Origin: Ensifer sp. PDNC004
GTDB lineage: Bacteria > Pseudomonadota > Alphaproteobacteria > Rhizobiales > Rhizobiaceae
Assembly: GCF_016919405.1 (NCBI RefSeq)
Contig: NZ_CP070353.1
Coordinates: 4,088,504 to 4,152,503, forward strand
DNA length: 64,000 bases
Direction of reading: 5' to 3'
Part shown: positions 1 through 64,000 of the stretch, piece by piece
Position numbering within the stretch: position 1 is the stretch's first letter
Layout of the letters: every line of letters begins with the position of its first letter
The notes under the pieces: model-generated
The model's database searches: none
Seen by the model: the letters and a program-made list of their open reading frames with translations, nothing else
What the model was told of the DNA's origin: nothing
Translations under genes and position numbers: made by a program

Positions 1-148
1 TGTTTCTCCTTATATTGACGAGGGCCAAACGCCGGCAAGCGCGCGGATGTTCCCCCGGGAACGTCACGAAATATGACGCTGTGACATTCTCCAGCCGTCG
101 CCGAGGGCAGGACACGCCAGGAGAACAGGCAACGGGAGAGGGGACAAA

Positions 149-313
149 ATGCAGAATGCTCAGCTGGATCAGACCAACGTCGCCGCGCGCAGCCTCAAGC
201 CGGTGGTGCGGATCGTCGTCGCTGCCGAGATCGCGATTTCGGCGCTGCTGATGACCACCGTGCAATGGCCGGCGCCCCAGCTGTCCGCGCCGCAAATTGC
301 CTCGCTTCGCTGA
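149..313 (+). CDS. Small putative membrane protein (54 aa)
   Basis: A short reading frame starts at ATG 149 behind a purine-rich stretch (gggagagggg) that can act as ribosome binding site, and stops at TGA 311. The product has a polar N-terminus, one hydrophobic segment at about residues 20-42 (VVRIVVAAEIAISALLMTT) and a short Pro/Ala-rich tail, so a single-pass inner-membrane protein is plausible. I recognise no family. Supporting points are the ribosome binding site and the hydrophobic core; short length and lack of homology evidence limit confidence. Confidence 0.4.
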   Translation: MQNAQLDQTNVAARSLKPVVRIVVAAEIAISALLMTTVQWPAPQLSAPQIASLR

Positions 314-485
314 TTGGCGCTGTCACCGCCGTCAATTGCCGCTATAGGAAGATGACGAGATCCCAAAGAGCGTTGCGATCTTCCAGATCCGCTTCCTACG
401 CTTTAGGTTCCTGATTTATCGCATGTCGTTATCGCAATACCGCTCACACACTTTTGCGCGACATGCTCTCGAGAGGCAGACGCGC

Positions 486-1127
486 ATGTTACAGGCGGGC
501 ATCATCCCGGTTACCCATTTCGAGCAGAACTGCACCGTGCTGTTCGACAGCGAGACCAAGGAAGGCGTGATCGTCGATCCGGGCGGCGATGTCGATCTCA
601 TCCTGCAGACCGTCCGTGAAAACGGCATCACGCTGAAGGCGATCTGGATCACCCACGGCCATATCGACCATGCCGGCGGCGCCAAGGAACTGAAGGACGC
701 GCTCGGGCTCGAAATCATCGGTCCGCACAAGGACGACCTGCCGCTGCTCGAAAGGCTGGAGAGCCAGGCGGAGCGCTTCGGGCTGGCGATGAAGGTCCAG
801 AACGTCATTCCCGATCGCTGGCTCGAAGAGGGCGACACCGTCTCCTTCGGCGACCATGTCTTCGAAGTCCTGCATTGCCCGGGCCATGCGCCGGGCCACG
901 TGGTCTATTTCAACCGGGCACAGAACTTCGCCCATGTCGGCGACGTGCTTTTTCATGGTTCGATCGGCCGCACCGACCTGCCCGGCGGCAATCACCAGCA
1001 ATTGCTCGATTCGATCCGCGACAAGATCCTGCCGCTCGGCGATAGCGTCGGCTTCATCTGTGGCCATGGCCCGGGCGGCCAGATCGGCGAGGAACGCCGC
1101 ACCAATCCCTATCTGCGCGGGCTCTGA
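486..1127 (+). CDS. MBL-fold metallo-hydrolase (YcbL/glyoxalase II-like)
   Basis: Predicted cytoplasmic metallo-beta-lactamase-fold hydrolase of 213 aa, the length of YcbL-type type II glyoxalases, which hydrolyse thioester-like substrates such as S-lactoylglutathione. The metal-binding signature THGHIDH lies at residues 56-62, followed by HCPGHAPGH, a GDVLF aspartate motif and a C-terminal CGHGPGG histidine. The frame is open upstream to 423, but ATG 486 gives MLQAGIIPVT, the usual family N-terminus. A strong hairpin terminator follows 25 bases after the stop. The substrate cannot be told from sequence. Confidence 0.88.
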   Translation: MLQAGIIPVTHFEQNCTVLFDSETKEGVIVDPGGDVDLILQTVRENGITLKAIWITHGHIDHAGGAKELKDALGLEIIGPHKDDLPLLERLESQAERFGLAMKVQNVIPDRWLEEGDTVSFGDHVFEVLHCPGHAPGHVVYFNRAQNFAHVGDVLFHGSIGRTDLPGGNHQQLLDSIRDKILPLGDSVGFICGHGPGGQIGEERRTNPYLRGL

Positions 1128-1150
1128 GCCCCCGCACACGTGCATGAAAA

Positions 1151-1184
1151 AAAGCCCATGTCTCGATCAAGACATGGGCTTTTC
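1151..1184. terminator. Bidirectional intrinsic terminator
   Basis: A 13-base perfect inverted repeat (aaagcccatgtct at 1151-1163 and agacatgggcttt at 1170-1182, loop cgatca) has A-runs on the left and T-runs on the right. It can end transcription of the MBL-fold gene on the plus strand and of the convergent BA14K-type gene on the minus strand. Confidence 0.88.
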
Positions 1185-1203
1185 GATTCTTGCGCCGTGC
1201 TGA

Positions 1204-1650
1204 TCAGCCGGCGGTGCAGAAGTAGCTGCGACCGTCGTAGCCGCGGAAGGTGCCGCTATCCGGGTTGAACGAACGATAGCGCTGGGCGCAGTAACGGTAC
1301 CAGGACGGGGTCCAGGGCTCGAGCGAGCGGTAACCGCCGCCGTAGCTGTCGACGACGACAGGGCGTGCCTGGTAGACCGGGCGAGGGCGATAGACCGGAC
1401 GCGGCTCGTAGTAATCGTATTCCGGTTCCGGATCGATGTAGACGCGCTCGTTGTAGCCGCCGTTGTAACGCGGCTGCGAAGCGATCGCGCCGCCGATCAG
1501 AGCGCCGGCAACGAGACCTGCTGCACCGGCTGCCCATGCGTCGTCATTGTTGTGGTGATGCCGGCCGCCTGCCTCGGCGGCGCCAAAGGTCGGGATGACC
1601 ATAGCGGCTGCGGCGATCGAGAGAACGGCGGCTTTGATGAACTTGTTCAT
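1204..1650 (-). CDS. BA14K family secreted protein
   Basis: 148 aa protein with a clear Sec signal peptide (MNKFIKAAVLSIAAAAMV, predicted cleavage after AEA near residue 27), then a His/Asn-rich linker, a glycine/alanine hydrophobic stretch (AAGLVAGALIGGAIA), a Tyr/Pro/Arg-rich low-complexity middle and the conserved C-terminal block containing W, YCxxRYRSFNPDSGTFRGYDG and a terminal Cys. That block is the signature of the BA14K family, first named from a Brucella immunoreactive lectin-like protein and common as multiple copies in rhizobia. Probable envelope or periplasmic protein; no enzymatic role known. Confidence 0.88.
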   Translation of the reverse strand: MNKFIKAAVLSIAAAAMVIPTFGAAEAGGRHHHNNDDAWAAGAAGLVAGALIGGAIASQPRYNGGYNERVYIDPEPEYDYYEPRPVYRPRPVYQARPVVVDSYGGGYRSLEPWTPSWYRYCAQRYRSFNPDSGTFRGYDGRSYFCTAG

Positions 1651-1740
1651 TTGGCTTCAATCCTTCGCATGGACCGGATCAACCCGGTCTTCATGATGCA
1701 GGAAGGTTAACGCGGCCAAACTGAACCGAGCCTGAACAAA

Positions 1741-1765
1741 AAAACCCGGCAAGAATGCCGGGCTT
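1741..1765 (-). terminator. Intrinsic terminator of the cold-shock gene
   Basis: The inverted repeat cccggc (1745-1750) / gccggg (1757-1762) is followed, on the minus strand, by a run of seven T residues. It lies about 35 bases past the stop codon of the minus-strand cold-shock gene. Confidence 0.82.
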
Positions 1766-1795
1766 CAACTTGGAATCTGTCAGCAGAAAACGGCG

Positions 1796-2011
1796 TTAGC
1801 CGGAGATCTGCAGGTTGACCGCCTTCGGGCCTTTGCCGCGGCGATCCGGTTCGGTGTCGAAGCTTACCTTCTGGTTTTCCGTCAGACCGGTCAGGCCGGA
1901 AGCCTGGACTGCGGAAATGTGTACGAAGATATCTGCACCACCGTTGTCAGGCTTGATGAAACCAAAGCCCTTGTCGGTGTTGAAGAATTTTACAGTGCCA
2001 GTTTCGGCCAT
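1796..2011 (-). CDS. Cold-shock protein, CspA family
   Basis: 71 aa single cold-shock domain. The RNA-binding motifs are intact: RNP1 as KGFGFI and RNP2 as DIFVHISAV. Members bind single-stranded RNA/DNA and act as RNA chaperones or antiterminators during cold or stationary phase. The start ATG 2011 is preceded on the minus strand by AAAAGGA at good spacing. A long gene-free segment upstream is compatible with the extended 5' leader typical of csp mRNAs, although I could not identify a cold box. Confidence 0.95.
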   Translation of the reverse strand: MAETGTVKFFNTDKGFGFIKPDNGGADIFVHISAVQASGLTGLTENQKVSFDTEPDRRGKGPKAVNLQISG

Positions 2012-2690
2012 GCGTCAGGTCCTTTTCTCTCCACCCGTTTGACGGACGGGCAGCATTGCAGTTTTGCCCGAATGGGCGTTGGCAGGCAGGTCTCGACGTT
2101 TGAGGAAAGGGTCCTGGTTACCGCAGCCAGCCATAGGAAAGGTCGCATCGCTGCTTCCCATCGGTCTGGCCGCCCGGAGTTTTTGCGTCTCCGGCCCGCT
2201 TTTATTTCAAGATCTTCCCGTGTTCGCAGATTGCCCGAACGGAAGTAAGATTGATGGGTTTATTTTGAATTGGCAAGCAAAACTTTTCGGGATTGGTATT
2301 GCGTCTTGTCATTGCTCAAAAATCGGTCATTTGCGGCTTTGCGGGGCGCTGCGCAAAATATATCGCAAGCTGTTGAAATCACAGCTTTTTGAAAACAATT
2401 GCTGCAAAATTGAGTGGTTTTCGCTGATTTCCGGTGCAGCGCTGGCAGAGCGGGCCAATCGCTTATCAAGCATGCCGTCGGCAACTCCCTGATATGTTTG
2501 AGGCTTCTCATGTCGGCGGTTTCTTACGTAGATTTCTTGCAGAAAATCGACAACTACCGTTTCGGGGCGAAAACGCACGGCGAAGCCACGCCTTCGTTGC
2601 GAAGCAACGGGCCTGTTGCCCTGAGCAATAGCAAGTAAAGCCTCAGTTCAGCGTCTTGGAGGTGGGTGCTTATAGTTCCTTGAGGCGCCC
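2012..2690. other. Gene-free stretch upstream of the cold-shock gene
   Basis: About 680 bases between the cold-shock gene and the transporter, both on the minus strand. The open frames here (for example 2260-2511 on the minus strand) lack ribosome binding sites and recognisable protein character. The segment next to the cold-shock gene probably holds its promoter and leader; I see no convincing hairpin, repeat or RNA gene. Confidence 0.4.
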
Positions 2691-3587
2691 TCAGGCAGCG
2701 GCTGCGGCGCGGCGGCCCTTCGTCAGTTCCGGCACGATCTCGACCGTCAGCATGGCGGCAAAGATGATGGCGCAGCCGGCATAGCCGATCGGGGTGATGA
2801 CCTCGCCAAGCAGGACAACGCCGAAGAGGGCAGCAAAGAGCGCCTCGCTCGACAGGAAGATCGCAGCCTGCGGCGCCGTGGTGTAGCGCTGCCCGACGAC
2901 CTGGAGAATGAAGGCGAGGCCGCTCGAAAAGACGCCGGCATAGAGGATTTCGAAGAGCGCGCCCTCGATGGCGGCAAAGCTCAGCGGTTCGGTCGTCACG
3001 GCGAGGACGAAGCCGAGCACGGCGCAGACGGCAAACTGCGTCATCGACAACAGCATCGGCCGGCCGCTGCTCGGCGCGAACAGGCCGATGAGCAGCAGTT
3101 GCACCGCCCAGAACAGGGCGCAGACAACGGTCAGATAGTCGCCGCCCGTCAGCGTCGACAGCGTGCCGCCGCTCAGGAGGAAAATGCCGAACAGCGCCAT
3201 CAGCGCCCCCGGCCAGATCACCCAATGCGGCTTGCGGCGCAGGAAGACCACCGTCAGGACCGGGACGAAGACGACGTAGAGACCGGTGAGGAAGCCGGAA
3301 TTGGTGACGCTGGTGTCAAGCAGGCCGAATTGCTGTGTCACGGCGCCGGCAAAGAGCGCCAAGCCGATGAAGATGAAATTGCGCACGGTCGTCAGCTTGA
3401 TCGGCTCGGCCGCGCGTTTCGTTTCCATGATGGCGAGCGGCATGGCGACCAGTGTCGCGATTGCGAAACGCAGCGAGATGAACCACAGCGGGCTGATCTT
3501 ATCCATGGCCGTCGACTGTGCAACGAAGCCGGCGCCCCAGATGGCGCCTGAAATCAAAAGCAGCAGATTGGCCTGAATGCGCGTCAT
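2691..3587 (-). CDS. EamA/DMT family transporter
   Basis: 298 aa inner-membrane protein with about ten hydrophobic segments arranged as two repeated five-helix EamA units, the pattern of drug/metabolite transporters. Family members export metabolites or amino acids; the substrate here is unknown. The frame is open much further upstream, but ATG 3587 is preceded by GAGGAGAGAACGAC and begins MTRIQANLLLLISGAIWGAG, the usual EamA N-terminus with the GxxWG element. The longer start would add a non-hydrophobic extension unlike the family. Confidence 0.88.
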   Translation of the reverse strand: MTRIQANLLLLISGAIWGAGFVAQSTAMDKISPLWFISLRFAIATLVAMPLAIMETKRAAEPIKLTTVRNFIFIGLALFAGAVTQQFGLLDTSVTNSGFLTGLYVVFVPVLTVVFLRRKPHWVIWPGALMALFGIFLLSGGTLSTLTGGDYLTVVCALFWAVQLLLIGLFAPSSGRPMLLSMTQFAVCAVLGFVLAVTTEPLSFAAIEGALFEILYAGVFSSGLAFILQVVGQRYTTAPQAAIFLSSEALFAALFGVVLLGEVITPIGYAGCAIIFAAMLTVEIVPELTKGRRAAAAA

Positions 3588-3759
3588 GTCGTTCTCTCCT
3601 CGGACATGCGCGTCTAGCAGTTGCGTTTTCGCCGGGCAAGGCTCATCGTCGCCAAGGTCGGGCGGAGTTGTCGTCGATGAAAACGGCCGGAGACACGGCG
3701 CCAGGAGAGGGCGCCGAGGAGGGGGCTCAACTCCAATCACCCATCGGAGATCGGCGGCC

Positions 3760-4182
3760 ATGAGCGATGCCGGCTATTCCGGCACGCCGTTCGGGCGCAA
3801 GCTGGGGCTGAAGGACGGGCAGGAAGCCCTGCTTCTCGGGGTGCCAGCCGGGCTCGATGCGATCAGCGGTTTTCCCGGCTTTCGGAGGTGCGACACCGAG
3901 ATCGGCGCGGTGGCCGCGCGCGACATCGATTATGCGCATGTGTTCGAAACGGAGCGATCGGCTTTGGAAGCGCTGGCCCCGAAGCTGGCTGCGAGGTTGA
4001 AGCCGGACGGCATGCTGTGGATCTCCTGGCCGAAGAAGGCGTCGAAACGGCCGACGACACTGACGGAGGACGTGTTGCGCGCGCCGCTCGGCCTGGTGGA
4101 TGTGAAGGTTTGCGCGGTCGACGCGGTCTGGTCCGGGCTGAAATTCATGTTCCGGCGCCAACTGCGCGACCGGCTGTCGTGA
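3760..4182 (+). CDS. DUF3052 family protein
   Basis: 140 aa protein. Features I associate with DUF3052 are the N-terminal GTPFGRKLGLKDG, the central LAARLKPDGMLWISWPKK and the C-terminal VCAVDAVWSGLKF segment. Function of the family is unknown. ATG 3760 is chosen because the family begins shortly before the GRKLGLK motif; the upstream open frame is antisense-like low-complexity sequence. It is divergent from the transporter and convergent with the sugar dehydrogenase. Confidence 0.75.
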   Translation: MSDAGYSGTPFGRKLGLKDGQEALLLGVPAGLDAISGFPGFRRCDTEIGAVAARDIDYAHVFETERSALEALAPKLAARLKPDGMLWISWPKKASKRPTTLTEDVLRAPLGLVDVKVCAVDAVWSGLKFMFRRQLRDRLS

Positions 4183-4200
4183 GCCGGTGGCGGACGCCGC

Positions 4201-5388
4201 CTATTGCGCTGCGGCCTTGGAGACCCTGAGCACGGCGCCGTCTTCCTCGTCCGTTACCATCAGCAAGGCGCCGTCGGGTGCCACGACGACGTCGCGGATG
4301 CGGCCGAATTCGCCATCGAACAACCGCTCCTCGGAGCCGATCGCGCCGCTGTCGTCGCGTTCGAGCCGAGCGAGCAACTGGTACTTCAGCGCCGCCACCA
4401 GAAGGTCGCCGTCCCATTCGGGAAACATCTTGCCGCGATAGACGGCAAGCGCGCCCGGCGCGATCGAGGGATCCCAATAGAAGAGCGGCTGGTCGAGGCC
4501 CTCTTTCGACGTGCCTTCGCCGATCTCGGCGCCGGAATAATCCTTGCCGTAGGTAATGACAGGCCAGCCGTAATTGTGGCCGGCCTTCGGATTGTTGATC
4601 TCGTCGCCACCGCGCGCGCCGTGCTCGACGGTCAGCAACGTGCCGTCTTTCGGGTCGAAGGCGATGCCTTGCGGATTGCGGTGGCCCTTCGACCAGATCT
4701 CCGGCAGGCCGCCGGTGCCGCCGCGATAGGGGTTCGATCCGGGAATGCTGCCGTCGGCATTGATGTGCAGGATGGCGCCGGCATGATCGCGCGGGTCCTG
4801 CGCCCGTTCACCTTCGCCGCGGTCGCCGATGCCGAAGAACAGGCTGCCATCGGGCGCAATGGCGATGCGCGAGCCGAAATGCTGGCCCTTGCCGGTGAAC
4901 TTGCTCATCCGGAAGAGTTCCTTGACGTCGGTAAGGCCGGTTCCGTCTGCGGCGAGTTTCGCCCGGACGACGGCAGTGCCGTAGCCGCCTTTGCCATTGG
5001 CGGCCATCGTCAGGTAGAGCGTCCGGTTTTGGGCGAAACGGGGATCGAGCGCGATGTCGAGCAGGCCGCCCTGGCCACGCTCGGCGACCTCTGGCACGCC
5101 CGTCAGCGGCTTCGAGAGCTTGCCGTCGCGCAGGATCCTAAGCCGACCCGGACGTTCGCTGATAATCAGGCCGCCATCGGGGAGTGCCTCGACCGACCAG
5201 GGGTGTTCGAGCCCGGTCGCGAGCGTCTCGACGCGCAGGGTGCCGTTCTCGCTCGGGAACTCGCGGGCATCCTGTGCGCGTGCGCTCGCAGGTGCGAAAG
5301 CTGCCAGTGCAACGGAGAGGGCCAGGATGGAGACCGCACTCGGCCGCTTGCCAGCCCATCCCGATGTTCCAGCGCCCGTTTGCCCCAT
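4201..5388 (-). CDS. PQQ-dependent sugar dehydrogenase (Asd/YliI-type)
   Basis: 395 aa soluble glucose/sorbosone dehydrogenase-type beta-propeller. The N-terminus has a twin-residue basic region and a hydrophobic signal (SILALSVALAAFAPASARA), so the protein should be periplasmic. Conserved motifs include LEHPWSVEALPDGGLIISER, GQGGLLDIALDP, the catalytic-region HFGSRIA, GHRNPQGIAFDP and GAINYGWP-like HNYGWP. Family enzymes oxidise aldose sugars with pyrroloquinoline quinone. ATG 5388 follows GTGTAGGAGAAGCGGA on the minus strand, a good ribosome binding site. Confidence 0.9.
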   Translation of the reverse strand: MGQTGAGTSGWAGKRPSAVSILALSVALAAFAPASARAQDAREFPSENGTLRVETLATGLEHPWSVEALPDGGLIISERPGRLRILRDGKLSKPLTGVPEVAERGQGGLLDIALDPRFAQNRTLYLTMAANGKGGYGTAVVRAKLAADGTGLTDVKELFRMSKFTGKGQHFGSRIAIAPDGSLFFGIGDRGEGERAQDPRDHAGAILHINADGSIPGSNPYRGGTGGLPEIWSKGHRNPQGIAFDPKDGTLLTVEHGARGGDEINNPKAGHNYGWPVITYGKDYSGAEIGEGTSKEGLDQPLFYWDPSIAPGALAVYRGKMFPEWDGDLLVAALKYQLLARLERDDSGAIGSEERLFDGEFGRIRDVVVAPDGALLMVTDEEDGAVLRVSKAAAQ

Positions 5389-5472
5389 TCCGCTTCTCCT
5401 ACACAGACTCGTCCAAGGGGCAAGCTGGGGCGATCGAGGGAGCGGTTCAAGTCACATCCGATCAAAAGCGGT

Positions 5473-6141
5473 TTATTTGGAGATCGAGCCCGTCGTCAGC
5501 TGCACCGGGCGCTGTTCGCCGATGAGTTCGGCGTCGACGATGTAGCGCATCGGTCCCTGCTCGATCGCATCGAAGGGCCAGCAGGTGGCGAGCGCCAGGT
5601 GGTGGCCGCTGGCGGACGCGTTGATGCCGCTTTCATCCCAGCGGGCAACGCGGCTTTCGCCGGCCCGAAACAGGAAGCGACGGCCATCCTTGCGCGTCAG
5701 CACCAGGAGGTCGCCAGGGTTGACGTCCTTCAGCCAGCGAAAATGCGTGTCGCGATGGGCGGCGATGACCGAGGTACCCTCGTCGCCGGGGCGCGGCGTC
5801 GTCGTCAGCCAGGCGGGCCCGAAGGCAAGCGCTTCGCCGCTTGCGCCTTCCAGAACGATCGCCGAGCGGTTGATCCGTGGCGCCGAGATTTCGGCGGCCG
5901 TCTGGAAATCGGCCCAAGGCCAGGGCTTACCATCAGGGCTGCCATGAAGCTGCGCCTCGAAGGTGCGCTTCAACAGCACCTGCGAGACCTCAGCCTTGGC
6001 CTTCATGTAGAAGCCCTTACCGATCAGAAGCAGACCGGCAAGGGCAATGAGCGCGATGACCGCGAGCACGATCGTTTCGACCGCCGAGAGGCGGGCGAGA
6101 AAGCCCGGCCGTGGCGCGGACTGATCCTTGTCAGCGGCCAC
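5473..6141 (-). CDS. Class GN sortase
   Basis: 222 aa Gram-negative sortase, a membrane-anchored cysteine transpeptidase. One N-terminal transmembrane segment lies at about 22-41. The catalytic triad is visible: His129 in IAAHRDTHF, Cys187 in LALATCWPF and Arg199 in MRYIVDAEL. I chose GTG 6141, preceded by GGAGTGCGCCGCC, rather than ATG 6225, because the longer form would run through the coding end of the target gene and adds an unlikely Arg/Ser-rich leader. Its start overlaps the end of the upstream target gene by 11 bases, indicating one operon and a dedicated enzyme-substrate pair. Confidence 0.88.
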   Translation of the reverse strand: MAADKDQSAPRPGFLARLSAVETIVLAVIALIALAGLLLIGKGFYMKAKAEVSQVLLKRTFEAQLHGSPDGKPWPWADFQTAAEISAPRINRSAIVLEGASGEALAFGPAWLTTTPRPGDEGTSVIAAHRDTHFRWLKDVNPGDLLVLTRKDGRRFLFRAGESRVARWDESGINASASGHHLALATCWPFDAIEQGPMRYIVDAELIGEQRPVQLTTGSISK

Positions 6142-8482
6142 GGCGGCGCACTCCGGCAAGCACGACGGCGGCGATCGGCGCGCGCCAGAAGACGAAGGTC
6201 GTGCCGGCAAGAAGCGCGAAGGCAAGCAGCATCAGGCCGATCAGGATCTGCTTGTCGGCTTCCGTTGCCGTCTGTGGCAGGGACACCTGGTTGTTGGCTT
6301 CAGCGATCAGACCGGCCGCCCGCGCCGTCGGTGCGGCGAGCATCCGGTCGGCCGTCACCATCGCAAGCTTGGCTCGGCTTTCGAGCGCGGCGCGTTCGTC
6401 GACCTTGCCGGGGACGATCTCGGCAGGGGCTTCGCCGAAGACCTTGCCGAAGTCCCAGCCGGTGGGGAGATTGAGCGGCAGCTTCGTTTCGCTGAGGTTC
6501 TCGCTGCTGGGCCGCGACGGCGTCGCGTCAACGGCAACGAGGCTGGTAACGCGGGAGACGAGATGGTGGGCGAGCGCCACCGTCTCGATCCGCTTGTCGA
6601 GCGTCGCCGGGTCGGCGATCGTCGATGCGCTCGCTTCGAGGTCGTCGATCTTGCGGCGGGCCCAGAGCTTGGCGATGCCTTCGCCGGTCGAAGCCTTGGC
6701 GATATCCATCTCCACCCGCCAGGGCTGGTCGCCGGCCTTGCCGAGGATCTGCAGCTTGCCTTCGGGGGCGGTGCCATCGAGCTCGGCCGTCAGCACCACG
6801 GGCTCGCCGCGATAAAGATCGGGCATCGGGTTGGGTGTGATGTCGCCGGCCGATGCCCCCTCGAAGGCGGCCAAGATATCCGTCATGGCGGGGCTTTCGA
6901 GCTTGGTGAAGAGTTCGCCCATGCGCGCGGCGACTTCGCTCTCCGAGCCGATCAGCGTAAAGGTGCCGCGGCCATATTCGGCGGCCTTGGTCATGAAGTG
7001 GCTGTTCGGGGCCGAGCCGATGCCGACAGTGAAGACGCGGGCGTCGCCGCGGTTCTTCTGGATCTCGTCGAAAAGCTGCGTCTCGTTGCCGATCGCGCCA
7101 TCGGTCAGGAAGACCACCTGGCGAAGGGCGCCGGCCTCAACCGGTCCTTGCGTGCGAAGGGCCGCTTCCAGCGCCGGCAACATCTCGGTGCCGCCATCGG
7201 CCGTCAGGCCGCGCACATAGGCGATCGCATCCTCCCGCTTTTCCGGCGTCGCTTCGACCAGTTCGGGGAAGTGCACCGACATGGTGTCGTCGAAGCGGAT
7301 GACGTTGAAGCGGTCCTCGGGCTTCAGCCTGGAGATCGCCAGCGCCAGGCTCTCCTTGGCCTGCTCCATCGAGGGGCCGGCCATGGAGCCGGAATTGTCG
7401 ATGACGAAAACGATCTCGCGCTTGACCGGCTTGGCGTCGGCCTCGCTTGCGGCGGCCGGCGGGGTGACGAAGGAAAGCAGATAGGTCTTGCCGCCGACCG
7501 TCTCGCGGAACAGGCCGGCATAGGGGCTTTTGCCCTCGATCGCCTTCCAGGTGAGCTCGAAGTCGCGGTCCGCAGGCACGCTGTCGCCCTTCAGCGTCAG
7601 CCGACGGCTGAGATCGTCGAGGCTGGCGATATCGACCGCGTGATAGCCGGATTTCACTTCGCCGAGCGGAAAACCGGCCTTGAGGTTCACGGTCAGCGTG
7701 ACGGGGTTGATCCTGGCGTTTTCCTTGGGGTCGAGGACCGGCGCTTCGATCTTCTCGCGATCCGGGACCGGATCGCTGACGGCGTAGCCGGTGCGGCTGT
7801 CGAGATCGACGGTCTGGACGATCGGCTGCGGATTGTAGCGCGGCGCCACGACCATCGGGAAACGGAGAGAATAGAGGCCGTTCGACTGGCGCACCGCGCT
7901 CTGGTACTCGATCTGCACCACCACCGTTTCGCCCGGGCCGATATTGGCGACCTGGTTGGTGAAGATGTTCGGGCGCTGCTGTTCGAGAAGCGCTGCCTTC
8001 TTGCCCTCGGCCTTGGCCTGTTCGTAGATTTCCTTGGCGGCCTGGCGCGGCTTCACCTGGCCCTCGATGAAGCGGTCGCCGATCTGCATCTTCAGCGTAT
8101 CGACGGCCGAATCCTCGGGCAAGGGGAAGACGTAGGTGCCCTCGACCCAGCCCTTGCTCGGGTTCTCGAACCGCTGGGTGACGCGGGTGCGCATGATCGG
8201 GCCGTTGACGTCGATCTGGACGTCGGTCGCAAGCCGCGGCGCCTCGACGAAATAGCCCGGTTCCTTCGACGGGAAGAGCAGGGCGCCAGCGCCGACGTCG
8301 TTGGGGCGAACGTAACCCGCCATCTGCCGCGGCTTGGCATCAGCCGTTTGCGCGGCGGCCTGGGTCATCAGCCCGATGAACATCAGGATGCAGGCGGCAA
8401 GGGCCGCGAGCGCCAGATACATGCCCCAGCGTGCTTCGCTCTGCCGTGTCTTCATGGAAGCGATTTCGTCGTCGAGAAACAT
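6131..8482 (-). CDS. Marine proteobacterial sortase target protein (VIT + VWA)
   Basis: 783 aa envelope protein, the dedicated substrate of the adjacent class GN sortase. Order: N-terminal membrane segment/signal (about residues 21-42), a VIT domain (vault/inter-alpha-trypsin type, with PLPEDSAVDTLKMQIG and ANIGPGETVVVQIEYQ), a von Willebrand A domain with the MIDAS motif DNSGSM, and a C-terminal sorting signal of LPQTA (about 735-739), hydrophobic helix and basic tail RRRGR. ATG 8482 gives MFLDDEIASMKTRQ and sits behind a GGGGG tract; an earlier ATG at 8518 is possible. The operon order target-sortase is the family norm. Confidence 0.9.
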   Translation of the reverse strand: MFLDDEIASMKTRQSEARWGMYLALAALAACILMFIGLMTQAAAQTADAKPRQMAGYVRPNDVGAGALLFPSKEPGYFVEAPRLATDVQIDVNGPIMRTRVTQRFENPSKGWVEGTYVFPLPEDSAVDTLKMQIGDRFIEGQVKPRQAAKEIYEQAKAEGKKAALLEQQRPNIFTNQVANIGPGETVVVQIEYQSAVRQSNGLYSLRFPMVVAPRYNPQPIVQTVDLDSRTGYAVSDPVPDREKIEAPVLDPKENARINPVTLTVNLKAGFPLGEVKSGYHAVDIASLDDLSRRLTLKGDSVPADRDFELTWKAIEGKSPYAGLFRETVGGKTYLLSFVTPPAAASEADAKPVKREIVFVIDNSGSMAGPSMEQAKESLALAISRLKPEDRFNVIRFDDTMSVHFPELVEATPEKREDAIAYVRGLTADGGTEMLPALEAALRTQGPVEAGALRQVVFLTDGAIGNETQLFDEIQKNRGDARVFTVGIGSAPNSHFMTKAAEYGRGTFTLIGSESEVAARMGELFTKLESPAMTDILAAFEGASAGDITPNPMPDLYRGEPVVLTAELDGTAPEGKLQILGKAGDQPWRVEMDIAKASTGEGIAKLWARRKIDDLEASASTIADPATLDKRIETVALAHHLVSRVTSLVAVDATPSRPSSENLSETKLPLNLPTGWDFGKVFGEAPAEIVPGKVDERAALESRAKLAMVTADRMLAAPTARAAGLIAEANNQVSLPQTATEADKQILIGLMLLAFALLAGTTFVFWRAPIAAVVLAGVRRRGR

Positions 8483-10144
<1,662 letters not shown>

Positions 10145-10165
10145 GTGCGAACAACCGCACCTGAC

Positions 10166-10198
10166 AAAAAAACCCGCCGGAAACGGCGGGTTTTTTCG
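10166..10198. terminator. Bidirectional intrinsic terminator
   Basis: Stem cccgccg (10173-10179) and cggcggg (10184-10190) with a GAAA loop, A7 before and T7 after. It lies about 25 bases past the aminotransferase stop and can also serve the convergent minus-strand regulator. Confidence 0.92.
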
Positions 10199-10272
10199 TT
10201 CGCAAAGCGATTCAAAGGCTGGCCATGCCGATTCAAGTCAGCCGGCTAAGGTCTTGAAATCATATTCCATTC

Positions 10273-10584
10273 TCAGGCGCCGGGAACCTCGTCGTCGCCA
10301 ACGACGCCGCCCTCGCTTTCGAGGATGGAGAGTCGACGCGCCTCCGAGCGGGTGAACTTCAGCCGTACGCCGATCCCGCGTTCGCCCTCCGGCAGAAACA
10401 CTGCGCCGGCATTTTCGAGCGCGTGCTTCAACGACAGGATTACCGCGTCGGCCGGTTTTTCCAGCTTTCGCTCGAACCTGAGGATCGTCTCTTCGTCGAC
10501 GCCCGAAAAGCTCGAAAGCATCTCGCGCGAAATTTCGATCAGCGCCCGGGCGGCGCGGCACTGTGGACCTGTAATCATCGTCAT
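10273..10584 (-). CDS. Putative XRE-like HTH DNA-binding protein
   Basis: 103 aa protein beginning MTMITGPQCRAARALIEIS, the pattern of a short rhizobial XRE-type regulator (GxxLRAARALLxxSQxxLA...VSxxTIxRFE). The HTH is predicted at about residues 8-45, with SGVDEETILRFERK as the recognition helix region. The segment AGAVFLPEGERGIGVRLKF matches the usual extension of this group (FIDENGGGPGVRLR-like). It therefore probably binds DNA as a small transcriptional regulator; target unknown. GAGGATGACG precedes the ATG on the minus strand. Confidence 0.7.
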   Translation of the reverse strand: MTMITGPQCRAARALIEISREMLSSFSGVDEETILRFERKLEKPADAVILSLKHALENAGAVFLPEGERGIGVRLKFTRSEARRLSILESEGGVVGDDEVPGA

Positions 10585-10695
10585 CCTCCAGTTGCACTGA
10601 GGATGCGCGAAGGGTGGCCGAGGGTCAACAACAAGCAGATGGCCCGCGGCGCTTGCTTGCGGCGCGCAGTTGCATCCGGAGCTCTGCGACGGCCT

Positions 10696-11562
10696 CTATT
10701 TGCCCCGCATCGCCTCGATCAGGCCCGAGGCGTCGTCGCTGCCAAAGCCGGCGGCAAGGCGCTTTTTCGCCAGCCTTTCGATCGGCTCCATGAAAGCCGG
10801 ATCGATGCCCAGGCCGCGGCTTGCGGCGATGATGTTGGTGATTGCTACCGATTGCATCTGAAGGTTCGACATCACGTCGCGGGCGTGGTCGCCGCTGTCG
10901 ATCCGTTCGGCGTAATCGGGCAGCGCCGTCATCATCGCGGCAAGCCAGGGCTCGACCAGCGGCAGGAACTGCTTGGCGGTGAAACCGACCCTACCGGCGA
11001 GCGCGGTTGCGTGCAGATAGCCGCCGAAGAGACCGTACATCGCCGACAGCAAGGCGAGGTCGCTGACCGCGGCGAGAACAGGATCCTCGCCGAGATAGTG
11101 GCTTTGGCCGAAAGCAGCGAGTTGTTCCTCGGCATCCCTGAATGCAGCGCTGTCCCCACTATAGAGAACGAAGGCGTGCGGCGTGCCGATCATCGGCGGC
11201 GTTGCCATGATGCCGCCGTCGAGATAGCGCGCGCCAAGTCCACCAAGCCGGGCGGCGACCGCCCGGACTTCGTCCGGACGACCATTGGTGAGATTGACGA
11301 CTGTCTTGCCGGCAATGGCAGTGCCGACGTCCACCAGCGTCATTTCGACGGCGGTGTAGTCGGTGAGGCACAGGATGAGGATGTCGCCGGCCGCAATGGC
11401 CCCGGCGACCGTTGCTGCCCGGCGGGCGCCACGGGCAATGAGAGCGTCTGCCCGCGCCGGATTGCGGTTCCAGACGGTGATGGCATTGCCCGCATCGATG
11501 AGGGCGCCGGCAAGGGCTGCGCCCATGGCGCCGAGCCCGATGATCGAGATGGATCTGGACAT
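10696..11562 (-). CDS. NAD(P)-dependent oxidoreductase, imine reductase-like
   Basis: 288 aa beta-hydroxyacid dehydrogenase/imine reductase superfamily protein. The N-terminal Rossmann fold starts IIGLGAMGAALAGALIDAG and continues to VWNRNPARA, suggesting NADPH use (Arg after the second strand). The later DGGIMATPPMIG motif and the helical C-terminal domain (SDLALLSAMYGLFGGYLHA) fit imine reductase/reductive-aminase-like proteins better than hydroxyisobutyrate dehydrogenases, which would have the GxxGxGxxxK motif. It lies 24 bases downstream of the SDR gene on the same strand, so both probably form one operon. Confidence 0.8.
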   Translation of the reverse strand: MSRSISIIGLGAMGAALAGALIDAGNAITVWNRNPARADALIARGARRAATVAGAIAAGDILILCLTDYTAVEMTLVDVGTAIAGKTVVNLTNGRPDEVRAVAARLGGLGARYLDGGIMATPPMIGTPHAFVLYSGDSAAFRDAEEQLAAFGQSHYLGEDPVLAAVSDLALLSAMYGLFGGYLHATALAGRVGFTAKQFLPLVEPWLAAMMTALPDYAERIDSGDHARDVMSNLQMQSVAITNIIAASRGLGIDPAFMEPIERLAKKRLAAGFGSDDASGLIEAMRGK

Positions 11563-11586
11563 GTTGTCTCTCCGCTCCGGACCGCG

Positions 11587-12348
11587 TCAGGCGGCAGCCG
11601 ACAATTGCTGGCCAAGGCCACCATCGACGGTCAGGCGTGCGCCGGTGGTGAAGGTGGCGTCGAAGGCGAGGAACAGTACGGCGCGGGCGACTTCGTCCGC
11701 CGTGCCGTTGCGCCCCATCGGCGTGATCGCATCGCCGAGCGCCTTGAACTCGGCGCGCTCGGCGTCGGTGACGCCTGCCACGCCCTTGGTCGGCGTATCG
11801 ATGAAGCCGGGGCTGACCGAGTTCACCCTAATGCCGCGCGGCAGAAGCTCGGCGGCAAAGACGGAGGCAAACGAGATCAGCGCCGCCTTGCTGCCGCTAT
11901 AGACCGCCATTCCCGGATGGCCGCCGACATCGGCAACCGACGAGGTGAAGACGATCGAGCCGCCGTCGCGGATCAGAGGCGCCAGCCGCTGGACGGTGAA
12001 GAAGGCGCCCTTGGTGTTGATGGTAAACTGGCGATCGTAGGATGCTTCCGTCACCTGGTCGAAGGGCTCGAGCAGCGATGTGCCGGCGTTGACGTGCAGG
12101 AGGTCGATCGAGCCCAGCTTCTGCCCGACCGTCGCCCCGAGCACGGCGATCTCGCCGAGGTCGGCGATATCCGATTTTACCGCATGAACGCGGTCGCCGA
12201 AGCGCCGCTGGATCCGGGCGAGGTTCTCTTCGTTGTTTCCGGTCAGGAGCACCTCGGCGCCGCCGTTGACGAGACGCTCGACCGTCGCCAGGCCCATGCC
12301 ATGCGTGCCGCCGATGACCACGGCTTTCTTGTCTTGATAGATACCCAT
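11587..12348 (-). CDS. SDR family oxidoreductase
   Basis: 253 aa classical short-chain dehydrogenase. Cofactor motif is [12 protein letters not shown] (variant of TGxxxGxG), NAG appears as VNAG, the catalytic Ser is in [11 protein letters not shown] and YxxxK is present as YSGSK; the C-terminus has [11 protein letters not shown]. The ATG at 12348 follows GGAAGAGAGACA on the minus strand, while the longer frame to 12423 adds a non-family leader. The gene is divergent from the LysR regulator and upstream of an imine-reductase-like gene, which together suggest a regulated small-molecule catabolic or detoxification pair; substrate unknown. Confidence 0.9.
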
Positions 12349-12419
12349 TGTCTCTCTTCCTTCGATATCAGGCTTCGATGAGGAAGAGATAATTTTATGG
12401 ACGATGTTGCGAAAGACGG

Positions 12420-12448
12420 GCAAATGTGGATGTATCGTTCACATTTGC
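12420..12448. promoter_or_regulatory. Putative LysR operator (9-base dyad)
   Basis: Perfect inverted repeat gcaaatgtg (12420-12428) / cacatttgc (12440-12448) with an 11-base centre, in the gap between the divergent SDR operon and the LysR gene. Arms, spacing and place fit a LysR-type recognition site that would control both directions. Confidence 0.6.
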
Positions 12449-12465
12449 AGACATTGGGGACCGTG

Positions 12466-13356
12466 ATGCGCAATCTCAACGACTTCATCGTCTTTGTCCA
12501 TGTGGTCGATCACAAGGGGTTCGCGCCGGCGGCGCGGGCGCTGAACGTACCGAAATCGACGCTGAGCAAGCGCGTGGCCGAGCTGGAAAAGACGCTTGGC
12601 GTCCGGCTGATCAACCGAACGTCGCGCCGCTTCGCCGTGACGGAGATCGGCGAGGATTTCTACCGGCATGCCTCGGCGATGTTGATAGAGGCGGAGGCGG
12701 CCGAAGCCATCGTCAAGGGCCGCCTTGCCGAGCCGAGCGGCACGGTCAGGATCACCGCCTCGGTGCCGACGGCACAGATGATGCTGGCCGGGCTGCTGCC
12801 GCCGCTGGCGAAGACCTATCCCAAGATGAAGGTGATGTTGCACGCGACGGACCGTTTCGTCGATGTGGTGCAGGAGGGCTTCGATATCGCTGTGCGCGAT
12901 CACTTCGCGCCGTTGCCCGATTCCGGCATGGTACAGCGGCGGGTGGCAACGGATGCGATCCTCCTGGTGGCAGCGCCGGCCTATCTGGAAAGCAGCGGGC
13001 ATCCGCGCGAGCCCAGCGACCTTTCGCGTCACGACGGGCTGCTCGCCTCGTTGAGTGCAGAGGGATGGACGATGCGCAACGATGCGGGCGTGGTCGTCAG
13101 GGTTCGGCCAATGCCGCGGTTCCTCGCGGACGAATCCAACGTGTTGCTCGAGGCTGCCGTCTCCGGTCTTGGCATCACGGCGTTGCCGAGAAAGATCTGT
13201 CGGGCGGCAATCGAAGCCGGAAGTCTGGTGCGCGTGCTTGCGGACTGGGAGGCCGGCAGCGTGACGACGACGCTGTTGATGCCGCACCGGCGTGGGCAAC
13301 TGCCGTCGGTCCGCGCCGTCGTCGACTTCATCGTCGCGCATCTGCAGGAAGGGTGA
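12466..13356 (+). CDS. LysR family transcriptional regulator
   Basis: 296 aa regulator. N-terminal winged HTH is clear (LNDFIVFVHVVDHKGFAPAA then VPKSTLSKRVAELEKTLGVRL, NRTSRRFAVTEIG), followed by a substrate-binding-type effector domain (SGTVRITASVPTAQMML onwards). I chose ATG 12466 because MRNLNDFIVFVHVV is the normal LysR beginning; the open frame extends to 12397, through the operator-like dyad. Divergent position next to the SDR/imine-reductase pair strongly suggests that it controls that operon and itself; its inducer is unknown. Confidence 0.9.
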   Translation: MRNLNDFIVFVHVVDHKGFAPAARALNVPKSTLSKRVAELEKTLGVRLINRTSRRFAVTEIGEDFYRHASAMLIEAEAAEAIVKGRLAEPSGTVRITASVPTAQMMLAGLLPPLAKTYPKMKVMLHATDRFVDVVQEGFDIAVRDHFAPLPDSGMVQRRVATDAILLVAAPAYLESSGHPREPSDLSRHDGLLASLSAEGWTMRNDAGVVVRVRPMPRFLADESNVLLEAAVSGLGITALPRKICRAAIEAGSLVRVLADWEAGSVTTTLLMPHRRGQLPSVRAVVDFIVAHLQEG

Positions 13357-13389
13357 GCTCGGCGGCAACGAAGGCGCACGCTCGAAAAG

Positions 13390-13416
13390 AAAAGGCCCGC
13401 TCTAAGCGGGCCCTGG
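13390..13416 (-). terminator. Intrinsic terminator of carA
   Basis: Stem ggcccgc (13394-13400) / gcgggcc (13406-13412), loop tctaa. On the minus strand it is followed by TTTTCTTTTC and lies about 25 bases past the carA stop; it can also end the convergent LysR transcript. Confidence 0.8.
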
Positions 13417-13437
13417 AAGCTTGTCTCGATCGGTCGC

Positions 13438-14643
13438 TCAGCGTTCGGCGAGGGCCGGTTCGCCCTTCTTCTCGCGCACGAGGTTCATGAAGCGGCGGAA
13501 GAGGTAGTGGCTGTCCTGTGGGCCGGGGGAGGCTTCCGGGTGGTGCTGGACCGAGAACACCGGCCTGCCGGCGACGCGCAGGCCGCAATTGGTGCCGTCG
13601 AAGAGCGAAATGTGAGTCTCATCAACACCCTGTGGCAGCGACTTCGAATCGACCGCGAAGCCGTGGTTCATCGAGACGATCTCGACCTTGCCCGTGGTGT
13701 GGTCCTTGACCGGGTGGTTGGCGCCGTGGTGGCCCTGGTGCATCTTCTCGGTCTTGCCGCCGAGTGCCAGCGCCAGCATCTGGTGGCCGAGGCAGATGCC
13801 AAAGAGCGGAATGTCGGTCTTCAAGAGGTCCTGGATGACCGGCACGGCGTATTTCCCGGTTGCTGCCGGGTCGCCGGGGCCGTTCGACAGGAAAATGCCG
13901 TCCGGCTTCTGCGCCAGAACTTCGTCGGCACTGGTCGTGGCGGGCATGACCGTGACGCGGGCATTGAGGCCGGCAAAGAGGCGCAGGATGTTGCGCTTCA
14001 CGCCGTAGTCGAGCGCAACGATGTGGTAGGCCGCGTCGGTTTCGCCGAGCGTCGAATAGCCTTCGTTCCAGACCCAGGGCTGCTCGTCCCAGCGCGACGA
14101 CTGGCCGGAGGTCGCGACCTTGGCGAGGTCGAGGCCTTCAAGGCCGCTCCAGGCCTTGGCTTCGGCCTTCAGCGTGTCGATATCAAAGACGCCCGAGGGA
14201 TCGTGGGCGATGACGGCGTTCGGCATGCCGTTTTCGCGGATCCAGGCGGTGAGCGCGCGGGTGTCGATGCCGCAAAGGCCGATGATGCCGCGGGCCTTCA
14301 GCCAGACGTCGAGGTGCTTGGCGGCGCGGTAGTTCGACGGCTCGGTGATGTCGGCCTTGAAGATGACGCCGACCGCGCCGTGGCGTGCTGCCGGCGTCAG
14401 GTCTTCGATGTCTTCGTCATTGGCGCCGACGTTGCCGATGTGCGGGAAGGTGAAGGTGACGATCTGGCCGAGATAGGAGGGGTCCGTGAGGATTTCCTGG
14501 TAGCCGGTCAACGCCGTGTTGAAGCAGACTTCCGCCTGCACCTTGCCGGTCGCGCCGATGCCCTTGCCCTCGATCACGGTGCCGTCGGCCAGAACGAGCA
14601 GTGCGGTTGGTTTTTCAGTGGTCCATGCGGGTGTCGCGGTCAT
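13438..14643 (-). CDS. carA: Carbamoyl-phosphate synthase small subunit
   Basis: 401 aa glutaminase subunit of carbamoyl-phosphate synthetase, which supplies ammonia to CarB for arginine and pyrimidine synthesis. The N-terminal CPSase domain contains GKGIGATGKVQAEVCFNT and GYQEILTDPSYLGQIV; the C-terminal class I amidotransferase domain has the nucleophile Cys in LFGICLGHQMLALA and the His-Glu pair in VQHHPEASPGP. The length agrees with rhizobial CarA. carB is not in the window. Confidence 0.97.
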   Translation of the reverse strand: MTATPAWTTEKPTALLVLADGTVIEGKGIGATGKVQAEVCFNTALTGYQEILTDPSYLGQIVTFTFPHIGNVGANDEDIEDLTPAARHGAVGVIFKADITEPSNYRAAKHLDVWLKARGIIGLCGIDTRALTAWIRENGMPNAVIAHDPSGVFDIDTLKAEAKAWSGLEGLDLAKVATSGQSSRWDEQPWVWNEGYSTLGETDAAYHIVALDYGVKRNILRLFAGLNARVTVMPATTSADEVLAQKPDGIFLSNGPGDPAATGKYAVPVIQDLLKTDIPLFGICLGHQMLALALGGKTEKMHQGHHGANHPVKDHTTGKVEIVSMNHGFAVDSKSLPQGVDETHISLFDGTNCGLRVAGRPVFSVQHHPEASPGPQDSHYLFRRFMNLVREKKGEPALAER

Positions 14644-14971
14644 CGTTCCTATCCCGTTGCGGCGTGGAGCGCGGGGGCTTGAAAGCCCGGCAGTCGATCG
14701 CCATTTCTTTGCTCAGGCATGGACGCGCGGAGACCCCGCGGAAAAGTGCTCTCATGCCGATGTTGTGCAGGTGCGGGAAAATACCCAAAGCGCTTAACCG
14801 GGTCAACCAGCCGCTGTGAATTGTCTGGAAATAAAATTCCTTATAATTCAAGCGGTTGCGTATTCCGTTTGATTGCACCTGTCACACTGGTTTAAGACGA
14901 CGACAACAATAATGGTTTCGAACCGGTTCCGGGCAGAGCACCGCGGGCCGGTTTCGACATGGAGTATAGAC
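14644..14971. promoter_or_regulatory. Divergent carA / yqeY-type promoter region
   Basis: About 330 bases between divergent genes. A plus-strand TATAAT at 14842-14847 lies 15 bases after ttgtct (14821-14826), a possible sigma-70-like promoter with short spacing for the GatB/YqeY gene. No attenuator-like peptide or hairpin for carA was recognised. Confidence 0.4.
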
Positions 14972-15421
14972 ATGCGCGACCTGTTCGCTGACGCACTGAA
15001 GGAAGCCCTCAAAGCCAAGGACGCACGGCGTACCTCGACCGTGCGGCTGATCCAGGCGGCGATCAAGGATCGGGACATTGCCAATCGGGGCCTCGGCAAG
15101 GACCCGGTCAGCGATGACGACATCCTGCAGATCCTCGCCAAGATGATCAAGCAGCGCGAAGAATCGGCTCGTATCTACGACGACGCCGGCCGGCCGGAGC
15201 TTGCCGCGCAGGAGCGTGAGGAAATCGTCATCATCAATCGGTTCCTGCCGGCCCAGCTTCCGGAAGCCAGGGTGAAGGAACTCTGCGCCTCGGTCATCGC
15301 CGAAACCGGCGCACATGGCCTGCGCGACATGGGCAAGTGCATGAACGTGCTCAAGGAGCGCTATCCCGGCCAGATGGACTTCGCCAAGGCCTCGGGCCTG
15401 GTGAAGGAACTGCTCAAGTAG
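14972..15421 (+). CDS. GatB/YqeY domain-containing protein
   Basis: 149 aa stand-alone GatB/YqeY-like domain, resembling the tRNA-binding tail of GatB. Conserved features: N-terminal MRDLFADALKEALKAKD, RTSTVRLIQAAIKDRDI, the long helix KMIKQREESARIYDDAGR, EREEIVIINRFLPAQL and the C-terminal DFAKASGLVKELL. Its role in amidotransferase-type tRNA metabolism is inferred from family similarity only. The ATG at 14972 is preceded by ggag at 14961. In Rhizobiales this gene often sits between carA and dnaG as here. Confidence 0.9.
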   Translation: MRDLFADALKEALKAKDARRTSTVRLIQAAIKDRDIANRGLGKDPVSDDDILQILAKMIKQREESARIYDDAGRPELAAQEREEIVIINRFLPAQLPEARVKELCASVIAETGAHGLRDMGKCMNVLKERYPGQMDFAKASGLVKELLK

Positions 15422-15427
15422 CTCCGC

Positions 15428-16333
15428 TCAAGTGAGTGCCGGCGCCCGTCGCGATAGGACGGGCGTCGCCATCTCGGCTCTCGCCGGAAACGTCGCCTCG
15501 AATGCGCGATCGATCAGGGCGAACTTCTCCGCCTGGTAATCCCAGTATTCGCGAATGAAGGCTTTCGACAGCCAGACCGCGCCGCGACCGGGCGTCCGCT
15601 CCCACCCCATATTTCCCAAAAGCGCTGCCTTGTCGAAGATCCGCTTGAGGTGGGTCTTGGAGATGATGAAGCGTTCGCTGAGATCGCTCGGCGAAACCGG
15701 CCCAATCGCGTGGCGTGCCGCCTCGGGGTCGAAGTCGCCGATGCGCGAGAAGAGATCGTCCATCACCACGCCGCCGGAATTGACCCAGGTGAAGAGGTCG
15801 AAGGTCGGGCCTGGACGACGGACCGTGTCGTTGCCGACGAGCGCTTGGGCGACCGCGGCCTGCAGCCGCCCGAACCGGTGCTGCTCTTCGTTGAGCCGCG
15901 CCAGCCGCGACTGGCCGTCGGAGGAGTCGAGGATGGCCAGATGGGACTGCATCCATTTCCAGACATAGTCGAGTGCCGCCTCGGTAGGCTCCAGCGGCCG
16001 GCTGCGTTTGTCCGGCTGCACCGTGATGTAGCGGGCGAAGCGGTAGGCGACCATTTCCTGCACGAAGGATGCTGCGGTGTTGCGGCTGGCGATCCCGTGC
16101 ATGACGGCATAGTTGATGAAACGGCCGCTGTAGAGACCGCTCGAGGGATCATCCGGATCGCGGTCGTGATAGAGCGCAAGGCCGGATTGGGCCATCAGCC
16201 AGCGTTGCTGCGAGGCAAAGATCGAGGCGAGCCGTGGGTTTGCCGCATACATCTCCACCATGCCGCGCGCATAGCTCAGCACCGCGCTGAAGAAAGCCGG
16301 ACTGGAGGCGAGCACTTTGACGGAAACGGCCAT
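15428..16333 (-). CDS. Conserved hypothetical protein, HTH-like C-terminal part
   Basis: 301 aa from ATG 16333, or 316 aa from TTG 16378; neither has a strong ribosome binding site. I do not recognise a named family. The protein is mostly helical without signal or membrane segment. Residues in the last third (SPSDLSERFIISKTHLKRI followed by GNMGWERTPGRGAVWLS) read like a winged helix-turn-helix, so a DNA-binding role is possible. It lies between convergent yqeY and divergent dnaG, and its good codon pattern supports a true gene. Confidence 0.7.
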   Translation of the reverse strand: MAVSVKVLASSPAFFSAVLSYARGMVEMYAANPRLASIFASQQRWLMAQSGLALYHDRDPDDPSSGLYSGRFINYAVMHGIASRNTAASFVQEMVAYRFARYITVQPDKRSRPLEPTEAALDYVWKWMQSHLAILDSSDGQSRLARLNEEQHRFGRLQAAVAQALVGNDTVRRPGPTFDLFTWVNSGGVVMDDLFSRIGDFDPEAARHAIGPVSPSDLSERFIISKTHLKRIFDKAALLGNMGWERTPGRGAVWLSKAFIREYWDYQAEKFALIDRAFEATFPARAEMATPVLSRRAPALT

Positions 16334-16548
16334 GGCAAGTGATCCAATTCGAGACGGCGAATTGATCCTTTTCGTCAAAGGGGTGTCAAGCGCTACTTTT
16401 GGTCCTTAGAAAATATTCATACACAACTTTTGATTGGTGATTCGGTGTGCGATTCCCGTTTCGCTCCTGTGAATAGCGTGCAAGCAGGATCACCGTTGTA
16501 GCGCCCGCCGGCCATGCCGCCTATATGGAGGATCGACCAGAGGTATCC

Positions 16549-18561
16549 ATGCGCTTTTCACAGTCCTTTCTTGACGAGATACGCGATCGCGTTCCGATTT
16601 CGGACGTGATTGCCAAGCGCGTTACCTGGGACCGGCGCAAGACCAACGTCTCGCGCGGCGATTATTGGGCCTGCTGCCCCTTTCACGGTGAGAAATCGCC
16701 GAGCTTTCACTGCGAGGACCGCAAGGGCCGCTACCATTGCTTCGGCTGCGGTGTCTCGGGCGACCATTTCCGTTTTCTCACCGATCTCGAAGGCCTGAGC
16801 TTTCCGGAAGCCGTACAGCAGGTCGCCGACATGGCGGGCGTTGCCATGCCGCAGCCGGATCCGCAGGCCGAGCGCCGGGAGAAGGAACGCACGAGCCTGC
16901 TCGACGTGATGGAAATGGCGGCCGCGTATTTCGAGGACCAGCTTCAGACGGCGGGTGGCGCCAAGGCGCGCGCCTATCTGCGCGAGCGCGGGCTTACGGG
17001 GCGCACGATCGAGACCTTCCGTTTGGGCTACGCGCCCGACAGCCGCAATGCGCTCAAGGAACATCTCGCCGGCAAGGGCGTCGCCAAGGAGCAGATCGAG
17101 GCTTGCGGCCTCGTGGTGCACGGGCCGGACGTGCCGGTTTCCTACGACCGGTTCCGCGACCGCATCATGTTCCCGATCCTGTCGTCGCGCGAAAAGGTCA
17201 TCGCGTTCGGTGGTCGGGCCATGTCACCGGACGCGCCGGCCAAGTACCTCAATTCCAACGAGACGGAGCTCTTCCACAAGGGCAACGTTCTCTACAATTT
17301 CGCCCGCGCGCGCCGTGCTTCGCAAGGCGGCGCCCGCGACCCCGGCGGCGACGATGCGGCCGCAACGATCATCGCCGTCGAAGGCTATATGGACGTGATC
17401 GCGCTGCACCAGGCAGGTGTCGAAAACGCCGTGGCACCGCTCGGCACGGCGCTCACCGAAAACCAGCTCGATCTCTTGTGGAAGATGACGTCGCAGCCGG
17501 TGCTCTGCTTCGACGGCGACGGGGCGGGCATTCGCGCCGCCAACCGCGGCGTCGACCTGGCGCTGCCGCACTTGAAGCCCGGCCGCTCGGTCCGCTTCGC
17601 CATGCTTCCCGACGGCAAGGATCCCGACGATCTCGTGCGCCAGGAGGGCCGCGGGCCCTTCGACAAGGTGCTCGCCAATGCCCGTTCGCTCGCCGAGATG
17701 GTCTGGCAGCGCGAGGTCCAGGGCGGTGCCTTCGATACGCCGGAAAAGCGCGCCGAGCTCGAAGCGCGGCTGAAGCAGGTGACATCCGTGATCGCCGATG
17801 AAAGCGTGCGCCGGCACTATGGCCAGGACATGCGCGACCGGTTGCACGCCTTCCTGCAATCCTCGGGGTCAGGGCGGGGCGAGCGGCGTCCCTTCGAACG
17901 TGGCGGCCGGCAGGGCGGCGGCGGCGGAGCGCGTGGCGCCGGTCAGGCACGGGGACCGAATGCGAGCGGGCCGACGGCGATCTCCGATCGGCTGGCGCGT
18001 TCGACGCTGGTCAGCGGACAACAGGTGGCCCCGCTTCTGAGAGAGAGCGTGCTGGCGCTTACGATCGTCAACCACCCGCAATTGCTGTTCGACGAGTATG
18101 ACGAGATCTCGACGATCGAGTTCGATCACCGCGAGTTGCAGCGCTGCTGGGCGGCGGTGTTGAATGCTGCGGCCGCGCAGGGGCCACGGCTCAACCGCGA
18201 CGATCTGCTCGAACAGTTGCAGGGCGAGGGGTTTGGCGCGCTGATCGGCGCGATCGACCAGCAGATCCGCTATGCCAGGCTCTGGACGGCGACGACGGCG
18301 GCTGCGCCTGAGGACGCCCGCGAAGGCTATCTGCAGGCGCTGGCGCTGCACCAACGCTCGAAGGCGTTGCATTGGCAGGTGCGCGAGCTTGAGCGTGAAC
18401 TGGCCTATGCGACCGAGGAGGGTGACCTCGAAGCGGTGCCGCAGTTGCTGCGGACGCTTCAGGAGGTGCAGCACGAAGTGACGCGGCTTGAAAACCAGGA
18501 AGCGATCATCGAGGGCTTCGGCGTGCTGTCAGGCCGCGTGAAGGGGCCGGCGGCGCGCTAG
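16549..18561 (+). CDS. dnaG: DNA primase
   Basis: 670 aa replicative primase that makes RNA primers at the fork with DnaB. N-terminal CHC2 zinc ribbon: CPFHGEKSPSFH and YHCFGCGVSGDHF; then the RNA polymerase core with the TOPRIM acidic residues in VEGYMDVIALHQAG and DGDGAGIRAANRG. A Gly/Arg-rich linker (about residues 440-480) leads to the C-terminal helicase-interacting region, which is divergent as usual in alphaproteobacteria. ATG 16549 is chosen over the upstream frame because MRFSQSFLDEIRDRVPISDVI is the family start. Confidence 0.97.
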   Translation: MRFSQSFLDEIRDRVPISDVIAKRVTWDRRKTNVSRGDYWACCPFHGEKSPSFHCEDRKGRYHCFGCGVSGDHFRFLTDLEGLSFPEAVQQVADMAGVAMPQPDPQAERREKERTSLLDVMEMAAAYFEDQLQTAGGAKARAYLRERGLTGRTIETFRLGYAPDSRNALKEHLAGKGVAKEQIEACGLVVHGPDVPVSYDRFRDRIMFPILSSREKVIAFGGRAMSPDAPAKYLNSNETELFHKGNVLYNFARARRASQGGARDPGGDDAAATIIAVEGYMDVIALHQAGVENAVAPLGTALTENQLDLLWKMTSQPVLCFDGDGAGIRAANRGVDLALPHLKPGRSVRFAMLPDGKDPDDLVRQEGRGPFDKVLANARSLAEMVWQREVQGGAFDTPEKRAELEARLKQVTSVIADESVRRHYGQDMRDRLHAFLQSSGSGRGERRPFERGGRQGGGGGARGAGQARGPNASGPTAISDRLARSTLVSGQQVAPLLRESVLALTIVNHPQLLFDEYDEISTIEFDHRELQRCWAAVLNAAAAQGPRLNRDDLLEQLQGEGFGALIGAIDQQIRYARLWTATTAAAPEDAREGYLQALALHQRSKALHWQVRELERELAYATEEGDLEAVPQLLRTLQEVQHEVTRLENQEAIIEGFGVLSGRVKGPAAR

Positions 18562-18619
18562 GTGCTCGAATTTTTCGGCCGGCACGGCGAAAGCAGGCTT
18601 GCTCTCGACGAGGTCTCGA

Positions 18620-19459
18620 CTATTCGCGCCAATGTTCGGCCACCCACGGCGATGGGCGAATGTAGTGGCGCAGGTAGCGAAACGCATTCTTCTCGTAACG
18701 GTCGGATGCAAACAGCCCGAGGATATGGCCGAGCGGCGTGGAGACCTTGTCCTTCTTGCCGAAGCGCCCCTCGATCGCATGCTGCGGCAGGATGTTGCGC
18801 GGGAATAGCACGACGCGTGCGTCCTTCGGCAGGCGCGGCGCCAGGAAGTAGTTGAGCGGAAACGGCCGGCGGCAGTCCTGCCGGAAATGCAAGACCCAGC
18901 GGCGGGGAAAGAGTTTGGCTCCGCCCGGCGCATTGCGCGTGACGAAGCGCTGCTCGAAACGGTACTCGTCGGCAATGCCTTGCGGGTCGGCGCGGAACCT
19001 CTCCTGCAATGGCACCAGCTTTCCGACCGGAAAGCGGAAAATCGAGGTCTGGCCGAGGCGCTCGAACGGCGTCGTCTGGTTGCGGGCGAGGATGACGTCG
19101 TCCGGTTCCCCCTGCTCGAAGAAACCATCGAGCGATCCGACGATGACCAGGTCGAGGTCCAGGAACAGGACGGGGCCCTTGAGATTGCCAAGCTTCGGCC
19201 CCCAAAGCCGCGACTTCTGCCAGATGCCGGGCGTGTTCTTAGGCATTTCGCCGATGTCCAGCGGCGGCAGGTCCTCGCAGAGAATTTCCGGACGCAACCC
19301 TTCGAAATTGTCGTTGAAGCAGGTGAAGGTGAAGGGTGGGGTGATGTTGCGCGCCACCATGGCGTAGAGCCGGTTGATGAACGGTGCGCCGTACTTCGTA
19401 CCCCAGTTGATGCAAATGACCTGCTTGACGCCGCCGCTCGCCGCGAGAATGTTCGCCAT
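18620..19459 (-). CDS. Glycosyltransferase-like protein
   Basis: 279 aa protein that begins with VKQVICINWGTKYGAPFINRLYAMV and carries VLFLDLDLVIVGSLD, a DxD-containing element typical of nucleotide-sugar-dependent transferases (GT-A fold, GT8-like). FRQDC and PLNYFLAPRLP follow. No signal peptide is seen, so a cytoplasmic or peripheral transferase in polysaccharide or lipopolysaccharide synthesis is inferred; donor and acceptor are unknown. ATG 19459 is preceded by AGGAAGTCACC on the minus strand. Confidence 0.72.
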   Translation of the reverse strand: MANILAASGGVKQVICINWGTKYGAPFINRLYAMVARNITPPFTFTCFNDNFEGLRPEILCEDLPPLDIGEMPKNTPGIWQKSRLWGPKLGNLKGPVLFLDLDLVIVGSLDGFFEQGEPDDVILARNQTTPFERLGQTSIFRFPVGKLVPLQERFRADPQGIADEYRFEQRFVTRNAPGGAKLFPRRWVLHFRQDCRRPFPLNYFLAPRLPKDARVVLFPRNILPQHAIEGRFGKKDKVSTPLGHILGLFASDRYEKNAFRYLRHYIRPSPWVAEHWRE

Positions 19460-19657
19460 GGTGACTTCCTGATTTTTGCGGGTCACTAAAGTACTGATGT
19501 GTTATCAAGGTCAAGCTGGCAAACCGGGCAATCCCCGATGAAGCGCAGCAGGGCCTTCGGGGAAAAACAGACCTTGTCTCTTCAGTTGCGGCAAGGGCTA
19601 TGGCATTGCCTGCGCATGTGGCCATGATGGCCTAAGCTGATTCCCGAAGGAGATGTG

Positions 19658-21535
<1,878 letters not shown>

Positions 21536-21738
21536 TGGCGGTCGCCCTCGCGGTTCTCTGTCGTCGGAAAATGTCTGCGCCGAAGCACTTGGCGACACAT
21601 TATTTCCGTCGCACCATCGCAGCGTGAAATGCCCTGTCGTTTTTACGCTGGATCCGGCCGAGCGCCGGATTTTGCTGCAAGTCAAAAGCCGTCATGATAC
21701 TCGTCAGCCACGCGATGTTTTCTTGAAGCGAGAGCGCC

Positions 21739-22926
21739 ATGACTTCAGCCTTCCTGTCCCATCTCCGATCAGAACTCGATGGCCTGAGGACGGCCGGGTT
21801 GTACAAGTCGGAGCGTGTGATCACCTCGAAGCAGGCGGGTGAGATTGCGGTCGCCTCGGGCGAGCGGGTGCTCAACTTCTGCGCCAACAACTATCTCGGC
21901 CTTGCCGATAACGAGGAGCTTGCCGAGGCCGGCAAACAGGCGCTCGACCGCTACGGCTACGGCATGGCCTCTGTGCGCTTCATCTGCGGTACACAGGAGG
22001 AGCATAAAGCACTCGAGGCCCGCATCTCGTCGTTCCTCGGCATGGAAGACACGATCCTCTATTCGTCGTGTTTCGACGCCAATGGCGGCCTGTTCGAAAC
22101 GCTCTTGGGCGAAGAGGACGCGATCATCTCCGACGCGCTCAACCACGCCTCGATCATCGACGGCGTGCGGCTGTCGAAGGCCAAGCGCTTCCGTTATGCC
22201 AACAATGACATGGCAGCGCTTGAAGAGGAGCTGAAGAAGGCCGAGGGCAGCCGCTTCAAGCTGATCGCCACCGACGGTGTGTTCTCGATGGATGGCATCA
22301 TCGCCAATCTCAAAGGGGTCTGCGATCTCGCCGACAAGTACGGCGCCATGGTCATGGTCGACGACAGCCATGCGGTCGGCTTCGTCGGCAGACATGGTCG
22401 CGGCTCGGCCGAACATTGTGGCGTCGAGGGCCGGATCGACATCATCACCGGCACGCTCGGCAAGGCGCTTGGCGGTGCCTCCGGTGGTTACACCTCGGCC
22501 AAGACCGAAGTGGTCGACTGGCTGCGCCAGCGCTCGCGTCCCTATCTGTTCTCCAACACGCTGGCGCCGGTGATTGCCGCGGCCTCGCTCAAAGTGTTCG
22601 ATCTGATCGAGAACGGCGATGCGCTTCGCGAAAGGCTTTACGCCAATGCGAACCTCTTCCGCTCGGAGATGTCGAAGCTCGGCTTCACGCTGGCCGGCGA
22701 AGGCCACCCGATCATCCCGGTCATGCTCGGTGATGCAGCCCTTGCTCAGGAGATGGCGGCACGCATGCTGAAGAAGGGCGTCTATGTCATCGGCTTCTCC
22801 TTCCCGGTGGTGCCGAAGGGCCAGGCGCGCATCCGCACGCAGATGTCGGCAGCGCATAGTGAAGCGGACGTCCGCCGGGCGATCGCCGCCTTCGAAGAGG
22901 TCGGCCGCGACCTCGGTGTGATCTGA
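21739..22926 (+). CDS. kbl: Glycine C-acetyltransferase (2-amino-3-ketobutyrate CoA ligase)
   Basis: 395 aa PLP-dependent alpha-oxoamine synthase that converts 2-amino-3-oxobutanoate and CoA to glycine and acetyl-CoA, the second step of threonine breakdown. Motifs: [31 protein letters not shown], the [15 protein letters not shown] strand, and the PLP lysine in [14 protein letters not shown]. It is followed after 11 bases by tdh; the two enzymes act in sequence and form an operon. The 200-base gap upstream probably holds the promoter. Confidence 0.97.
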
Positions 22927-22937
22927 GGGAGAGACCG

Positions 22938-23972
22938 ATGACGAACATGATGAAGGCGCTGGTGAAGTCGAAGCCGGAAGAGGGCCTCTGGATGGAGCGC
23001 GTGCCGGTGCCGGAGATCGGCCCGAACGACGTGCTGATCAAGGTGAAGAAATCGGCGATCTGCGGCACGGACGTGCACATCTGGAACTGGGACCAGTGGG
23101 CGCAGAAGACCATTCCGGTGCCGATGGTCGTCGGCCACGAGTTCATGGGCGAGATCGCCGAGGTCGGCTCGGCGGTCACCAAGTACCATGTCGGCGAGCG
23201 GGTCTCGGGCGAGGGCCACATCGTCTGCGGCAAGTGCCGCAACTGCCGGGCCGGGCGCGGGCATCTCTGCCGCAACACGCTCGGCGTTGGCGTCAACCGG
23301 CCGGGCTCGTTCGGCGAGTTCGTCTGCCTGCCGGAGTATAACGTCGTGCCGATCCCCGAGGACGTGCCGGATGAAGTCGCGGCGATCTTCGATCCGTTCG
23401 GCAATGCGGTGCACACCGCCCTTTCCTTCGATCTCGTCGGCGAGGACGTGCTTGTGACCGGCGCCGGCCCGATCGGCATCATGGGGGCGATGGTCGCCAA
23501 GCGCTCGGGCGCGCGCAAGGTGGTCATCACCGACATCAACCCGACGCGGCTGGCGCTCGCGAAAAGCGTCGGCATCGATCATGTCGTCGACGCGTCGAAG
23601 GAAAACCTTGCCGACGTGATGAAGGCGATCGGCATGACCGAGGGTTTTGACGTCGGGCTGGAAATGTCGGGTGCAGCACCCGCCTTCCGCGACATGATCG
23701 ACAAGATGAACAATGGCGGCAAGATCGCCATCCTCGGCATTGCACCGGCCGGCTTCGAGATCGACTGGAACAAGGTCATCTTCAAGATGCTCAACCTCAA
23801 GGGCATCTACGGCCGCGAGATGTTCGAGACCTGGTACAAGATGATCGCCTTCGTGCAGGGCGGCCTCGACCTTGCCCCGGTCATCACCCACCGCATCAAG
23901 ATCGACGAATTCCGCGACGGCTTCGAAGCGATGCGCTCCGGCAATTCCGGCAAGGTCGTCATGGACTGGTGA
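22938..23972 (+). CDS. tdh: L-threonine 3-dehydrogenase
   Basis: 344 aa zinc-dependent medium-chain dehydrogenase that oxidises threonine to 2-amino-3-oxobutanoate with NAD+. The catalytic zinc ligands lie in [13 protein letters not shown] and GHEFMGEI; the structural zinc loop is [15 protein letters not shown]; the Rossmann [13 protein letters not shown] motif is intact. ATG 22938 follows gagggagagacc. Translation is probably coupled to kbl. Confidence 0.97.
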
Positions 23973-24008
23973 GGCCGCAAGGGCCGTTGCACCCGTGAGA
24001 GCGGCGGC

Positions 24009-24587
24009 TCAGTTGGCGAGGCCGAACTGGATCTCGATCTCGTGATAGCGGGCGCCCTGGCCCGCCCAGCGATGGTAGATCTCGCGGCTCTCGCCGGAGA
24101 AATTGTGCCTGGACATTTCGATCGTGGCGACCAGCGGCGCGTAGCCCTGCGTGAAAAGGCTTCGCATCGGACCCTGGTGCAGCGTGGACGCCACCATGAT
24201 CGGCTCCAGTTCGACCAGATCGAGTTCACCGCGATAATCCTTGCCACCTGAGACCGGGCGGCAGATCCGCCAGTCGAACAGGGTCTTGGCGTTTTTCGGC
24301 AGGTTCTGCGCGATGAAGATCCAGGGGCCCGCCGGCGTCAGACTGGCGCGCTCCATCTCCGCCTCGATGACAGGCGCCAGTGCGGCGCTCTCGCCTTTGA
24401 CATCGGCTATGGTGAGCCGCCGCGCGATCGATAGCACGCGCATGGCGTCGGTTTCCTTGATGAGCATTCGAGCCTCCGTTTCGGAGCGAAGTTCCTGCGC
24501 GATCAGGTCAAGCGCAAGCGAAAAGCCGGAATAATCTTGCGAGTTTGCATCGATAATCGGCTCCTTCGGGAATCGTTTTGCGTGCAT
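24009..24587 (-). CDS. GyrI-like effector-binding domain protein
   Basis: 192 aa protein, no signal or membrane segment. The C-terminal half has the layout of a GyrI-like/AraC effector-binding domain: FDWRICRPVSGG, then STLHQGPMRSLFTQGYAPL, REIYHRWAGQG and a final YHEIEIQFGL strand. Such domains bind small molecules. No DNA-binding domain is visible in the N-terminal 80 residues, which are helical. The assignment rests on pattern only; start codon uncertain. Confidence 0.6.
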   Translation of the reverse strand: MHAKRFPKEPIIDANSQDYSGFSLALDLIAQELRSETEARMLIKETDAMRVLSIARRLTIADVKGESAALAPVIEAEMERASLTPAGPWIFIAQNLPKNAKTLFDWRICRPVSGGKDYRGELDLVELEPIMVASTLHQGPMRSLFTQGYAPLVATIEMSRHNFSGESREIYHRWAGQGARYHEIEIQFGLAN

Positions 24588-24684
24588 GCGCCTGGCTGCT
24601 GCCTGCGCTTGCTTGAGGGCAGGGACGCTCTATCTTGGTGGCAGAGGTGGCGCAGTTGCGCCGGGAAGAAGAGGAGATGCCTGC

Positions 24685-25029
24685 ATGCGTTATGAGGGAA
24701 GCTGTCACTGCGGCAAGATCGCCTTCGAGGTGGAAGGGGAATTCAACGAAGCGATCGACTGCAATTGTTCGCTCTGCCGTCGCCGTGGCGGGCTGCTCGC
24801 CTTCGTTGCCCGCGACAAGCTGACGCTGACGACGCCGGAAGCGGACCTCTCGACCTACCTCTTCAACAAGCATGTGATCCAGCACCGATTCTGCGACACC
24901 TGCGGCATCGCGCCGTTCGGCGAGGGCGACGGGCCGCATGGGAAGATGGCGGCGGTCAACCTGCGCTGCCTGCCCGAATTTGATATCGAGGCGGTGAAGG
25001 TCGTCAAGTATGACGGCCGATCGGTTTAG
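24685..25029 (+). CDS. GFA family protein (glutathione-dependent formaldehyde-activating-like)
   Basis: 114 aa zinc-binding protein of the Gfa/CENP-V fold. The cysteine pattern GSCHCGKIAFEVEG, DCNCSLCRRRG and FCDTCGIAPFG is the family signature. Most members have no proven formaldehyde activity, so only the fold is safe to claim. ATG 24685 follows GAGGAGATGCCTGC. The last residues lie about 460 bases before rpoD. Confidence 0.88.
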   Translation: MRYEGSCHCGKIAFEVEGEFNEAIDCNCSLCRRRGGLLAFVARDKLTLTTPEADLSTYLFNKHVIQHRFCDTCGIAPFGEGDGPHGKMAAVNLRCLPEFDIEAVKVVKYDGRSV

Positions 25030-25491
25030 AATCGGGCCGGAAAATGCAGCTCTGGTTGCGCGTGCGGATATGGCACAACGAGACCTTGCCGATTAAATTG
25101 TTGCTACCCTTGTCTTTTGGCGGGCAGCGCCTACATCTTCAGCGGAAGCTGATAAACCCCAAAAAGCGATAGGAACGGTGATTTTTACCGAATCATCCGG
25201 TTTTTCAGCGGAAATGCTTGACGGGATCGAAAATTCTGGGAATCACCATTTCCGAATAAGAAATGGCGAGATGACACGGCGGTTAGGGAATCATGCCAGA
25301 GACGTTTCAGTGGCAGGACTGTCGGAGCTTGCCCGCTTTGCCACGAGTACACTCGTGGTTAAACAGGAATTAAACATCATCCCGTTACGTCAGGGGAAAT
25401 GATTCGGTGGCGGGTGCGCGGCGCACCCGGACCTTCGAGCGGCATTGGCACCGGGCTCACGCCGGTTGCGACAAGGAAAGCGACGAACTAA
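25030..25491. promoter_or_regulatory. rpoD upstream region with 18-base palindrome
   Basis: 462 bases without a credible gene before rpoD; it must hold the rpoD promoter(s) and leader. A palindrome, ccacgagt-ac-actcgtgg (25341-25358), lies 134 bases before the start codon and could be an operator or an RNA hairpin. I could not assign promoter boxes with confidence. Confidence 0.45.
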
Positions 25492-27549
25492 ATGGCAACC
25501 AAAGTCAAAGAAAACGAAGAAGCTGACGTAGAACGCGAAGGCGCTCCGGACGGCCCGCTTCTCGATCTTTCCGATGACGCTGTCAAGAAGATGATCAAGG
25601 CCGCCAAGAAGCGCGGCTACGTGACGATGGACGAGCTCAACTCGGTCCTTCCGTCCGAAGAAGTCACCTCCGAACAGATCGAAGACACGATGGCGATGCT
25701 GTCCGACATGGGCATCAACGTGATCGAGGACGAGGAAGCCGAAGAGGCAGCCAGCGGCGGTGACGACGAGGGCGGCGACGACGACGGCGACAGCGAAGGC
25801 GGCGAACTCGCGCCTTCCAGCGGCACGTCGCTTGCGACCAGCAAGAAGAAAGAGCCGACCGATCGTACTGACGACCCGGTGCGCATGTACCTGCGCGAAA
25901 TGGGCTCGGTCGAGCTTCTCTCCCGCGAAGGCGAAATCGCGATTGCCAAGCGCATCGAGGCTGGCCGCGAGACGATGATCGCCGGTCTCTGTGAGAGCCC
26001 GCTGACCTTCCAGGCGCTGATCATCTGGCGCGACGAACTGAACGAAGGCCAGACGCTGCTGCGCGAGATCATCGATCTCGAAACCACCTATTCCGGTCCC
26101 GAGGCCAAGGCTGCGCCGCAGTTCCAGAGCCCGGAAAAGATCGAGGCCGACCGCAAGGCTGCCGAGGAAAAGGAAAAGACCCGCAAGGTCCGTTCGCCTG
26201 CCAACGACGACGACATCACCAATGTCGGCGGCGATGTCATGCCGGCCGAAGAAGAAGAGGAAGACGACGACGAGTCGAACCTCTCGCTCGCGGCCATGGA
26301 AGCGGAACTGCGTCCGCAGGTCATGGAAACCCTCGACATCATTGCCGAGACCTACAAGAAGCTGCGCAAGCTGCAGGACCAGCAGGTGGAAGCCCGCCTT
26401 GCTGCCACCGGCACACTTTCGCCCGCCCAGGAGCGCCGCTACAAGGAGCTCAAGGACGAGCTGATCAAGGCGGTAAAGTCGCTGTCGCTCAACCAGAACC
26501 GCGTCGACAGCCTGGTCGAGCAGCTCTACGACATCTCCAAGCGCCTGATGCAGAACGAAGGCCGCCTGCTGCGCCTTGCTGAATCCTACGGCGTCAAGCG
26601 TGACTCGTTCCTGGAACAGTATTCGGGTGCCGAACTCGACCCGAACTGGATGAAGTCGATCAGCAACCTGGCCGGCAAGGGCTGGAAGGAATTCGCCAAG
26701 AGCGAAAACCAGACGATCCGCGACATCCGCCAGGAGATCCAGAACCTTGCGACCGAAACCGGCATCTCGATCGCCGAGTTCCGTCGGATCGTATCCATGG
26801 TGCAGAAGGGCGAGCGCGAAGCGCGCATCGCCAAGAAGGAAATGGTCGAAGCGAACCTGCGCCTCGTCATCTCCATTGCCAAGAAGTACACCAACCGCGG
26901 CCTGCAGTTCCTCGACCTCATCCAGGAAGGCAACATTGGCCTGATGAAGGCGGTCGACAAGTTCGAGTACCGCCGCGGTTACAAGTTCTCGACCTACGCC
27001 ACCTGGTGGATCCGTCAGGCGATCACCCGGTCGATCGCCGACCAGGCCCGCACGATCCGTATTCCGGTGCACATGATCGAGACGATCAACAAGATCGTTC
27101 GTACCTCGCGCCAGATGCTGCACGAGATCGGCCGCGAACCGACGCCGGAAGAACTGGCCGAAAAGCTCGCCATGCCGCTCGAAAAGGTCCGCAAGGTCCT
27201 GAAGATCGCCAAGGAGCCGATCTCGCTCGAAACGCCCGTCGGTGACGAAGAAGATTCGCACCTCGGCGATTTCATCGAAGACAAGAACGCGCTGCTGCCG
27301 ATCGACGCCGCCATCCAGGCGAACCTGCGCGAGACGACGACCCGCGTTCTCGCTTCGCTGACGCCGCGCGAAGAGCGCGTGCTGCGCATGCGCTTCGGCA
27401 TCGGCATGAACACCGACCACACGCTCGAAGAAGTCGGCCAGCAGTTCTCGGTTACCCGCGAACGTATCCGTCAGATCGAGGCGAAGGCGCTTCGCAAGCT
27501 CAAGCATCCGAGCCGCTCCAGGAAGCTCAGAAGCTTCCTCGACAGCTAA
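25492..27549 (+). CDS. rpoD: RNA polymerase primary sigma factor (sigma-70)
   Basis: 685 aa housekeeping sigma factor that directs RNA polymerase to vegetative promoters. Region 1.1 at the N-terminus, region 1.2 at [20 protein letters not shown], a long acidic non-conserved region, region 2 with the -10-binding helix [20 protein letters not shown], region 3 and region 4 with [20 protein letters not shown] for the -35 element. The length matches the SigA proteins of Sinorhizobium/Agrobacterium. An intrinsic terminator follows. Confidence 0.98.
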
Positions 27550-27572
27550 AGTCGGATACACGCAAAAGATCA

Positions 27573-27601
27573 AAGCCGGGCCAAGTGCCCGGCTTTTTCG
27601 T
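27573..27601 (+). terminator. Intrinsic terminator of rpoD
   Basis: Stem gccgggc (27575-27581) / gcccggc (27587-27593), followed by TTTTT. It starts 25 bases past the rpoD stop codon. Confidence 0.88.
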
Positions 27602-27742
27602 TTCCGCCTCACCCATGCGATTTATTGTGGGTGCTTTCGCCGGGGAGTATAGTCGCCCCTTCGCAGTAATCTGGGGCACCCCGTCTTGTACGCGGGAGCA
27701 ATCGCACCGCGGGCGTGAAGCGTGCCCCCGTGGAGGTGTTAG

Positions 27743-28036
27743 ATGACGACGTATGTCATGCTCCTCAACTGGACCGAGCAGGGCGTCAAGAATGTGCGTG
27801 ATTCCCCGAAAAGGCTCGACCTCGCACGGAATGTGCTCGGCGAGATGGGCGGTTCCTTCAAGCATTTCTTCCTGACCATGGGTGACTACGACATGGTGGC
27901 CATCGTCGAAGCGCCTGACGATGCGGTGGCCGCACGCTTCGCGCTCACGCTTGGCATGGCCGGCAATGTGCGCTCGACGACGCTGAAAGCCTTCCCTGAG
28001 GCTGCCTATCGCGAACTGATCGCCTCGCTTGGATGA
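27743..28036 (+). CDS. GYD domain-containing protein
   Basis: 97 aa alpha/beta-barrel-like small protein. TTYVMLLNWTEQGVKNVRDSP at the start and the MGDYDMVAIVEAPDD core are the GYD-domain signature, named after the Gly-Tyr-Asp triplet (here GDYD). Function of the family is unknown. A ribosome binding site gtggaggtgtt precedes ATG 27743. Confidence 0.88.
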   Translation: MTTYVMLLNWTEQGVKNVRDSPKRLDLARNVLGEMGGSFKHFFLTMGDYDMVAIVEAPDDAVAARFALTLGMAGNVRSTTLKAFPEAAYRELIASLG

Positions 28037-28091
28037 ACAGCCGGTGTTGCGGCCGTGAGGGAAATTGCGGCCACAACGCCAGATGCCTCGT

Positions 28092-28937
28092 TCACGGCGC
28101 ACCGTTTCCCGAGAGGATGCGGGCCGCGCCGCGCATGGCGTTGCGAAAGGCGTCGTCAAAGCTGACGCCGCTCACCTGCCAACGGTAACGCCTGCCGCCC
28201 GCGTCCATCTGCCATTGGGCGATCCAGCCACGGGCGGCGTCGGACCAGACGAGCGTGCCGATAAGCGGCACGTCCCCGTCGGCCTGTGCCGCGGGCGAGA
28301 AGAGTTGCGCGGGATCCGCTTGCGGCAGGGTATCGAGCGCGGATTTGCGGGCAGTGACGGTCGCCGCATCCGGCAGCACGGCCGAGAGCGCCAGTGGCTC
28401 TGCCGCTGCCTGAAGCGAATCCGCCATGTAGGGGCTCTCACTGCCGTCGCGCGCCAGCACGAAGCGGCGCTTCTGATCCTTGACCGCCAGCCACACGGCG
28501 ATCCTGGGGCGAGGGGAGAGCCATGGCTTGCGGCCGAGGTCTGCGAGCAGCGAATCGAGCGTTGCCGGCCGATATCGGCAGGTGAGGTCATGCGGGCGGT
28601 CGTGCGTGCCCTGTTCGTCATGGATCGGGATGCCTTCCAGGCGGTCGCGATAGGAGAAGGCCGAAACGAAGCTGTCGGCCCTGGCCTCCGCTGCCGCAAA
28701 TCCGGGCGCCTCCGTGATCGCCGGATCGCCGGACAGTTTGACGAGCACCTCACGCAGGCATTCGCGAAAGCCGACTTCGCGGTTGGCTTCGCCCGTGCCG
28801 GTGACGATCGCGTCACTGCGATAAAGCGCATCGATGTCTGCCGCGCCGGCGCCGCCGCCGGCGAGGCAGAGGAGCGCCACGGCGAGTGCCGCGGCCGTCG
28901 CTCTTTTCCGGTTCAGTTTGCCGGCGGCAGGACGCAA
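28092..28937 (-). CDS. DUF2066-like secreted protein
   Basis: 281 aa if started at TTG 28937, which has GGAGG ten bases upstream and yields a good signal peptide (KRATAAALAVALLCLAGG, cleavage near AGAA). Conserved features: a strand/helix with EANREVGFRECLREVLVKLSGDP, as in DUF2066 proteins, then a region resembling an ABC-type periplasmic beta-sheet. No ATG or GTG start gives an intact signal peptide. The start lies inside the 3' end of the LprI-like gene, so translation is probably coupled. Function unknown. Confidence 0.65.
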   Translation of the reverse strand: MRPAAGKLNRKRATAAALAVALLCLAGGGAGAADIDALYRSDAIVTGTGEANREVGFRECLREVLVKLSGDPAITEAPGFAAAEARADSFVSAFSYRDRLEGIPIHDEQGTHDRPHDLTCRYRPATLDSLLADLGRKPWLSPRPRIAVWLAVKDQKRRFVLARDGSESPYMADSLQAAAEPLALSAVLPDAATVTARKSALDTLPQADPAQLFSPAAQADGDVPLIGTLVWSDAARGWIAQWQMDAGGRRYRWQVSGVSFDDAFRNAMRGAARILSGNGAP

Positions 28938-29326
28938 CTGAGGTCGCCCTCCTCGCAGCTCAGATAGGTCTTGAAGTCGGCGACGCGCTTCTGTGTGCGA
29001 TCGTCGCGGCATTCAAGCGTGATCATCGGCTGGGCCGAGCCACCGGCGACGCCGGAGCTTGCAAAGTCGCATTCGGCGTCGCGATAGGCGACCCATGCCC
29101 TTTGCGCCGTGATGAGCAGCTTCGTCTTTTCCGCGTCGTCCTTCAGGCGCCCCTGGATTTGCCTGTAGAGCGCGTTCAGTTCGGCGTCGGAAGCCTTCAG
29201 CGCCTTGTCGGCGCAGGCATTCATCGTCGCCTGGTCGCTCGCATCGGCGCATTCGTCGGCGAGCGCGAGGCCAGTCGCGGCGAACAAGCCGGTGAAGGCA
29301 AGCACCATCAAGGCGGATATTTTCAT
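28913..29326 (-). CDS. LprI-like (DUF1311) lysozyme-inhibitor family protein
   Basis: 137 aa secreted protein with signal peptide MKISALMVLAFTGLFAATG cleaved after ALA. The mature part has the LprI/DUF1311 pattern: four or more cysteines, QATMNACADKALKASDAELNALYRQI and LLITAQRAWVAYRDAECDF. Family members have been linked to lysozyme inhibition in mycobacteria; in rhizobia the role is unproven. ATG 29326 follows AAAGGAGCGTATCG. Confidence 0.85.
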   Translation of the reverse strand: MKISALMVLAFTGLFAATGLALADECADASDQATMNACADKALKASDAELNALYRQIQGRLKDDAEKTKLLITAQRAWVAYRDAECDFASSGVAGGSAQPMITLECRDDRTQKRVADFKTYLSCEEGDLSCVLPPAN

Positions 29327-29580
29327 CGATACGCTCCTTTGCGCCCAATGGCTGGCGCGGCATGTCTCCCGTGGATCGTAAAACCTCCGGTGGCGAAAGT
29401 TCAATGGCCGGGCCTTCGATCGTTATCCTTCGAATCAAAAGAGATCCTTAACGTTTACGTTTTATCAATTTCTGGAGCGCCGCTGCCCCGACGGGCGGCA
29501 CGCGGTGTTCGAGCATATTTTCCCGAGGCCATGTCTTGCCGCGTGCAAGCGGTTGCCCCGGGGAAGCAAGAGGTTCAGCG

Positions 29581-30150
29581 ATGCGTTGCGTATTTGTCGT
29601 CGTCCTCCTGTTGCTGGCCGGCTGCGGAACGGTGCCGAGAGACACCCGGAATGCCTGCGCGGTTTTCGAGCAGCGAGATGGCCTTTTCAACAATTGGCGC
29701 CGGGAAGCCTATAGCGCCCAGCGTGAGTACGGCGTGCCCGTACCGATCCTGATGGCGACGATCTACACCGAATCCGGCTTCCGCCATAATGCCCGGCCGC
29801 CACGCACCAAGCTTTTCGGCTTCATTCCCTGGACGCGCGCCTCGACCGCCTATGGTTATTCCCAGGCGCTCGACGGCACCTGGGCGCGCTATCAGAGCGA
29901 GACAGGCCGCTGGGCGGCGCGGCGTTCGAACTTCGGCGACGCGATCCGCTTTATCGCCTGGTACCACCGCGAAAGCGCCCAGCGGAACGGCATCGCCCTC
30001 AACGACGCCTACAGGCTCTACATCGCCTATTACCATGGCCACGGCGGCTATTCCCGAGGCAACTGGAGCGATACGGCCAAGAACGGCGCCAAGCGGGCGG
30101 CCGGCATGGCCCAGGTCTACAGCAAGCAGCTCAGAGGCTGCGGCAGCTGA
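29581..30150 (+). CDS. Transglycosylase SLT domain lipoprotein
   Basis: 189 aa. The N-terminus MRCVFVVVLLLLAGCG is a lipoprotein signal with the lipobox LAGC, so it should be anchored in the envelope. A lysozyme-like fold follows, with catalytic Glu in IYTESGFRHNARPP, then TRASTAYGYSQALDGTW and RFIAWYHRESA, which fit lytic transglycosylases that cut peptidoglycan. ATG 29581 is chosen because it gives an exact lipoprotein signal; the longer frame would bury it. Confidence 0.85.
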   Translation: MRCVFVVVLLLLAGCGTVPRDTRNACAVFEQRDGLFNNWRREAYSAQREYGVPVPILMATIYTESGFRHNARPPRTKLFGFIPWTRASTAYGYSQALDGTWARYQSETGRWAARRSNFGDAIRFIAWYHRESAQRNGIALNDAYRLYIAYYHGHGGYSRGNWSDTAKNGAKRAAGMAQVYSKQLRGCGS

Positions 30151-30194
30151 CGCCGTAGCCCGGTTGAGCCGTCGCCAGGGGACCGTTCTTCCGC

Positions 30195-30647
30195 TTAACC
30201 AGCGGCTGCGCGATCAAGTTCCGCGACATCGATCTTCACCATGCCCATCATCGCCTGCTGGGCGCGGGCCGCACGCGCCGGATCGGGATCGCCGAGATGG
30301 CGCATCAGCGCGTCCGGAATGATCTGCCAGGCGAGACCGAACCGGTCCTTCAGCCAGCCGCAGCGCTGCGGCGTGCCGCCATCAGACAGCCTGTCCCAGT
30401 AGTAATCCACCTCCGCCTGGTCGCTGCAGCGCAGGAAGAACGACACGGCCTCGCTGAACTTGAAATGCGGCCCGCCGTTAAGCCCCATGAAGTGCTGTCC
30501 CTCGAGCTCGAAGGAAGCGGTGAAGGCCCTGCCGTCGGGACCGCGCTTGATGTCGGTGATGTGGGTGTTGCGGAAAATGGCGGTATAGAAAGCGATGGCG
30601 TCCTCCAGTTGATCGTCGAACCAGAGAAACGGCGTGATCTTCTGCAT
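30195..30647 (-). CDS. VOC family protein (PhnB-like)
   Basis: 150 aa vicinal-oxygen-chelate fold protein: MQKITPFLWFDDQLEDAIAFY, GRAFTASFELEGQHFMGLNGG and YWDRLSDGGTPQRCGWLKDRFGLAW, matching the PhnB/3-demethylubiquinone-like subgroup. Such proteins bind metals or small molecules, but the function here is unknown. GGGAGACACCC precedes the ATG on the minus strand. Confidence 0.88.
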   Translation of the reverse strand: MQKITPFLWFDDQLEDAIAFYTAIFRNTHITDIKRGPDGRAFTASFELEGQHFMGLNGGPHFKFSEAVSFFLRCSDQAEVDYYWDRLSDGGTPQRCGWLKDRFGLAWQIIPDALMRHLGDPDPARAARAQQAMMGMVKIDVAELDRAAAG

Positions 30648-30801
30648 GGGTGTCTCCCGATTTGGATGCTACGCGCCAAGGACGAACGGCGGAGCGCCAT
30701 TCCGACAAATCCCGCGCTACGGCCCGAAAGAAAATTCCGTGTCGATGTCGGAACTCTTGGCCGCCCTGCGTCCTATGTTCGTAGAACGAACAGAGGAGAC
30801 T

Positions 30802-31161
30802 ATGTCGATGACCTATGTGGATGGCTTTATCGTTGCCGTGCCGAAGGCGAATATCGAGGCTTACAAGGCGATGGCGAAGGCGGCGGGCGTGGTGTGGATG
30901 GAGCACGGTGCGCTCTCCTACAACGAATGCCTGGCGGACGACGCGCCCTATGGCGAAGTGACGTCCTTTCCCCGTTCGGTCCAGGCCAAGGACGATGAAA
31001 CGGTGGTTTTCTCCTGGATCACCTACAAGTCTCGCGCCGAGCGCGACGCGATCGTTGCCAAGGTCATGGCCGATCCGCGGCTGCAGGGCGATGCCTGGAA
31101 GCAGGTGTTCGACGGCAAGCGCATGATCTATGGCGGCTTCGAGACCTTCCTGCAGATGTAG
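30802..31161 (+). CDS. DUF1428 domain-containing protein
   Basis: 119 aa ferredoxin-like dimeric alpha-beta barrel family. Conserved: YVDGFIVAVPKANIEAYKAMA, GALSYNECLADD, VFSWITYKSRAERDA and the final MIYGGFETFL. Function unknown. ATG 30802 follows cagaggagact; the frame upstream has no ribosome binding site. Confidence 0.9.
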   Translation: MSMTYVDGFIVAVPKANIEAYKAMAKAAGVVWMEHGALSYNECLADDAPYGEVTSFPRSVQAKDDETVVFSWITYKSRAERDAIVAKVMADPRLQGDAWKQVFDGKRMIYGGFETFLQM

Positions 31162-31287
31162 GCACGCCACCGCGGCGGTTTGCGGCAGATCGTCTTGGAC
31201 TGGGAACGGTCCGGGGATAGAAGCATTGGGCATATCAACCGGTCGCTCCGCCACCCCGGCGGATGCGGCCGCCTGCCGGAGGCCTTC

Positions 31288-31710
31288 ATGCCGCAAACGC
31301 GCATCAGCATCGCCACTCATGGCCAGGGGCTCTATGAATTTACCGGCGAGGCGGCCGCATTCGTGCGCGCCAACGCGGGAGGTGAGGGGTTGCTCACCGT
31401 CTTCGTGCGGCACACCTCCTGTTCGCTTCTCATCCAGGAAAATGCCGACCCGGACGTAAAGCGCGATCTCGACGGCTTTTTCCGCCGCCTCGTGCCGCCG
31501 TCCTCCGATCCCTCCATGCGCTGGATCGTGCACACCCAGGAGGGGCCTGACGATATGCCGGCGCATATCAAGGCGGCGCTGACGCCGGTATCGCTCGGCA
31601 TCCCCGTCGCTGGCGGCCGCATGCTCACCGGCACCTGGCAGGGGCTCTATCTCTTTGAGCACCGCGACCGCCCGCATCGGCGCGAGATCGTCCTGCATCT
31701 TTCCGCCTGA
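31288..31710 (+). CDS. YjbQ family protein (UPF0047)
   Basis: 140 aa trimeric beta-barrel-like protein. The conserved signature VRHTSCSLLIQENADPDV plus HIKAALTPVSLGIPVAGGRMLTGTWQGLYLFEHRD defines the family. In E. coli YjbQ has thiamine-phosphate-synthase-like side activity, hence the usual name secondary thiamine-phosphate synthase; the physiological role is unproven. ATG 31288 follows ccggagg. Confidence 0.9.
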   Translation: MPQTRISIATHGQGLYEFTGEAAAFVRANAGGEGLLTVFVRHTSCSLLIQENADPDVKRDLDGFFRRLVPPSSDPSMRWIVHTQEGPDDMPAHIKAALTPVSLGIPVAGGRMLTGTWQGLYLFEHRDRPHRREIVLHLSA

Positions 31711-31808
31711 TCGACCGGCGCGCGATTGAATGGCGGCGGAGCGGTTCTAGATAAAGGGGCACGAGTAGAGCCTTGAGAGCCGGCCTTTCATGCCGGGGAG
31801 GAGCAGGG

Positions 31809-32213
31809 ATGACCGATGCACAGACGATTGCCAGCCGCTTCATCGAAGCGCTGAACCAGCGGGATTTCGAGGCGCTGGCGCGGCTCGTCAACGAGGACGT
31901 CGAGCTCGATTCGCTCACCGGTCAGCGCACCGTCGGCGTCGGCCCCTTGCGCGCCTGGCTGATGAATTATCTGCGCCGCTTCGACGAGCAGTTCGGCGAC
32001 GTGGTGCTGATGCGTGACGCCTTCGGCCAGCGCGTCGCCGCCGATTTGACGGCGCGCGGCACCTACCGCGAGACGATGGAGGGATTTCCGCCCGCAACGG
32101 GCCAGAGCTACTCCATTCCGAGCGTCCTCGTCTTCGAGGTCGAGGACGGCGTCATCACCCGTCTCAGCCATTATCGCAACATTCGCGTCTTCGAACGGGC
32201 GCTTGCCGGTTGA
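31809..32213 (+). CDS. NTF2-like / SnoaL-like protein
   Basis: 134 aa cone-shaped alpha+beta barrel of the nuclear transport factor 2-like superfamily: IASRFIEALNQRDFEALARLVNEDVEL, then YSIPSVLVFEVEDGVITRLSHYRN. Such folds bind or isomerise small hydrophobic molecules. GGAGGAGCAGGG precedes ATG 31809. Confidence 0.8.
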   Translation: MTDAQTIASRFIEALNQRDFEALARLVNEDVELDSLTGQRTVGVGPLRAWLMNYLRRFDEQFGDVVLMRDAFGQRVAADLTARGTYRETMEGFPPATGQSYSIPSVLVFEVEDGVITRLSHYRNIRVFERALAG

Positions 32214-32606
32214 GGCGCAGATTGCCGACGGTTGCGCACCGCCGGCGCCCTTCCTTTTTGCTTTTTTCACCGCCCGTCGGTCGCCTCACCGTGCTTTGAG
32301 CCGGAAATATCGGCGCGAGTCGTCTCTCGCATGCCGATTTTTCGCCTGATTCGTTGCTCGTCCGGGCCCGGGCGAGAACCGTCGCAGCGCTTGCGTTTCG
32401 AGAAAAGTCCTTCGAAATATTCGTTTATAAGCAATACCTTATCTAGATCGATGTGCCTTGGCGCAGGGGCCGATCGTCAGGTTCTCGCAACCTGAACCTC
32501 CCATGAACATCGGGTTCCGCTGTCGTTCAGCTTGGCGACCCTATCCTCTGATCAATCGCTTGGGACGGTGATTGCCCTTTGAACCCTTCAAGCCTGGAGA
32601 GATCTT
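32214..32606. other. Gene-free stretch with AT-rich segment
   Basis: About 390 bases before the small secreted protein. The segment 32405-32455 is AT-rich, likely the promoter zone of the gene at 32607. No credible gene or hairpin is seen. Confidence 0.4.
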
Positions 32607-32993
32607 ATGAAGAACCGCTTTTTTAACGCCGCTGCTGCTGTCGTCATCGGAATGACCGGCCTGCTCGGCGCCGCCTCCACCGCTTCGGCCGACTCGATCG
32701 AATTCGGCTTCGGCCCGCGCGGCGGCGTCGATGTGCAGTATCGCGATCACAACGGTGGTTACGGCGACGAGCGCGACTGGGGTCGCGGCCGTGACCGCCA
32801 CTGGGACCGTGACCGCCGCGGCCGTTGCGCGCCCTGGATGGCCGTCGACAAGGCTCGCGACCGTGGCTTCCGCCGCGCATATGTTGCCGACGTTTCCTCG
32901 CGCCGCGTCGTCGTCGAAGGCCGTCGCGACGGCTACCGCCAGACGATCGTCTTCGCAAACGCCCGTGGCTGCCCGACGATCGGCCGCTGGTAA
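32607..32993 (+). CDS. Small Arg-rich secreted protein
   Basis: 128 aa. Clear Sec signal (MKNRFFNAAAAVVIGMTGLL, cleavage after SADS region, ASA), then a Gly/Asp/Arg repeat-like stretch (about 40-75) and a compact C-terminal part with two cysteines (CAPWMAVDKARDRGFRRAYV and NARGCPTIGRW). Similar proteins with this C-terminal block are widespread in rhizobia, but I know no function. GCCTGGAGAGATCTT precedes the ATG. A strong terminator follows. Confidence 0.8.
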   Translation: MKNRFFNAAAAVVIGMTGLLGAASTASADSIEFGFGPRGGVDVQYRDHNGGYGDERDWGRGRDRHWDRDRRGRCAPWMAVDKARDRGFRRAYVADVSSRRVVVEGRRDGYRQTIVFANARGCPTIGRW

Positions 32994-33041
32994 CATCCAA
33001 GCAATCTTCCCGCCTCGTCTCCCCCGGCCGGCGGAAGAATG

Positions 33042-33076
33042 GCCCCTCATGCTACGGCATGGGGGGCTTTTTGTTT
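33042..33076 (+). terminator. Intrinsic terminator
   Basis: 11-base-pair stem gcccctcatgc (33042-33052) / gcatggggggc (33057-33067), one G-T pair, loop tacg, followed by TTTTTG TTTG. It ends the small secreted protein gene. Confidence 0.9.
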
Positions 33077-33732
33077 GTCATGCCGCTCGGGTCACGCGGC
33101 CTTCTCCGTCGTGGCGTGACGGAGGCGTTGATCCCTGACGGCGGCTAGCATCCGGAGCCTGTCTTCCCAATGCGGCACGGCCTGCGTGGCGCACGACACA
33201 CGGTTGGCCTTTCTCGTGACGATTTCCAGCGTTGCGGCGCGACGTCAGAGGGAATGCGCGGCTCGGTACGATCTTCGAGGCGGGCGTCCCTCTTTCCGGT
33301 CTGAGGCCGCGCAAACACAGGCCTTATCGAAGGGCGTTGTTGACGCTTCTTGACCGGCTCGACGATCGCGGGCGCCTACCGAACGACCGTCTCCCTGCCT
33401 GCTGATCTGCGGTACCTGACCGACGACCTTGCGGCTTGGCCGCGGGACAGGTCATCCGGTCAAAAGGCGCCGCGCCTTATCCCTAAGACAAGCGGCTGCT
33501 CACAATCGGAGAAGGGTGCGCGGATACTGCCGGGTGCGGTTTGCCGGTGCAGCCAGCGGTCATCAGGGCAGCGGTCGGCGACAGCTAGGTCGTCGGCCGG
33601 TCTGGCCCGGCGAAGAGCGTCTGAGGTCCAGCAATCGTGTCCCCCAAACGAATTTGCCCCTGGCGCCGGTTCCGGAGCCAGGGGCAAGGAAGATGCGAGG
33701 GCCCGCGCTTAACGGCAGGCCCTGCTGGAAGC
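33077..33732. other. Gene-free stretch with one hairpin
   Basis: About 650 bases between the secreted protein terminator and the SIMPL gene. Open frames here lack ribosome binding sites and show Arg-rich shadow composition. The only clear element is an 11-base-pair stem, ttgcccctggc (33654-33664) / gccaggggcaa (33677-33687), which could be a weak terminator for the minus-strand SIMPL gene. Confidence 0.45.
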
Positions 33733-34473
33733 TTACTGCTTGATTTCGAAGGTCACGTTGACCGTCACGTTGTAGCTGTTTTCGCCGGTCGCGACCGGAA
33801 CGCTGTCGGCGGCATATTCCTTGGCCATGCCGGCGCGCATCATCGGCACCGGCTCGGGGCGGAAGCCCTGCTCGGAGATATTGACGATCTTGCCGACCGA
33901 GACGCCGGCAGCTTCGGCCAGCACCTTGGCCTTCTCGACGGCATCGGCAACGGCGGCCTTGCGCGCTTCGGTGATCACGGCTTCCGGCTTGTCGTTGGTG
34001 AACTGCACGCCGCCGCCCTGGTTGACGCCAAGCGAAACCGACTTGTCGATCACTTCGCCGAGCTTGGCGAGATCGCGAACGCGGACGCTGACGCCGTTGG
34101 TCACCTGGTAGCCGATCAGTTCCGGCGCGCGGTTGCTACCGTCGGTGTTGGTCGGATAGCTGTATTGCGGGTTGAGCATGAAGCCGCTCGTCTGCAGGTC
34201 GCGATCGGCAATGCCGCCGTCCTTCAGCGCCTTCAGCACTTCGGCCATGGTCTTGTTGTTGGCGTCCAGCGCTTCGCGCGCGGTCTTGCCATCCTTGACG
34301 ACGCTCAGCTGCAGGACTGCCATGTCCGGCGCGGTCGTCGCGCGGCCCTCGCCGGCAACGATGATGGTCGCCTTGTCCTTGTCCGTCTCCTGCGCCTGAG
34401 CGGCGGCAACGCCAGCAAAAGCTGCGGCGAAGGCGGCGATCGAAAGCGTGCGGGCAGTGCGTGTGGAAATCAT
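33733..34473 (-). CDS. SIMPL domain-containing protein (DUF541, YggE-like)
   Basis: 246 aa periplasmic protein. Signal peptide RTLSIAAFAAAFAGVAAAQA, then the SIMPL domain: IIVAGEGRATTAPDMAVLQLSVV, GIADRDLQTSGFMLNPQYSY, YQVTNGVSVRVRDL and the C-terminal SYNVTVNVTFEIKQ. Homologues such as YggE form large oligomers and are linked to oxidative stress defence. ATG 34473 follows CCGGAGAGACATTGAAG; the frame to 34557 would lengthen the signal without reason. Confidence 0.9.
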   Translation of the reverse strand: MISTRTARTLSIAAFAAAFAGVAAAQAQETDKDKATIIVAGEGRATTAPDMAVLQLSVVKDGKTAREALDANNKTMAEVLKALKDGGIADRDLQTSGFMLNPQYSYPTNTDGSNRAPELIGYQVTNGVSVRVRDLAKLGEVIDKSVSLGVNQGGGVQFTNDKPEAVITEARKAAVADAVEKAKVLAEAAGVSVGKIVNISEQGFRPEPVPMMRAGMAKEYAADSVPVATGENSYNVTVNVTFEIKQ

Positions 34474-34735
34474 CTTCAATGTCTCTCCGGTTGTTCCGTC
34501 CCAAGCGTCTTCTTGGCTATCGATTGTGTGAGCATTGCGGCAATGGCTTGTCCGCAAAAAGGTTTTCCGCTAGAGCCTTGGCCACCCCGCAAACTGCCAT
34601 TGGTTCGCGGGCCTGGATCAAGACGGTGCCACGCCTCGTTCAGAAGCGCAAAGGCCACCGTAGCACTTAAAGTTGCTGCACCCCGTGTCTTATCCTTGGA
34701 CCGTTACGGTTTAAGGACAGGAGCGGATCCAGAGT

Positions 34736-34811
34736 GGGCCTGTAGCTCAATGGTTAGAGCCGGCGGCTCATAACCGCTTGGTTGGGGGTTCGAGTCCCTC
34801 CGGGCCCACCA
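34736..34811 (+). tRNA. tRNA with anticodon CAT (Met or lysidine-type Ile2)
   Basis: 76-base cloverleaf with encoded CCA. Acceptor GGGCCTG / CGGGCCC (one G-T), D-arm GCTC/GAGC, anticodon stem GGCGG/CCGCT with loop CTCATAA (anticodon CAT), T-arm with GGTTCGAGTCC. Automatic annotation would say tRNA-Met. The anticodon-arm/variable-loop pattern (CTCATAA..CGCTTGGT) resembles E. coli ileX, so tRNA-Ile2 read after lysidine modification is an equal candidate. Its 3' end abuts the prophage integrase and probably is the attachment site. Confidence 0.95.
34783..34811 (+). other. Probable attL core in tRNA 3' end
   Basis: The T-arm and acceptor 3' part of the tRNA are the usual crossover site for a tyrosine integrase encoded directly next to it and pointing toward it (57 bases away). 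No second copy exists in the window; the partner attR should lie past 64000. Confidence 0.6.
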
Positions 34812-34868
34812 ATATACAACGATTTCAATTAGTTATGCGGTGGTTAGCCATGTAGGTTAGCCAATGGG

Positions 34869-35963
34869 TTAGCCAGCCGGTTTTTTCGGGTGAACGCGGC
34901 GGGTCAGGCGTGTCATTGCGTCCCTCGCTAACCGCTTTTGTTCGGCCTCACGGCTGTAGAGTTCAGCGTGCGCGATGTCGTCATGACCAAGGGTGTCCAT
35001 AAGCTGCCGAGTCGTTGCCCCGGTCTCCGCCAACAATTTGCCGAGGGTCTTTCTGAGTCCGTGGAGGGTGCAGCCCTTAGGCATGCCGGCGCTGTGCGTC
35101 CAATCGGCCATGCGGCCCGTCAGAGATTTTTCCGAGAACGGCTTTCCGTAGGCGGTGATGAGCACAAAGTCCCCGTTGCGCTCCAACGGCTCGACGATTT
35201 CGCGCAACATAGGCGTGATGGGCAGGGCAAGCTCCTTGTCGCCCTTCTTCTGTTTGACCATTACGACGCCGCGGCGAAAGTCGAACCAATCCCATCGCAC
35301 GCGTGCGACGTCTGATCGACGATTGCCGAGCCAGAGTGCCAGGCCGTAAGCTGTGCGCGGCGTGCTGCCGAGTGGCCAGCGGGCCTCGAACTTCTCGCGC
35401 TCCTCAATGGTCCATGCCCGCCAGCCCTTGTATTCGGGGCGGTAGTTCATCTTCCACGTCGGGTCGGCCTCGATCCACTCTTCGTCAAGGGCGACATAGA
35501 CCATCTTTCGGATAGTCGTCAGCAGGTGCTTGGCCTTGTGGGGTGTGGCGGCAAAGTGCGCGATAATGCCTTTGATGTGGCGCCGCTTCGCATCCTTCAC
35601 GAGCATATCGCCCCAAACGTCAGGATGGGTATCCACCACTTTTAGCTTCAGGAACTCGTCTGCAAGGCGGGTGTTCTGGTCTTTGGTGGCTGGATCGAAC
35701 ACTAACCATTCCGGCGTCTTCTGAACTCGTTTCCATGCGTCTCTGAAACTGCCTGGGAGAGCCTTGCCGGGCAGATCCACGATTACGGCCGGCTTGTATT
35801 CTCGGCCCTCTACCGCCGCCCTGTAGGCGGCCTCGAACTCCGGCTCGCCGGGAAGGCCTTTAATCTGGATCGTCTTGCCAGCACGACGAAACCGCCAGCG
35901 GGTTTTTCCGTGGCGGTCTTCGTAGGACGAAAGGTAGGGGCGGGGTTCTTGATCTTCGCTCAT
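34869..35963 (-). CDS. Tyrosine-type phage integrase
   Basis: 364 aa site-specific recombinase. N-terminal arm-binding region (RHGKTRWRFRRAGKTIQIKG), a core-binding helix bundle, then the catalytic domain with Arg216 in GNRRSDVARVRW, Lys near 240, His301 and Arg304 in LHGLRKTLG, His327 in LGHDD and nucleophile Tyr336 in HAELYSRE. It inserts and, with the excisionase, removes the prophage at the neighbouring tRNA. It is the last gene of the leftward early operon, 17 bases after the HTH gene. Confidence 0.95.
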   Translation of the reverse strand: MSEDQEPRPYLSSYEDRHGKTRWRFRRAGKTIQIKGLPGEPEFEAAYRAAVEGREYKPAVIVDLPGKALPGSFRDAWKRVQKTPEWLVFDPATKDQNTRLADEFLKLKVVDTHPDVWGDMLVKDAKRRHIKGIIAHFAATPHKAKHLLTTIRKMVYVALDEEWIEADPTWKMNYRPEYKGWRAWTIEEREKFEARWPLGSTPRTAYGLALWLGNRRSDVARVRWDWFDFRRGVVMVKQKKGDKELALPITPMLREIVEPLERNGDFVLITAYGKPFSEKSLTGRMADWTHSAGMPKGCTLHGLRKTLGKLLAETGATTRQLMDTLGHDDIAHAELYSREAEQKRLARDAMTRLTRRVHPKKPAG

Positions 35964-35980
35964 GGCGGGAAGATAGGCGT

Positions 35981-36220
35981 CTATGCACGTCCTGACAACA
36001 AGTCGTCGATGCGGTTGCTGCTCTCGTCAGGCAAAGCAGAAAACGCCACATCGAGGGCGATGCGATCCCAGACGACGCGTCCGCCTATCCGCTTGGGGCG
36101 GGGCATGAGCCGGTCCGACACCATTTCGTCGAACTTGGTCTCACCGACGCCGATGTAGCGCGCAGCCTCCGGGCGACTGAGCCCGCGGGGCGGATAGGCT
36201 ATCAAATCGGATTTCGCCAC
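35981..36220 (-). CDS. AlpA-like HTH protein, probable excisionase
   Basis: 79 aa winged-HTH protein of AlpA/MerR-like excisionase type: RGLSRPEAARYIGVGETKFDEMVSDRLMP, GGRVVWDRIALDVAF. Size, fold and position next to int point to a recombination directionality factor, though a regulator of int is also possible. GTG 36220 shares its first base with the TAG stop of the upstream HNH gene, so translation is coupled. Confidence 0.78.
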   Translation of the reverse strand: MAKSDLIAYPPRGLSRPEAARYIGVGETKFDEMVSDRLMPRPKRIGGRVVWDRIALDVAFSALPDESSNRIDDLLSGRA

Positions 36221-36597
36221 TAGCGAATCTCCTCACATTCGAGTGCGGGCCCGCCGTTGTGGCCGATCATTGCCGCGGCGGCGCGCGCCTGGTCGCGGCG
36301 CTTCTGGTTCTGCTTGTGCGTCACCATCTCCGTATGCTTCGGGTCCGGATTGACACAAAGGCGGTTGCGGCATTTGTGGTCGATCTGCTTTTTGCCCGGA
36401 ATATAGCCGTGCTCGTTGGTCCACATGACCAGATGCACGGCGACCGTCTGGCCGCTAAGCGACATACGCGGGTAGTCCTTGCCTCGGCCGGATTTCCCCG
36501 ATGTCGGGCCTTGCCAGATCCAGCAGTCGGTTACAGGGTCGACGACGACCCTCTCCATGATCTTTTCGCGGATCTGCTCGCGGCGGCTCATCATCAT
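36220..36597 (-). CDS. HNH endonuclease-like protein with GHNGGP tail
   Basis: 125 aa. The HNH signature is visible: KKQIDHKCRNRLCVNPDPKH, preceded by the DCWIWQG element of phage HNH proteins (His/Asn/His metal site). It may nick DNA or be a free-standing homing-type nuclease. The C-terminus ends IGHNGGPALECEEIR, a motif shared with two other prophage proteins. ATG 36597 (after GGAGGCGGCACGG) overlaps the upstream stop in an ATGA junction. Confidence 0.8.
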   Translation of the reverse strand: MMMSRREQIREKIMERVVVDPVTDCWIWQGPTSGKSGRGKDYPRMSLSGQTVAVHLVMWTNEHGYIPGKKQIDHKCRNRLCVNPDPKHTEMVTHKQNQKRRDQARAAAAMIGHNGGPALECEEIR

Positions 36598-37121
36598 CCG
36601 TGCCGCCTCCATGCGTCGAAATCGGAGCGAAGCTGCTTCCATCGCTCGGCGGCGCCCGGATCTTCGTTTAACTCCCTGCGGGACGAAATCGCGAGGACGG
36701 AGCGCACGCGTGTCGCTGCGCGGTCATTGGTCAGGGGTGCTTCGAGCCCGTGCCGTTCTTCGAGATACTTCTTGAAGGCCGGTTCCGCGCATTTCATGGA
36801 GCACTCGGCGGCAAAATTCCGCGGCTTCTCGGCGCGCTGCTCGATGTGTCGGCGTAGCCTTGTAATCTCATCGAACGCGTACTGCAGCAGAAAATCCATC
36901 GCGCGCATGTACGTTGGGGCGTGCGCCATCAAGCGGCGGTTTTCCCTGCTGCATTCCGGCAAGATGAGCGCGATTGCCTCAACTTCGCCGGTCATCGGTT
37001 CCTTGGAACAAAGTTCGGTCTGGCCGCGCTCGACATCGTAGGAGGCGCACCACTCCTCGCTGGCGAGGCCGAGTAGCTGGCGCGCGTCGCGATACTTCTC
37101 CTTCGCGATTTGAAGGTTCAC
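36594..37121 (-). CDS. Prophage protein of unknown function (175 aa)
   Basis: 175 aa, largely helical and charged, with several Cys (WCAS, ELCSKE, PECSRENRR, ECSMKCAE) but no recognised domain. GTG 37121 overlaps the TGA of the preceding small gene (GTGA), which supports the start. Member of the tightly packed leftward operon; likely early function, not identified. Confidence 0.65.
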   Translation of the reverse strand: MNLQIAKEKYRDARQLLGLASEEWCASYDVERGQTELCSKEPMTGEVEAIALILPECSRENRRLMAHAPTYMRAMDFLLQYAFDEITRLRRHIEQRAEKPRNFAAECSMKCAEPAFKKYLEERHGLEAPLTNDRAATRVRSVLAISSRRELNEDPGAAERWKQLRSDFDAWRRHG

Positions 37122-37288
37122 TGACGCTCCTCCAGCGTGATCGCGCGAAGACGTGCCGGCAGCTCGGCCGGATCGTCGTCACCTTCTGCCTCGACGCAGC
37201 GGCTTACGATTGCGATCGCGCGCGAAAGCGCATCGTGAAAGCCCTTGCGGTACGCTGCGTTGCGTCGGCGCTTCGGTTCGCTACTCAT
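37118..37288 (-). CDS. Small prophage protein (56 aa)
   Basis: 56 aa basic-to-acidic protein (MSSEPKRRRNAAYRKGFHDA ... ITLEERQ). Its ATG 37288 overlaps the stop of the sliding-clamp gene (ATGA), and its TGA overlaps the GTG of the next gene, so it is exactly framed by coupled junctions. Function unknown; the YRKGFHDA helix resembles short phage proteins that are often unannotated. Confidence 0.68.
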   Translation of the reverse strand: MSSEPKRRRNAAYRKGFHDALSRAIAIVSRCVEAEGDDDPAELPARLRAITLEERQ

Positions 37289-38460
37289 TCCGCTCGCTCC
37301 ATCGCCGAGTAGCGCGGTCGCATGGTGCTGAGTACGTAGGTCTCGCCGGGAGAGCCAACCGGACGCACAAGCACGCGCTCAGACTGCATGATGGGGTGTA
37401 GGCTGATTTCCGGGCTGGTGATGCTCGCCAGCATCTTCGACAGCTGTTCGCCGTTGAGACAGATTTCCAGATCCTCGGGCGCTTCGATTTCGCCAGCGAG
37501 GGAATCGTGCGCGGCTCCGCCGTCGCGTCCGACGATGTCGACGTTGATGCGGCCGGCACGCGGCCGGAGATAGAGCGCGTCCACCGCAGCGTCGTCGATC
37601 ACGACGCAAACGCGCTTGATGGAGGCCGACAGCGCGTCCATCTTGACGCCGATGCTGTTGTCCCCCGGCGAGGGAATGACCTGTTCGTACTCGGGATAGG
37701 TGCCGTCGATCAGCTTTGCTGTGATGGTCACCCCGTCGAACTTCACCGCGAGAATGAAATCAGTCGCAGCGATCAGCACGCCATGGGCGGCGTTGTCGAG
37801 CAGTTTGCGAACGCTCTCAGCCGCACGCTGCGGCAGTATGACCTGCGGGTATGCCGCGTGCTGCGACGGCAGGGCGGGGCATCCGCCCGTTGCGGCGACA
37901 ACCCGCGCGAGGCTGAGGCCGTCGGTGGTCGCGACCACCATGCCATCGCCGCCCTTCTCGGGGTGCAGGCAATAGCCCGTAATCCAAGGGCGGTCGTCGG
38001 TCTTCTTCAGCGGGAAAGTTGCCTTGTCTAGCGCGGCCGCGAGCGGCTTGCCCGAAATCTCCGTCCAGTTGAGTTCGACCTTGATCGGGATCAGCGGGAA
38101 ATCCTGCGCCGGCAGGAAGGGGATGGAGTGCCGGGAGCTGCCGGCAGATATGGCGATGCTATCCTTGCTGCGACCGGGGCCGAAGCTGACTTCGGCATTT
38201 TCCGGCAGGTTGGCGAGGATTGCCTTGAACTTGTCGGCGGGGATGGCGAACGGTATCGGCTCCCTGATTGAGATCGCCTCGCATTCTGCGTCGATCTGCA
38301 AGCTGAGATTTGAGCCGCGCAACAGCACGCCCTCGGCCAGGGGATCCAGAAGCACGTGCGACAGGATGGGGATTGTGCTGCTCTTGTCGATCGCCCCCAT
38401 GACGCGCGCGAGCGCCTGGTGCAGGTTGGAGCGGTGGATGGTGAACCAGATCTCGGCCAT
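37285..38460 (-). CDS. Prophage DNA polymerase III beta sliding clamp homologue
   Basis: 391 aa protein with the N-terminal clamp pattern (TIHRSNLHQALARVMGAID, TIPILSHVLLDP), middle domain features (FPLIPI, LSLARVVAATGG, VILPQRAAESVRKLL) and the C-terminal IDGTYPEYEQVIP plus final RP-containing strand. Length is near the usual 366-380 aa. It should form a ring on DNA that tethers polymerase or repair proteins; host DnaN is encoded elsewhere. ATG 38460 lies four bases after the upstream stop, with GGAGGG as binding site. The first 80 residues of the longer frame belong to an overlapping gene. Confidence 0.88.
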   Translation of the reverse strand: MAEIWFTIHRSNLHQALARVMGAIDKSSTIPILSHVLLDPLAEGVLLRGSNLSLQIDAECEAISIREPIPFAIPADKFKAILANLPENAEVSFGPGRSKDSIAISAGSSRHSIPFLPAQDFPLIPIKVELNWTEISGKPLAAALDKATFPLKKTDDRPWITGYCLHPEKGGDGMVVATTDGLSLARVVAATGGCPALPSQHAAYPQVILPQRAAESVRKLLDNAAHGVLIAATDFILAVKFDGVTITAKLIDGTYPEYEQVIPSPGDNSIGVKMDALSASIKRVCVVIDDAAVDALYLRPRAGRINVDIVGRDGGAAHDSLAGEIEAPEDLEICLNGEQLSKMLASITSPEISLHPIMQSERVLVRPVGSPGETYVLSTMRPRYSAMERAE

Positions 38461-38464
38461 CAGT

Positions 38465-39184
38465 TCAGCCCTCCGCGCCCGTGAGCAGACCCGCAACCGC
38501 CTTGGCGTGGGACGGGGGGGCAAGGTTAAATTCGCGGGAGAACGCGTCCATGGCGGCGGCAAGGTCGCCCTCGGCCATGTAGCGATAGACGCGCTCGATC
38601 CATTCGAGCATCGGGGGCTCGAAGTCCTCCAGCGTCCTCGGCAAGTCGTCGTCCTCGCCAGCCAGAGGGAGCTCCGGCTGATCCGCCGAGCGGTCGTGCT
38701 CAATGGCACGATCCTCGCTCATCGTCCGCCAGTCGGGCCAAACACGCGCCATGTTCTTCTTCTGCTTGCCGAGGAGGGCAGGCATCAGATCACTTGCCTG
38801 CCCGCCATGGCGCCAGAAGCCGTCCATGGCGAGGATGACGACATCGATCCACTCCGATAGATCGCGAGGATCCTGCTCGATCTCGCGCAGCTCCTTGCGG
38901 ATATGGTCTATGATGCCGCGCGTGCGAAGTGCAGGGCCGAACGTCTGACGGGACCACGCAATCTGGCGTTCGTAGTAGCTCGCCAGATCCTGCGCGGCGA
39001 GAGGGTTGGAGAGTGCGGCGCGACCGGCTGGCGTAAGCCACGTAGTGCTGGTGTCGAAGTCCGAGTTGTGGGTGCTGTTGAGCCAGCCGTTTTCGATGCA
39101 ACGGTTGAACGTGTCGGAGTGCTTGCCGTAGACCTCGTCGCAGCAGAACCAGTTGGGCCAACTATGCGGTGTCGCTGCTTTCAA
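38465..39184 (-). CDS. dATP/dGTP pyrophosphohydrolase-like (DUF550) protein
   Basis: 239 aa. The central part, YYERQIAWSRQTFGPALRT, then IIDHIRKELREIEQDP, DLSEWIDVVILAMDGFWRHG and KNMARVWPDW, is the MazG-related DUF550 domain annotated as dATP/dGTP diphosphohydrolase; the paired acidic EExxE/D-type helix is intact. A C-terminal extension (about 170-239) is unassigned. Start TTG 39184 overlaps the upstream gene by 23 bases and lacks a strong binding site, so it is uncertain. Placed next to the clamp, it suggests control of nucleotide pools during phage replication. Confidence 0.75.
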   Translation of the reverse strand: MKAATPHSWPNWFCCDEVYGKHSDTFNRCIENGWLNSTHNSDFDTSTTWLTPAGRAALSNPLAAQDLASYYERQIAWSRQTFGPALRTRGIIDHIRKELREIEQDPRDLSEWIDVVILAMDGFWRHGGQASDLMPALLGKQKKNMARVWPDWRTMSEDRAIEHDRSADQPELPLAGEDDDLPRTLEDFEPPMLEWIERVYRYMAEGDLAAAMDAFSREFNLAPPSHAKAVAGLLTGAEG

Positions 39185-39677
39185 CTTCGCCGCCCATGCC
39201 TGCGATGACGCGCAAGAGAACTCGTTCCTTTCGCTCGTTGGTGAGTTCCGAGAGTGCGGCGTCTTCTACTGCTGAGACGGTTTGGCAGATTGGTGGTGTG
39301 TCATCCACATCCGACGCGACAACGGAGGGAGAGGCGAAGACCGGAAAGGCCCTTGGGTCGTACTTGTCGGAAATCCACATAGACCCGAAAGGAGCGTTCT
39401 GAACGGGAACGTATTCACCAGGGCGCAACCATGCCACCGGCTCCCCCGTGTTTGCAGCGACAGGTCGCAGGAAAGCGCTTTCCTCGGGAAGAAAATCGCG
39501 CAGTTGCTCGATCTGGCGGCTCAGGCGGGCGATACCTCGCTCGATTGCCACCGGAGACGTTGACTGCAAGAGGGCGCGTGCCTCGGCGACCTGAAAGCCT
39601 GTCTCCCGGCAGCGCAGGAAGTTGGAAACGGTCACATCTTCTACGATGCGCTCAAGGTTGGGATTGGTGATGTTCAT
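39162..39677 (-). CDS. Prophage protein of unknown function (171 aa)
   Basis: 171 aa. N-terminal helical part (RIVEDVTVSNFLRCRETGFQ), a middle segment GEPVAWLRPGEYVPVQNAPFG that resembles the PVAWR module seen in many phage and plasmid proteins, and an acidic C-terminus. ATG 39677 overlaps the upstream TGA (ATGA). Function unknown. Confidence 0.65.
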   Translation of the reverse strand: MNITNPNLERIVEDVTVSNFLRCRETGFQVAEARALLQSTSPVAIERGIARLSRQIEQLRDFLPEESAFLRPVAANTGEPVAWLRPGEYVPVQNAPFGSMWISDKYDPRAFPVFASPSVVASDVDDTPPICQTVSAVEDAALSELTNERKERVLLRVIAGMGGEVESSDTA

Positions 39678-39916
39678 GCTGCTGCTCCTTCGCAGATCGC
39701 GGCGGCGTTGATGTCGGCGGCGTAGGGCCGCGTGGGATCGTCAAGCCACAGGGTGCAGAGGTCGTAGGGGTCGACGCCGTGGCGGTCGGCGATCTCCTGG
39801 AAGCTCTCGGTCGCGTTGGTCAGGCTGCCAAGGCGGCAGTCGACGAGGGCGGCGGCGAGCCGGGTGCCATGGGACTGGCGGACAGATTGAAGCCAGCCGG
39901 TAGTGGATTGGGTCAT
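39674..39916 (-). CDS. Small prophage protein (80 aa)
   Basis: 80 aa protein (MTQSTTGWLQSVRQSHG...), no recognised domain; residues 40-60 (FQEIADRHGVDPYDLCTLWL) look like a helix-loop-helix. Start and stop codons overlap those of neighbours by four bases on both sides, supporting a true gene in the leftward operon. Confidence 0.65.
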   Translation of the reverse strand: MTQSTTGWLQSVRQSHGTRLAAALVDCRLGSLTNATESFQEIADRHGVDPYDLCTLWLDDPTRPYAADINAAAICEGAAA

Positions 39917-40053
39917 GGCGAGAGGGTCCAGAAGAAGGCCGCGAAGAAGATGAGGCTTGAGGCGATGGCGGCGAGCGCGCCGCGCACGATCCAGACAGGC
40001 TTGTCGTTATCAGGGGACGCCTGCGGATCGTGGCGGCGGGCTCTCTTCGCCAC
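39913..40053 (-). CDS. Tiny single-pass membrane protein (46 aa)
   Basis: 46 aa: basic, polar first 20 residues (AKRARRHDPQASPDNDKPVW) then one hydrophobic helix (GALAAIASSLIFFAAFFW) to the end. GTG 40053 lies five bases past the upstream TAA, and its TGA overlaps the next ATG. A cytoplasmic-in membrane peptide; role unknown, perhaps host takeover or exclusion. Confidence 0.55.
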   Translation of the reverse strand: MAKRARRHDPQASPDNDKPVWIVRGALAAIASSLIFFAAFFWTLSP

Positions 40054-40058
40054 GGGCT

Positions 40059-40241
40059 TTACGCCGCGTTCGCCCGGGCGGTGGCGAGCTCGGTCGCCTT
40101 GGGGCCAAAGAGGCGGATCTCGTCGGGAGTGAAATTGTGTCGCTTCAGGTCTTCGGCTGTGCAGCCGTCGCCGTGCTCGACCATGGCGCTAACCATGCGG
40201 TTGAGGGTGTTCCGGGTTTTGCGTCCGCCGTTGGGCTGCAT
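40059..40241 (-). CDS. Small early prophage protein (60 aa)
   Basis: 60 aa basic protein (MQPNGGRKTRNTLNRMVSAM ... LFGPKATELATARANAA), the first gene of the leftward operon. ATG 40241 follows CGGAGAAATCAC; about 48 bases of leader separate it from the predicted start of transcription at the pL-like promoter. The EDLKRHNFTPDEIRLFG segment looks like a small helical DNA- or protein-binding module; no family known. Confidence 0.65.
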   Translation of the reverse strand: MQPNGGRKTRNTLNRMVSAMVEHGDGCTAEDLKRHNFTPDEIRLFGPKATELATARANAA

Positions 40242-40295
40242 GTGATTTCTCCGTTGTTTGAGCCGGGTGGCGCCCTTCAAGATGAGCGTGTGCGG

Positions 40296-40323
40296 ATAAT
40301 ATGCGCAAACGGGTATCTGTCAA
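40296..40323 (-). promoter_or_regulatory. Leftward early promoter (pL-like)
   Basis: Read on the minus strand: perfect -35 TTGACA (40323-40318), 16-base spacer, -10 TATTAT (40301-40296). An operator copy fills the spacer and -10, and a second lies directly upstream, so the CI-like repressor should block it. It drives the operon ending in int. Confidence 0.75.
40299..40316. promoter_or_regulatory. Operator OL1, 18-base dyad
   Basis: atatgcg-caaa-cgggtat, a two-mismatch version of the palindrome ATATCCG-NNNN-CGGATAT. It overlaps the spacer and -10 of the leftward promoter. Confidence 0.65.
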
Positions 40324-40330
40324 ACGGGAA

Positions 40331-40348
40331 ATATCGGCAAACGGATAT
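40331..40348. promoter_or_regulatory. Operator OL2, 18-base dyad
   Basis: atatcgg-caaa-cggatat, near-perfect copy of the dyad, 14 bases beyond OL1 and just upstream of the -35 box. A related half-site lies between them (40321-40334). Confidence 0.65.
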
Positions 40349-40371
40349 TTTCATGTGGTGAGTGTGGGCAA

Positions 40372-40405
40372 CCAAAAAGCCCGGCACAAAGGCCGGGCTT
40401 TTTGG
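40372..40405. terminator. Bidirectional terminator after the repressor gene
   Basis: 14-base-pair stem ccaaaaagcccggc (40372-40385) / gccgggctttttgg (40392-40405), loop acaaag, A-run and T-run built in. It isolates the CI gene from the leftward operon promoter. Confidence 0.9.
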
Positions 40406-40422
40406 TGGATCTGAGTTGGGGA

Positions 40423-41061
40423 TTAGCTGACCCGAAGTCGCCCCTGAATGCCGCCTTTGCGCTCGACGTGTTTCAGTGACGTCCTTGGTAGCACGGCAAA
40501 TATCTCGCCAATCCAGTCAAGGTGTACATTCTCGATGGGCGCGGCGTTCCACGACATCAAGTTAACGCCGTCCGCTCCGCGCATTACTGTCTTGATGAAT
40601 CGGCGGCCGTCGGCAGTTCTGACTGCGGCTTCCTCTCCGTAAAACGCCTCAAGAGGTCGCTTTTGATCTTTGTACACAATAACAACGTGGCCGTTTTTGT
40701 AGACAGGAAGCATTGAGTCGCCCCGGACTTCGAACGCAACCATCTCTTCGGGAAGCGGAAACGGCACGTGAATTTGATCAAGGCCTTCGGGAGGGGTCTG
40801 CTCGAAGTCGGGCTCTATTTCCGCGCCAGCGCCTATGTAGCCCATCAAGGGGACGATATCGCCCTCGGTAGCCTTTGGTCCGTTGTTCACTACCTCATCG
40901 TAGAGGGCGATAATCAGATCCCGTCGATGGCCCTCAGGCTCTGCTCCCTGGAACCAACGGTTCACCGTCGATTGGGTGACGCTTAGGTGTTCGGCGAGCT
41001 GCACTTGCGTCCAGTTCGTTGCTTTGCGAATTGCTCTCAGGCGGTCGACAATCTTGATCAT
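40423..41061 (-). CDS. CI-like phage repressor (XRE HTH + S24 peptidase)
   Basis: 212 aa. N-terminal HTH at about 1-55 (TQVQLAEHLSVTQSTVNRWF), then a LexA-like S24 domain: cleavage site Ala78-Gly79 in MGYIGAGAEI, catalytic Ser116 in VRGDSMLPVY and Lys157 in RFIKTVMR. It keeps the prophage silent and should be destroyed by RecA-stimulated self-cleavage on DNA damage. A perfect operator lies 12-29 bases before its ATG, suggesting self-control. The binding site before the ATG is weak. Confidence 0.93.
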   Translation of the reverse strand: MIKIVDRLRAIRKATNWTQVQLAEHLSVTQSTVNRWFQGAEPEGHRRDLIIALYDEVVNNGPKATEGDIVPLMGYIGAGAEIEPDFEQTPPEGLDQIHVPFPLPEEMVAFEVRGDSMLPVYKNGHVVIVYKDQKRPLEAFYGEEAAVRTADGRRFIKTVMRGADGVNLMSWNAAPIENVHLDWIGEIFAVLPRTSLKHVERKGGIQGRLRVS

Positions 41062-41072
41062 GGTGGAACCGT

Positions 41073-41090
41073 ATATCCGTAGGCGGATAT
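41073..41090. promoter_or_regulatory. Operator OR (perfect palindrome), repressor-proximal
   Basis: atatccg-tagg-cggatat, perfect seven-base arms with a four-base centre, 12 bases before the repressor start codon on the minus strand. The best copy of the dyad found in the immunity region. Confidence 0.7.
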
Positions 41091-41120
41091 TTCGAAATGC
41101 GTTTGAACATAATTATGCGC

Positions 41121-41148
41121 TTGCAAATTATCTGTTTGCGCATAATAT
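41121..41148 (+). promoter_or_regulatory. Rightward early promoter (pR-like) with operator
   Basis: -35 TTGCAA (41121-41126), 16-base spacer, -10 TAATAT (41143-41148). An operator copy, ttatctg-tttg-cgcataa (41128-41145), lies in spacer and -10, the mirror of the leftward promoter. The -10 ends six bases before the Cro start codon, so the message is probably leaderless. Confidence 0.6.
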
Positions 41149-41154
41149 CCGCGC

Positions 41155-41373
41155 ATGAACGCGATCCAGAACATCCGGAAAAATGTCTTCGGGCTAACCC
41201 AGGTTGAATTCTCTGTGGTTGCCGGGGTGACGCAGGCTTCGGTTTCCCGATGGGAAAAACACGACGTTGCGCCTTCACTCGACGAGATGACGCGCATCCG
41301 GCAAGCCGCGATGGAGCGTGATCTGCCTTGGAATGACCGGCTCTTCTTTGAGGTGCCGGAGGTTGTGGAATGA
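41155..41373 (+). CDS. Cro-like XRE family regulator
   Basis: 72 aa HTH protein: NIRKNVFGLTQVEFSVVAGVTQASVSRWEKH is a complete XRE-type helix-turn-helix. Divergent from the CI gene and under the pR-like promoter, so it should act like lambda Cro and shut off repressor synthesis during lytic growth. There is no ribosome binding site before ATG 41155, fitting a leaderless transcript. A large hairpin terminator follows 70 bases downstream. Confidence 0.87.
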   Translation: MNAIQNIRKNVFGLTQVEFSVVAGVTQASVSRWEKHDVAPSLDEMTRIRQAAMERDLPWNDRLFFEVPEVVE

Positions 41374-41440
41374 GAGCGTTTCCCAAGCGAGGCGCGAGAA
41401 GACCGGGTTTCCTCCTCCCGCCCGGGCGCCTTGCTGAAGC

Positions 41441-41487
41441 GCAGGGGCGCGGCTTCGATAGGCATCGTTGCCGCGCCCCTGCTTTTC
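41441..41487 (+). terminator. Terminator downstream of cro (tR1-like)
   Basis: 12-base-pair perfect stem gcaggggcgcgg (41441-41452) / ccgcgcccctgc (41471-41482) followed by TTTTCT; the 18-base loop can form an inner cgat/atcg pair. It lies between cro and the replication/regulatory genes, the place of tR1 in lambda. Confidence 0.82.
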
Positions 41488-41609
41488 TATCTGCCTACCC
41501 ATGTGGCCCTCCCTTGATCTGATGGCCTGACCCTACGCCCGGCACAGCCGAGCGTCATCGAATCCTTTCCCAAGATCCTTCCCTTGCCACCTTAGCGGGG
41601 TGTTTTCGC

Positions 41610-42089
41610 ATGTCCGGCATTCGCACAATTTCCGATGAAGAGATCCGCACGCTGAAGGCGGATACCGAGGCTTGCTACAAGCTCGGCGGCGGCGTCACCG
41701 GCTTCGAGCCGTTGACCCGTGTCACCACTGGCAAGCTTTCCGAGTACGCAAGTTTCGACGAGCGCAACAAGAAACGGCTGATCCCGATTGACGTTGCGAT
41801 CGAGGCGGATCGACGGGCGAAATCACCTGTCATCGTCAAGGCGATGGCCCGGTTGCTCGGCTTCGACCTAGTGCCCTTGGCTGGATGCCGTTCGCGTGGG
41901 CCGGTGACCGAGCAAGATGCTCTGAGAGTTCTCCTGGAAGTGAACGACGTGGCGCGCGCGATCACCGAAGCTCGTCGCGATGGCGATCTGGATGGTCTCG
42001 ACCGGAAGACGATCCGCAAGGAGGTGCGCGAAGCAATCCGCGCCCTGGAGGAGGTTGATGCGGGCCTCGACGGGGGGGCGGCGTCGTGA
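41610..42089 (+). CDS. CII-like phage regulatory protein (CP76 type)
   Basis: 159 aa. N-terminal part (TEACYKLGGGVTGFEPLTRV, GKLSEYASFDERNKKRLIPI, DVAIEADRRAKSPVIVKAMARLLG) follows the pattern of phage regulatory protein CII of the CP76 family, DNA-binding proteins that act in the lysis-lysogeny choice. The C-terminal half is an acidic helix rich in Arg/Glu. ATG 41610 follows gcggggtgttttc. It overlaps the next gene by ATGA. Confidence 0.68.
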   Translation: MSGIRTISDEEIRTLKADTEACYKLGGGVTGFEPLTRVTTGKLSEYASFDERNKKRLIPIDVAIEADRRAKSPVIVKAMARLLGFDLVPLAGCRSRGPVTEQDALRVLLEVNDVARAITEARRDGDLDGLDRKTIRKEVREAIRALEEVDAGLDGGAAS

Positions 42090-43915
42090 GCGGCAACCTT
42101 CCGAAAAACATGGGCGAGAAGGCGGAGCGGCTTCTTTCCGCAGCGCTCGCCGAGGGTGTGCTTGTCGTCGGAACCCAAGGGGACACAAGGACCTGCCGGA
42201 ACCTCAACAGTCGGGGGCTGCTTCGGCGGCATCCCAAGGACGGGTGCATCTGGTACCCAACTGACAAGGCGTATGAACTGGCGGGCGTGGACCGGCCGAC
42301 GTTCGATGCCGACCTTGTGGACCACAGCGGCGAGGCTATCGCTCTCCACGCCGCCAACCACGCGACGGTGCATGCCGTGCTTCCGGTCAGCATTGATATC
42401 GGGCTCGATGGCGGCGGCGTTGAAGTTTTGACGATCTCGCCGCCGTGCGCCTCCTATTCGAAGCCGAGAGAGCCGGCCGTCATTGCGGCTCGCGGCGACG
42501 AAAACGAACTGCTGGCAACCATCGAGCGGGCGCGCACCGCACTCACGGAAGACGACGTTCGCCATGCGCTGGTGCTTTCGGGCGGCGCTTATGAAGAGGC
42601 TAAGGCAGCGGCGAACTATGCTGAGAAGGTCAAAGCCAGCCGGGAGCTGATCACAAAATTCCGCGCCATTCAGGCGGACGCGCTGAAGGTGGAGACCTAT
42701 GCGACGATCCGGCTTGCGGAACTGGTCGATGCCGCGCAAGGGCGCGGTGAAGTATCGGGCCGGGGTCGTCCGAAAAATGTCCAGACTGACGACATTTTCA
42801 AGCTTGAGGAAATCGGCGTCGATCGTCGTGCCCTTCACCAGGCGCGGAAGTTGCGTGACGCGGAGCTTAAGGCTCCCGGTGTTGTCGAGCGCGCCATCGC
42901 CGATCGGATCGAGGCGGGACTTGCCCCGACCCGTAATGCCATACGCCATGCGATCGGCACGCGATCGGCGTCGACGGATGAAAAGGGCGATCAGCTATAC
43001 GAAACGCCGGTCGAGGCAACCAGGACAGTTCTGGCGCTCGAAAGCTTCTCGGCGGTCGTAAAGCTGCCCGAAGTTGGACGCGGAGCGATCCTCCGTGTGC
43101 TGGAGGCGGCGGGTTATGACGCGATCATCTCGGATCTTCGCGACCGGGGTACCGCCACTCGACACGGCGAGCTGCAGCAGGTCGGCGATTTCCTGAAGTC
43201 CACGCCCGGTGAGACCGAAGGCATGGATATGGTGATCAATCCACCCTATGGCAGCGTTGCCAATGCCTTCTTGGCTCACGCTTTGCGCGTCCACAAGCCA
43301 CGCAAGATCGCTGCGTTGCTCAATCTCAATTTCATGTGCGGTTTCGACGATCCCGATCGCCGCTACCTGATGGACGAAAACCCGCCGTCGCGGATCTACG
43401 TCTTCACCCGCCGCCTTCCGATGATGCACCGGGACGGGTGGGACGGACCCGAAGCTTCAAGCCAGATGAACACTGCGTTCTTCGTCTGGGAGCGCAACGA
43501 CGACGGCACCTATGGCGACGGCTTCCCGCGCATCATCCGCGTGGACTGGAAGGACTTCGAAGACGCCAAGCCGCTGTTGCCTGGGGCCGGTGGGTGCATC
43601 GCTCCGATTTCGTTTGCCCCGAAGCCCGACGAGTTTGCACGAGAGACGCCCCGTAAGTCACTCGACCAGCGCGTAAGCGAGGACCGAGGCCGGGCGCTTG
43701 AGTGGCTTGGTGCGCAGACCGAGCCCTTCGACATCGCGGCCATGCGCCGTGGCGTTGCCATTCGCGGCCTCGTTGCCGGTGCCCTGCTCGCCGACTTCGA
43801 AGGCAGCGGGCTGGTCGTGCCTGACGGGGAGGGCCTATGGCAGGTCGTGCGTCCCGGTCACCTTTCACCTTCCAATGATACCGAGAATTTGGGGGCAGAG
43901 AATGCAAGGTCTTAA
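42086..43915 (+). CDS. Chimeric phage methyltransferase (N6-adenine type) with C5-type fragment
   Basis: 609 aa. Parts in order: a small helix-turn-helix-like N-terminus (about 10-70); residues 76-130 similar to motifs II-IV of cytosine-C5 methyltransferases (DHSGEAIALHAANH, SPPCASYSK, Cys121); a helical region 140-290 with GRGRPKNVQ; and a C-terminal adenine-methyltransferase domain with NPPY at 385-388 (DMVINPPYGSVANAF). The SAM-binding motif is unusual (LPEVGRGAILRVLEAAGYD). It probably modifies phage DNA or has become regulatory. It overlaps the preceding gene by four bases. Confidence 0.72.
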   Translation: MSGNLPKNMGEKAERLLSAALAEGVLVVGTQGDTRTCRNLNSRGLLRRHPKDGCIWYPTDKAYELAGVDRPTFDADLVDHSGEAIALHAANHATVHAVLPVSIDIGLDGGGVEVLTISPPCASYSKPREPAVIAARGDENELLATIERARTALTEDDVRHALVLSGGAYEEAKAAANYAEKVKASRELITKFRAIQADALKVETYATIRLAELVDAAQGRGEVSGRGRPKNVQTDDIFKLEEIGVDRRALHQARKLRDAELKAPGVVERAIADRIEAGLAPTRNAIRHAIGTRSASTDEKGDQLYETPVEATRTVLALESFSAVVKLPEVGRGAILRVLEAAGYDAIISDLRDRGTATRHGELQQVGDFLKSTPGETEGMDMVINPPYGSVANAFLAHALRVHKPRKIAALLNLNFMCGFDDPDRRYLMDENPPSRIYVFTRRLPMMHRDGWDGPEASSQMNTAFFVWERNDDGTYGDGFPRIIRVDWKDFEDAKPLLPGAGGCIAPISFAPKPDEFARETPRKSLDQRVSEDRGRALEWLGAQTEPFDIAAMRRGVAIRGLVAGALLADFEGSGLVVPDGEGLWQVVRPGHLSPSNDTENLGAENARS

Positions 43916-44111
43916 CCGGGGCGACCCTCGTCGCTCCCGCTCTGCCGCCATGAGCGGCAAGATGGATGAGCGGCAGGCGCTTGCCGCCATCATCCTCTGG
44001 AAATCCGGCTATTTCGATACGGCCGACATCGGCGCTGTCCTCCGGTGCGGCGAGGACGCCGTCTATCGGACGCTACATGCGGCGCGGGATATCGCGAAGG
44101 GAGGCTGCTGA
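43902..44111 (+). CDS. Small HTH-like prophage protein (69 aa)
   Basis: 69 aa. After a basic N-terminus, MDERQALAAIILWKSGYFDT then ADIGAVLRCGEDAVYRTLHAARD reads as a helix-turn-helix of the sigma/Trp-repressor-like sort found in phage regulators. ATG 43902 follows GGGGGCAGAG; an inner ATG at 43950 is the alternative start. Its TGA overlaps the ATG of the cytosine methyltransferase gene. Confidence 0.6.
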   Translation: MQGLNRGDPRRSRSAAMSGKMDERQALAAIILWKSGYFDTADIGAVLRCGEDAVYRTLHAARDIAKGGC

Positions 44112-46006
44112 TGTTCAGGGCCGAACTTTTCGCGGAAACCAGCATGGCCGCAATGTCGTCGGGATGGGGCGATGTTCCCTTGATCGTCGACAGTTTTGCC
44201 GGGGGCGGCGGTGCCTCCACCGGGATTGAGATGGCCTTGGGCCGGTCGCCCGATATCGCCATCAACCACAGCGCTGACGCTCTCGCGCTTCATGCTGCGA
44301 ACCATCCCGACACGCTGCATTTGTCCGAAAACGTCTACAAGGTCGATCCGCTCGACCACATGCGCGGAAAGCATATTGGGCTCGCCTGGTTCTCGCCCGA
44401 CTGCAAGCACTTCTCGAAGGCCAAGGGCGGTAAGCCGGTGGAGCGCAACATTCGCGACCTCTGCTGGATCATCCCCGGCTGGGTCGAGCGCATCCAGCAG
44501 AGCGGCGGCAAGGTCGATGTCGTCATTATGGAAAACGTCGAGGAGTTCAAGGACTACGGCCCTCTGATCGAGACCGGAAACGGCCTTCGTCCCGACCCCG
44601 AGCGCAAGGGGGTGACCTATCGCAAATGGTGCCGCACGCTGCGCGGCCTCGGTGCGAAGATGGAAAGCCGGGAGTTACGGGGCCGTGACTTTGGGGCGCC
44701 GACGATCCGTAAGCGGCTGTTCATCATCATGCGCTTTGACGGGCAAAAGATCGTCTGGCCGCAGCCGACGCACGGCGACCCGAACGACCGGGATGTGATC
44801 GCCGGCCGCAAGCTGCCGTGGCCGATTGTCGCCGACTGCATCGACTGGAGCATTCCGTGCCCGTCGATCTTCGACACGGCCGGCGAGATCTGGGCGAAGT
44901 ACCAGGTGCGGGCGAAGCGCCCGCTAAAGGCCAATTCACATGCGCGGATTGCGCGCGGGATGGATCGCTTCGTGATCCGAGCCAATCGTCCGTTCCTGGT
45001 CAATCTCACTCATGGCGGGCGGCTCGAAGATATCCTTGAGCCCGCTCGCGCGATCACCGCCGCGCATAGGGGCGAAAAGGCGCTCATTGCGCCGCACCTG
45101 TCGGCCTACTACGGGCCGGGCTCTGGCGGCTTGGATCGATCGGCGCCCGTCGACGAAGCGCTCCGTGTCATTCCCTGCGAAAATCGGCATGCGCTTATCG
45201 CCCCTGTGTTGACCTATGCGCAGCAGGGCGGTGCCAACCGTCCGGTTGACGGGCAGGCGCAAACGATCACCGCAAGCGACAAAGACCAGAACTCGGTCAT
45301 GTGCGCTTTCATGGCGCAGGCCAACAACGACAGCCGTCGCATCGGCGGGGTCAATCCCGGCCGGGGCGTTGACGAGGCTGCATCGACGATCACGCAATCC
45401 GGAAGTCACCAGCAGGTGGTTTCAGCCTACATTGCCCGGCAATTCGGGACCGGGGCATGTCACAGCGTCGAGCGCGCGGCGGGCACGATCACCACCGAAG
45501 GGCAAGGCAAGAGCCAGTTGGTGGTGCCCTACCTGCAATCGTACTATGCGACCGGCGAAGGCAGCCGGGCCGACGAGGCGATGCGTACGGCGACGGTGAA
45601 GCCCCGACACGGGCTGGTCGAGGCGGTTATTGATATGCCGCCCTTCACCGAGACGCAGGCCGATCGCGCCCGACAGGTCGCCGATTTCATGCGAGTACAT
45701 GGCCTGTGGGACGAACGCGAATTCGTGACGGTCGAGATCGACGGGCTGACATTTGTCATCGTCGATATCGGCATGCGGATGCTGACGCCGCGCGAACTCT
45801 ATAACGCGCAGGGCTTCCCCTCGGACTACATCATCGACGGCGCCTGGAAGCCTCCGGTGGTCGGCCACAATGGCGGGCCGGTCTGGGTGCCGTTCTCCAA
45901 ATCCGTGCAGGTTTCGTGCGTCGGCAACAGCGTCTGCCCTCCCGTCGCGCGCGCCTTGGTCGCGGCCAATTGCAACCATCTGGCAGGGCAAAGGGCGGCG
46001 GCATGA
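44111..46006 (+). CDS. DNA cytosine-C5 methyltransferase
   Basis: 631 aa. Motif I VDSFAGGGGASTGIE (26-40), motif IV with catalytic Cys98 in WFSPDCKHFSKAKGG (SPDC replaces the common PPC), motif VI MENVEEF (ENV 141-143), motif VIII GRDFGAPTIRKRLFIIM, a long target-recognition region with repeated A.TITxx blocks, and motifs IX-X (LTPRELYNAQGFP, GNSVCPPVARAL). It should place 5-methylcytosine on phage DNA to evade host restriction; no partner restriction gene is next to it. VVGHNGGPVW near the C-terminus carries the GHNGGP motif. Confidence 0.93.
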   Translation: MFRAELFAETSMAAMSSGWGDVPLIVDSFAGGGGASTGIEMALGRSPDIAINHSADALALHAANHPDTLHLSENVYKVDPLDHMRGKHIGLAWFSPDCKHFSKAKGGKPVERNIRDLCWIIPGWVERIQQSGGKVDVVIMENVEEFKDYGPLIETGNGLRPDPERKGVTYRKWCRTLRGLGAKMESRELRGRDFGAPTIRKRLFIIMRFDGQKIVWPQPTHGDPNDRDVIAGRKLPWPIVADCIDWSIPCPSIFDTAGEIWAKYQVRAKRPLKANSHARIARGMDRFVIRANRPFLVNLTHGGRLEDILEPARAITAAHRGEKALIAPHLSAYYGPGSGGLDRSAPVDEALRVIPCENRHALIAPVLTYAQQGGANRPVDGQAQTITASDKDQNSVMCAFMAQANNDSRRIGGVNPGRGVDEAASTITQSGSHQQVVSAYIARQFGTGACHSVERAAGTITTEGQGKSQLVVPYLQSYYATGEGSRADEAMRTATVKPRHGLVEAVIDMPPFTETQADRARQVADFMRVHGLWDEREFVTVEIDGLTFVIVDIGMRMLTPRELYNAQGFPSDYIIDGAWKPPVVGHNGGPVWVPFSKSVQVSCVGNSVCPPVARALVAANCNHLAGQRAAA

Positions 46007-46242
46007 ACTGGCATGATGAAGGATACAGGTTCGTTTTGATGTGCGGAAATGTTGATGTGGGAGCGGTCTATCCGCCAATCCGAAGGGCCAAGGTCTGGCG
46101 GTGGCGGATTTGGGTGACCGATACCGGCCATCCCGCCTCGGGCTCGGAGCAGTCTAAGGGCGGTGCTGTCCGTCAGGTTGAAATCCGATTCAAGGCTTTT
46201 CTGGGTGCCGCGCACCTGGCGCCGGAAGGCGGCAGCATATGA
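46003..46242 (+). CDS. Small prophage protein (79 aa)
   Basis: 79 aa beta-rich protein (MNWHDEGYRFVLMCGNVDVGAVY...) with Trp/Arg-rich middle (KVWRWRIWVTD). Start and stop overlap its neighbours by ATGA on both sides. No family known; similar small proteins are common between methyltransferase and replication genes of rhizobial phages. Confidence 0.6.
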   Translation: MNWHDEGYRFVLMCGNVDVGAVYPPIRRAKVWRWRIWVTDTGHPASGSEQSKGGAVRQVEIRFKAFLGAAHLAPEGGSI

Positions 46243-47075
46243 GCGGTCCACGTTTTTCCGTGATCCCGTCTGGGGCGGTGCTCGACCGGCGATTGATGCG
46301 CGGCGATCTCGACGTACTTTGCCTGCTCGGGATCTCTGCCGATACCGATACGGGCTGGTGCCGGCGCAGTCAGGTCAAGATGGCGAAGCAGTTGGAGGTG
46401 GCGCGCTCGACGGTGCAAGCCTCCATCAATCGCCTTGTCGATGCCGGCTGGGTCGAACGACGCATGCTCAAGGTTCCGGGCGAGGCCGGACAGCGCGATA
46501 GCGCGCACGAGTATCGGGTCGTTCTCGATGTTCGTGACCGGGATGAAGTTTCGCCTTCAGCCCCCTGCCGGCCAGTCGGCACCCCTGCCGATACACCGGC
46601 ACCCCCTGCCGATCCAGATCGGCACCTAATTAACGTATCTTCTATTAACGATACCAATCCTCACTCTGTTCGGATTGGTAGTCCGCCGCCGCAGGGGTCC
46701 GTGCTCGCCGAGCTGATGACGGTGCTCGACCGCGACCATGCGCAAGCGGTGATCGACCATCGCATCGCGATGCGGCGCCGGTTGACCCCCCATGCCGCCA
46801 AGCTCCTTGCCCGCCGTTTTGCCTTGATGCCGAACCCGAACGCAGCTGCCGACGCGATGATCGGCAACGGGTGGCAGGGTTTCGAGCCCGAATGGCTGGA
46901 AAACCGGAAGGGAGGCCGAGCGCCGCCACGACTGCCCGACAAGCCGCCATCACCTGCGCAGAAGCTTCGAAACGCCATCCAGATTGCCAAGGAGACCGGA
47001 GATGAGACTGGAAATCGCCGAACAGATCAGCCGCTTGATGGAGGCCTTCGGCTCATCGGAGGCGACCGTGAGTGA
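46239..47075 (+). CDS. Phage replication-type HTH protein
   Basis: 278 aa. N-terminal winged helix (SVIPSGAVLDRRLMRGDLDV, QVKMAKQLEVARSTVQASINRLVDAGWVERR) as in phage replication initiators and helix-turn-helix 36-type proteins, a Pro/Ala-rich linker (about 105-150), and a C-terminal helical part with AKLLARRFALMPNPNAAADAMI and GWQGFEPEWL, common in phage replication proteins. Probable origin-binding protein; the origin itself was not found. The Pro-rich linker codes by repeat-like cggcacc-type sequence. Confidence 0.68.
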   Translation: MSGPRFSVIPSGAVLDRRLMRGDLDVLCLLGISADTDTGWCRRSQVKMAKQLEVARSTVQASINRLVDAGWVERRMLKVPGEAGQRDSAHEYRVVLDVRDRDEVSPSAPCRPVGTPADTPAPPADPDRHLINVSSINDTNPHSVRIGSPPPQGSVLAELMTVLDRDHAQAVIDHRIAMRRRLTPHAAKLLARRFALMPNPNAAADAMIGNGWQGFEPEWLENRKGGRAPPRLPDKPPSPAQKLRNAIQIAKETGDETGNRRTDQPLDGGLRLIGGDRE

Positions 47076-47409
47076 GGCCGTAATCAGGGATATGATCGTC
47101 GTTGCCGATGCCTATCCGGTCAGCCTGGTCTCGCGTGTCGTTGACCGCTACCGCCTCGGTCAGGTGGAGGGGCAGTCGCTCGACTTTCCCCCCAAGCTGC
47201 CGCAGCTCGCTGTCGCGCTACGGGCCGAGCCCCGCTATCCCGGCGAGGCGGGGTATCTCTCTCCTGACGACCATCGCCGTCGCATGATCGAGGCAAACGA
47301 CGCGCAGCTGCCGAAGCACAGCGAGGAGGCGAAGGCGCGCGTCCGCAAGCTCGTGAGGGCGTTCGTGTCCGGGCACGACGTGAGCGCGATGGAAGGCGGT
47401 GCGAAATGA
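47002..47409 (+). CDS. Prophage protein of unknown function (135 aa)
   Basis: 135 aa. It overlaps the previous gene by 74 bases in another frame, but has its own binding site (aaggagaccggag before ATG 47002). Residues 30-60 (DMIVVADAYPVSLVSRVVDRYRLG) resemble the helical loader-type proteins that follow replication initiators in rhizobial phages. No clear domain. Confidence 0.62.
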   Translation: MRLEIAEQISRLMEAFGSSEATVSEAVIRDMIVVADAYPVSLVSRVVDRYRLGQVEGQSLDFPPKLPQLAVALRAEPRYPGEAGYLSPDDHRRRMIEANDAQLPKHSEEAKARVRKLVRAFVSGHDVSAMEGGAK

Positions 47410-48227
47410 CCGCGGTTGATGCACCGAAGCGCGACAGTGTCATGCGGCTCTTCCGGAAGGCTCACCGGGATTGGCCCACGTTTCTCTCCGACAGCGGGCC
47501 CGCGGCAGAGCGGGCGTTCTTCGCGCTCTCCGAGGATGACCAACACGTGGCTGCGGAGCGGCAGGGCGTGTATGTGGCGGCTGTTCGGCGCACCAAGGGC
47601 AAGATCTGCAGTTTCGCCATCTACTGCAAGGAGCGGCGTTGGGAGAAGCTGCCCGAGGACGACGAGCGAGATGCAGGGAAGGCATCCGTCGTCCTCTGCA
47701 AGCCCTTCGGGCCGGTTTGGGCGGGGCTGCGGATGCTGCGACTGCTCAAGGGGCCAGTGGATGTCGAGATACCTGCCGATATCAGGCAGACGGCGCGCAG
47801 CACGTTTGAGCGCCTTTGCGAGGTGAACGACGCGCACGCGCAAGCCTATCTCGCGCGAAAGGGCATCCGCCTCGATGACGACGGTGCCATGATCTTCCCG
47901 ATCGACTTCGAGGGTACTGAGTATCGCAAGCGCGCCCTTGAGACCGGTTACACGGAGGTCAGCCGGCTCGATCGTCTTCGCGGACCCGAGAGGGCGCCTG
48001 CCTGGTGCAGCGTGTTCCTGGAGCTGTGCGAGGCCGTGCCAGTCGGATGCGAGATGTACGAGCGCTGGCGCAGTCATCATGCGGCGATGGTCTGGCCCTT
48101 CGTTCCTGATCCTGCCTCGATGGAAGTCGTTTGGTTCCCGAAAGGTGGGCCGGACGGCCTGAATGAGTTTGAAGCGGCTGCGCGCGCGGCCATTGGCGGA
48201 GATCGGAGCCACAATGATGCAGCATAG
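47406..48227 (+). CDS. Prophage protein of unknown function (273 aa)
   Basis: 273 aa soluble protein, no recognised domain. Features: RAFFALSEDDQHVAAERQGVYV, an aromatic C-terminal part with ELCEAVPVGCEMYERWRSHH and FVPDPASMEVVWFPKGGP. ATGA overlap with the preceding gene supports the start. The last residues overlap the start of the NusG-like gene. Confidence 0.65.
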   Translation: MTAVDAPKRDSVMRLFRKAHRDWPTFLSDSGPAAERAFFALSEDDQHVAAERQGVYVAAVRRTKGKICSFAIYCKERRWEKLPEDDERDAGKASVVLCKPFGPVWAGLRMLRLLKGPVDVEIPADIRQTARSTFERLCEVNDAHAQAYLARKGIRLDDDGAMIFPIDFEGTEYRKRALETGYTEVSRLDRLRGPERAPAWCSVFLELCEAVPVGCEMYERWRSHHAAMVWPFVPDPASMEVVWFPKGGPDGLNEFEAAARAAIGGDRSHNDAA

Positions 48228-48870
48228 GGGAATAGTTGGCGCGCCGATTGCGACCGAATCGAAAGACGGCTTCAGGGATCGGATGCGACGAATCACCGGG
48301 AGCATGCTCGATGAGGGGGCTCTGGTGACGCTCAATTGCCGAATCAACGGCGGGAAAGCGCCTTGGTTTGCTCTTCGGGTGTGGACCGGCCGGGAAAGGA
48401 CTGTGGAAAAAACACTCGAAGAAATGGGTGTTCGGTCGCTTGTGCCTATGCGGAAAGGCCCTGATTACCGTCGTCGCGGTCGCATTATCGAGGGCTCTAT
48501 GATGCCCGTCATCCATGGTTACGTGCTTGTACAGATACTGGGACAGCCCGAGTATCTGACAGGGTTGCAGGGTGTCGAGCACGCCATAGACGTGCTCGGA
48601 GGGTGCGAAAATCCTAGGCGGCTAAGTGATAAAGAGGTCAACAGATTCAACGCGCTTGCATGCGGCGGTCGGTATGACTTCGAGCGTCGCGTCGAGATCG
48701 TTTTGACGGCGGGAGATCGGGTACTCATCACGGACGGGCCGTTCTATGACATGAAGGCCATAGTCGTCACCCCGAGTAGCAAGGGGTACGGAGATGTGGT
48801 GGTCTCGACCAGCATGATGGGACGAGAGGTTCCGGTGACGGTCCCTCTTGCATCGCTCGAAAAGTTATGA
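48214..48870 (+). CDS. NusG-family (NGN + KOW) protein, candidate phage antiterminator
   Basis: 218 aa. After a 47-residue extension, an NGN-like domain (about 48-150) starts APWFALRVWTGRERTVEKTLEEMGVRSLVP and has PVIHGYVLVQI and GVEHAIDVLGG; a KOW domain follows at about 164-218 (VLTAGDRVLITDGPFYDMKA). These are the parts of NusG/RfaH, which bind RNA polymerase and change pausing and termination. ATG 48214 (or 48217) follows CGGAG. It is the last early gene, directly upstream of a hairpin-rich leader, a terminator and the late genes, so late antitermination is inferred. Confidence 0.82.
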   Translation: MMQHRGIVGAPIATESKDGFRDRMRRITGSMLDEGALVTLNCRINGGKAPWFALRVWTGRERTVEKTLEEMGVRSLVPMRKGPDYRRRGRIIEGSMMPVIHGYVLVQILGQPEYLTGLQGVEHAIDVLGGCENPRRLSDKEVNRFNALACGGRYDFERRVEIVLTAGDRVLITDGPFYDMKAIVVTPSSKGYGDVVVSTSMMGREVPVTVPLASLEKL

Positions 48871-48904
48871 GAGTCATTTCGCCATTGGACAAGCTGATGA
48901 TCCT

Positions 48905-49035
48905 GCAGTGAGCCTCTGAGAACGCACGAGAGTGCGGGGAGAAATCCCGAGGTCGGTACACCGGTCAGCCCCAGCCCTGACAGTCTCCCAAGAGACGCAT
49001 CGATTCAGGGTCAGTGCGAAAGCTATGAGCAGACG
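48905..49035 (+). ncRNA. Candidate structured leader RNA upstream of late genes
   Basis: Untranslated segment with consecutive hairpins: CGCAC/GTGCG with GAGA loop (48923-48936), GGGA/TCCC with GAAA loop (48937-48948), GGTCGG/CCGGTC (48951-48966), and an outer CCCTGA/TCAGGG stem (48975-49010) enclosing GTCTC/GAGAC (48983-48996). No reading frame fits. It may be a loading site for the NusG-like protein or a phage RNA of another type. Confidence 0.5.
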
Positions 49036-49038
49036 ACA

Positions 49039-49062
49039 GGCGGCCAATAGGTCGCCTTTTCG
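49039..49062 (+). terminator. Intrinsic terminator before the late genes
   Basis: Stem ggcggcc (49039-49045) / ggtcgcc (49050-49056), one G-T pair, loop aata, followed by TTTT. It lies 13 bases before the HNH start codon, so transcription entering the late operon from upstream must pass it. Confidence 0.72.
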
Positions 49063-49074
49063 CTATCGGGTGTG

Positions 49075-49476
49075 ATGGTCTCAAAGCCTAAGTCATTCCG
49101 GCCGAGCGGCATGCCGTCAGCGGTGCAACGCGAACAGGCGTACGATCGGGAGCGGGATCAGCAGCCGTGGCGGAAGTGGTACAAGACGGCCAAGTGGCAG
49201 AGGGCGCGAGCGGAGTTTCTGGCCGACCCCGAAAACCAGTTCTGTGTTCGTTGCCGAGCCAACGGGCTGCTCAATCCGGGCATCTACCGCAAGGACGGCA
49301 CCCTCGAAACGAACCGCCGCCGCATGCACTTGGTAGTGAACCACGTGCAGCGGCATCACGGTGATGAGATGCTGTTCTGGGACCGGAACAATTGGGAGCC
49401 GTTGTGCCCCGATCACCACGACATCGACGTCCAGGCCGAAGAGCGGCAGGGGACCGGGGGTGGGTCAAAAGTCTAG
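49075..49476 (+). CDS. HNH endonuclease (late operon)
   Basis: 133 aa. The HNH site is VNHVQRHHGD, NNWEPLCPDHHD, with the CVRC zinc pair upstream (QFCVRCRANG). Such proteins lie directly before P27-type terminase small subunits in HK97-like phages and are needed for DNA packaging cleavage at cos ends. ATG 49075 (or GTG 49072) is the first start after the terminator. Confidence 0.9.
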   Translation: MVSKPKSFRPSGMPSAVQREQAYDRERDQQPWRKWYKTAKWQRARAEFLADPENQFCVRCRANGLLNPGIYRKDGTLETNRRRMHLVVNHVQRHHGDEMLFWDRNNWEPLCPDHHDIDVQAEERQGTGGGSKV

Positions 49477-49572
49477 ACCGCCCGAGGGCTAGACCGGTGG
49501 GTGTGCTCGCTCACGTCGCCGCGAAAATAGCGAAATCTTTTTTTTCTGACACGCCAACCGATGGAGGGCGAG

Positions 49573-50199
49573 ATGACACGTGGTCGTAAGCCTGACACCG
49601 ACCAGCAGCAGGCGGACAAAGGTGCGCCCGGAAAGCGGATGACCCAGAAGGACGTTGCAACAGTTCGGTCGAAAAAGGCGGTGGAGCCGATGTCCATCGG
49701 CAACGTCCGTCCGCCGAAGTGGCTCAAGCGGAGCCGCAAGGCTACCGAGGTTTGGAACGATCTGGCGCCGAAGCTTCAGCGCCTCAACCTCCTGACCGAC
49801 CTCGATGCCGGGCCGCTGGCGCGCTACTGTCGCTATGTCGTCGAGTGGATCGCGGCGGACGTGGCCGTCCAGAAGGAGGGTACCTGGTTCGACACCACCG
49901 ATACGAACGGGGCACCGACCAAAAAGCGGCACCCGGCATGGCAGGCCGCGCAGGACATTGAGAAGATGCTGCGCGACTTGGAAGCGACCTTCGGTATGCG
50001 TCCCGACGCCCGTTACAAAATCATGCGCGACCAGGCGGCGGCGCGTGGTCTGGGTGACCTTCCGCTCTGGGGCAATACGCCCGACCGGGATGAGGAGAAA
50101 TCGGGGGATGGTGCGCCGGCAACGACACAGCCCGACCCCGATGACATTATCGGAATTCTTGGCGCCCACAACTCGATGCCTCCCGGCTCGCTGAACTGA
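49573..50199 (+). CDS. Terminase small subunit, P27 family
   Basis: 208 aa. MTRGRKPDTD start and the helical core (PKWLKRSRKATEVWNDLAPK, LDAGPLARYCRYVVEW, YKIMRDQAAARGLGDL) match P27-type small terminases, which recognise phage DNA and start packaging. ATG 49573 follows GGAGGGCGAG; the ATG at 49561 would put this binding site inside the gene. Confidence 0.92.
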   Translation: MTRGRKPDTDQQQADKGAPGKRMTQKDVATVRSKKAVEPMSIGNVRPPKWLKRSRKATEVWNDLAPKLQRLNLLTDLDAGPLARYCRYVVEWIAADVAVQKEGTWFDTTDTNGAPTKKRHPAWQAAQDIEKMLRDLEATFGMRPDARYKIMRDQAAARGLGDLPLWGNTPDRDEEKSGDGAPATTQPDPDDIIGILGAHNSMPPGSLN

Positions 50200-50203
50200 T
50201 GCC

Positions 50204-51961
50204 ATGGAAGTCTCTGCTGTTGCGGTGCAGGCTGCTGCCGGTCATCGGTTGTGGCCGGAACCGGAGTGGGTCAAGGAAGCCGCTGACACCAAGGGGTGGG
50301 CGTGGGTTCGTCTTGCCTGGGAGCGATGCTCCCGCGTAGCCGGTTCTTGGTTTGACGAGGCGAAAGCGGCCGCAGCCGTTCACCTGTTTCCGAAGGTTTT
50401 CCGGCTGACGGATGACCGTTTCGCGGGTAAGCCCTTCCGCCTCGGTCTATGGCAAGAATGCATCGTCCGTCTTCTCGTCGGCTGGAAAGCGCCCATCGAG
50501 ATCGTTGACGAGCAGACCGGCCAACCGGCTTTCGTCCATGTCCGCATCTTCCGGCGCCTCATGCTGTGGGTGCCACGGAAAAACGGGAAGTCCGAGTTCC
50601 TGGCGGCGCTGGCGCTGCTGTTTTTCATTCTCGATGGCGTCGTTGGCGGGCAGGGCTATGTGTTCGCCCGCGACGAAAGTCAGGCCAAGATCATCTTCAA
50701 CAAGATGAAGGCCATGATCAGCATGGCGCCCAATATGGGCGACACGCAGATCTACAAGAAGTCGATCTATCTCCCGAAAATCCGGGCGTTGTTCGAACTT
50801 CTGACAGGAAAGCCCGAGGGAAAGCACGGGAAATCGCCGACCGTCATAGCGGGCGACGAGATGCACGAATGGGAGACGCCGGATCTGGCGAACTTCCTGC
50901 GGCAGGGCACCGGCACCCGATTGGAGCCGATCGAACTCTACGCGTCGACTGCCGGCGTCAAGTCGAACAAGACCGGCTATGCCCTCTGGGAGGAAAGCCT
51001 GTCGATCCTCGAAGGGCGGATCGATGACCCCTCGACGCTGGTTGTTATCTTTGCGCTCGATCCTGATGATGATTGGGCCGACGAAGCGAACTGGCCGAAG
51101 GCAAACCCGTCGCTCGGCATCTCGCCTACGATGCAGTTTCTGCGGCGCGAGGCGGCAATCGCTGCCGATAACCCGCGCGCCGAACAACACTTCCGGTGCT
51201 ACCACCTCAACCAGTGGATCGACGCGGTAACGCGCTGGCTCAGCCTGAAGAAGTGGGATGCATGCGCGACCAATAAGGAAGCCTGGAAGGAATGGCGTGA
51301 CGGGGTCGGGCTTGAAGGGAGAAGTTGTTTCGCAGCCTTCGACGTTTCCTCGAATGAGGATATCACGGCGCGAATTCTGGCGTTTCCACCCGATGACGAA
51401 TTTGATCGCTGGGTTCTGTCGGCCCGGTTCTGGGTGCCATCAGAGACAATCGCGAAGCGGTCGCGACAGGATCGTGTGTCCTATGACAAGTGGCTCGGTC
51501 TGGGGGCGATCGAAGAGACGCCTGGTGATTACGTTGACCAGGACTATGTGCGGAAGGCGCTTTTTGAAGACCTGGAGCGCTTCAATGTTACGCTGATCGG
51601 CTACGACCCGTGGAACGCCACCAAGCTCGTCACCGACATGCAGAAAGATGGAGTCGACGAAAGCCGATTTCAGTTGATGCGGCAGGGCATTCCCACGTTG
51701 GGGGAGCCTACGAAGCTCTTCGAGCGCCTGGTGATGTCCGGTCAACTGGACCACGGCGGCCATCCGGTACTCCGTTGGATGGCGGGCAATGTGGCCGTCA
51801 GGTTCGACGAAAATCTGAACTATGCACCGACTAAAAAGAAGAGCGCCGAAAAGATCGACGGCATCGTTGGCAGTGTCATGGCCGTAGGCCTGTCCATGGC
51901 CGACGACGTCGAAGGGCCGTCGGTTTATGAGCAACGCGGCATTCTGGAGATTGAAGTCTGA
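50204..51961 (+). CDS. Terminase large subunit
   Basis: 585 aa ATPase-nuclease of HK97-type packaging motors. Walker A-like PRKNGKSEF, Walker B IAGDEMHEWE, and a C-terminal RNase H-like nuclease with acidic residues in FAAFDVSSNEDITA and DGIVGSVMA. It threads DNA into the prohead and cuts it. It starts four bases after the small subunit and overlaps portal by TGATG. Confidence 0.95.
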   Translation: MEVSAVAVQAAAGHRLWPEPEWVKEAADTKGWAWVRLAWERCSRVAGSWFDEAKAAAAVHLFPKVFRLTDDRFAGKPFRLGLWQECIVRLLVGWKAPIEIVDEQTGQPAFVHVRIFRRLMLWVPRKNGKSEFLAALALLFFILDGVVGGQGYVFARDESQAKIIFNKMKAMISMAPNMGDTQIYKKSIYLPKIRALFELLTGKPEGKHGKSPTVIAGDEMHEWETPDLANFLRQGTGTRLEPIELYASTAGVKSNKTGYALWEESLSILEGRIDDPSTLVVIFALDPDDDWADEANWPKANPSLGISPTMQFLRREAAIAADNPRAEQHFRCYHLNQWIDAVTRWLSLKKWDACATNKEAWKEWRDGVGLEGRSCFAAFDVSSNEDITARILAFPPDDEFDRWVLSARFWVPSETIAKRSRQDRVSYDKWLGLGAIEETPGDYVDQDYVRKALFEDLERFNVTLIGYDPWNATKLVTDMQKDGVDESRFQLMRQGIPTLGEPTKLFERLVMSGQLDHGGHPVLRWMAGNVAVRFDENLNYAPTKKKSAEKIDGIVGSVMAVGLSMADDVEGPSVYEQRGILEIEV

Positions 51962-53319
51962 TGGACGATCGAATGCAGGTCTCGACGGAAAAGCCGCGCG
52001 TGCGCGTAAAGGCGGGTAGGTCGGAAATGGAGGCGGCAGCTTACGGCGCGCCCGCTTCGATTTCGAGCGAGAATGGCTTTTTCCGCCACATCGTACCGTC
52101 CAAGACGAACGCTGGCGTTCACGTGTCCGAGCACAATGCGCGGCACTATCCGATCGTCTACGCCTGCGTGAACCGCATCGCCAACCCTGTGGCCCATTTT
52201 CCGGTGCAGATCATGCGGCCGGCGAATGGCGGCGGGGTTGAGGAGGCGACAGATCATCCACTCGCGGCCCGGCTCAAGCTGCGACCCAACGACTACATGA
52301 GTTCTCGGACGCTTCGGAAAACGGTGCAGGGGCATGCTCTTCTTTGGGGCAACGGCTTCATCGAAATCGAGCGCAATCGGCGAGGTCAGTCTGTGGGGCT
52401 CTGGCCGTTGCTTCCCGATCGGACCGCGCCACGAAAGAACGGGGACCGGCTCGTTTTCGATACGTCGATCGACGGGAAGAGGTTCAGTCTCGACCATATG
52501 GACGTGATCCACATCATGGATCAGAGCCAGGATGGTTACGTTGGCCTGTCGCCGGTTGCTATGGCTCGCCAGGCTATCGGTATGGGCTTTGCGACCGAAG
52601 AGTTCGGTGGCAAGTTCTTTGCCAATGACGCCAAGTCGGGCGGCTTCCTCATGCATCCCGGCAAGCTCGGGCCGCAGGCTCAAGCGAACCTGCGCGGTCG
52701 CGACGGAGCGCAAAAGGCCGCGCCCGAGAACCCGGCTGCCGCCATCGAAAAGCAAGGCGGCCTAGACAACGCGCACCGGATCAAGGTGCTCGAAGAGGGG
52801 ATGAAGTGGATCCAGACTACTATCCCTCCCGAAGATGCTCAGTTTCTCGGTACACGAGAAATGCAGATCGCGGAAATCGCGCGCATCTACGATGTGCCGT
52901 TGATCCTGGTGCAAAGTCACGAAAAGTCGACATCGTGGGGCTCCGGCATCGAACAGCTGATGATCGGATTCTTCCAGCAGACGATCGCTCCGTGGATTGT
53001 CGCCTGGGAGCAGGAACTGAACTGGAAGCTGTTTACCGAGGCGGAGCGCCGTCGCGGCTACCACGTTAAGTTCCGGATGAATGCCTTGCTGCGGGGCGAC
53101 ATGGCCGCCCGGGCCGCCTTCTATAAGGCGATGTTCGAACTCGGCATGACCATGAACCAGATCCTGGCCCTTGAGGACATGAACGGCATCGGTCCCAACG
53201 GCGACGTCAATTTCGTGTCGAACAACGTCCAGACCGTCGAGCGGGCGATCAACCCGCCGGAGCACGCGCCGATCGGCCACAACGGTGGGCCTAAGATCGA
53301 GGAAGGAGACGATCAATGA
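51961..53319 (+). CDS. Phage portal protein (HK97 family)
   Basis: 452 aa, forms the ring through which DNA enters the capsid. Family features: YPIVYACVNRIANPVAHFPV, HALLWGNGFIEIERNRRG, DVIHIMDQSQDGYVGLSP, MAREI-type FLGTREMQIAEIARIYDVP and QLMIGFFQQTIAPW. The C-terminus ends IGHNGGPKIEEGDDQ, an unusual tail with the GHNGGP motif. ATGA overlap with the protease. Confidence 0.94.
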   Translation: MDDRMQVSTEKPRVRVKAGRSEMEAAAYGAPASISSENGFFRHIVPSKTNAGVHVSEHNARHYPIVYACVNRIANPVAHFPVQIMRPANGGGVEEATDHPLAARLKLRPNDYMSSRTLRKTVQGHALLWGNGFIEIERNRRGQSVGLWPLLPDRTAPRKNGDRLVFDTSIDGKRFSLDHMDVIHIMDQSQDGYVGLSPVAMARQAIGMGFATEEFGGKFFANDAKSGGFLMHPGKLGPQAQANLRGRDGAQKAAPENPAAAIEKQGGLDNAHRIKVLEEGMKWIQTTIPPEDAQFLGTREMQIAEIARIYDVPLILVQSHEKSTSWGSGIEQLMIGFFQQTIAPWIVAWEQELNWKLFTEAERRRGYHVKFRMNALLRGDMAARAAFYKAMFELGMTMNQILALEDMNGIGPNGDVNFVSNNVQTVERAINPPEHAPIGHNGGPKIEEGDDQ

Positions 53320-54209
53320 GGTATGCGCACATCCTGATGGCGGTGGCGTCTGAATTCTGGGCTATCGACGAGAATAAATTCGACCAGATCGTGTCGTTCC
53401 TAGCGTTGCAGGCAGCGGGCGAGAAGTTCTCCAACGAAGAACTGCAAGCCCGGATTTCCAAGCAAACCGAGCGTGACGTCGCTCGTCGCGAAGGCGCTGT
53501 CGCCGTATTGCCGTTGCGCGGTGTGCTCGCCAATCGCATGAGCATGATGAACGACATCTCCGGCGGCACCAGTTACGAGAGCTTCGCCCGCACCTTCGAT
53601 GCAGCGGTGTCGGCTCCGGACGTGAAGGCGATAATCCTCGATGTCGACAGCCCTGGCGGTGTTGTTTCCGGTGTTGATGAGTTGTCGCAGCGCATCTTTA
53701 GCGGGCGCGGCAGGAAGCCGATCATCGCGCACGTCAACTCGACAGCCGCAAGTGCGGCCTATTGGACGATCACTGGTGCCGATGAGGTTGTTCTCAATCC
53801 TTCGGCCGAGGTGGGTTCCATCGGCGTCATGCAGGTTCATGACGACGTCAGCGCAGCTCTTGAAAAGGCGGGCGTAAAACGCACGCTGACCGCCGTTCCC
53901 GAGTTCAAGGGCGAAGGAGCCCCGTTCCAACCGCTCAGCGACGATGCGAAAGCCCATCGTCTGGCGCGAGCGAACTTCTACTACGAAAAATTCGTAGGCC
54001 GCGTTGCCAGCAACCGCGGTGTGAGCGCTGCGACCGTCAAAAGCAGCTTTGGACGTGGCCGTATGGTCACCGCTGAAGACGCGGTTGGTCTCGGGATGGC
54101 TGACCGGATCGGAACTCTTGAAGAGACGATCGCACGCTTCGGGGTGTCTCCCGGCGCGACGGGGTCAAACTTTGCGCGCGAGCGCGAACGCAGAGCCCTC
54201 CAGATCTAA
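53316..54209 (+). CDS. Head maturation protease, S49 (SppA-like) family
   Basis: 297 aa. SppA-type core: AVLPLRGVL, AIILDVDSPGGVVSG and the nucleophile Ser in HVNSTAASAAYW, then VGSIGVMQVH; GRGRMVTAEDAVGLGMADRIG near the end. It should trim scaffold and capsid termini during head assembly. Located between portal and capsid as usual. Confidence 0.93.
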   Translation: MRYAHILMAVASEFWAIDENKFDQIVSFLALQAAGEKFSNEELQARISKQTERDVARREGAVAVLPLRGVLANRMSMMNDISGGTSYESFARTFDAAVSAPDVKAIILDVDSPGGVVSGVDELSQRIFSGRGRKPIIAHVNSTAASAAYWTITGADEVVLNPSAEVGSIGVMQVHDDVSAALEKAGVKRTLTAVPEFKGEGAPFQPLSDDAKAHRLARANFYYEKFVGRVASNRGVSAATVKSSFGRGRMVTAEDAVGLGMADRIGTLEETIARFGVSPGATGSNFARERERRALQI

Positions 54210-54310
54210 GCAGCAACATCCTCGCTTTTCAAAGTTTTCAGCGTTCCGGGGCCGGCCGGAGCGGGATCTGAACTCGTCTTTACCGGCGCCTCAGCAAACA
54301 GGAGTTCCCC

Positions 54311-55750
54311 ATGCTGAACAAACGTCATACCGCGCTGTTTGGCGGCGCGATCTTCTGCCTTGTCGCCGTGGCTGCGTGCGCGCTGGTGCTCTCCGGCGCA
54401 TCGGGACACGATGCCATCGCGTTTCTTACTGACCCGCACATGCAGCTGGCGACTCCCATGCTCGCGGCTCTTCGGGCCGATCGCGTCGCACTCGTCGACA
54501 AGATGAAGGCTATTATCGATACGGCCGAAGGAGAGGGCCGGGATCTGAGCGCGGAGGAGTCGGCCGAATTCGATGGGATGAAAGCCCAAAAGGAAGGCTT
54601 CGATCGTCGTATCGCTCGACTGGAGGATATGGAATCGACCACAGCCGCGCTTGATGCTGTCGTGCCGGCACATTCTCGTCGAGCGGCCATCGAGCGTGCT
54701 GGCGGGCCGGAAGCAAGCCGCGAGTTCGAGAGCATCGGCCATTTTCTGTCCGCCGTGCGTTTCAGCCCGAACGACCAGCGCCTGAACTTCGTTGAAGGCA
54801 TCGGCGCCCAGACGGACGATAACGGCATGCAAGCCGAAATGCGCATGGACAACGATCGGTCCGGCGGCTTCATGGTGCCGCAGCAGTTCCGCGACAGCAT
54901 TATGAGTGTGCAGCCGCAGGAAGCGTTGGTGCGGCCCCGCGCCAACGTCATTCCCGCCGGCACTCCCCCGGATGCCGGCATCACGATCCCGGTTCTCGAC
55001 CAGGGCGGAAGTGCTCCGGCGAACGTCTTTGGCGGCATGACGTTCAACTGGATCGAGGAAGGCGGCGATAAGCCCGAGACTGATGCCGAGCTTGGCACCG
55101 TCTCTCTCGCCCCGAAGGAAATCGCGGGTCACGTCACGCTGACCGACAAGTTTCTGCGCAACTGGCAGGCATCGGGGCAGTTCGTCGAACGATTGATGCG
55201 TGGCGGCGTTGCTGCTGCCGAGGATTGGGCCTTTCTTCGTGGAAACGGCAAGGCGCAGCCGCTCGGTGTGCTGAATGCTCCAGCAACCAAGTTCGTCAAT
55301 CGCCTGGTCGCAAATCAGATCGGCCTTGCCGACATCGTGGCCATGGTTGCCGTCATGCTGATGCGCGGCGGCTCTCCGGTGTGGTCGGCTCCTCAGTCCG
55401 CCTTGCCGCAGATCGCCAATTTGAAGGGGCCGGACGGCAAGCTGATCTGGATGGAGAACGCACGCGAAGGCTTTGCCGGGACACTTGCCGGCTATCCGCT
55501 GCGCTGGAACAACCGCGCACCCGGTCTCGGCCAGAAGGGCGATCTGCTGCTCGGCGACTACTCGAACTATCTGATCAAGGATGGTTCCGGCCCGTACGTG
55601 GCGGCATCGGAGCACGTCAAGTTCCTGCAGAACAAAACCGTCATCAAGATCTTCTGGAACGTCGATGGCGCGCCGTGGATGCACGCGCCGTTCAAGGAAG
55701 AGAACGGCTACGAGGTTTCGCCTTTCGTTGGCCTCGATATCCCGGCCTAA
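54311..55750 (+). CDS. Major capsid protein, HK97 family
   Basis: 479 aa. An N-terminal delta-like helical region (MLAALRADRVALVDKMKAII, EGRDLSAEESAEFD) precedes the HK97 fold: DNDRSGGFMVPQQFRDSIM, FNWIEEGGDKPETDAELGTV, AAEDWAFLRGNG, PLGVLNA and LLLGDYSNYLI. The first about 40 residues are odd: a hydrophobic helix (ALFGGAIFCLVAVAACALVL) precedes the normal start. ATG 54311 has an ideal AGGAG site; ATG 54440 gives the usual N-terminus but has no binding site. Confidence 0.93.
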   Translation: MLNKRHTALFGGAIFCLVAVAACALVLSGASGHDAIAFLTDPHMQLATPMLAALRADRVALVDKMKAIIDTAEGEGRDLSAEESAEFDGMKAQKEGFDRRIARLEDMESTTAALDAVVPAHSRRAAIERAGGPEASREFESIGHFLSAVRFSPNDQRLNFVEGIGAQTDDNGMQAEMRMDNDRSGGFMVPQQFRDSIMSVQPQEALVRPRANVIPAGTPPDAGITIPVLDQGGSAPANVFGGMTFNWIEEGGDKPETDAELGTVSLAPKEIAGHVTLTDKFLRNWQASGQFVERLMRGGVAAAEDWAFLRGNGKAQPLGVLNAPATKFVNRLVANQIGLADIVAMVAVMLMRGGSPVWSAPQSALPQIANLKGPDGKLIWMENAREGFAGTLAGYPLRWNNRAPGLGQKGDLLLGDYSNYLIKDGSGPYVAASEHVKFLQNKTVIKIFWNVDGAPWMHAPFKEENGYEVSPFVGLDIPA

Positions 55751-55829
55751 GCGCTGGTTCGCATGACCGCCCGGCATCCCGCCGGGCGGATATCCCCTCC
55801 AAATCCGTCATTGCAGAAAGGATATCGCC

Positions 55830-56243
55830 GTGCGCGATCTTGCAAACCACATCACGCTCAAGCGGGCGATCAGCCCCGCTGCTGCCGTTGCCGATAATAC
55901 GCCGATCGTCTCCCAGATCGTCGATCTCGCCGGTTTCGACAAAGCCATGTTTGGCATTCTGATCGGCGCTGTCGCAGACGCAGACGCGACCTTTGCCGTT
56001 CTCGTCGAACACGGTGATCAGGCAAACCTGTCGGACGCCGCAGCCGTTCCGGACAGCCAGTTGACCGGCACGGAAGCTGCCGCCGGCTTCAAGTACGATG
56101 ACGGCGACAAGACACGGAAGATCGGCTACGTCGGCCCGAAGCGCTATCTTCGTTTGACGATCACGCCGTCCGGTAATGCCGGCAATGCGTTCGTCTCCGC
56201 CGTCGCGATCCTTTCCGGCGCTCGCTACACCCTCGCATCCTGA
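55830..56243 (+). CDS. Phage structural protein of unknown function (137 aa)
   Basis: 137 aa beta-rich protein starting at GTG 55830 (AAAGGATATCGCC upstream). VSQIVDLAGFDKAMFGILIG and KRYLRLTITPSGNAGNAFV suggest a jelly-roll-like structural protein. It follows the capsid gene directly, a typical place for head decoration or fibre proteins; I cannot choose between them. Confidence 0.6.
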   Translation: MRDLANHITLKRAISPAAAVADNTPIVSQIVDLAGFDKAMFGILIGAVADADATFAVLVEHGDQANLSDAAAVPDSQLTGTEAAAGFKYDDGDKTRKIGYVGPKRYLRLTITPSGNAGNAFVSAVAILSGARYTLAS

Positions 56244-56295
56244 TCGCGCCCCGGCGCGGTGCGCGCCGTCGCCCTTCTCAACAGGAGAATGACCC

Positions 56296-56814
56296 ATGTC
56301 CAATGCACTCAAGGTGCTGGCCGAATGCCTCGACAAGCGCACCGGCCGCCGCTTCCTGCCCGGTGAAACCTTCGATCCTCCGCCGACCGTCGAGCAGGCG
56401 AAGCGGCTCATTTCCGGCGGCTGCCTGTCCGAGGCGGCGCTGAAACTCGCGCTCAATCCGGAGGCTTCAGCGAAGGCGGTCACGGCCGCTCTGAAGGTCG
56501 ACACGTCGACGGCTGCTGCTGATATCGATCGCCTCCTGAAGGAGGTCGTGGACGCCCGTCAGAAGGCGGAAGTCGAAATCGTGCTGATCACCAAATCGGT
56601 CGAGGACGCGCGCGCCGTTGCCTCCGGCCAGATCGAGGAGATCGGCAAGGGCCTCGCCGCCGCAAAGAACTCAGCCGATGCCGATCTGGCCAAGATCACG
56701 GCCGATGTCGCCAGCGCCCGCGAAAAGGCTGCCGACGACATCAGGGCGATCGAGACCGAAGTCGAAAAGGCACGCGAAGAGGCCGCCAAGCGCGGCGCCG
56801 GAAAGCAGGTCTAA
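56296..56814 (+). CDS. Coiled-coil phage head protein (172 aa)
   Basis: 172 aa. N-terminal part (DKRTGRRFLPGETFDPPPTVEQAKRLIS) resembles small head-associated proteins; residues 75-165 are an Ala/Glu/Lys-rich coiled coil with heptad-like repeats (DADLAKITADVASAREKAAD). ATG 56296 follows aacaggagaatgaccc. Function unknown; perhaps scaffold or connector associated. Confidence 0.65.
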   Translation: MSNALKVLAECLDKRTGRRFLPGETFDPPPTVEQAKRLISGGCLSEAALKLALNPEASAKAVTAALKVDTSTAAADIDRLLKEVVDARQKAEVEIVLITKSVEDARAVASGQIEEIGKGLAAAKNSADADLAKITADVASAREKAADDIRAIETEVEKAREEAAKRGAGKQV

Positions 56815-56817
56815 GCC

Positions 56818-57459
56818 ATGCCGACGCGCGTCCTTTCCGGCCCTGCGCCCATCGCCACGCCCGCCGATATCGCCGGCAAACACACTGCCAATGATCCCGC
56901 GATCATTGCATTGATTGCTGCTGTGCAGGCGGAGATCGATGGCCCAGTGGGCTGGCTTGGGCGCGCGCTCGGTGTTCAGAAGCTGGAGTTCACGACCGAT
57001 CGTTTTCCGGGCCGTGATCCGGGGGCCTGGGATTTCTCGCTCTTCCCGAAGGTCATCCCCTCCACGATCGCGATTACCTTCCGGAATCGCGACGGTGTCG
57101 AGCAGACGATCGATCCGTCCAACTTCCGGTTGGCCGAAGATCGCTACATCGATTTTCGGAGGGGCTTTCAGTTCCCGGCGACGGAGTGCGCGCCGGATGC
57201 AGTCAAAATCATCTACGAGGCGGGCTACAACGGCACGCCTGTGGCCAACGGCGGGACCGGTGATGTGCCAGCCAACGCGAAAGTTGCTGTTGTGCTCGGC
57301 GTTCAACAGATGAAGGCGATCGGGGCGGAAAATCTATTCCTGCGCTCCGAAGAGGTCGAGGGTGTCGGCACATTTCAGTACACCGTTTCGGAGCAGGCTG
57401 GCGAAATCATCCGCAAGGCAACTGATCGGCTGCTCAGCGGCCTGAGGGTCTACGCATGA
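56818..57459 (+). CDS. Head-tail connector protein (gp6/gp8-like)
   Basis: 213 aa. Pattern of phiE125 gp8/HK97 gp6-like adaptor proteins: N-terminal IALIAAVQAEIDGPVGWLGR, middle IIYEAGYNGTPVANGG-type turn with dvPanakvAVVLGVQQM helix, and a C-terminal helix that docks on the portal. Starts four bases after the coiled-coil gene and overlaps the next by ATGA. Confidence 0.8.
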   Translation: MPTRVLSGPAPIATPADIAGKHTANDPAIIALIAAVQAEIDGPVGWLGRALGVQKLEFTTDRFPGRDPGAWDFSLFPKVIPSTIAITFRNRDGVEQTIDPSNFRLAEDRYIDFRRGFQFPATECAPDAVKIIYEAGYNGTPVANGGTGDVPANAKVAVVLGVQQMKAIGAENLFLRSEEVEGVGTFQYTVSEQAGEIIRKATDRLLSGLRVYA

Positions 57460-57797
57460 CGCCGGCACAAGCGATTGCCGCACTCGATCGGCAGCTCGCC
57501 AGACACGGGCAGGCGGTGCGGGTTCGACGTGGATCAAAGGAAGCTCCGACCGCGCTCGCGGCGATGCTCGGGTTTGTCCGTGGCTACAAGGCGGATGATG
57601 TTGTCGGCGAAAGCGGCGTTTTGCAGACCGATAGCAATGTGGTGCTTTCCCCGTCCGATCTTGCGGGCTGGCCGCTGCCCTATCCGCAGAAGGGCGACTG
57701 GTGCGAGGTTGATGGCCGGTTTCGGGTCATCGAGGAGCACGATCACCGCAAGCTGAATGATGTGGTGGTGCGCATCGAATTGAGGATCAAGGGCTGA
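57456..57797 (+). CDS. Head completion / head-tail joining protein
   Basis: 113 aa small beta-barrel-like protein (QAVRVRRGSKEAPTALAAML, GWPLPYPQKGDWCEVDGRFRV, NDVVVRIELRIKG). Size and position between connector and gp10-like gene match stopper-type head completion proteins, although sequence similarity is weak. Confidence 0.65.
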   Translation: MTPAQAIAALDRQLARHGQAVRVRRGSKEAPTALAAMLGFVRGYKADDVVGESGVLQTDSNVVLSPSDLAGWPLPYPQKGDWCEVDGRFRVIEEHDHRKLNDVVVRIELRIKG

Positions 57798-58438
57798 TGG
57801 CGCGCTTCGATACCTTTGATCGGCAGATCAGCCTGGCGACGACCGAGATTGCTCCAGATCAGATCTCTGCCGAGCTTGCCAAGTTTGCGCGGCAGCAGCT
57901 CGCTGAGGCGATCCAGTCGGGCGCCGCGACGCCGGTCTATGAGCTGTTCGTCAATGGCCGTCGCGGGGTCTCGGAGGAGGCGGTCGAAGCCCCGGGGCCA
58001 ATCCTTTACGAGTTCTCGTGGTGGCGCGTCGTCATTCGCTACGCCCTCGACGCGCTGGTGAAGAATAGCCCCCGACAGAGCGGCCGTTTCGCATCGTCTT
58101 TCATCGTCATCGTCGATGGCAAGGTGGTGACCGAGTTCGAAGATATACTGCCATCGGCCGAGGTGATCATCACCAATGCACAGCCCTATGTACGCAAGGT
58201 GCAGGTGGGTGCGATGCAGATGAGCGTCCCCGCCCGCATGTTCGACAAGGCCAAAACGAGCCTGGTCCGGCGCTATGGGGCGCAGAATTTCAATTTCGAG
58301 ATTCGGTTTCTGGATCTCGGGGCAGGGCTTCATCCGCTGATCCCTTATCGGCTGAAGCGCAATCAGGGGCGAGGAAAGGACCGGCAGGCCGGAACGCCGA
58401 TCACCTATCCAGCCATCATCATGACCATGGTGCAGTGA
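57797..58438 (+). CDS. HK97 gp10-like neck protein
   Basis: 213 aa. QLAEAIQSGAATPVYELFVNG, ALVKNSPRQSGRFASSFIV and AQPYVRKVQVG fit the HK97 gp10/minor tail neck family, which joins head and tail. It overlaps both neighbours by one base or more, as typical in the cluster. Confidence 0.68.
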   Translation: MARFDTFDRQISLATTEIAPDQISAELAKFARQQLAEAIQSGAATPVYELFVNGRRGVSEEAVEAPGPILYEFSWWRVVIRYALDALVKNSPRQSGRFASSFIVIVDGKVVTEFEDILPSAEVIITNAQPYVRKVQVGAMQMSVPARMFDKAKTSLVRRYGAQNFNFEIRFLDLGAGLHPLIPYRLKRNQGRGKDRQAGTPITYPAIIMTMVQ

Positions 58439-58848
58439 TGTCGACACCCGAGAGCTACGATGCCACGCATGATTACCTGGTCGCCAACTGGCTCGCGACA
58501 CCGATTGCATTCGAGAACGACGGCTTCGAGCCGCCGAGCGATCCGGATTACTGGCTGCTCGTCGAGATGTTCGGCGACCTCTTCGCCCAGGAGAGTATCG
58601 GCGCCGAGACGCAGGATGCGAACCTCTGGCGCGAGGCTGGGCAGATCTATGTGCACGTAATGACGCCGAGAGGCGTGGGCACGCGCGTTGCCCGCCAGTA
58701 TGGCCGCCAGATCGCCGACCTCTTTCGCGGGCAGGAAATTGCCGGCGTTGTCTTCCGCGATGCCTCGATCGGAGCCGGCGAACCCGGCAAGGCGGATGGC
58801 AGCTATTTCCGCATGACGGTCACCATCGACTGGCAGCGCGACGAATAA
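58438..58848 (+). CDS. Tail terminator protein
   Basis: 136 aa. Short barrel protein of DUF4128/gpU type: YDYLVANW-like start (ATHDYLVANWLATPIAFEND), IYVHVMTPRGVGTRVARQYGRQIADLF and DGSYFRMTVTIDW. Placed between the gp10-like gene and tail tube, it should cap the growing tail. ATG 58438 overlaps the preceding stop. Confidence 0.78.
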   Translation: MSTPESYDATHDYLVANWLATPIAFENDGFEPPSDPDYWLLVEMFGDLFAQESIGAETQDANLWREAGQIYVHVMTPRGVGTRVARQYGRQIADLFRGQEIAGVVFRDASIGAGEPGKADGSYFRMTVTIDWQRDE

Positions 58849-58891
58849 ACCTTGGCCGCTGCGCGCGGCATCATCACCACGGAGAAAACCT

Positions 58892-60367
58892 ATGGCTGGT
58901 TCCGATACGAACCGGGTGCGGATGACCGTTACCCGCGAGACCACGCGCGGCGAAACGCCCGCCAACCCCCGGATGCGCGCCCATCGCTTTACCGGCGAGG
59001 CTTTGCAATTTCAGCCCGTCTTCACCAATTCCGAAGAGATCCGCGACGATCGCATGGATTCCGATCCGGTCAAGGTGAACGAGACCAATCAGGGCACGAT
59101 TAACGGCGAGCTGTCCTATCCTGTCGATGGCTCACCGTTGTCGCTGTTCATCGAAAGCGTCTTCGCCAACACCTGGACGAACACGCCGCAGCGGGACAAT
59201 GACGGCACGGCCGACAGCGTGATCACCGGCGTCTCGGCGGCGACCGGCGTGATTACGGTCCTGGCTGGCTCGGCCTTTGTGGTCGGCCATTTGGTGCGCC
59301 TCACCGGCTTCGGCCAGGCGGGAAACAACGGGCTTTTCAAGATCTCCGCCGGGTCGGCCACGGTTCCGGCAGTAGGGGCGGCTTTATTGACCGACGAGGC
59401 GGCGCCGGCAGCTGGGGCGCGCATGAAGGTGGTGGGCTTCGAGGGCGTCGCCGGGGACATCACGGCGATTGCCGATGGCCTTGCATCGGTGACGCTCGAC
59501 TTCACGACGCTTGGTCTCGCGGTCGGGCAATGGGTGAAGATTGGCGGGTCGGGGGCCGGTTATCGGTTCGCCGCGGAGGCGCTGAACGGCTGGGCTCGTG
59601 TCACCGGCATTGCCGCCGCCAAGCTGACGCTCGACAACCTGCCGACCGGATGGGCTGCGGACGCTGGTGTCGGCAAGACCTTGCGCGTCTTCTTTGGCGA
59701 CCGGATCAAGAACGGCGTGATGCAGCTCGCGCAGACGATCGAACGCGGATGGATGGGGCAGACGGTTCCGACCTACATCATCCAGCGCGGCATGGAAGTG
59801 GGGCAGATCGAGTTCAGCTTCGAGAGCGAGCAGATCGCGCGGTACGTGCTGACGCTGAACGGTTTGACCGGTGAACTCGCGACGGCCTCGCTCGACGCTA
59901 CGCCGGAGCCGGTCACGCAGAACCGCGTGATGGCGGCGGCGGTCAACGTCGGCCGCATCGCCGAAAACGGCGTGCCGGTCGGCGGGCCGAACTTCGTTCG
60001 GACGCTCGGCATCACACTCAACAACAATCAGCGCATGCTGAACGCGATCCGCAGCGACGAGAAGGTCGGCGCAGTCGATATCGGCATGGGTAGCGCGATG
60101 GTCACGGTCTCGATGGAAAGCTTCTTCGGCTCGAAGGCTCTGCTGGAGAAGCTGTTCAACTCGGTCCCGACCAACATCAATGCCCGCATCGCGAAGGACA
60201 ACCAGGCTCTGGTCTACGGGGTGCCGCGCATCACCTTCACCGAAGGGTCGGTCTCTGCCGGTGGCAAGAACCAAGACACCATGCTTCCGCTGACAGCGAC
60301 CGCCTCCAAGGACGCGTTGACCGAAGCGCATCTCCTGCTCGACCGCTTCGAATACTATCAGGCTTAG
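58892..60367 (+). CDS. Phage tail tube protein
   Basis: 491 aa, larger than simple tube proteins because of an inserted Ig/barrel-like segment. The N-terminus (RETTRGETPANPRMRAHRFTG) and IEFSFESEQIARYVLTLNG, NNNQRMLNAI, DIGMGSAMVTVSMESFFGS fit lambda gpV-like tail tube proteins of alphaproteobacterial phages. It polymerises into the non-contractile tail tube. ATG 58892 follows caccacggagaaaacct. Confidence 0.85.
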   Translation: MAGSDTNRVRMTVTRETTRGETPANPRMRAHRFTGEALQFQPVFTNSEEIRDDRMDSDPVKVNETNQGTINGELSYPVDGSPLSLFIESVFANTWTNTPQRDNDGTADSVITGVSAATGVITVLAGSAFVVGHLVRLTGFGQAGNNGLFKISAGSATVPAVGAALLTDEAAPAAGARMKVVGFEGVAGDITAIADGLASVTLDFTTLGLAVGQWVKIGGSGAGYRFAAEALNGWARVTGIAAAKLTLDNLPTGWAADAGVGKTLRVFFGDRIKNGVMQLAQTIERGWMGQTVPTYIIQRGMEVGQIEFSFESEQIARYVLTLNGLTGELATASLDATPEPVTQNRVMAAAVNVGRIAENGVPVGGPNFVRTLGITLNNNQRMLNAIRSDEKVGAVDIGMGSAMVTVSMESFFGSKALLEKLFNSVPTNINARIAKDNQALVYGVPRITFTEGSVSAGGKNQDTMLPLTATASKDALTEAHLLLDRFEYYQA

Positions 60368-60588
60368 CTCTGCTCAAAAAAATCCCAGTCGATGAGCCAG
60401 GAATTCTCTTCGCTGGCATGTTCGTCTTTCACAATCTTGAAGCGGACGCCGAGCTTTTCTGCCCGTTCATTGAGGGACATCAGATCCCAGTCAACGCTCA
60501 TTCGAGATGCGCGGGCAGCGATTTCCCGGCCCTCGACGATGAGCCGTTGAATTTGGAGTTCCCGTTCGTTGGCAGCACTCAGTTTCAT
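60364..60588 (-). CDS. Antisense-oriented moron-like gene (74 aa)
   Basis: 74 aa charged helical protein (MKLSAANERELQIQRLIVEG ... SWLIDWDFFEQS) on the strand opposite to the tail genes, with its own binding site (GAGAAGGAAACA before ATG 60588). It ends inside the last four bases of the tail tube gene and fills the gap before the chaperone gene. No family known; the position suggests an independently transcribed moron. Confidence 0.6.
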   Translation of the reverse strand: MKLSAANERELQIQRLIVEGREIAARASRMSVDWDLMSLNERAEKLGVRFKIVKDEHASEENSWLIDWDFFEQS

Positions 60589-60670
60589 TGTTTCCTTCTC
60601 GCGTTTGATGCCCCCTGCATACGTGCCAACGCCTAAGAATGTTCAACCAAAAACCGTGGAGTTTTATCCT

Positions 60671-61066
60671 ATGACTGTGAAACTTGCATCGCTGCGGGCA
60701 GATCTCGATCGCGAGGCGGCTGGCGACTGGATCGACTATCCCGACTGGCCCGGCGTAGCTTTCAACGTTCGATCTCTCCATGCGCCGAAATATGCCACCA
60801 AACGAGACCTTATGCTTCAGCGGCTCACGCGGAAGCACAAAGGCAGAGCGCCGCCGCCGGACGTGATGGCGCGCGAGGCGGGGAAGCTATATTGCGACGA
60901 GATCCTTTTCGGGTGGCGCGGTCTCGATGTCGCTTACACGCCGGAAATTGCGCTGGAGACCCTGACCGATCCGGCATTTCGGGACGTTGTTGCCGCCATT
61001 GAATGGTGCGCCAGCCAAGTTGCGCAGCGCTCGGTCGAATTCGTTGAGGAAGCCGCAAAAAACTAA
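60671..61066 (+). CDS. Tail assembly chaperone (gpG-like)
   Basis: 131 aa helical protein between tail tube and tape measure, the site of lambda gpG. MTVKLASLRADLDREAAGDW, PKYATKRDLMLQRL and the helical C-terminus RSVEFVEEAAKN. Just before its stop lies the heptamer A_AAA_AAC (61057-61063) with a downstream stem-loop, so a part of ribosomes should continue into the downstream T-like frame. ATG 60671 follows gtggagttttatcct. Confidence 0.78.
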   Translation: MTVKLASLRADLDREAAGDWIDYPDWPGVAFNVRSLHAPKYATKRDLMLQRLTRKHKGRAPPPDVMAREAGKLYCDEILFGWRGLDVAYTPEIALETLTDPAFRDVVAAIEWCASQVAQRSVEFVEEAAKN

Positions 61067-61102
61067 GGGCGGCCTTCCGGTGGCGCCTTGCCGAGGAAGG
61101 CC
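61057..61102 (+). promoter_or_regulatory. Programmed -1 frameshift signal
   Basis: Slippery heptamer A_AAA_AAC in the zero frame at 61057-61063, a seven-base spacer containing the TAA stop, and an eight-base-pair stem ggccttcc (61071-61078) / ggaaggcc (61095-61102). Slippage by one base leads into an open frame to 61422. Confidence 0.82.
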
Positions 61103-61422
61103 AGTCCGATTGGCTGCAGCGTCTCGCGGATGAAAATCCAGACGAGGCGGCCTATATCGATATCCCGGAGCGGCCGGAGGGGACGGAAATTGAGCCCTGG
61201 CACGGCCTCTATTTCCGAGCCTGGGAAGCGTTGCGGTTTGACCGCTTCTATGGCGCGCTCGGCGGTGAGGGGCCGATCTCCTATGTAGCAATCAGCCGTT
61301 ATGCAGCAGACCATGGCATCATCGACCACGATCTCGATGATTTCGTGCTCTTCCTTCAGGCTGTCGATGCCGAATGGCTGCAATATCGATCAGAGCAAAC
61401 GAAGGCGGGCGGCGCGAGTTAG
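61063..61422 (+). CDS. T-like extension of the tail chaperone, reached by -1 frameshift
   Basis: A frame that is open from 61048 to TAG 61420, with no ATG or GTG and no binding site near its start (a TTG at 61231 would give only 63 aa). After slippage the product continues with LRAAFRWRLAEEGQSDWLQR, then EPWHGLYFRAWEALRFDRFYGAL and DLDDFVLFLQAVDAEWL, giving a GT-like fusion of about 250 aa. Its T part should bind the tape measure protein during tail assembly. Confidence 0.78.
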   Translation, partial: LRAAFRWRLAEEGQSDWLQRLADENPDEAAYIDIPERPEGTEIEPWHGLYFRAWEALRFDRFYGALGGEGPISYVAISRYAADHGIIDHDLDDFVLFLQAVDAEWLQYRSEQTKAGGAS

Positions 61423-61715
61423 CCGACCGTCTCCTCGACCGTCACGGTCTTGCCGCGGGTCAGGGCCACAACAAGGCCGAGGATCAGGGAGCCAAGGAGC
61501 CAGAGGCCGAGCAGCGCGCCCGTAGCGATAGTTCCGCCGATTGCTGCCCCGGCTTGCGTCGCGGTATCCGTCGTTACCTGCACCTGGTCTGAGGTCATTT
61601 TGATCGCCCAGAATACCCATAGGGCCATCAGGGCGTTCCAGGCCAAAAACAACCACCAAACGATAGTTCCAAAAATTCCGCGCTGTCGTTTCGTGGTCCG
61701 AATGACCTTTGCCAT
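61419..61715 (-). CDS. Small membrane protein on opposite strand (98 aa), moron-like
   Basis: 98 aa with a basic start (KVIRTTKRQRG), a hydrophobic helix (IFGTIVWWLFLAWNALMALWV), a short polar stretch, then two more hydrophobic segments with a GAAIGGTIATGALLGLWLLG pattern and a final LTRGK. This layout is known from many uncharacterised proteobacterial proteins. GGGAGGCAGTG precedes ATG 61715 on the minus strand. It lies between chaperone and tape measure, where lambda-like phages often carry lysogenic-conversion genes. Confidence 0.75.
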   Translation of the reverse strand: MAKVIRTTKRQRGIFGTIVWWLFLAWNALMALWVFWAIKMTSDQVQVTTDTATQAGAAIGGTIATGALLGLWLLGSLILGLVVALTRGKTVTVEETVG

Positions 61716-61770
61716 CACTGCCTCCCGTATGGATGGCTGACCATACTCATTTCAACCTGAAGGTAAAGCC

Positions 61771-64000
61771 GTGACAGTTGCCCTTCGATCCCTCAGGGTG
61801 GACGCGCAGATGAGTGCTGGCCAGTACGTCGCTGGCATGAACCAGAAGATCGCGGCGGACAAAGCCGGAGCCGCGTCGAGCGTCGAGGTTGGTGCGGCCT
61901 TGGCGCGGACGGATGCGCAAGCAGGGGCTGCCGGCGGTGCTCTGTCGCGTCTCTCGCGTCTCTACATCGACGGTTACAAGAATGCTGCCGGGTTTGAGCA
62001 GGCTGTGTCGTCGCTCGGCCGCGCCATCGACAAGGGCGCGGTGCCCATAGAGCGCGTCGATGCAATTCTGGTCGGAGTTTATCGCAAGTACGGCATGGTT
62101 GCTAATGGAGCGGACCTGGCGGCGGCTGGACAACACCAGCTTGCGGCGTCGGTTACGGCGCTCAATGCCAAGCTGGCCATGGAGGAGGCGGCGCTAGACA
62201 GCGCGACAAATGCGCACCGCCGACATGCAGCGGCGGCAAACGACAATGGCCATCAGCAGCGCCAGCTCGTCTTTCAGCTGAATGACGTCTTCCAGTCGCT
62301 TGCGCTCGGCATGCCTGTGTCACAGGTATTCCTTCAGCAGGGGCCGCAGATAGCCCAGATCTGGGGACCGAATGAGGGCGGTGTTGGCCGCGCATTTAAG
62401 GAAACTGGAAATCTCATCACGGGCGTGATCACAAAGTTCCCTCTGTTGTCGGGAGCTACCGTCGCCGCCGCTGCTGCGTTTGCTGGCCTCACATATGAGA
62501 TCAACAAGTCGACCAAAGCGTCTGTTGGCTTCGGCGATGTTGCGCTCGCCAGCGTTCAAGTGCTCTGGCGATACCTGTCCGATTTCCTCAAGCCTGCGAT
62601 CGGCTCCATAGGCGGCTGGTTTCAAGCGGCATGGGATGGCGTCATTGCCGGCGTAAAGTTCACCGGTAACCTCATCATCAACTCTTTCCGTGCTGCGTTT
62701 GAGGATATCAAACTTCTTTGGAACCAGCTGCCAAACACAATCGGCGCCGCTGCTGTAGGCGCGGCGAATGCACTTATCGGTGCAGTCCAGTTTATGGTTC
62801 AAAAGGCGGCCGAGCACCTCGACAAGCTGATCGAAGGCGCCAACGTCGCGCTCTCGAAGATACCAGGCGGCGACTTCACCATTAGCCCGATCGGCAAGCT
62901 CGACTTCGGGGATTCTAAACTTCCCAATACCTACGCTGATGACCTGAAAAAAGCAGTCGATCAGAGGGGCGAAAAGATCAAGGAGATCATGGGGAGCGAT
63001 CCGCTCGGTGGCTTCTACAAGGATGTCCGAGAGCAGGCGATCAAGAACGCGCTTGCGGACGAAAAGAAAAAAGGCGGCAAGTCCGCTCGCGAGTCGGACT
63101 ATGAACGCACAATCCGACGCATCAAAGAGCGCACTGAAGCGACCGAACAGGACACCAAGGTTGTCGGGCTGTCCACATTTGCGATCGAGCGCCAAGCCGC
63201 GGTGCAGGACATGCTTACCGCCGCGCAGCGCGATGGCCTAGCGATCGGCAAAGCGTTCGCCAACGCGCAGGAGCTGATCAATGCTTCGTCGCAAAACCTC
63301 TCGCCAAATTTGGCCGCAGAGCGTGAGCGTATCCTCGGTGTCGCCTCGGCTTATGCGAACGCAGAGGCGGCGGCCGAAAAGGCGGAGGAAGCTCGCCGCA
63401 AGTTTGAAGACAACATGCGGTTTGCCCGTGACACGGCTCGGGGCTTCATCGACGATTTCACAGGGGCGATCGAAGAGGGCGCCTCGGTTTGGGATGCCTT
63501 CGCGCAAGCGGCACTTAGTGCTCTCGATCGCATCGTCGATAAGCTGCTCGACGACGTCATGGACGCGATCTTCGATGTGAAGAAAGCCAGTGGCGGCAGC
63601 TCGGGCGGCATTCTGGGATGGTTCGGCGGATTGTTCGGTGGCGGTGGGGCTGCCGATCCATGGGCGGGTCTACGCACGGTCAATGCGAAAGGCGGAGTAT
63701 ACGGCGCGCACGGCGTGACGGCGTTCGCTAATGGTGGAGCTTTCACTAACCAGATCGTCGATCGCCCCACGCTTTTCCCGTTCGCCAAAGGTACGGGGTT
63801 GATGGGAGAGGCGGGGCCAGAGGCGATTATGCCCTTGCGGCGTGACGGTTCCGGAAGGCTGGGGGTATCTGCCGCAATGGGTAGGATGTTCGCGCCGGCC
63901 AACCAGAACAGGGCGATGCGCTTCGAGTTTCACAGCAAAATCTCTGTCTCCGGCAATGGCGACAAAGAACTGATGGAGCGCGTGCGTCTCGCGACCGAGC
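61771..64000 (+). CDS. Tail length tape measure protein (partial, runs off the window)
   Basis: At least 743 aa, no stop before the edge. GTG 61771 follows aaggtaaagcc. The N-terminal part has VALRSLRVDAQMSAGQYVAG and the TMP_2 block QLVFQLNDVFQSLALGMPV, QQGPQIAQIWG; a membrane-active stretch follows (LLSGATVAAAAAFAGL), then long helical repeats, and lambda-type C-terminal elements with NGGAFTNQIVDRPTLFPFAK and GLMGEAGPEAIMPLRRDG. It sets tail length and is injected with DNA. The C-terminus is missing because of the window end. Confidence 0.93.
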   Translation, partial: MTVALRSLRVDAQMSAGQYVAGMNQKIAADKAGAASSVEVGAALARTDAQAGAAGGALSRLSRLYIDGYKNAAGFEQAVSSLGRAIDKGAVPIERVDAILVGVYRKYGMVANGADLAAAGQHQLAASVTALNAKLAMEEAALDSATNAHRRHAAAANDNGHQQRQLVFQLNDVFQSLALGMPVSQVFLQQGPQIAQIWGPNEGGVGRAFKETGNLITGVITKFPLLSGATVAAAAAFAGLTYEINKSTKASVGFGDVALASVQVLWRYLSDFLKPAIGSIGGWFQAAWDGVIAGVKFTGNLIINSFRAAFEDIKLLWNQLPNTIGAAAVGAANALIGAVQFMVQKAAEHLDKLIEGANVALSKIPGGDFTISPIGKLDFGDSKLPNTYADDLKKAVDQRGEKIKEIMGSDPLGGFYKDVREQAIKNALADEKKKGGKSARESDYERTIRRIKERTEATEQDTKVVGLSTFAIERQAAVQDMLTAAQRDGLAIGKAFANAQELINASSQNLSPNLAAERERILGVASAYANAEAAAEKAEEARRKFEDNMRFARDTARGFIDDFTGAIEEGASVWDAFAQAALSALDRIVDKLLDDVMDAIFDVKKASGGSSGGILGWFGGLFGGGGAADPWAGLRTVNAKGGVYGAHGVTAFANGGAFTNQIVDRPTLFPFAKGTGLMGEAGPEAIMPLRRDGSGRLGVSAAMGRMFAPANQNRAMRFEFHSKISVSGNGDKELMERVRLATE

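Follow-up and report, generated by a model that had tools for sequence, protein, structure and literature searches.

A prophage cassette of NusG paralogue, structured RNA and intrinsic terminator as a candidate late-gene switch of rhizobial phages

The window (the whole 64,000-nt stretch of Ensifer sp. PDNC004 DNA that was analysed) carries a prophage in which the gene of a 218 aa NusG paralogue is followed by a structured RNA element, an intrinsic terminator and the genes for an HNH endonuclease and both terminase subunits (Table 1). The paralogue ORF has an overlap of 14 nt with the gene upstream of it. In the region 34736-35963, a tRNA-Met gene (34736-34811) and an integrase ORF of opposite orientation (34869-35963) lie side by side, which likely marks the left prophage end.

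Table 1. Features at the putative early/late border of the prophage (positions in the window).
Feature	Position	Strand	Basis or remark
NusG paralogue (N-terminal helix, NGN, KOW), 218 aa	48214..48870	+	Pfam, NCBIfam, AlphaFold2, structure comparison, homologues
CTTGC motif, end of paralogue gene, candidate -35	48847..48851	+	codon conservation, fixed spacing to RNA
AT-richer stretch, weak candidate -10 (AGTCAT)	48872..48877	+	-10 comparison
Structured RNA element (model R1), likely leader, putative start near 48884	48876..49027	+	172.8 bits; window is a training sequence
RNA 5′ domain	48893..48969	+	pair counts, covariation
P1	48893-48898/48964-48969	+	5′ domain helix
P2	48913-48916/48949-48952	+	5′ domain helix
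P2a hairpin	48923-48927/48932-48936	+	in 5′ domain
P2b hairpin	48937-48940/48945-48948	+	in 5′ domain
RNA 3′ core, shared by every lineage seen	48975..49027	+	alignment A4, pair counts
P3	48975-48980/49005-49010	+	3′ core helix
Inner hairpin of 3′ core	48983-48987/48992-48996	+	
Terminal hairpin of 3′ core	49012-49027	+	
Intrinsic terminator	49038..49060	+	sequence; comparative terminator criterion
HNH endonuclease, first late gene	49072..49476	+	PHROGs
Terminase small subunit (TerS)	49561..50199	+	Pfam, PHROGs
Terminase large subunit (TerL, phrog_9)	50204..51961	+	Pfam, PHROGs

The original prediction, made from the sequence alone, assigned NGN- and KOW-like domains to the product of this last early gene; its coordinates for the ORF hold, and both the AlphaFold2 model and structure comparison agree with the domain assignment. 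The NGN domain scores above the Pfam cut-off and the KOW domain, by sequence, below it. The model, computed from a 66-row alignment (mean pLDDT 88.9), comprises an N-terminal helix (20-44), an NGN domain and a beta-barrel KOW domain, and the solved structures that it matches are NusG and RfaH. As modelled, the protein has the NusG fold, and with an NGN domain and a C-terminal KOW domain it belongs to the NusG superfamily. The predicted beta barrel differs from the alpha-helical KOW of the RfaH type and leaves room for a second fold. A separate housekeeping NusG is present elsewhere in the same genome, and the paralogue scores below the equivalog cut-offs for housekeeping NusG (TIGR00922, 45.7 vs 135.7 bits) and RfaH (TIGR01955, 28.1 vs 144.5 bits) and below the curated cut-offs for LoaP (NF033641, 52 vs 125 bits) and UpxY (NF033644, 58.7 vs 100 bits). 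Public records already label the protein as an antiterminator, and of its 167 homologues 120 are among the matches listed. The transcription antiterminator profile phrog_6386 matches it as well (E 8e-48) and is not specific, with hits in 12 of the 14 control genomes and in 173 of the 190 from the class; it was discarded as a family query because it also recognised housekeeping NusG. One record labelled as a Staphylococcus phage (OR844998.1) contains an ordinary bacterial-type NusG followed by an apparent ribosomal-protein gene and looks like host DNA.

We compared the window with 103 loci encoding relatives of the paralogue on IMG/VR and GTDB contigs, copies of the same contig being excluded. 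The RNA element lies directly 3′ of the paralogue stop codon at all 104 loci; 101 elements are complete as judged by their end motif, one has a changed end (L006) and two are clipped at a contig edge (L035 and L156). The original prediction overlooked this structured RNA in the gap between paralogue gene and terminator. The complete elements comprise 81 distinct sequences, and over their 3240 pairs the mean identity is 0.78 for the element vs 0.63 for the paralogue coding DNA, the element being the more similar of the two in 3212 pairs. Such constant association of the RNA with its own gene would also be expected if it were the site through which the paralogue controls its own gene or mRNA and not the late genes. 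We consider this very unlikely, since a location between stop codon and terminator suits read-through better and since the similarity of the cassette stops exactly at the first late gene.

The helices of the RNA were set by hand from covariation, because the consensus that RNAalifold returned for the 81 distinct elements was poor, and were then counted on two alignments: A3, consisting of the window and 33 sequences outside the training set of the search model described below, and A4, consisting of 52 distinct 3′ cores. On A3, the 30-pair structure has 94.6% of cells paired, a value that falls to 42-47% when the structure is slid by one column. Two-sided changes occur in 14 of these 30 pairs and in 80 cells, vs 22.4 cells in shuffled alignments (0 of 500 shuffles as high as 80), in a comparison whose shuffles ignore relatedness and for which the counted sequences were among those used to propose the helices. 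In P1, the covarying exchanges include G-C to U-A and U-A to C-G, and on A4 two-sided changes affect 9 of 15 pairs. Among the top ten covarying column pairs obtained with no prior structure, six fall in the described helices and four outside. The window leader folded alone is not significant against chance (z -1.63), and an Rfam 15 scan of 48700-49200 returned no known family, its one match reaching 13.1 bits vs a gathering score of 50.

The 5′ part of the element occurs in several architectures, whole elements being reduced to about 110 nt at four loci (L172, L193, L195 and L200). The 3′ core is the most conserved part, and each of the six named phages in the comparison has it (phi2LM21, phi3LM21, Rivra, vB_RleM_PPF1, vB_MseS-P1 and Nsp-JY10). 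At one locus and its relatives (L131), the P2a loop reads CGGTAGC, which we take to resemble the RfaH ops site; the window is without this loop. The record of the Nostoc phage Nsp-JY10 (PP395642.1) carries a rhizobial-type cassette with its RNA (160.8 bits), and its host label may be wrong.

The search model R1 was trained on 35 elements located beside close paralogues (at least 64% identity). With it, 64 of 66 sources (63 of 65 excluding the window) yielded a single copy each, at protein identities down to 29%, and no match was obtained at two loci whose NusG relatives have 26-28% identity (L047 and L048). At the first of these (G034:C10:90015-90599), the 26%-identity paralogue is followed by another possibly folding stretch, perhaps a further RNA type. 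In a genome search with the RNA only, R1 gave hits in 33 of the 297 genomes searched within the family (22 of 109 genera) and in 4 of the 297 searched within the order; two of these four had already come up in the first search. The 3′-core model R2, run on 289 genomes of the class, detected the core in the genome of the window and in none of the 288 others; all searches over more than 40 genomes apply stricter filters by which weak matches are lost. Among the places above 28 bits, 32 of 33 lie directly behind a NusG-paralogue ORF, and at 32 of the 37 distinct places examined this ORF ends -24 to +112 nt before the RNA; not all of these places are new, since some matched genomes contain contigs already used above. 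The five places without a paralogue are L197 (also L245; 46.5 bits), which looks decayed, and four with scores below 26 bits and no paralogue upstream (L207, L208, L243 and L244), which we took as chance matches. RNA distance and paralogue distance are correlated over 74 loci (r 0.775, 0 of 999 permutations), a co-divergence that is partly expected from physical linkage.

This linkage bears on the possibility that the RNA alone modifies RNA polymerase, the NusG paralogue being accessory or active elsewhere. Such an RNA exists in phage HK022, whose put element, as described in the part of PMC9378689 available to us, is structured, acts at the exit channel and requires no phage protein, and the strong conservation of the 3′ core some 12 nt ahead of the terminator would suit a similar mode of action. 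We nevertheless regard a protein-free mechanism as unlikely: the paralogue is directly upstream at nearly all confident RNA places, and a terminator placed just behind an antiterminator that needs no protein would be pointless.

The terminator itself, predicted at 49039-49060 in front of the HNH-terminase genes, begins one base earlier in our analysis and indeed precedes the HNH gene, TerS and TerL. A promoter between terminator and HNH gene, which the original prediction had named among the findings that would refute it, along with a different fold or protein-independent read-through, would find no room in the 14 bases (49058-49071) after the stem. A generic terminator scanner did not have 49038-49060 in its list. 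By an explicit criterion, terminators were recognised in 72 of 83 distinct 120-nt stretches following the element, vs 1.7 expected from dinucleotide shuffles, with a median gap of 12 nt between element and terminator. At least four different terminator sequences occur behind the element; attenuation by alternative base-pairing was rejected, because the same RNA precedes these different terminators. The other 11 stretches have no terminator by the criterion, other DNA following the element. Such DNA seems to be inserted before the late genes at L005, L013, L038, L158 and L161, where no terminator is found within 120 nt, and at L159 the element is immediately followed by a tRNA-Met gene (5797-5873), with a terminator-like hairpin after it.

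An element that comes after a coding gene and is closed by a terminator could also be the 3′ untranslated region of the early operon or a small RNA derived from it, acting in stability or in trans, with the late genes controlled otherwise; both readings predict a short terminated RNA. This explanation appears improbable to us. The first ORF of at least 90 aa starts at a median of 60 nt after the element (80 loci), leaving little space for another promoter, and the terminator is retained, with altered sequence, ahead of late modules that have been swapped.

Judged on representatives, one TerL cluster (43 loci, phrog_9) belongs to a module that often has the HNH gene first, and a second one (31 loci, phrog_15) to a module with a tail or neck gene first; the two modules are unrelated to each other, and neither cluster is in reach at 6 of the 80 loci. 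RNA distance shows no correlation with the terminase module (74 loci, r 0.015), and 117 of 256 pairs of close RNAs stand before different modules. The element, on which these 117 pairs were selected, has an identity of 0.90 in them; the value drops to 0.74 over the following 50 nt (the terminator region) and to 0.54 at 90-190 nt, vs a shuffled baseline of 0.51, and same-module pairs stay at 0.73 over this last interval. By these comparisons, paralogue, RNA and terminator form a cassette that extends up to the first late gene and is swapped as one unit. HNH-terminase modules frequently adjoin cos, and the position of the conserved stretch beside such a module would fit a DNA packaging site (cos or pac). 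This reading is barely credible, given that the same element stands before two unrelated terminase modules, diverges independently of them and consists of nested paired stems with compensatory changes.

At its upstream side, the RNA is preceded by a conserved motif, CTTGC, located at the end of the paralogue gene. The motif is nearly invariant among 111 distinct sequences: its leucine codon is CTT in 101 and keeps TT in seven more, and all 38 sequences of the close group have CTT at codon -7 (the CTT share of 23% has the motif codon counted in). It is kept even at the silent codon position; over the last 20 codons as a whole, fourfold sites are not striking (0.27 vs 0.37), and only the CTTGC codons stand out. 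CTTGC precedes the first GG conserved in the RNA by 38-42 nt in 99 of the 108 cases that could be measured; at loci with a displaced stop codon (L174, L183, L198 and L201), the spacing to the RNA is kept and that to the stop codon is not. The printed sigma-70 consensus of S. meliloti is CTTGAC-N17-CTATAT (PMC2573895, seen in part). A -35 at CTTGC would place the transcription start near 48884, which coincides with the conserved 5′ edge of the RNA. A match of at least 4/6 to CTATAT is present at spacer 18 in 19 of 110 sequences, compared with 11 and 9 at spacers 10 and 12, and the -10 region reads TGAGAGTC in 56 of 110, the window included. The promoter is uncertain because the -10 is weak in the window: we give about even odds to a late promoter that overlaps the paralogue gene at its end, from which the leader would start like that of lambda pR′ behind Q, and otherwise the leader would come from the early promoter.

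The retention of a terminator in spite of its changed sequence, the conserved RNA just ahead of it and the dedicated paralogue are together consistent with antitermination that needs both protein and RNA. We favour, with a probability of roughly 0.7, the reading of the cassette as an antitermination switch for the late genes, in which the paralogue would act through the leader RNA to let polymerase pass the terminator. In the mechanism that we infer, from RNA binding to read-through and its timing, the paralogue would be made from the last gene ahead of the late genes, and polymerase crossing the adjacent leader would produce the structured RNA. Unmodified polymerase would halt at the terminator about 12 nt past this RNA. 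When the paralogue is available, the nascent RNA, likely its loading site, would load or hold it on polymerase, with the NGN domain contacting the clamp and the 3′ core being near the RNA exit channel as polymerase arrives at the terminator; polymerase so modified would continue into the late genes. The original prediction of a NusG-family late switch in place of Q is still the best reading, strengthened by the presence of the cassette before two unrelated modules, and lacked the structured RNA and CTTGC, a motif through which the RNA may be a leader lying close to its promoter.

A more specific version, in which the leader RNA is bipartite, an exchangeable 5′ domain providing specificity between related phages and a common 3′ core touching RNA polymerase as the phage paralogue is loaded, seems to us evenly poised between right and wrong. 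If true, it would join N/nut, Q and put as a further kind of phage late-gene switch, and its protein would be the second RNA-guided NusG paralogue after LoaP. This cassette from prophages of nitrogen-fixing soil bacteria looks, from comparative sequence data, like a new type of late-gene on-switch. As a second case, in phages, it would open RNA-guided recruitment of NusG paralogues to direct tests, with an RNA that is larger, naturally very variable and linked to a clear target operon; rhizobial phages would gain a model of late-gene control and alphaproteobacteria a compact antiterminator.

Part of this arrangement can be recognised in earlier work. In the phiLM21-like prophages, a gene annotated as antiterminator adjoins that of an HNH endonuclease where early and late regions meet (PMC12429752), in an account whose available part names no NusG, RNA or promoter; the records of phi2LM21 and phi3LM21 contain the cassette, and the accessible main text of the LM21 prophage paper (PMC5537653) is without the words ‘antitermination’, ‘NusG’, ‘terminator’ and ‘late genes’. 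Genes similar to rfaH have been noted on prophages (PMC7593976, in the portion seen), and the available text of PMC13015549 is without the word ‘phage’. In Rfam and the portions of the literature accessible to us, we found no description of the RNA, of its linkage to the paralogue or of the CTTGC motif, nor, in that literature, of any phage NusG paralogue paired with a cis RNA.

Among the known systems, RfaH is recruited by non-template DNA at ops; for the present protein, the KOW domain is predicted as a beta barrel. In lambda, the Q gene is followed by the pR′ promoter, a leader and the terminator tR′ before the late genes, and the prophage locus has a like succession of putative antiterminator gene, possible promoter, probable leader and terminator. 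The lambda protein is unrelated, however, and needs a DNA site, which sits within the late promoter (PMC7969949, as far as available), whereas a structured RNA is conserved here. HK022 put is likewise a phage RNA that suppresses termination in cis at the exit channel (PMC9378689, available part) and differs in needing no phage protein, whereas the present RNA is tied to a NusG paralogue. LoaP of Bacillus velezensis, as described in the accessible part of PMC12691694, is a NusG paralogue encoded beside its target operon (dfn) that requires a leader RNA hairpin for passing the intrinsic terminator behind it; the LoaP element is one small UNCG-type hairpin in antibiotic operons, whereas the phage element is a multi-stem RNA of about 150 nt. 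By analogy, LoaP is the nearest precedent and lambda Q the nearest circuit, and the cassette is best read as a putative Q/pR′/tR′-like switch built from a NusG paralogue and an RNA.
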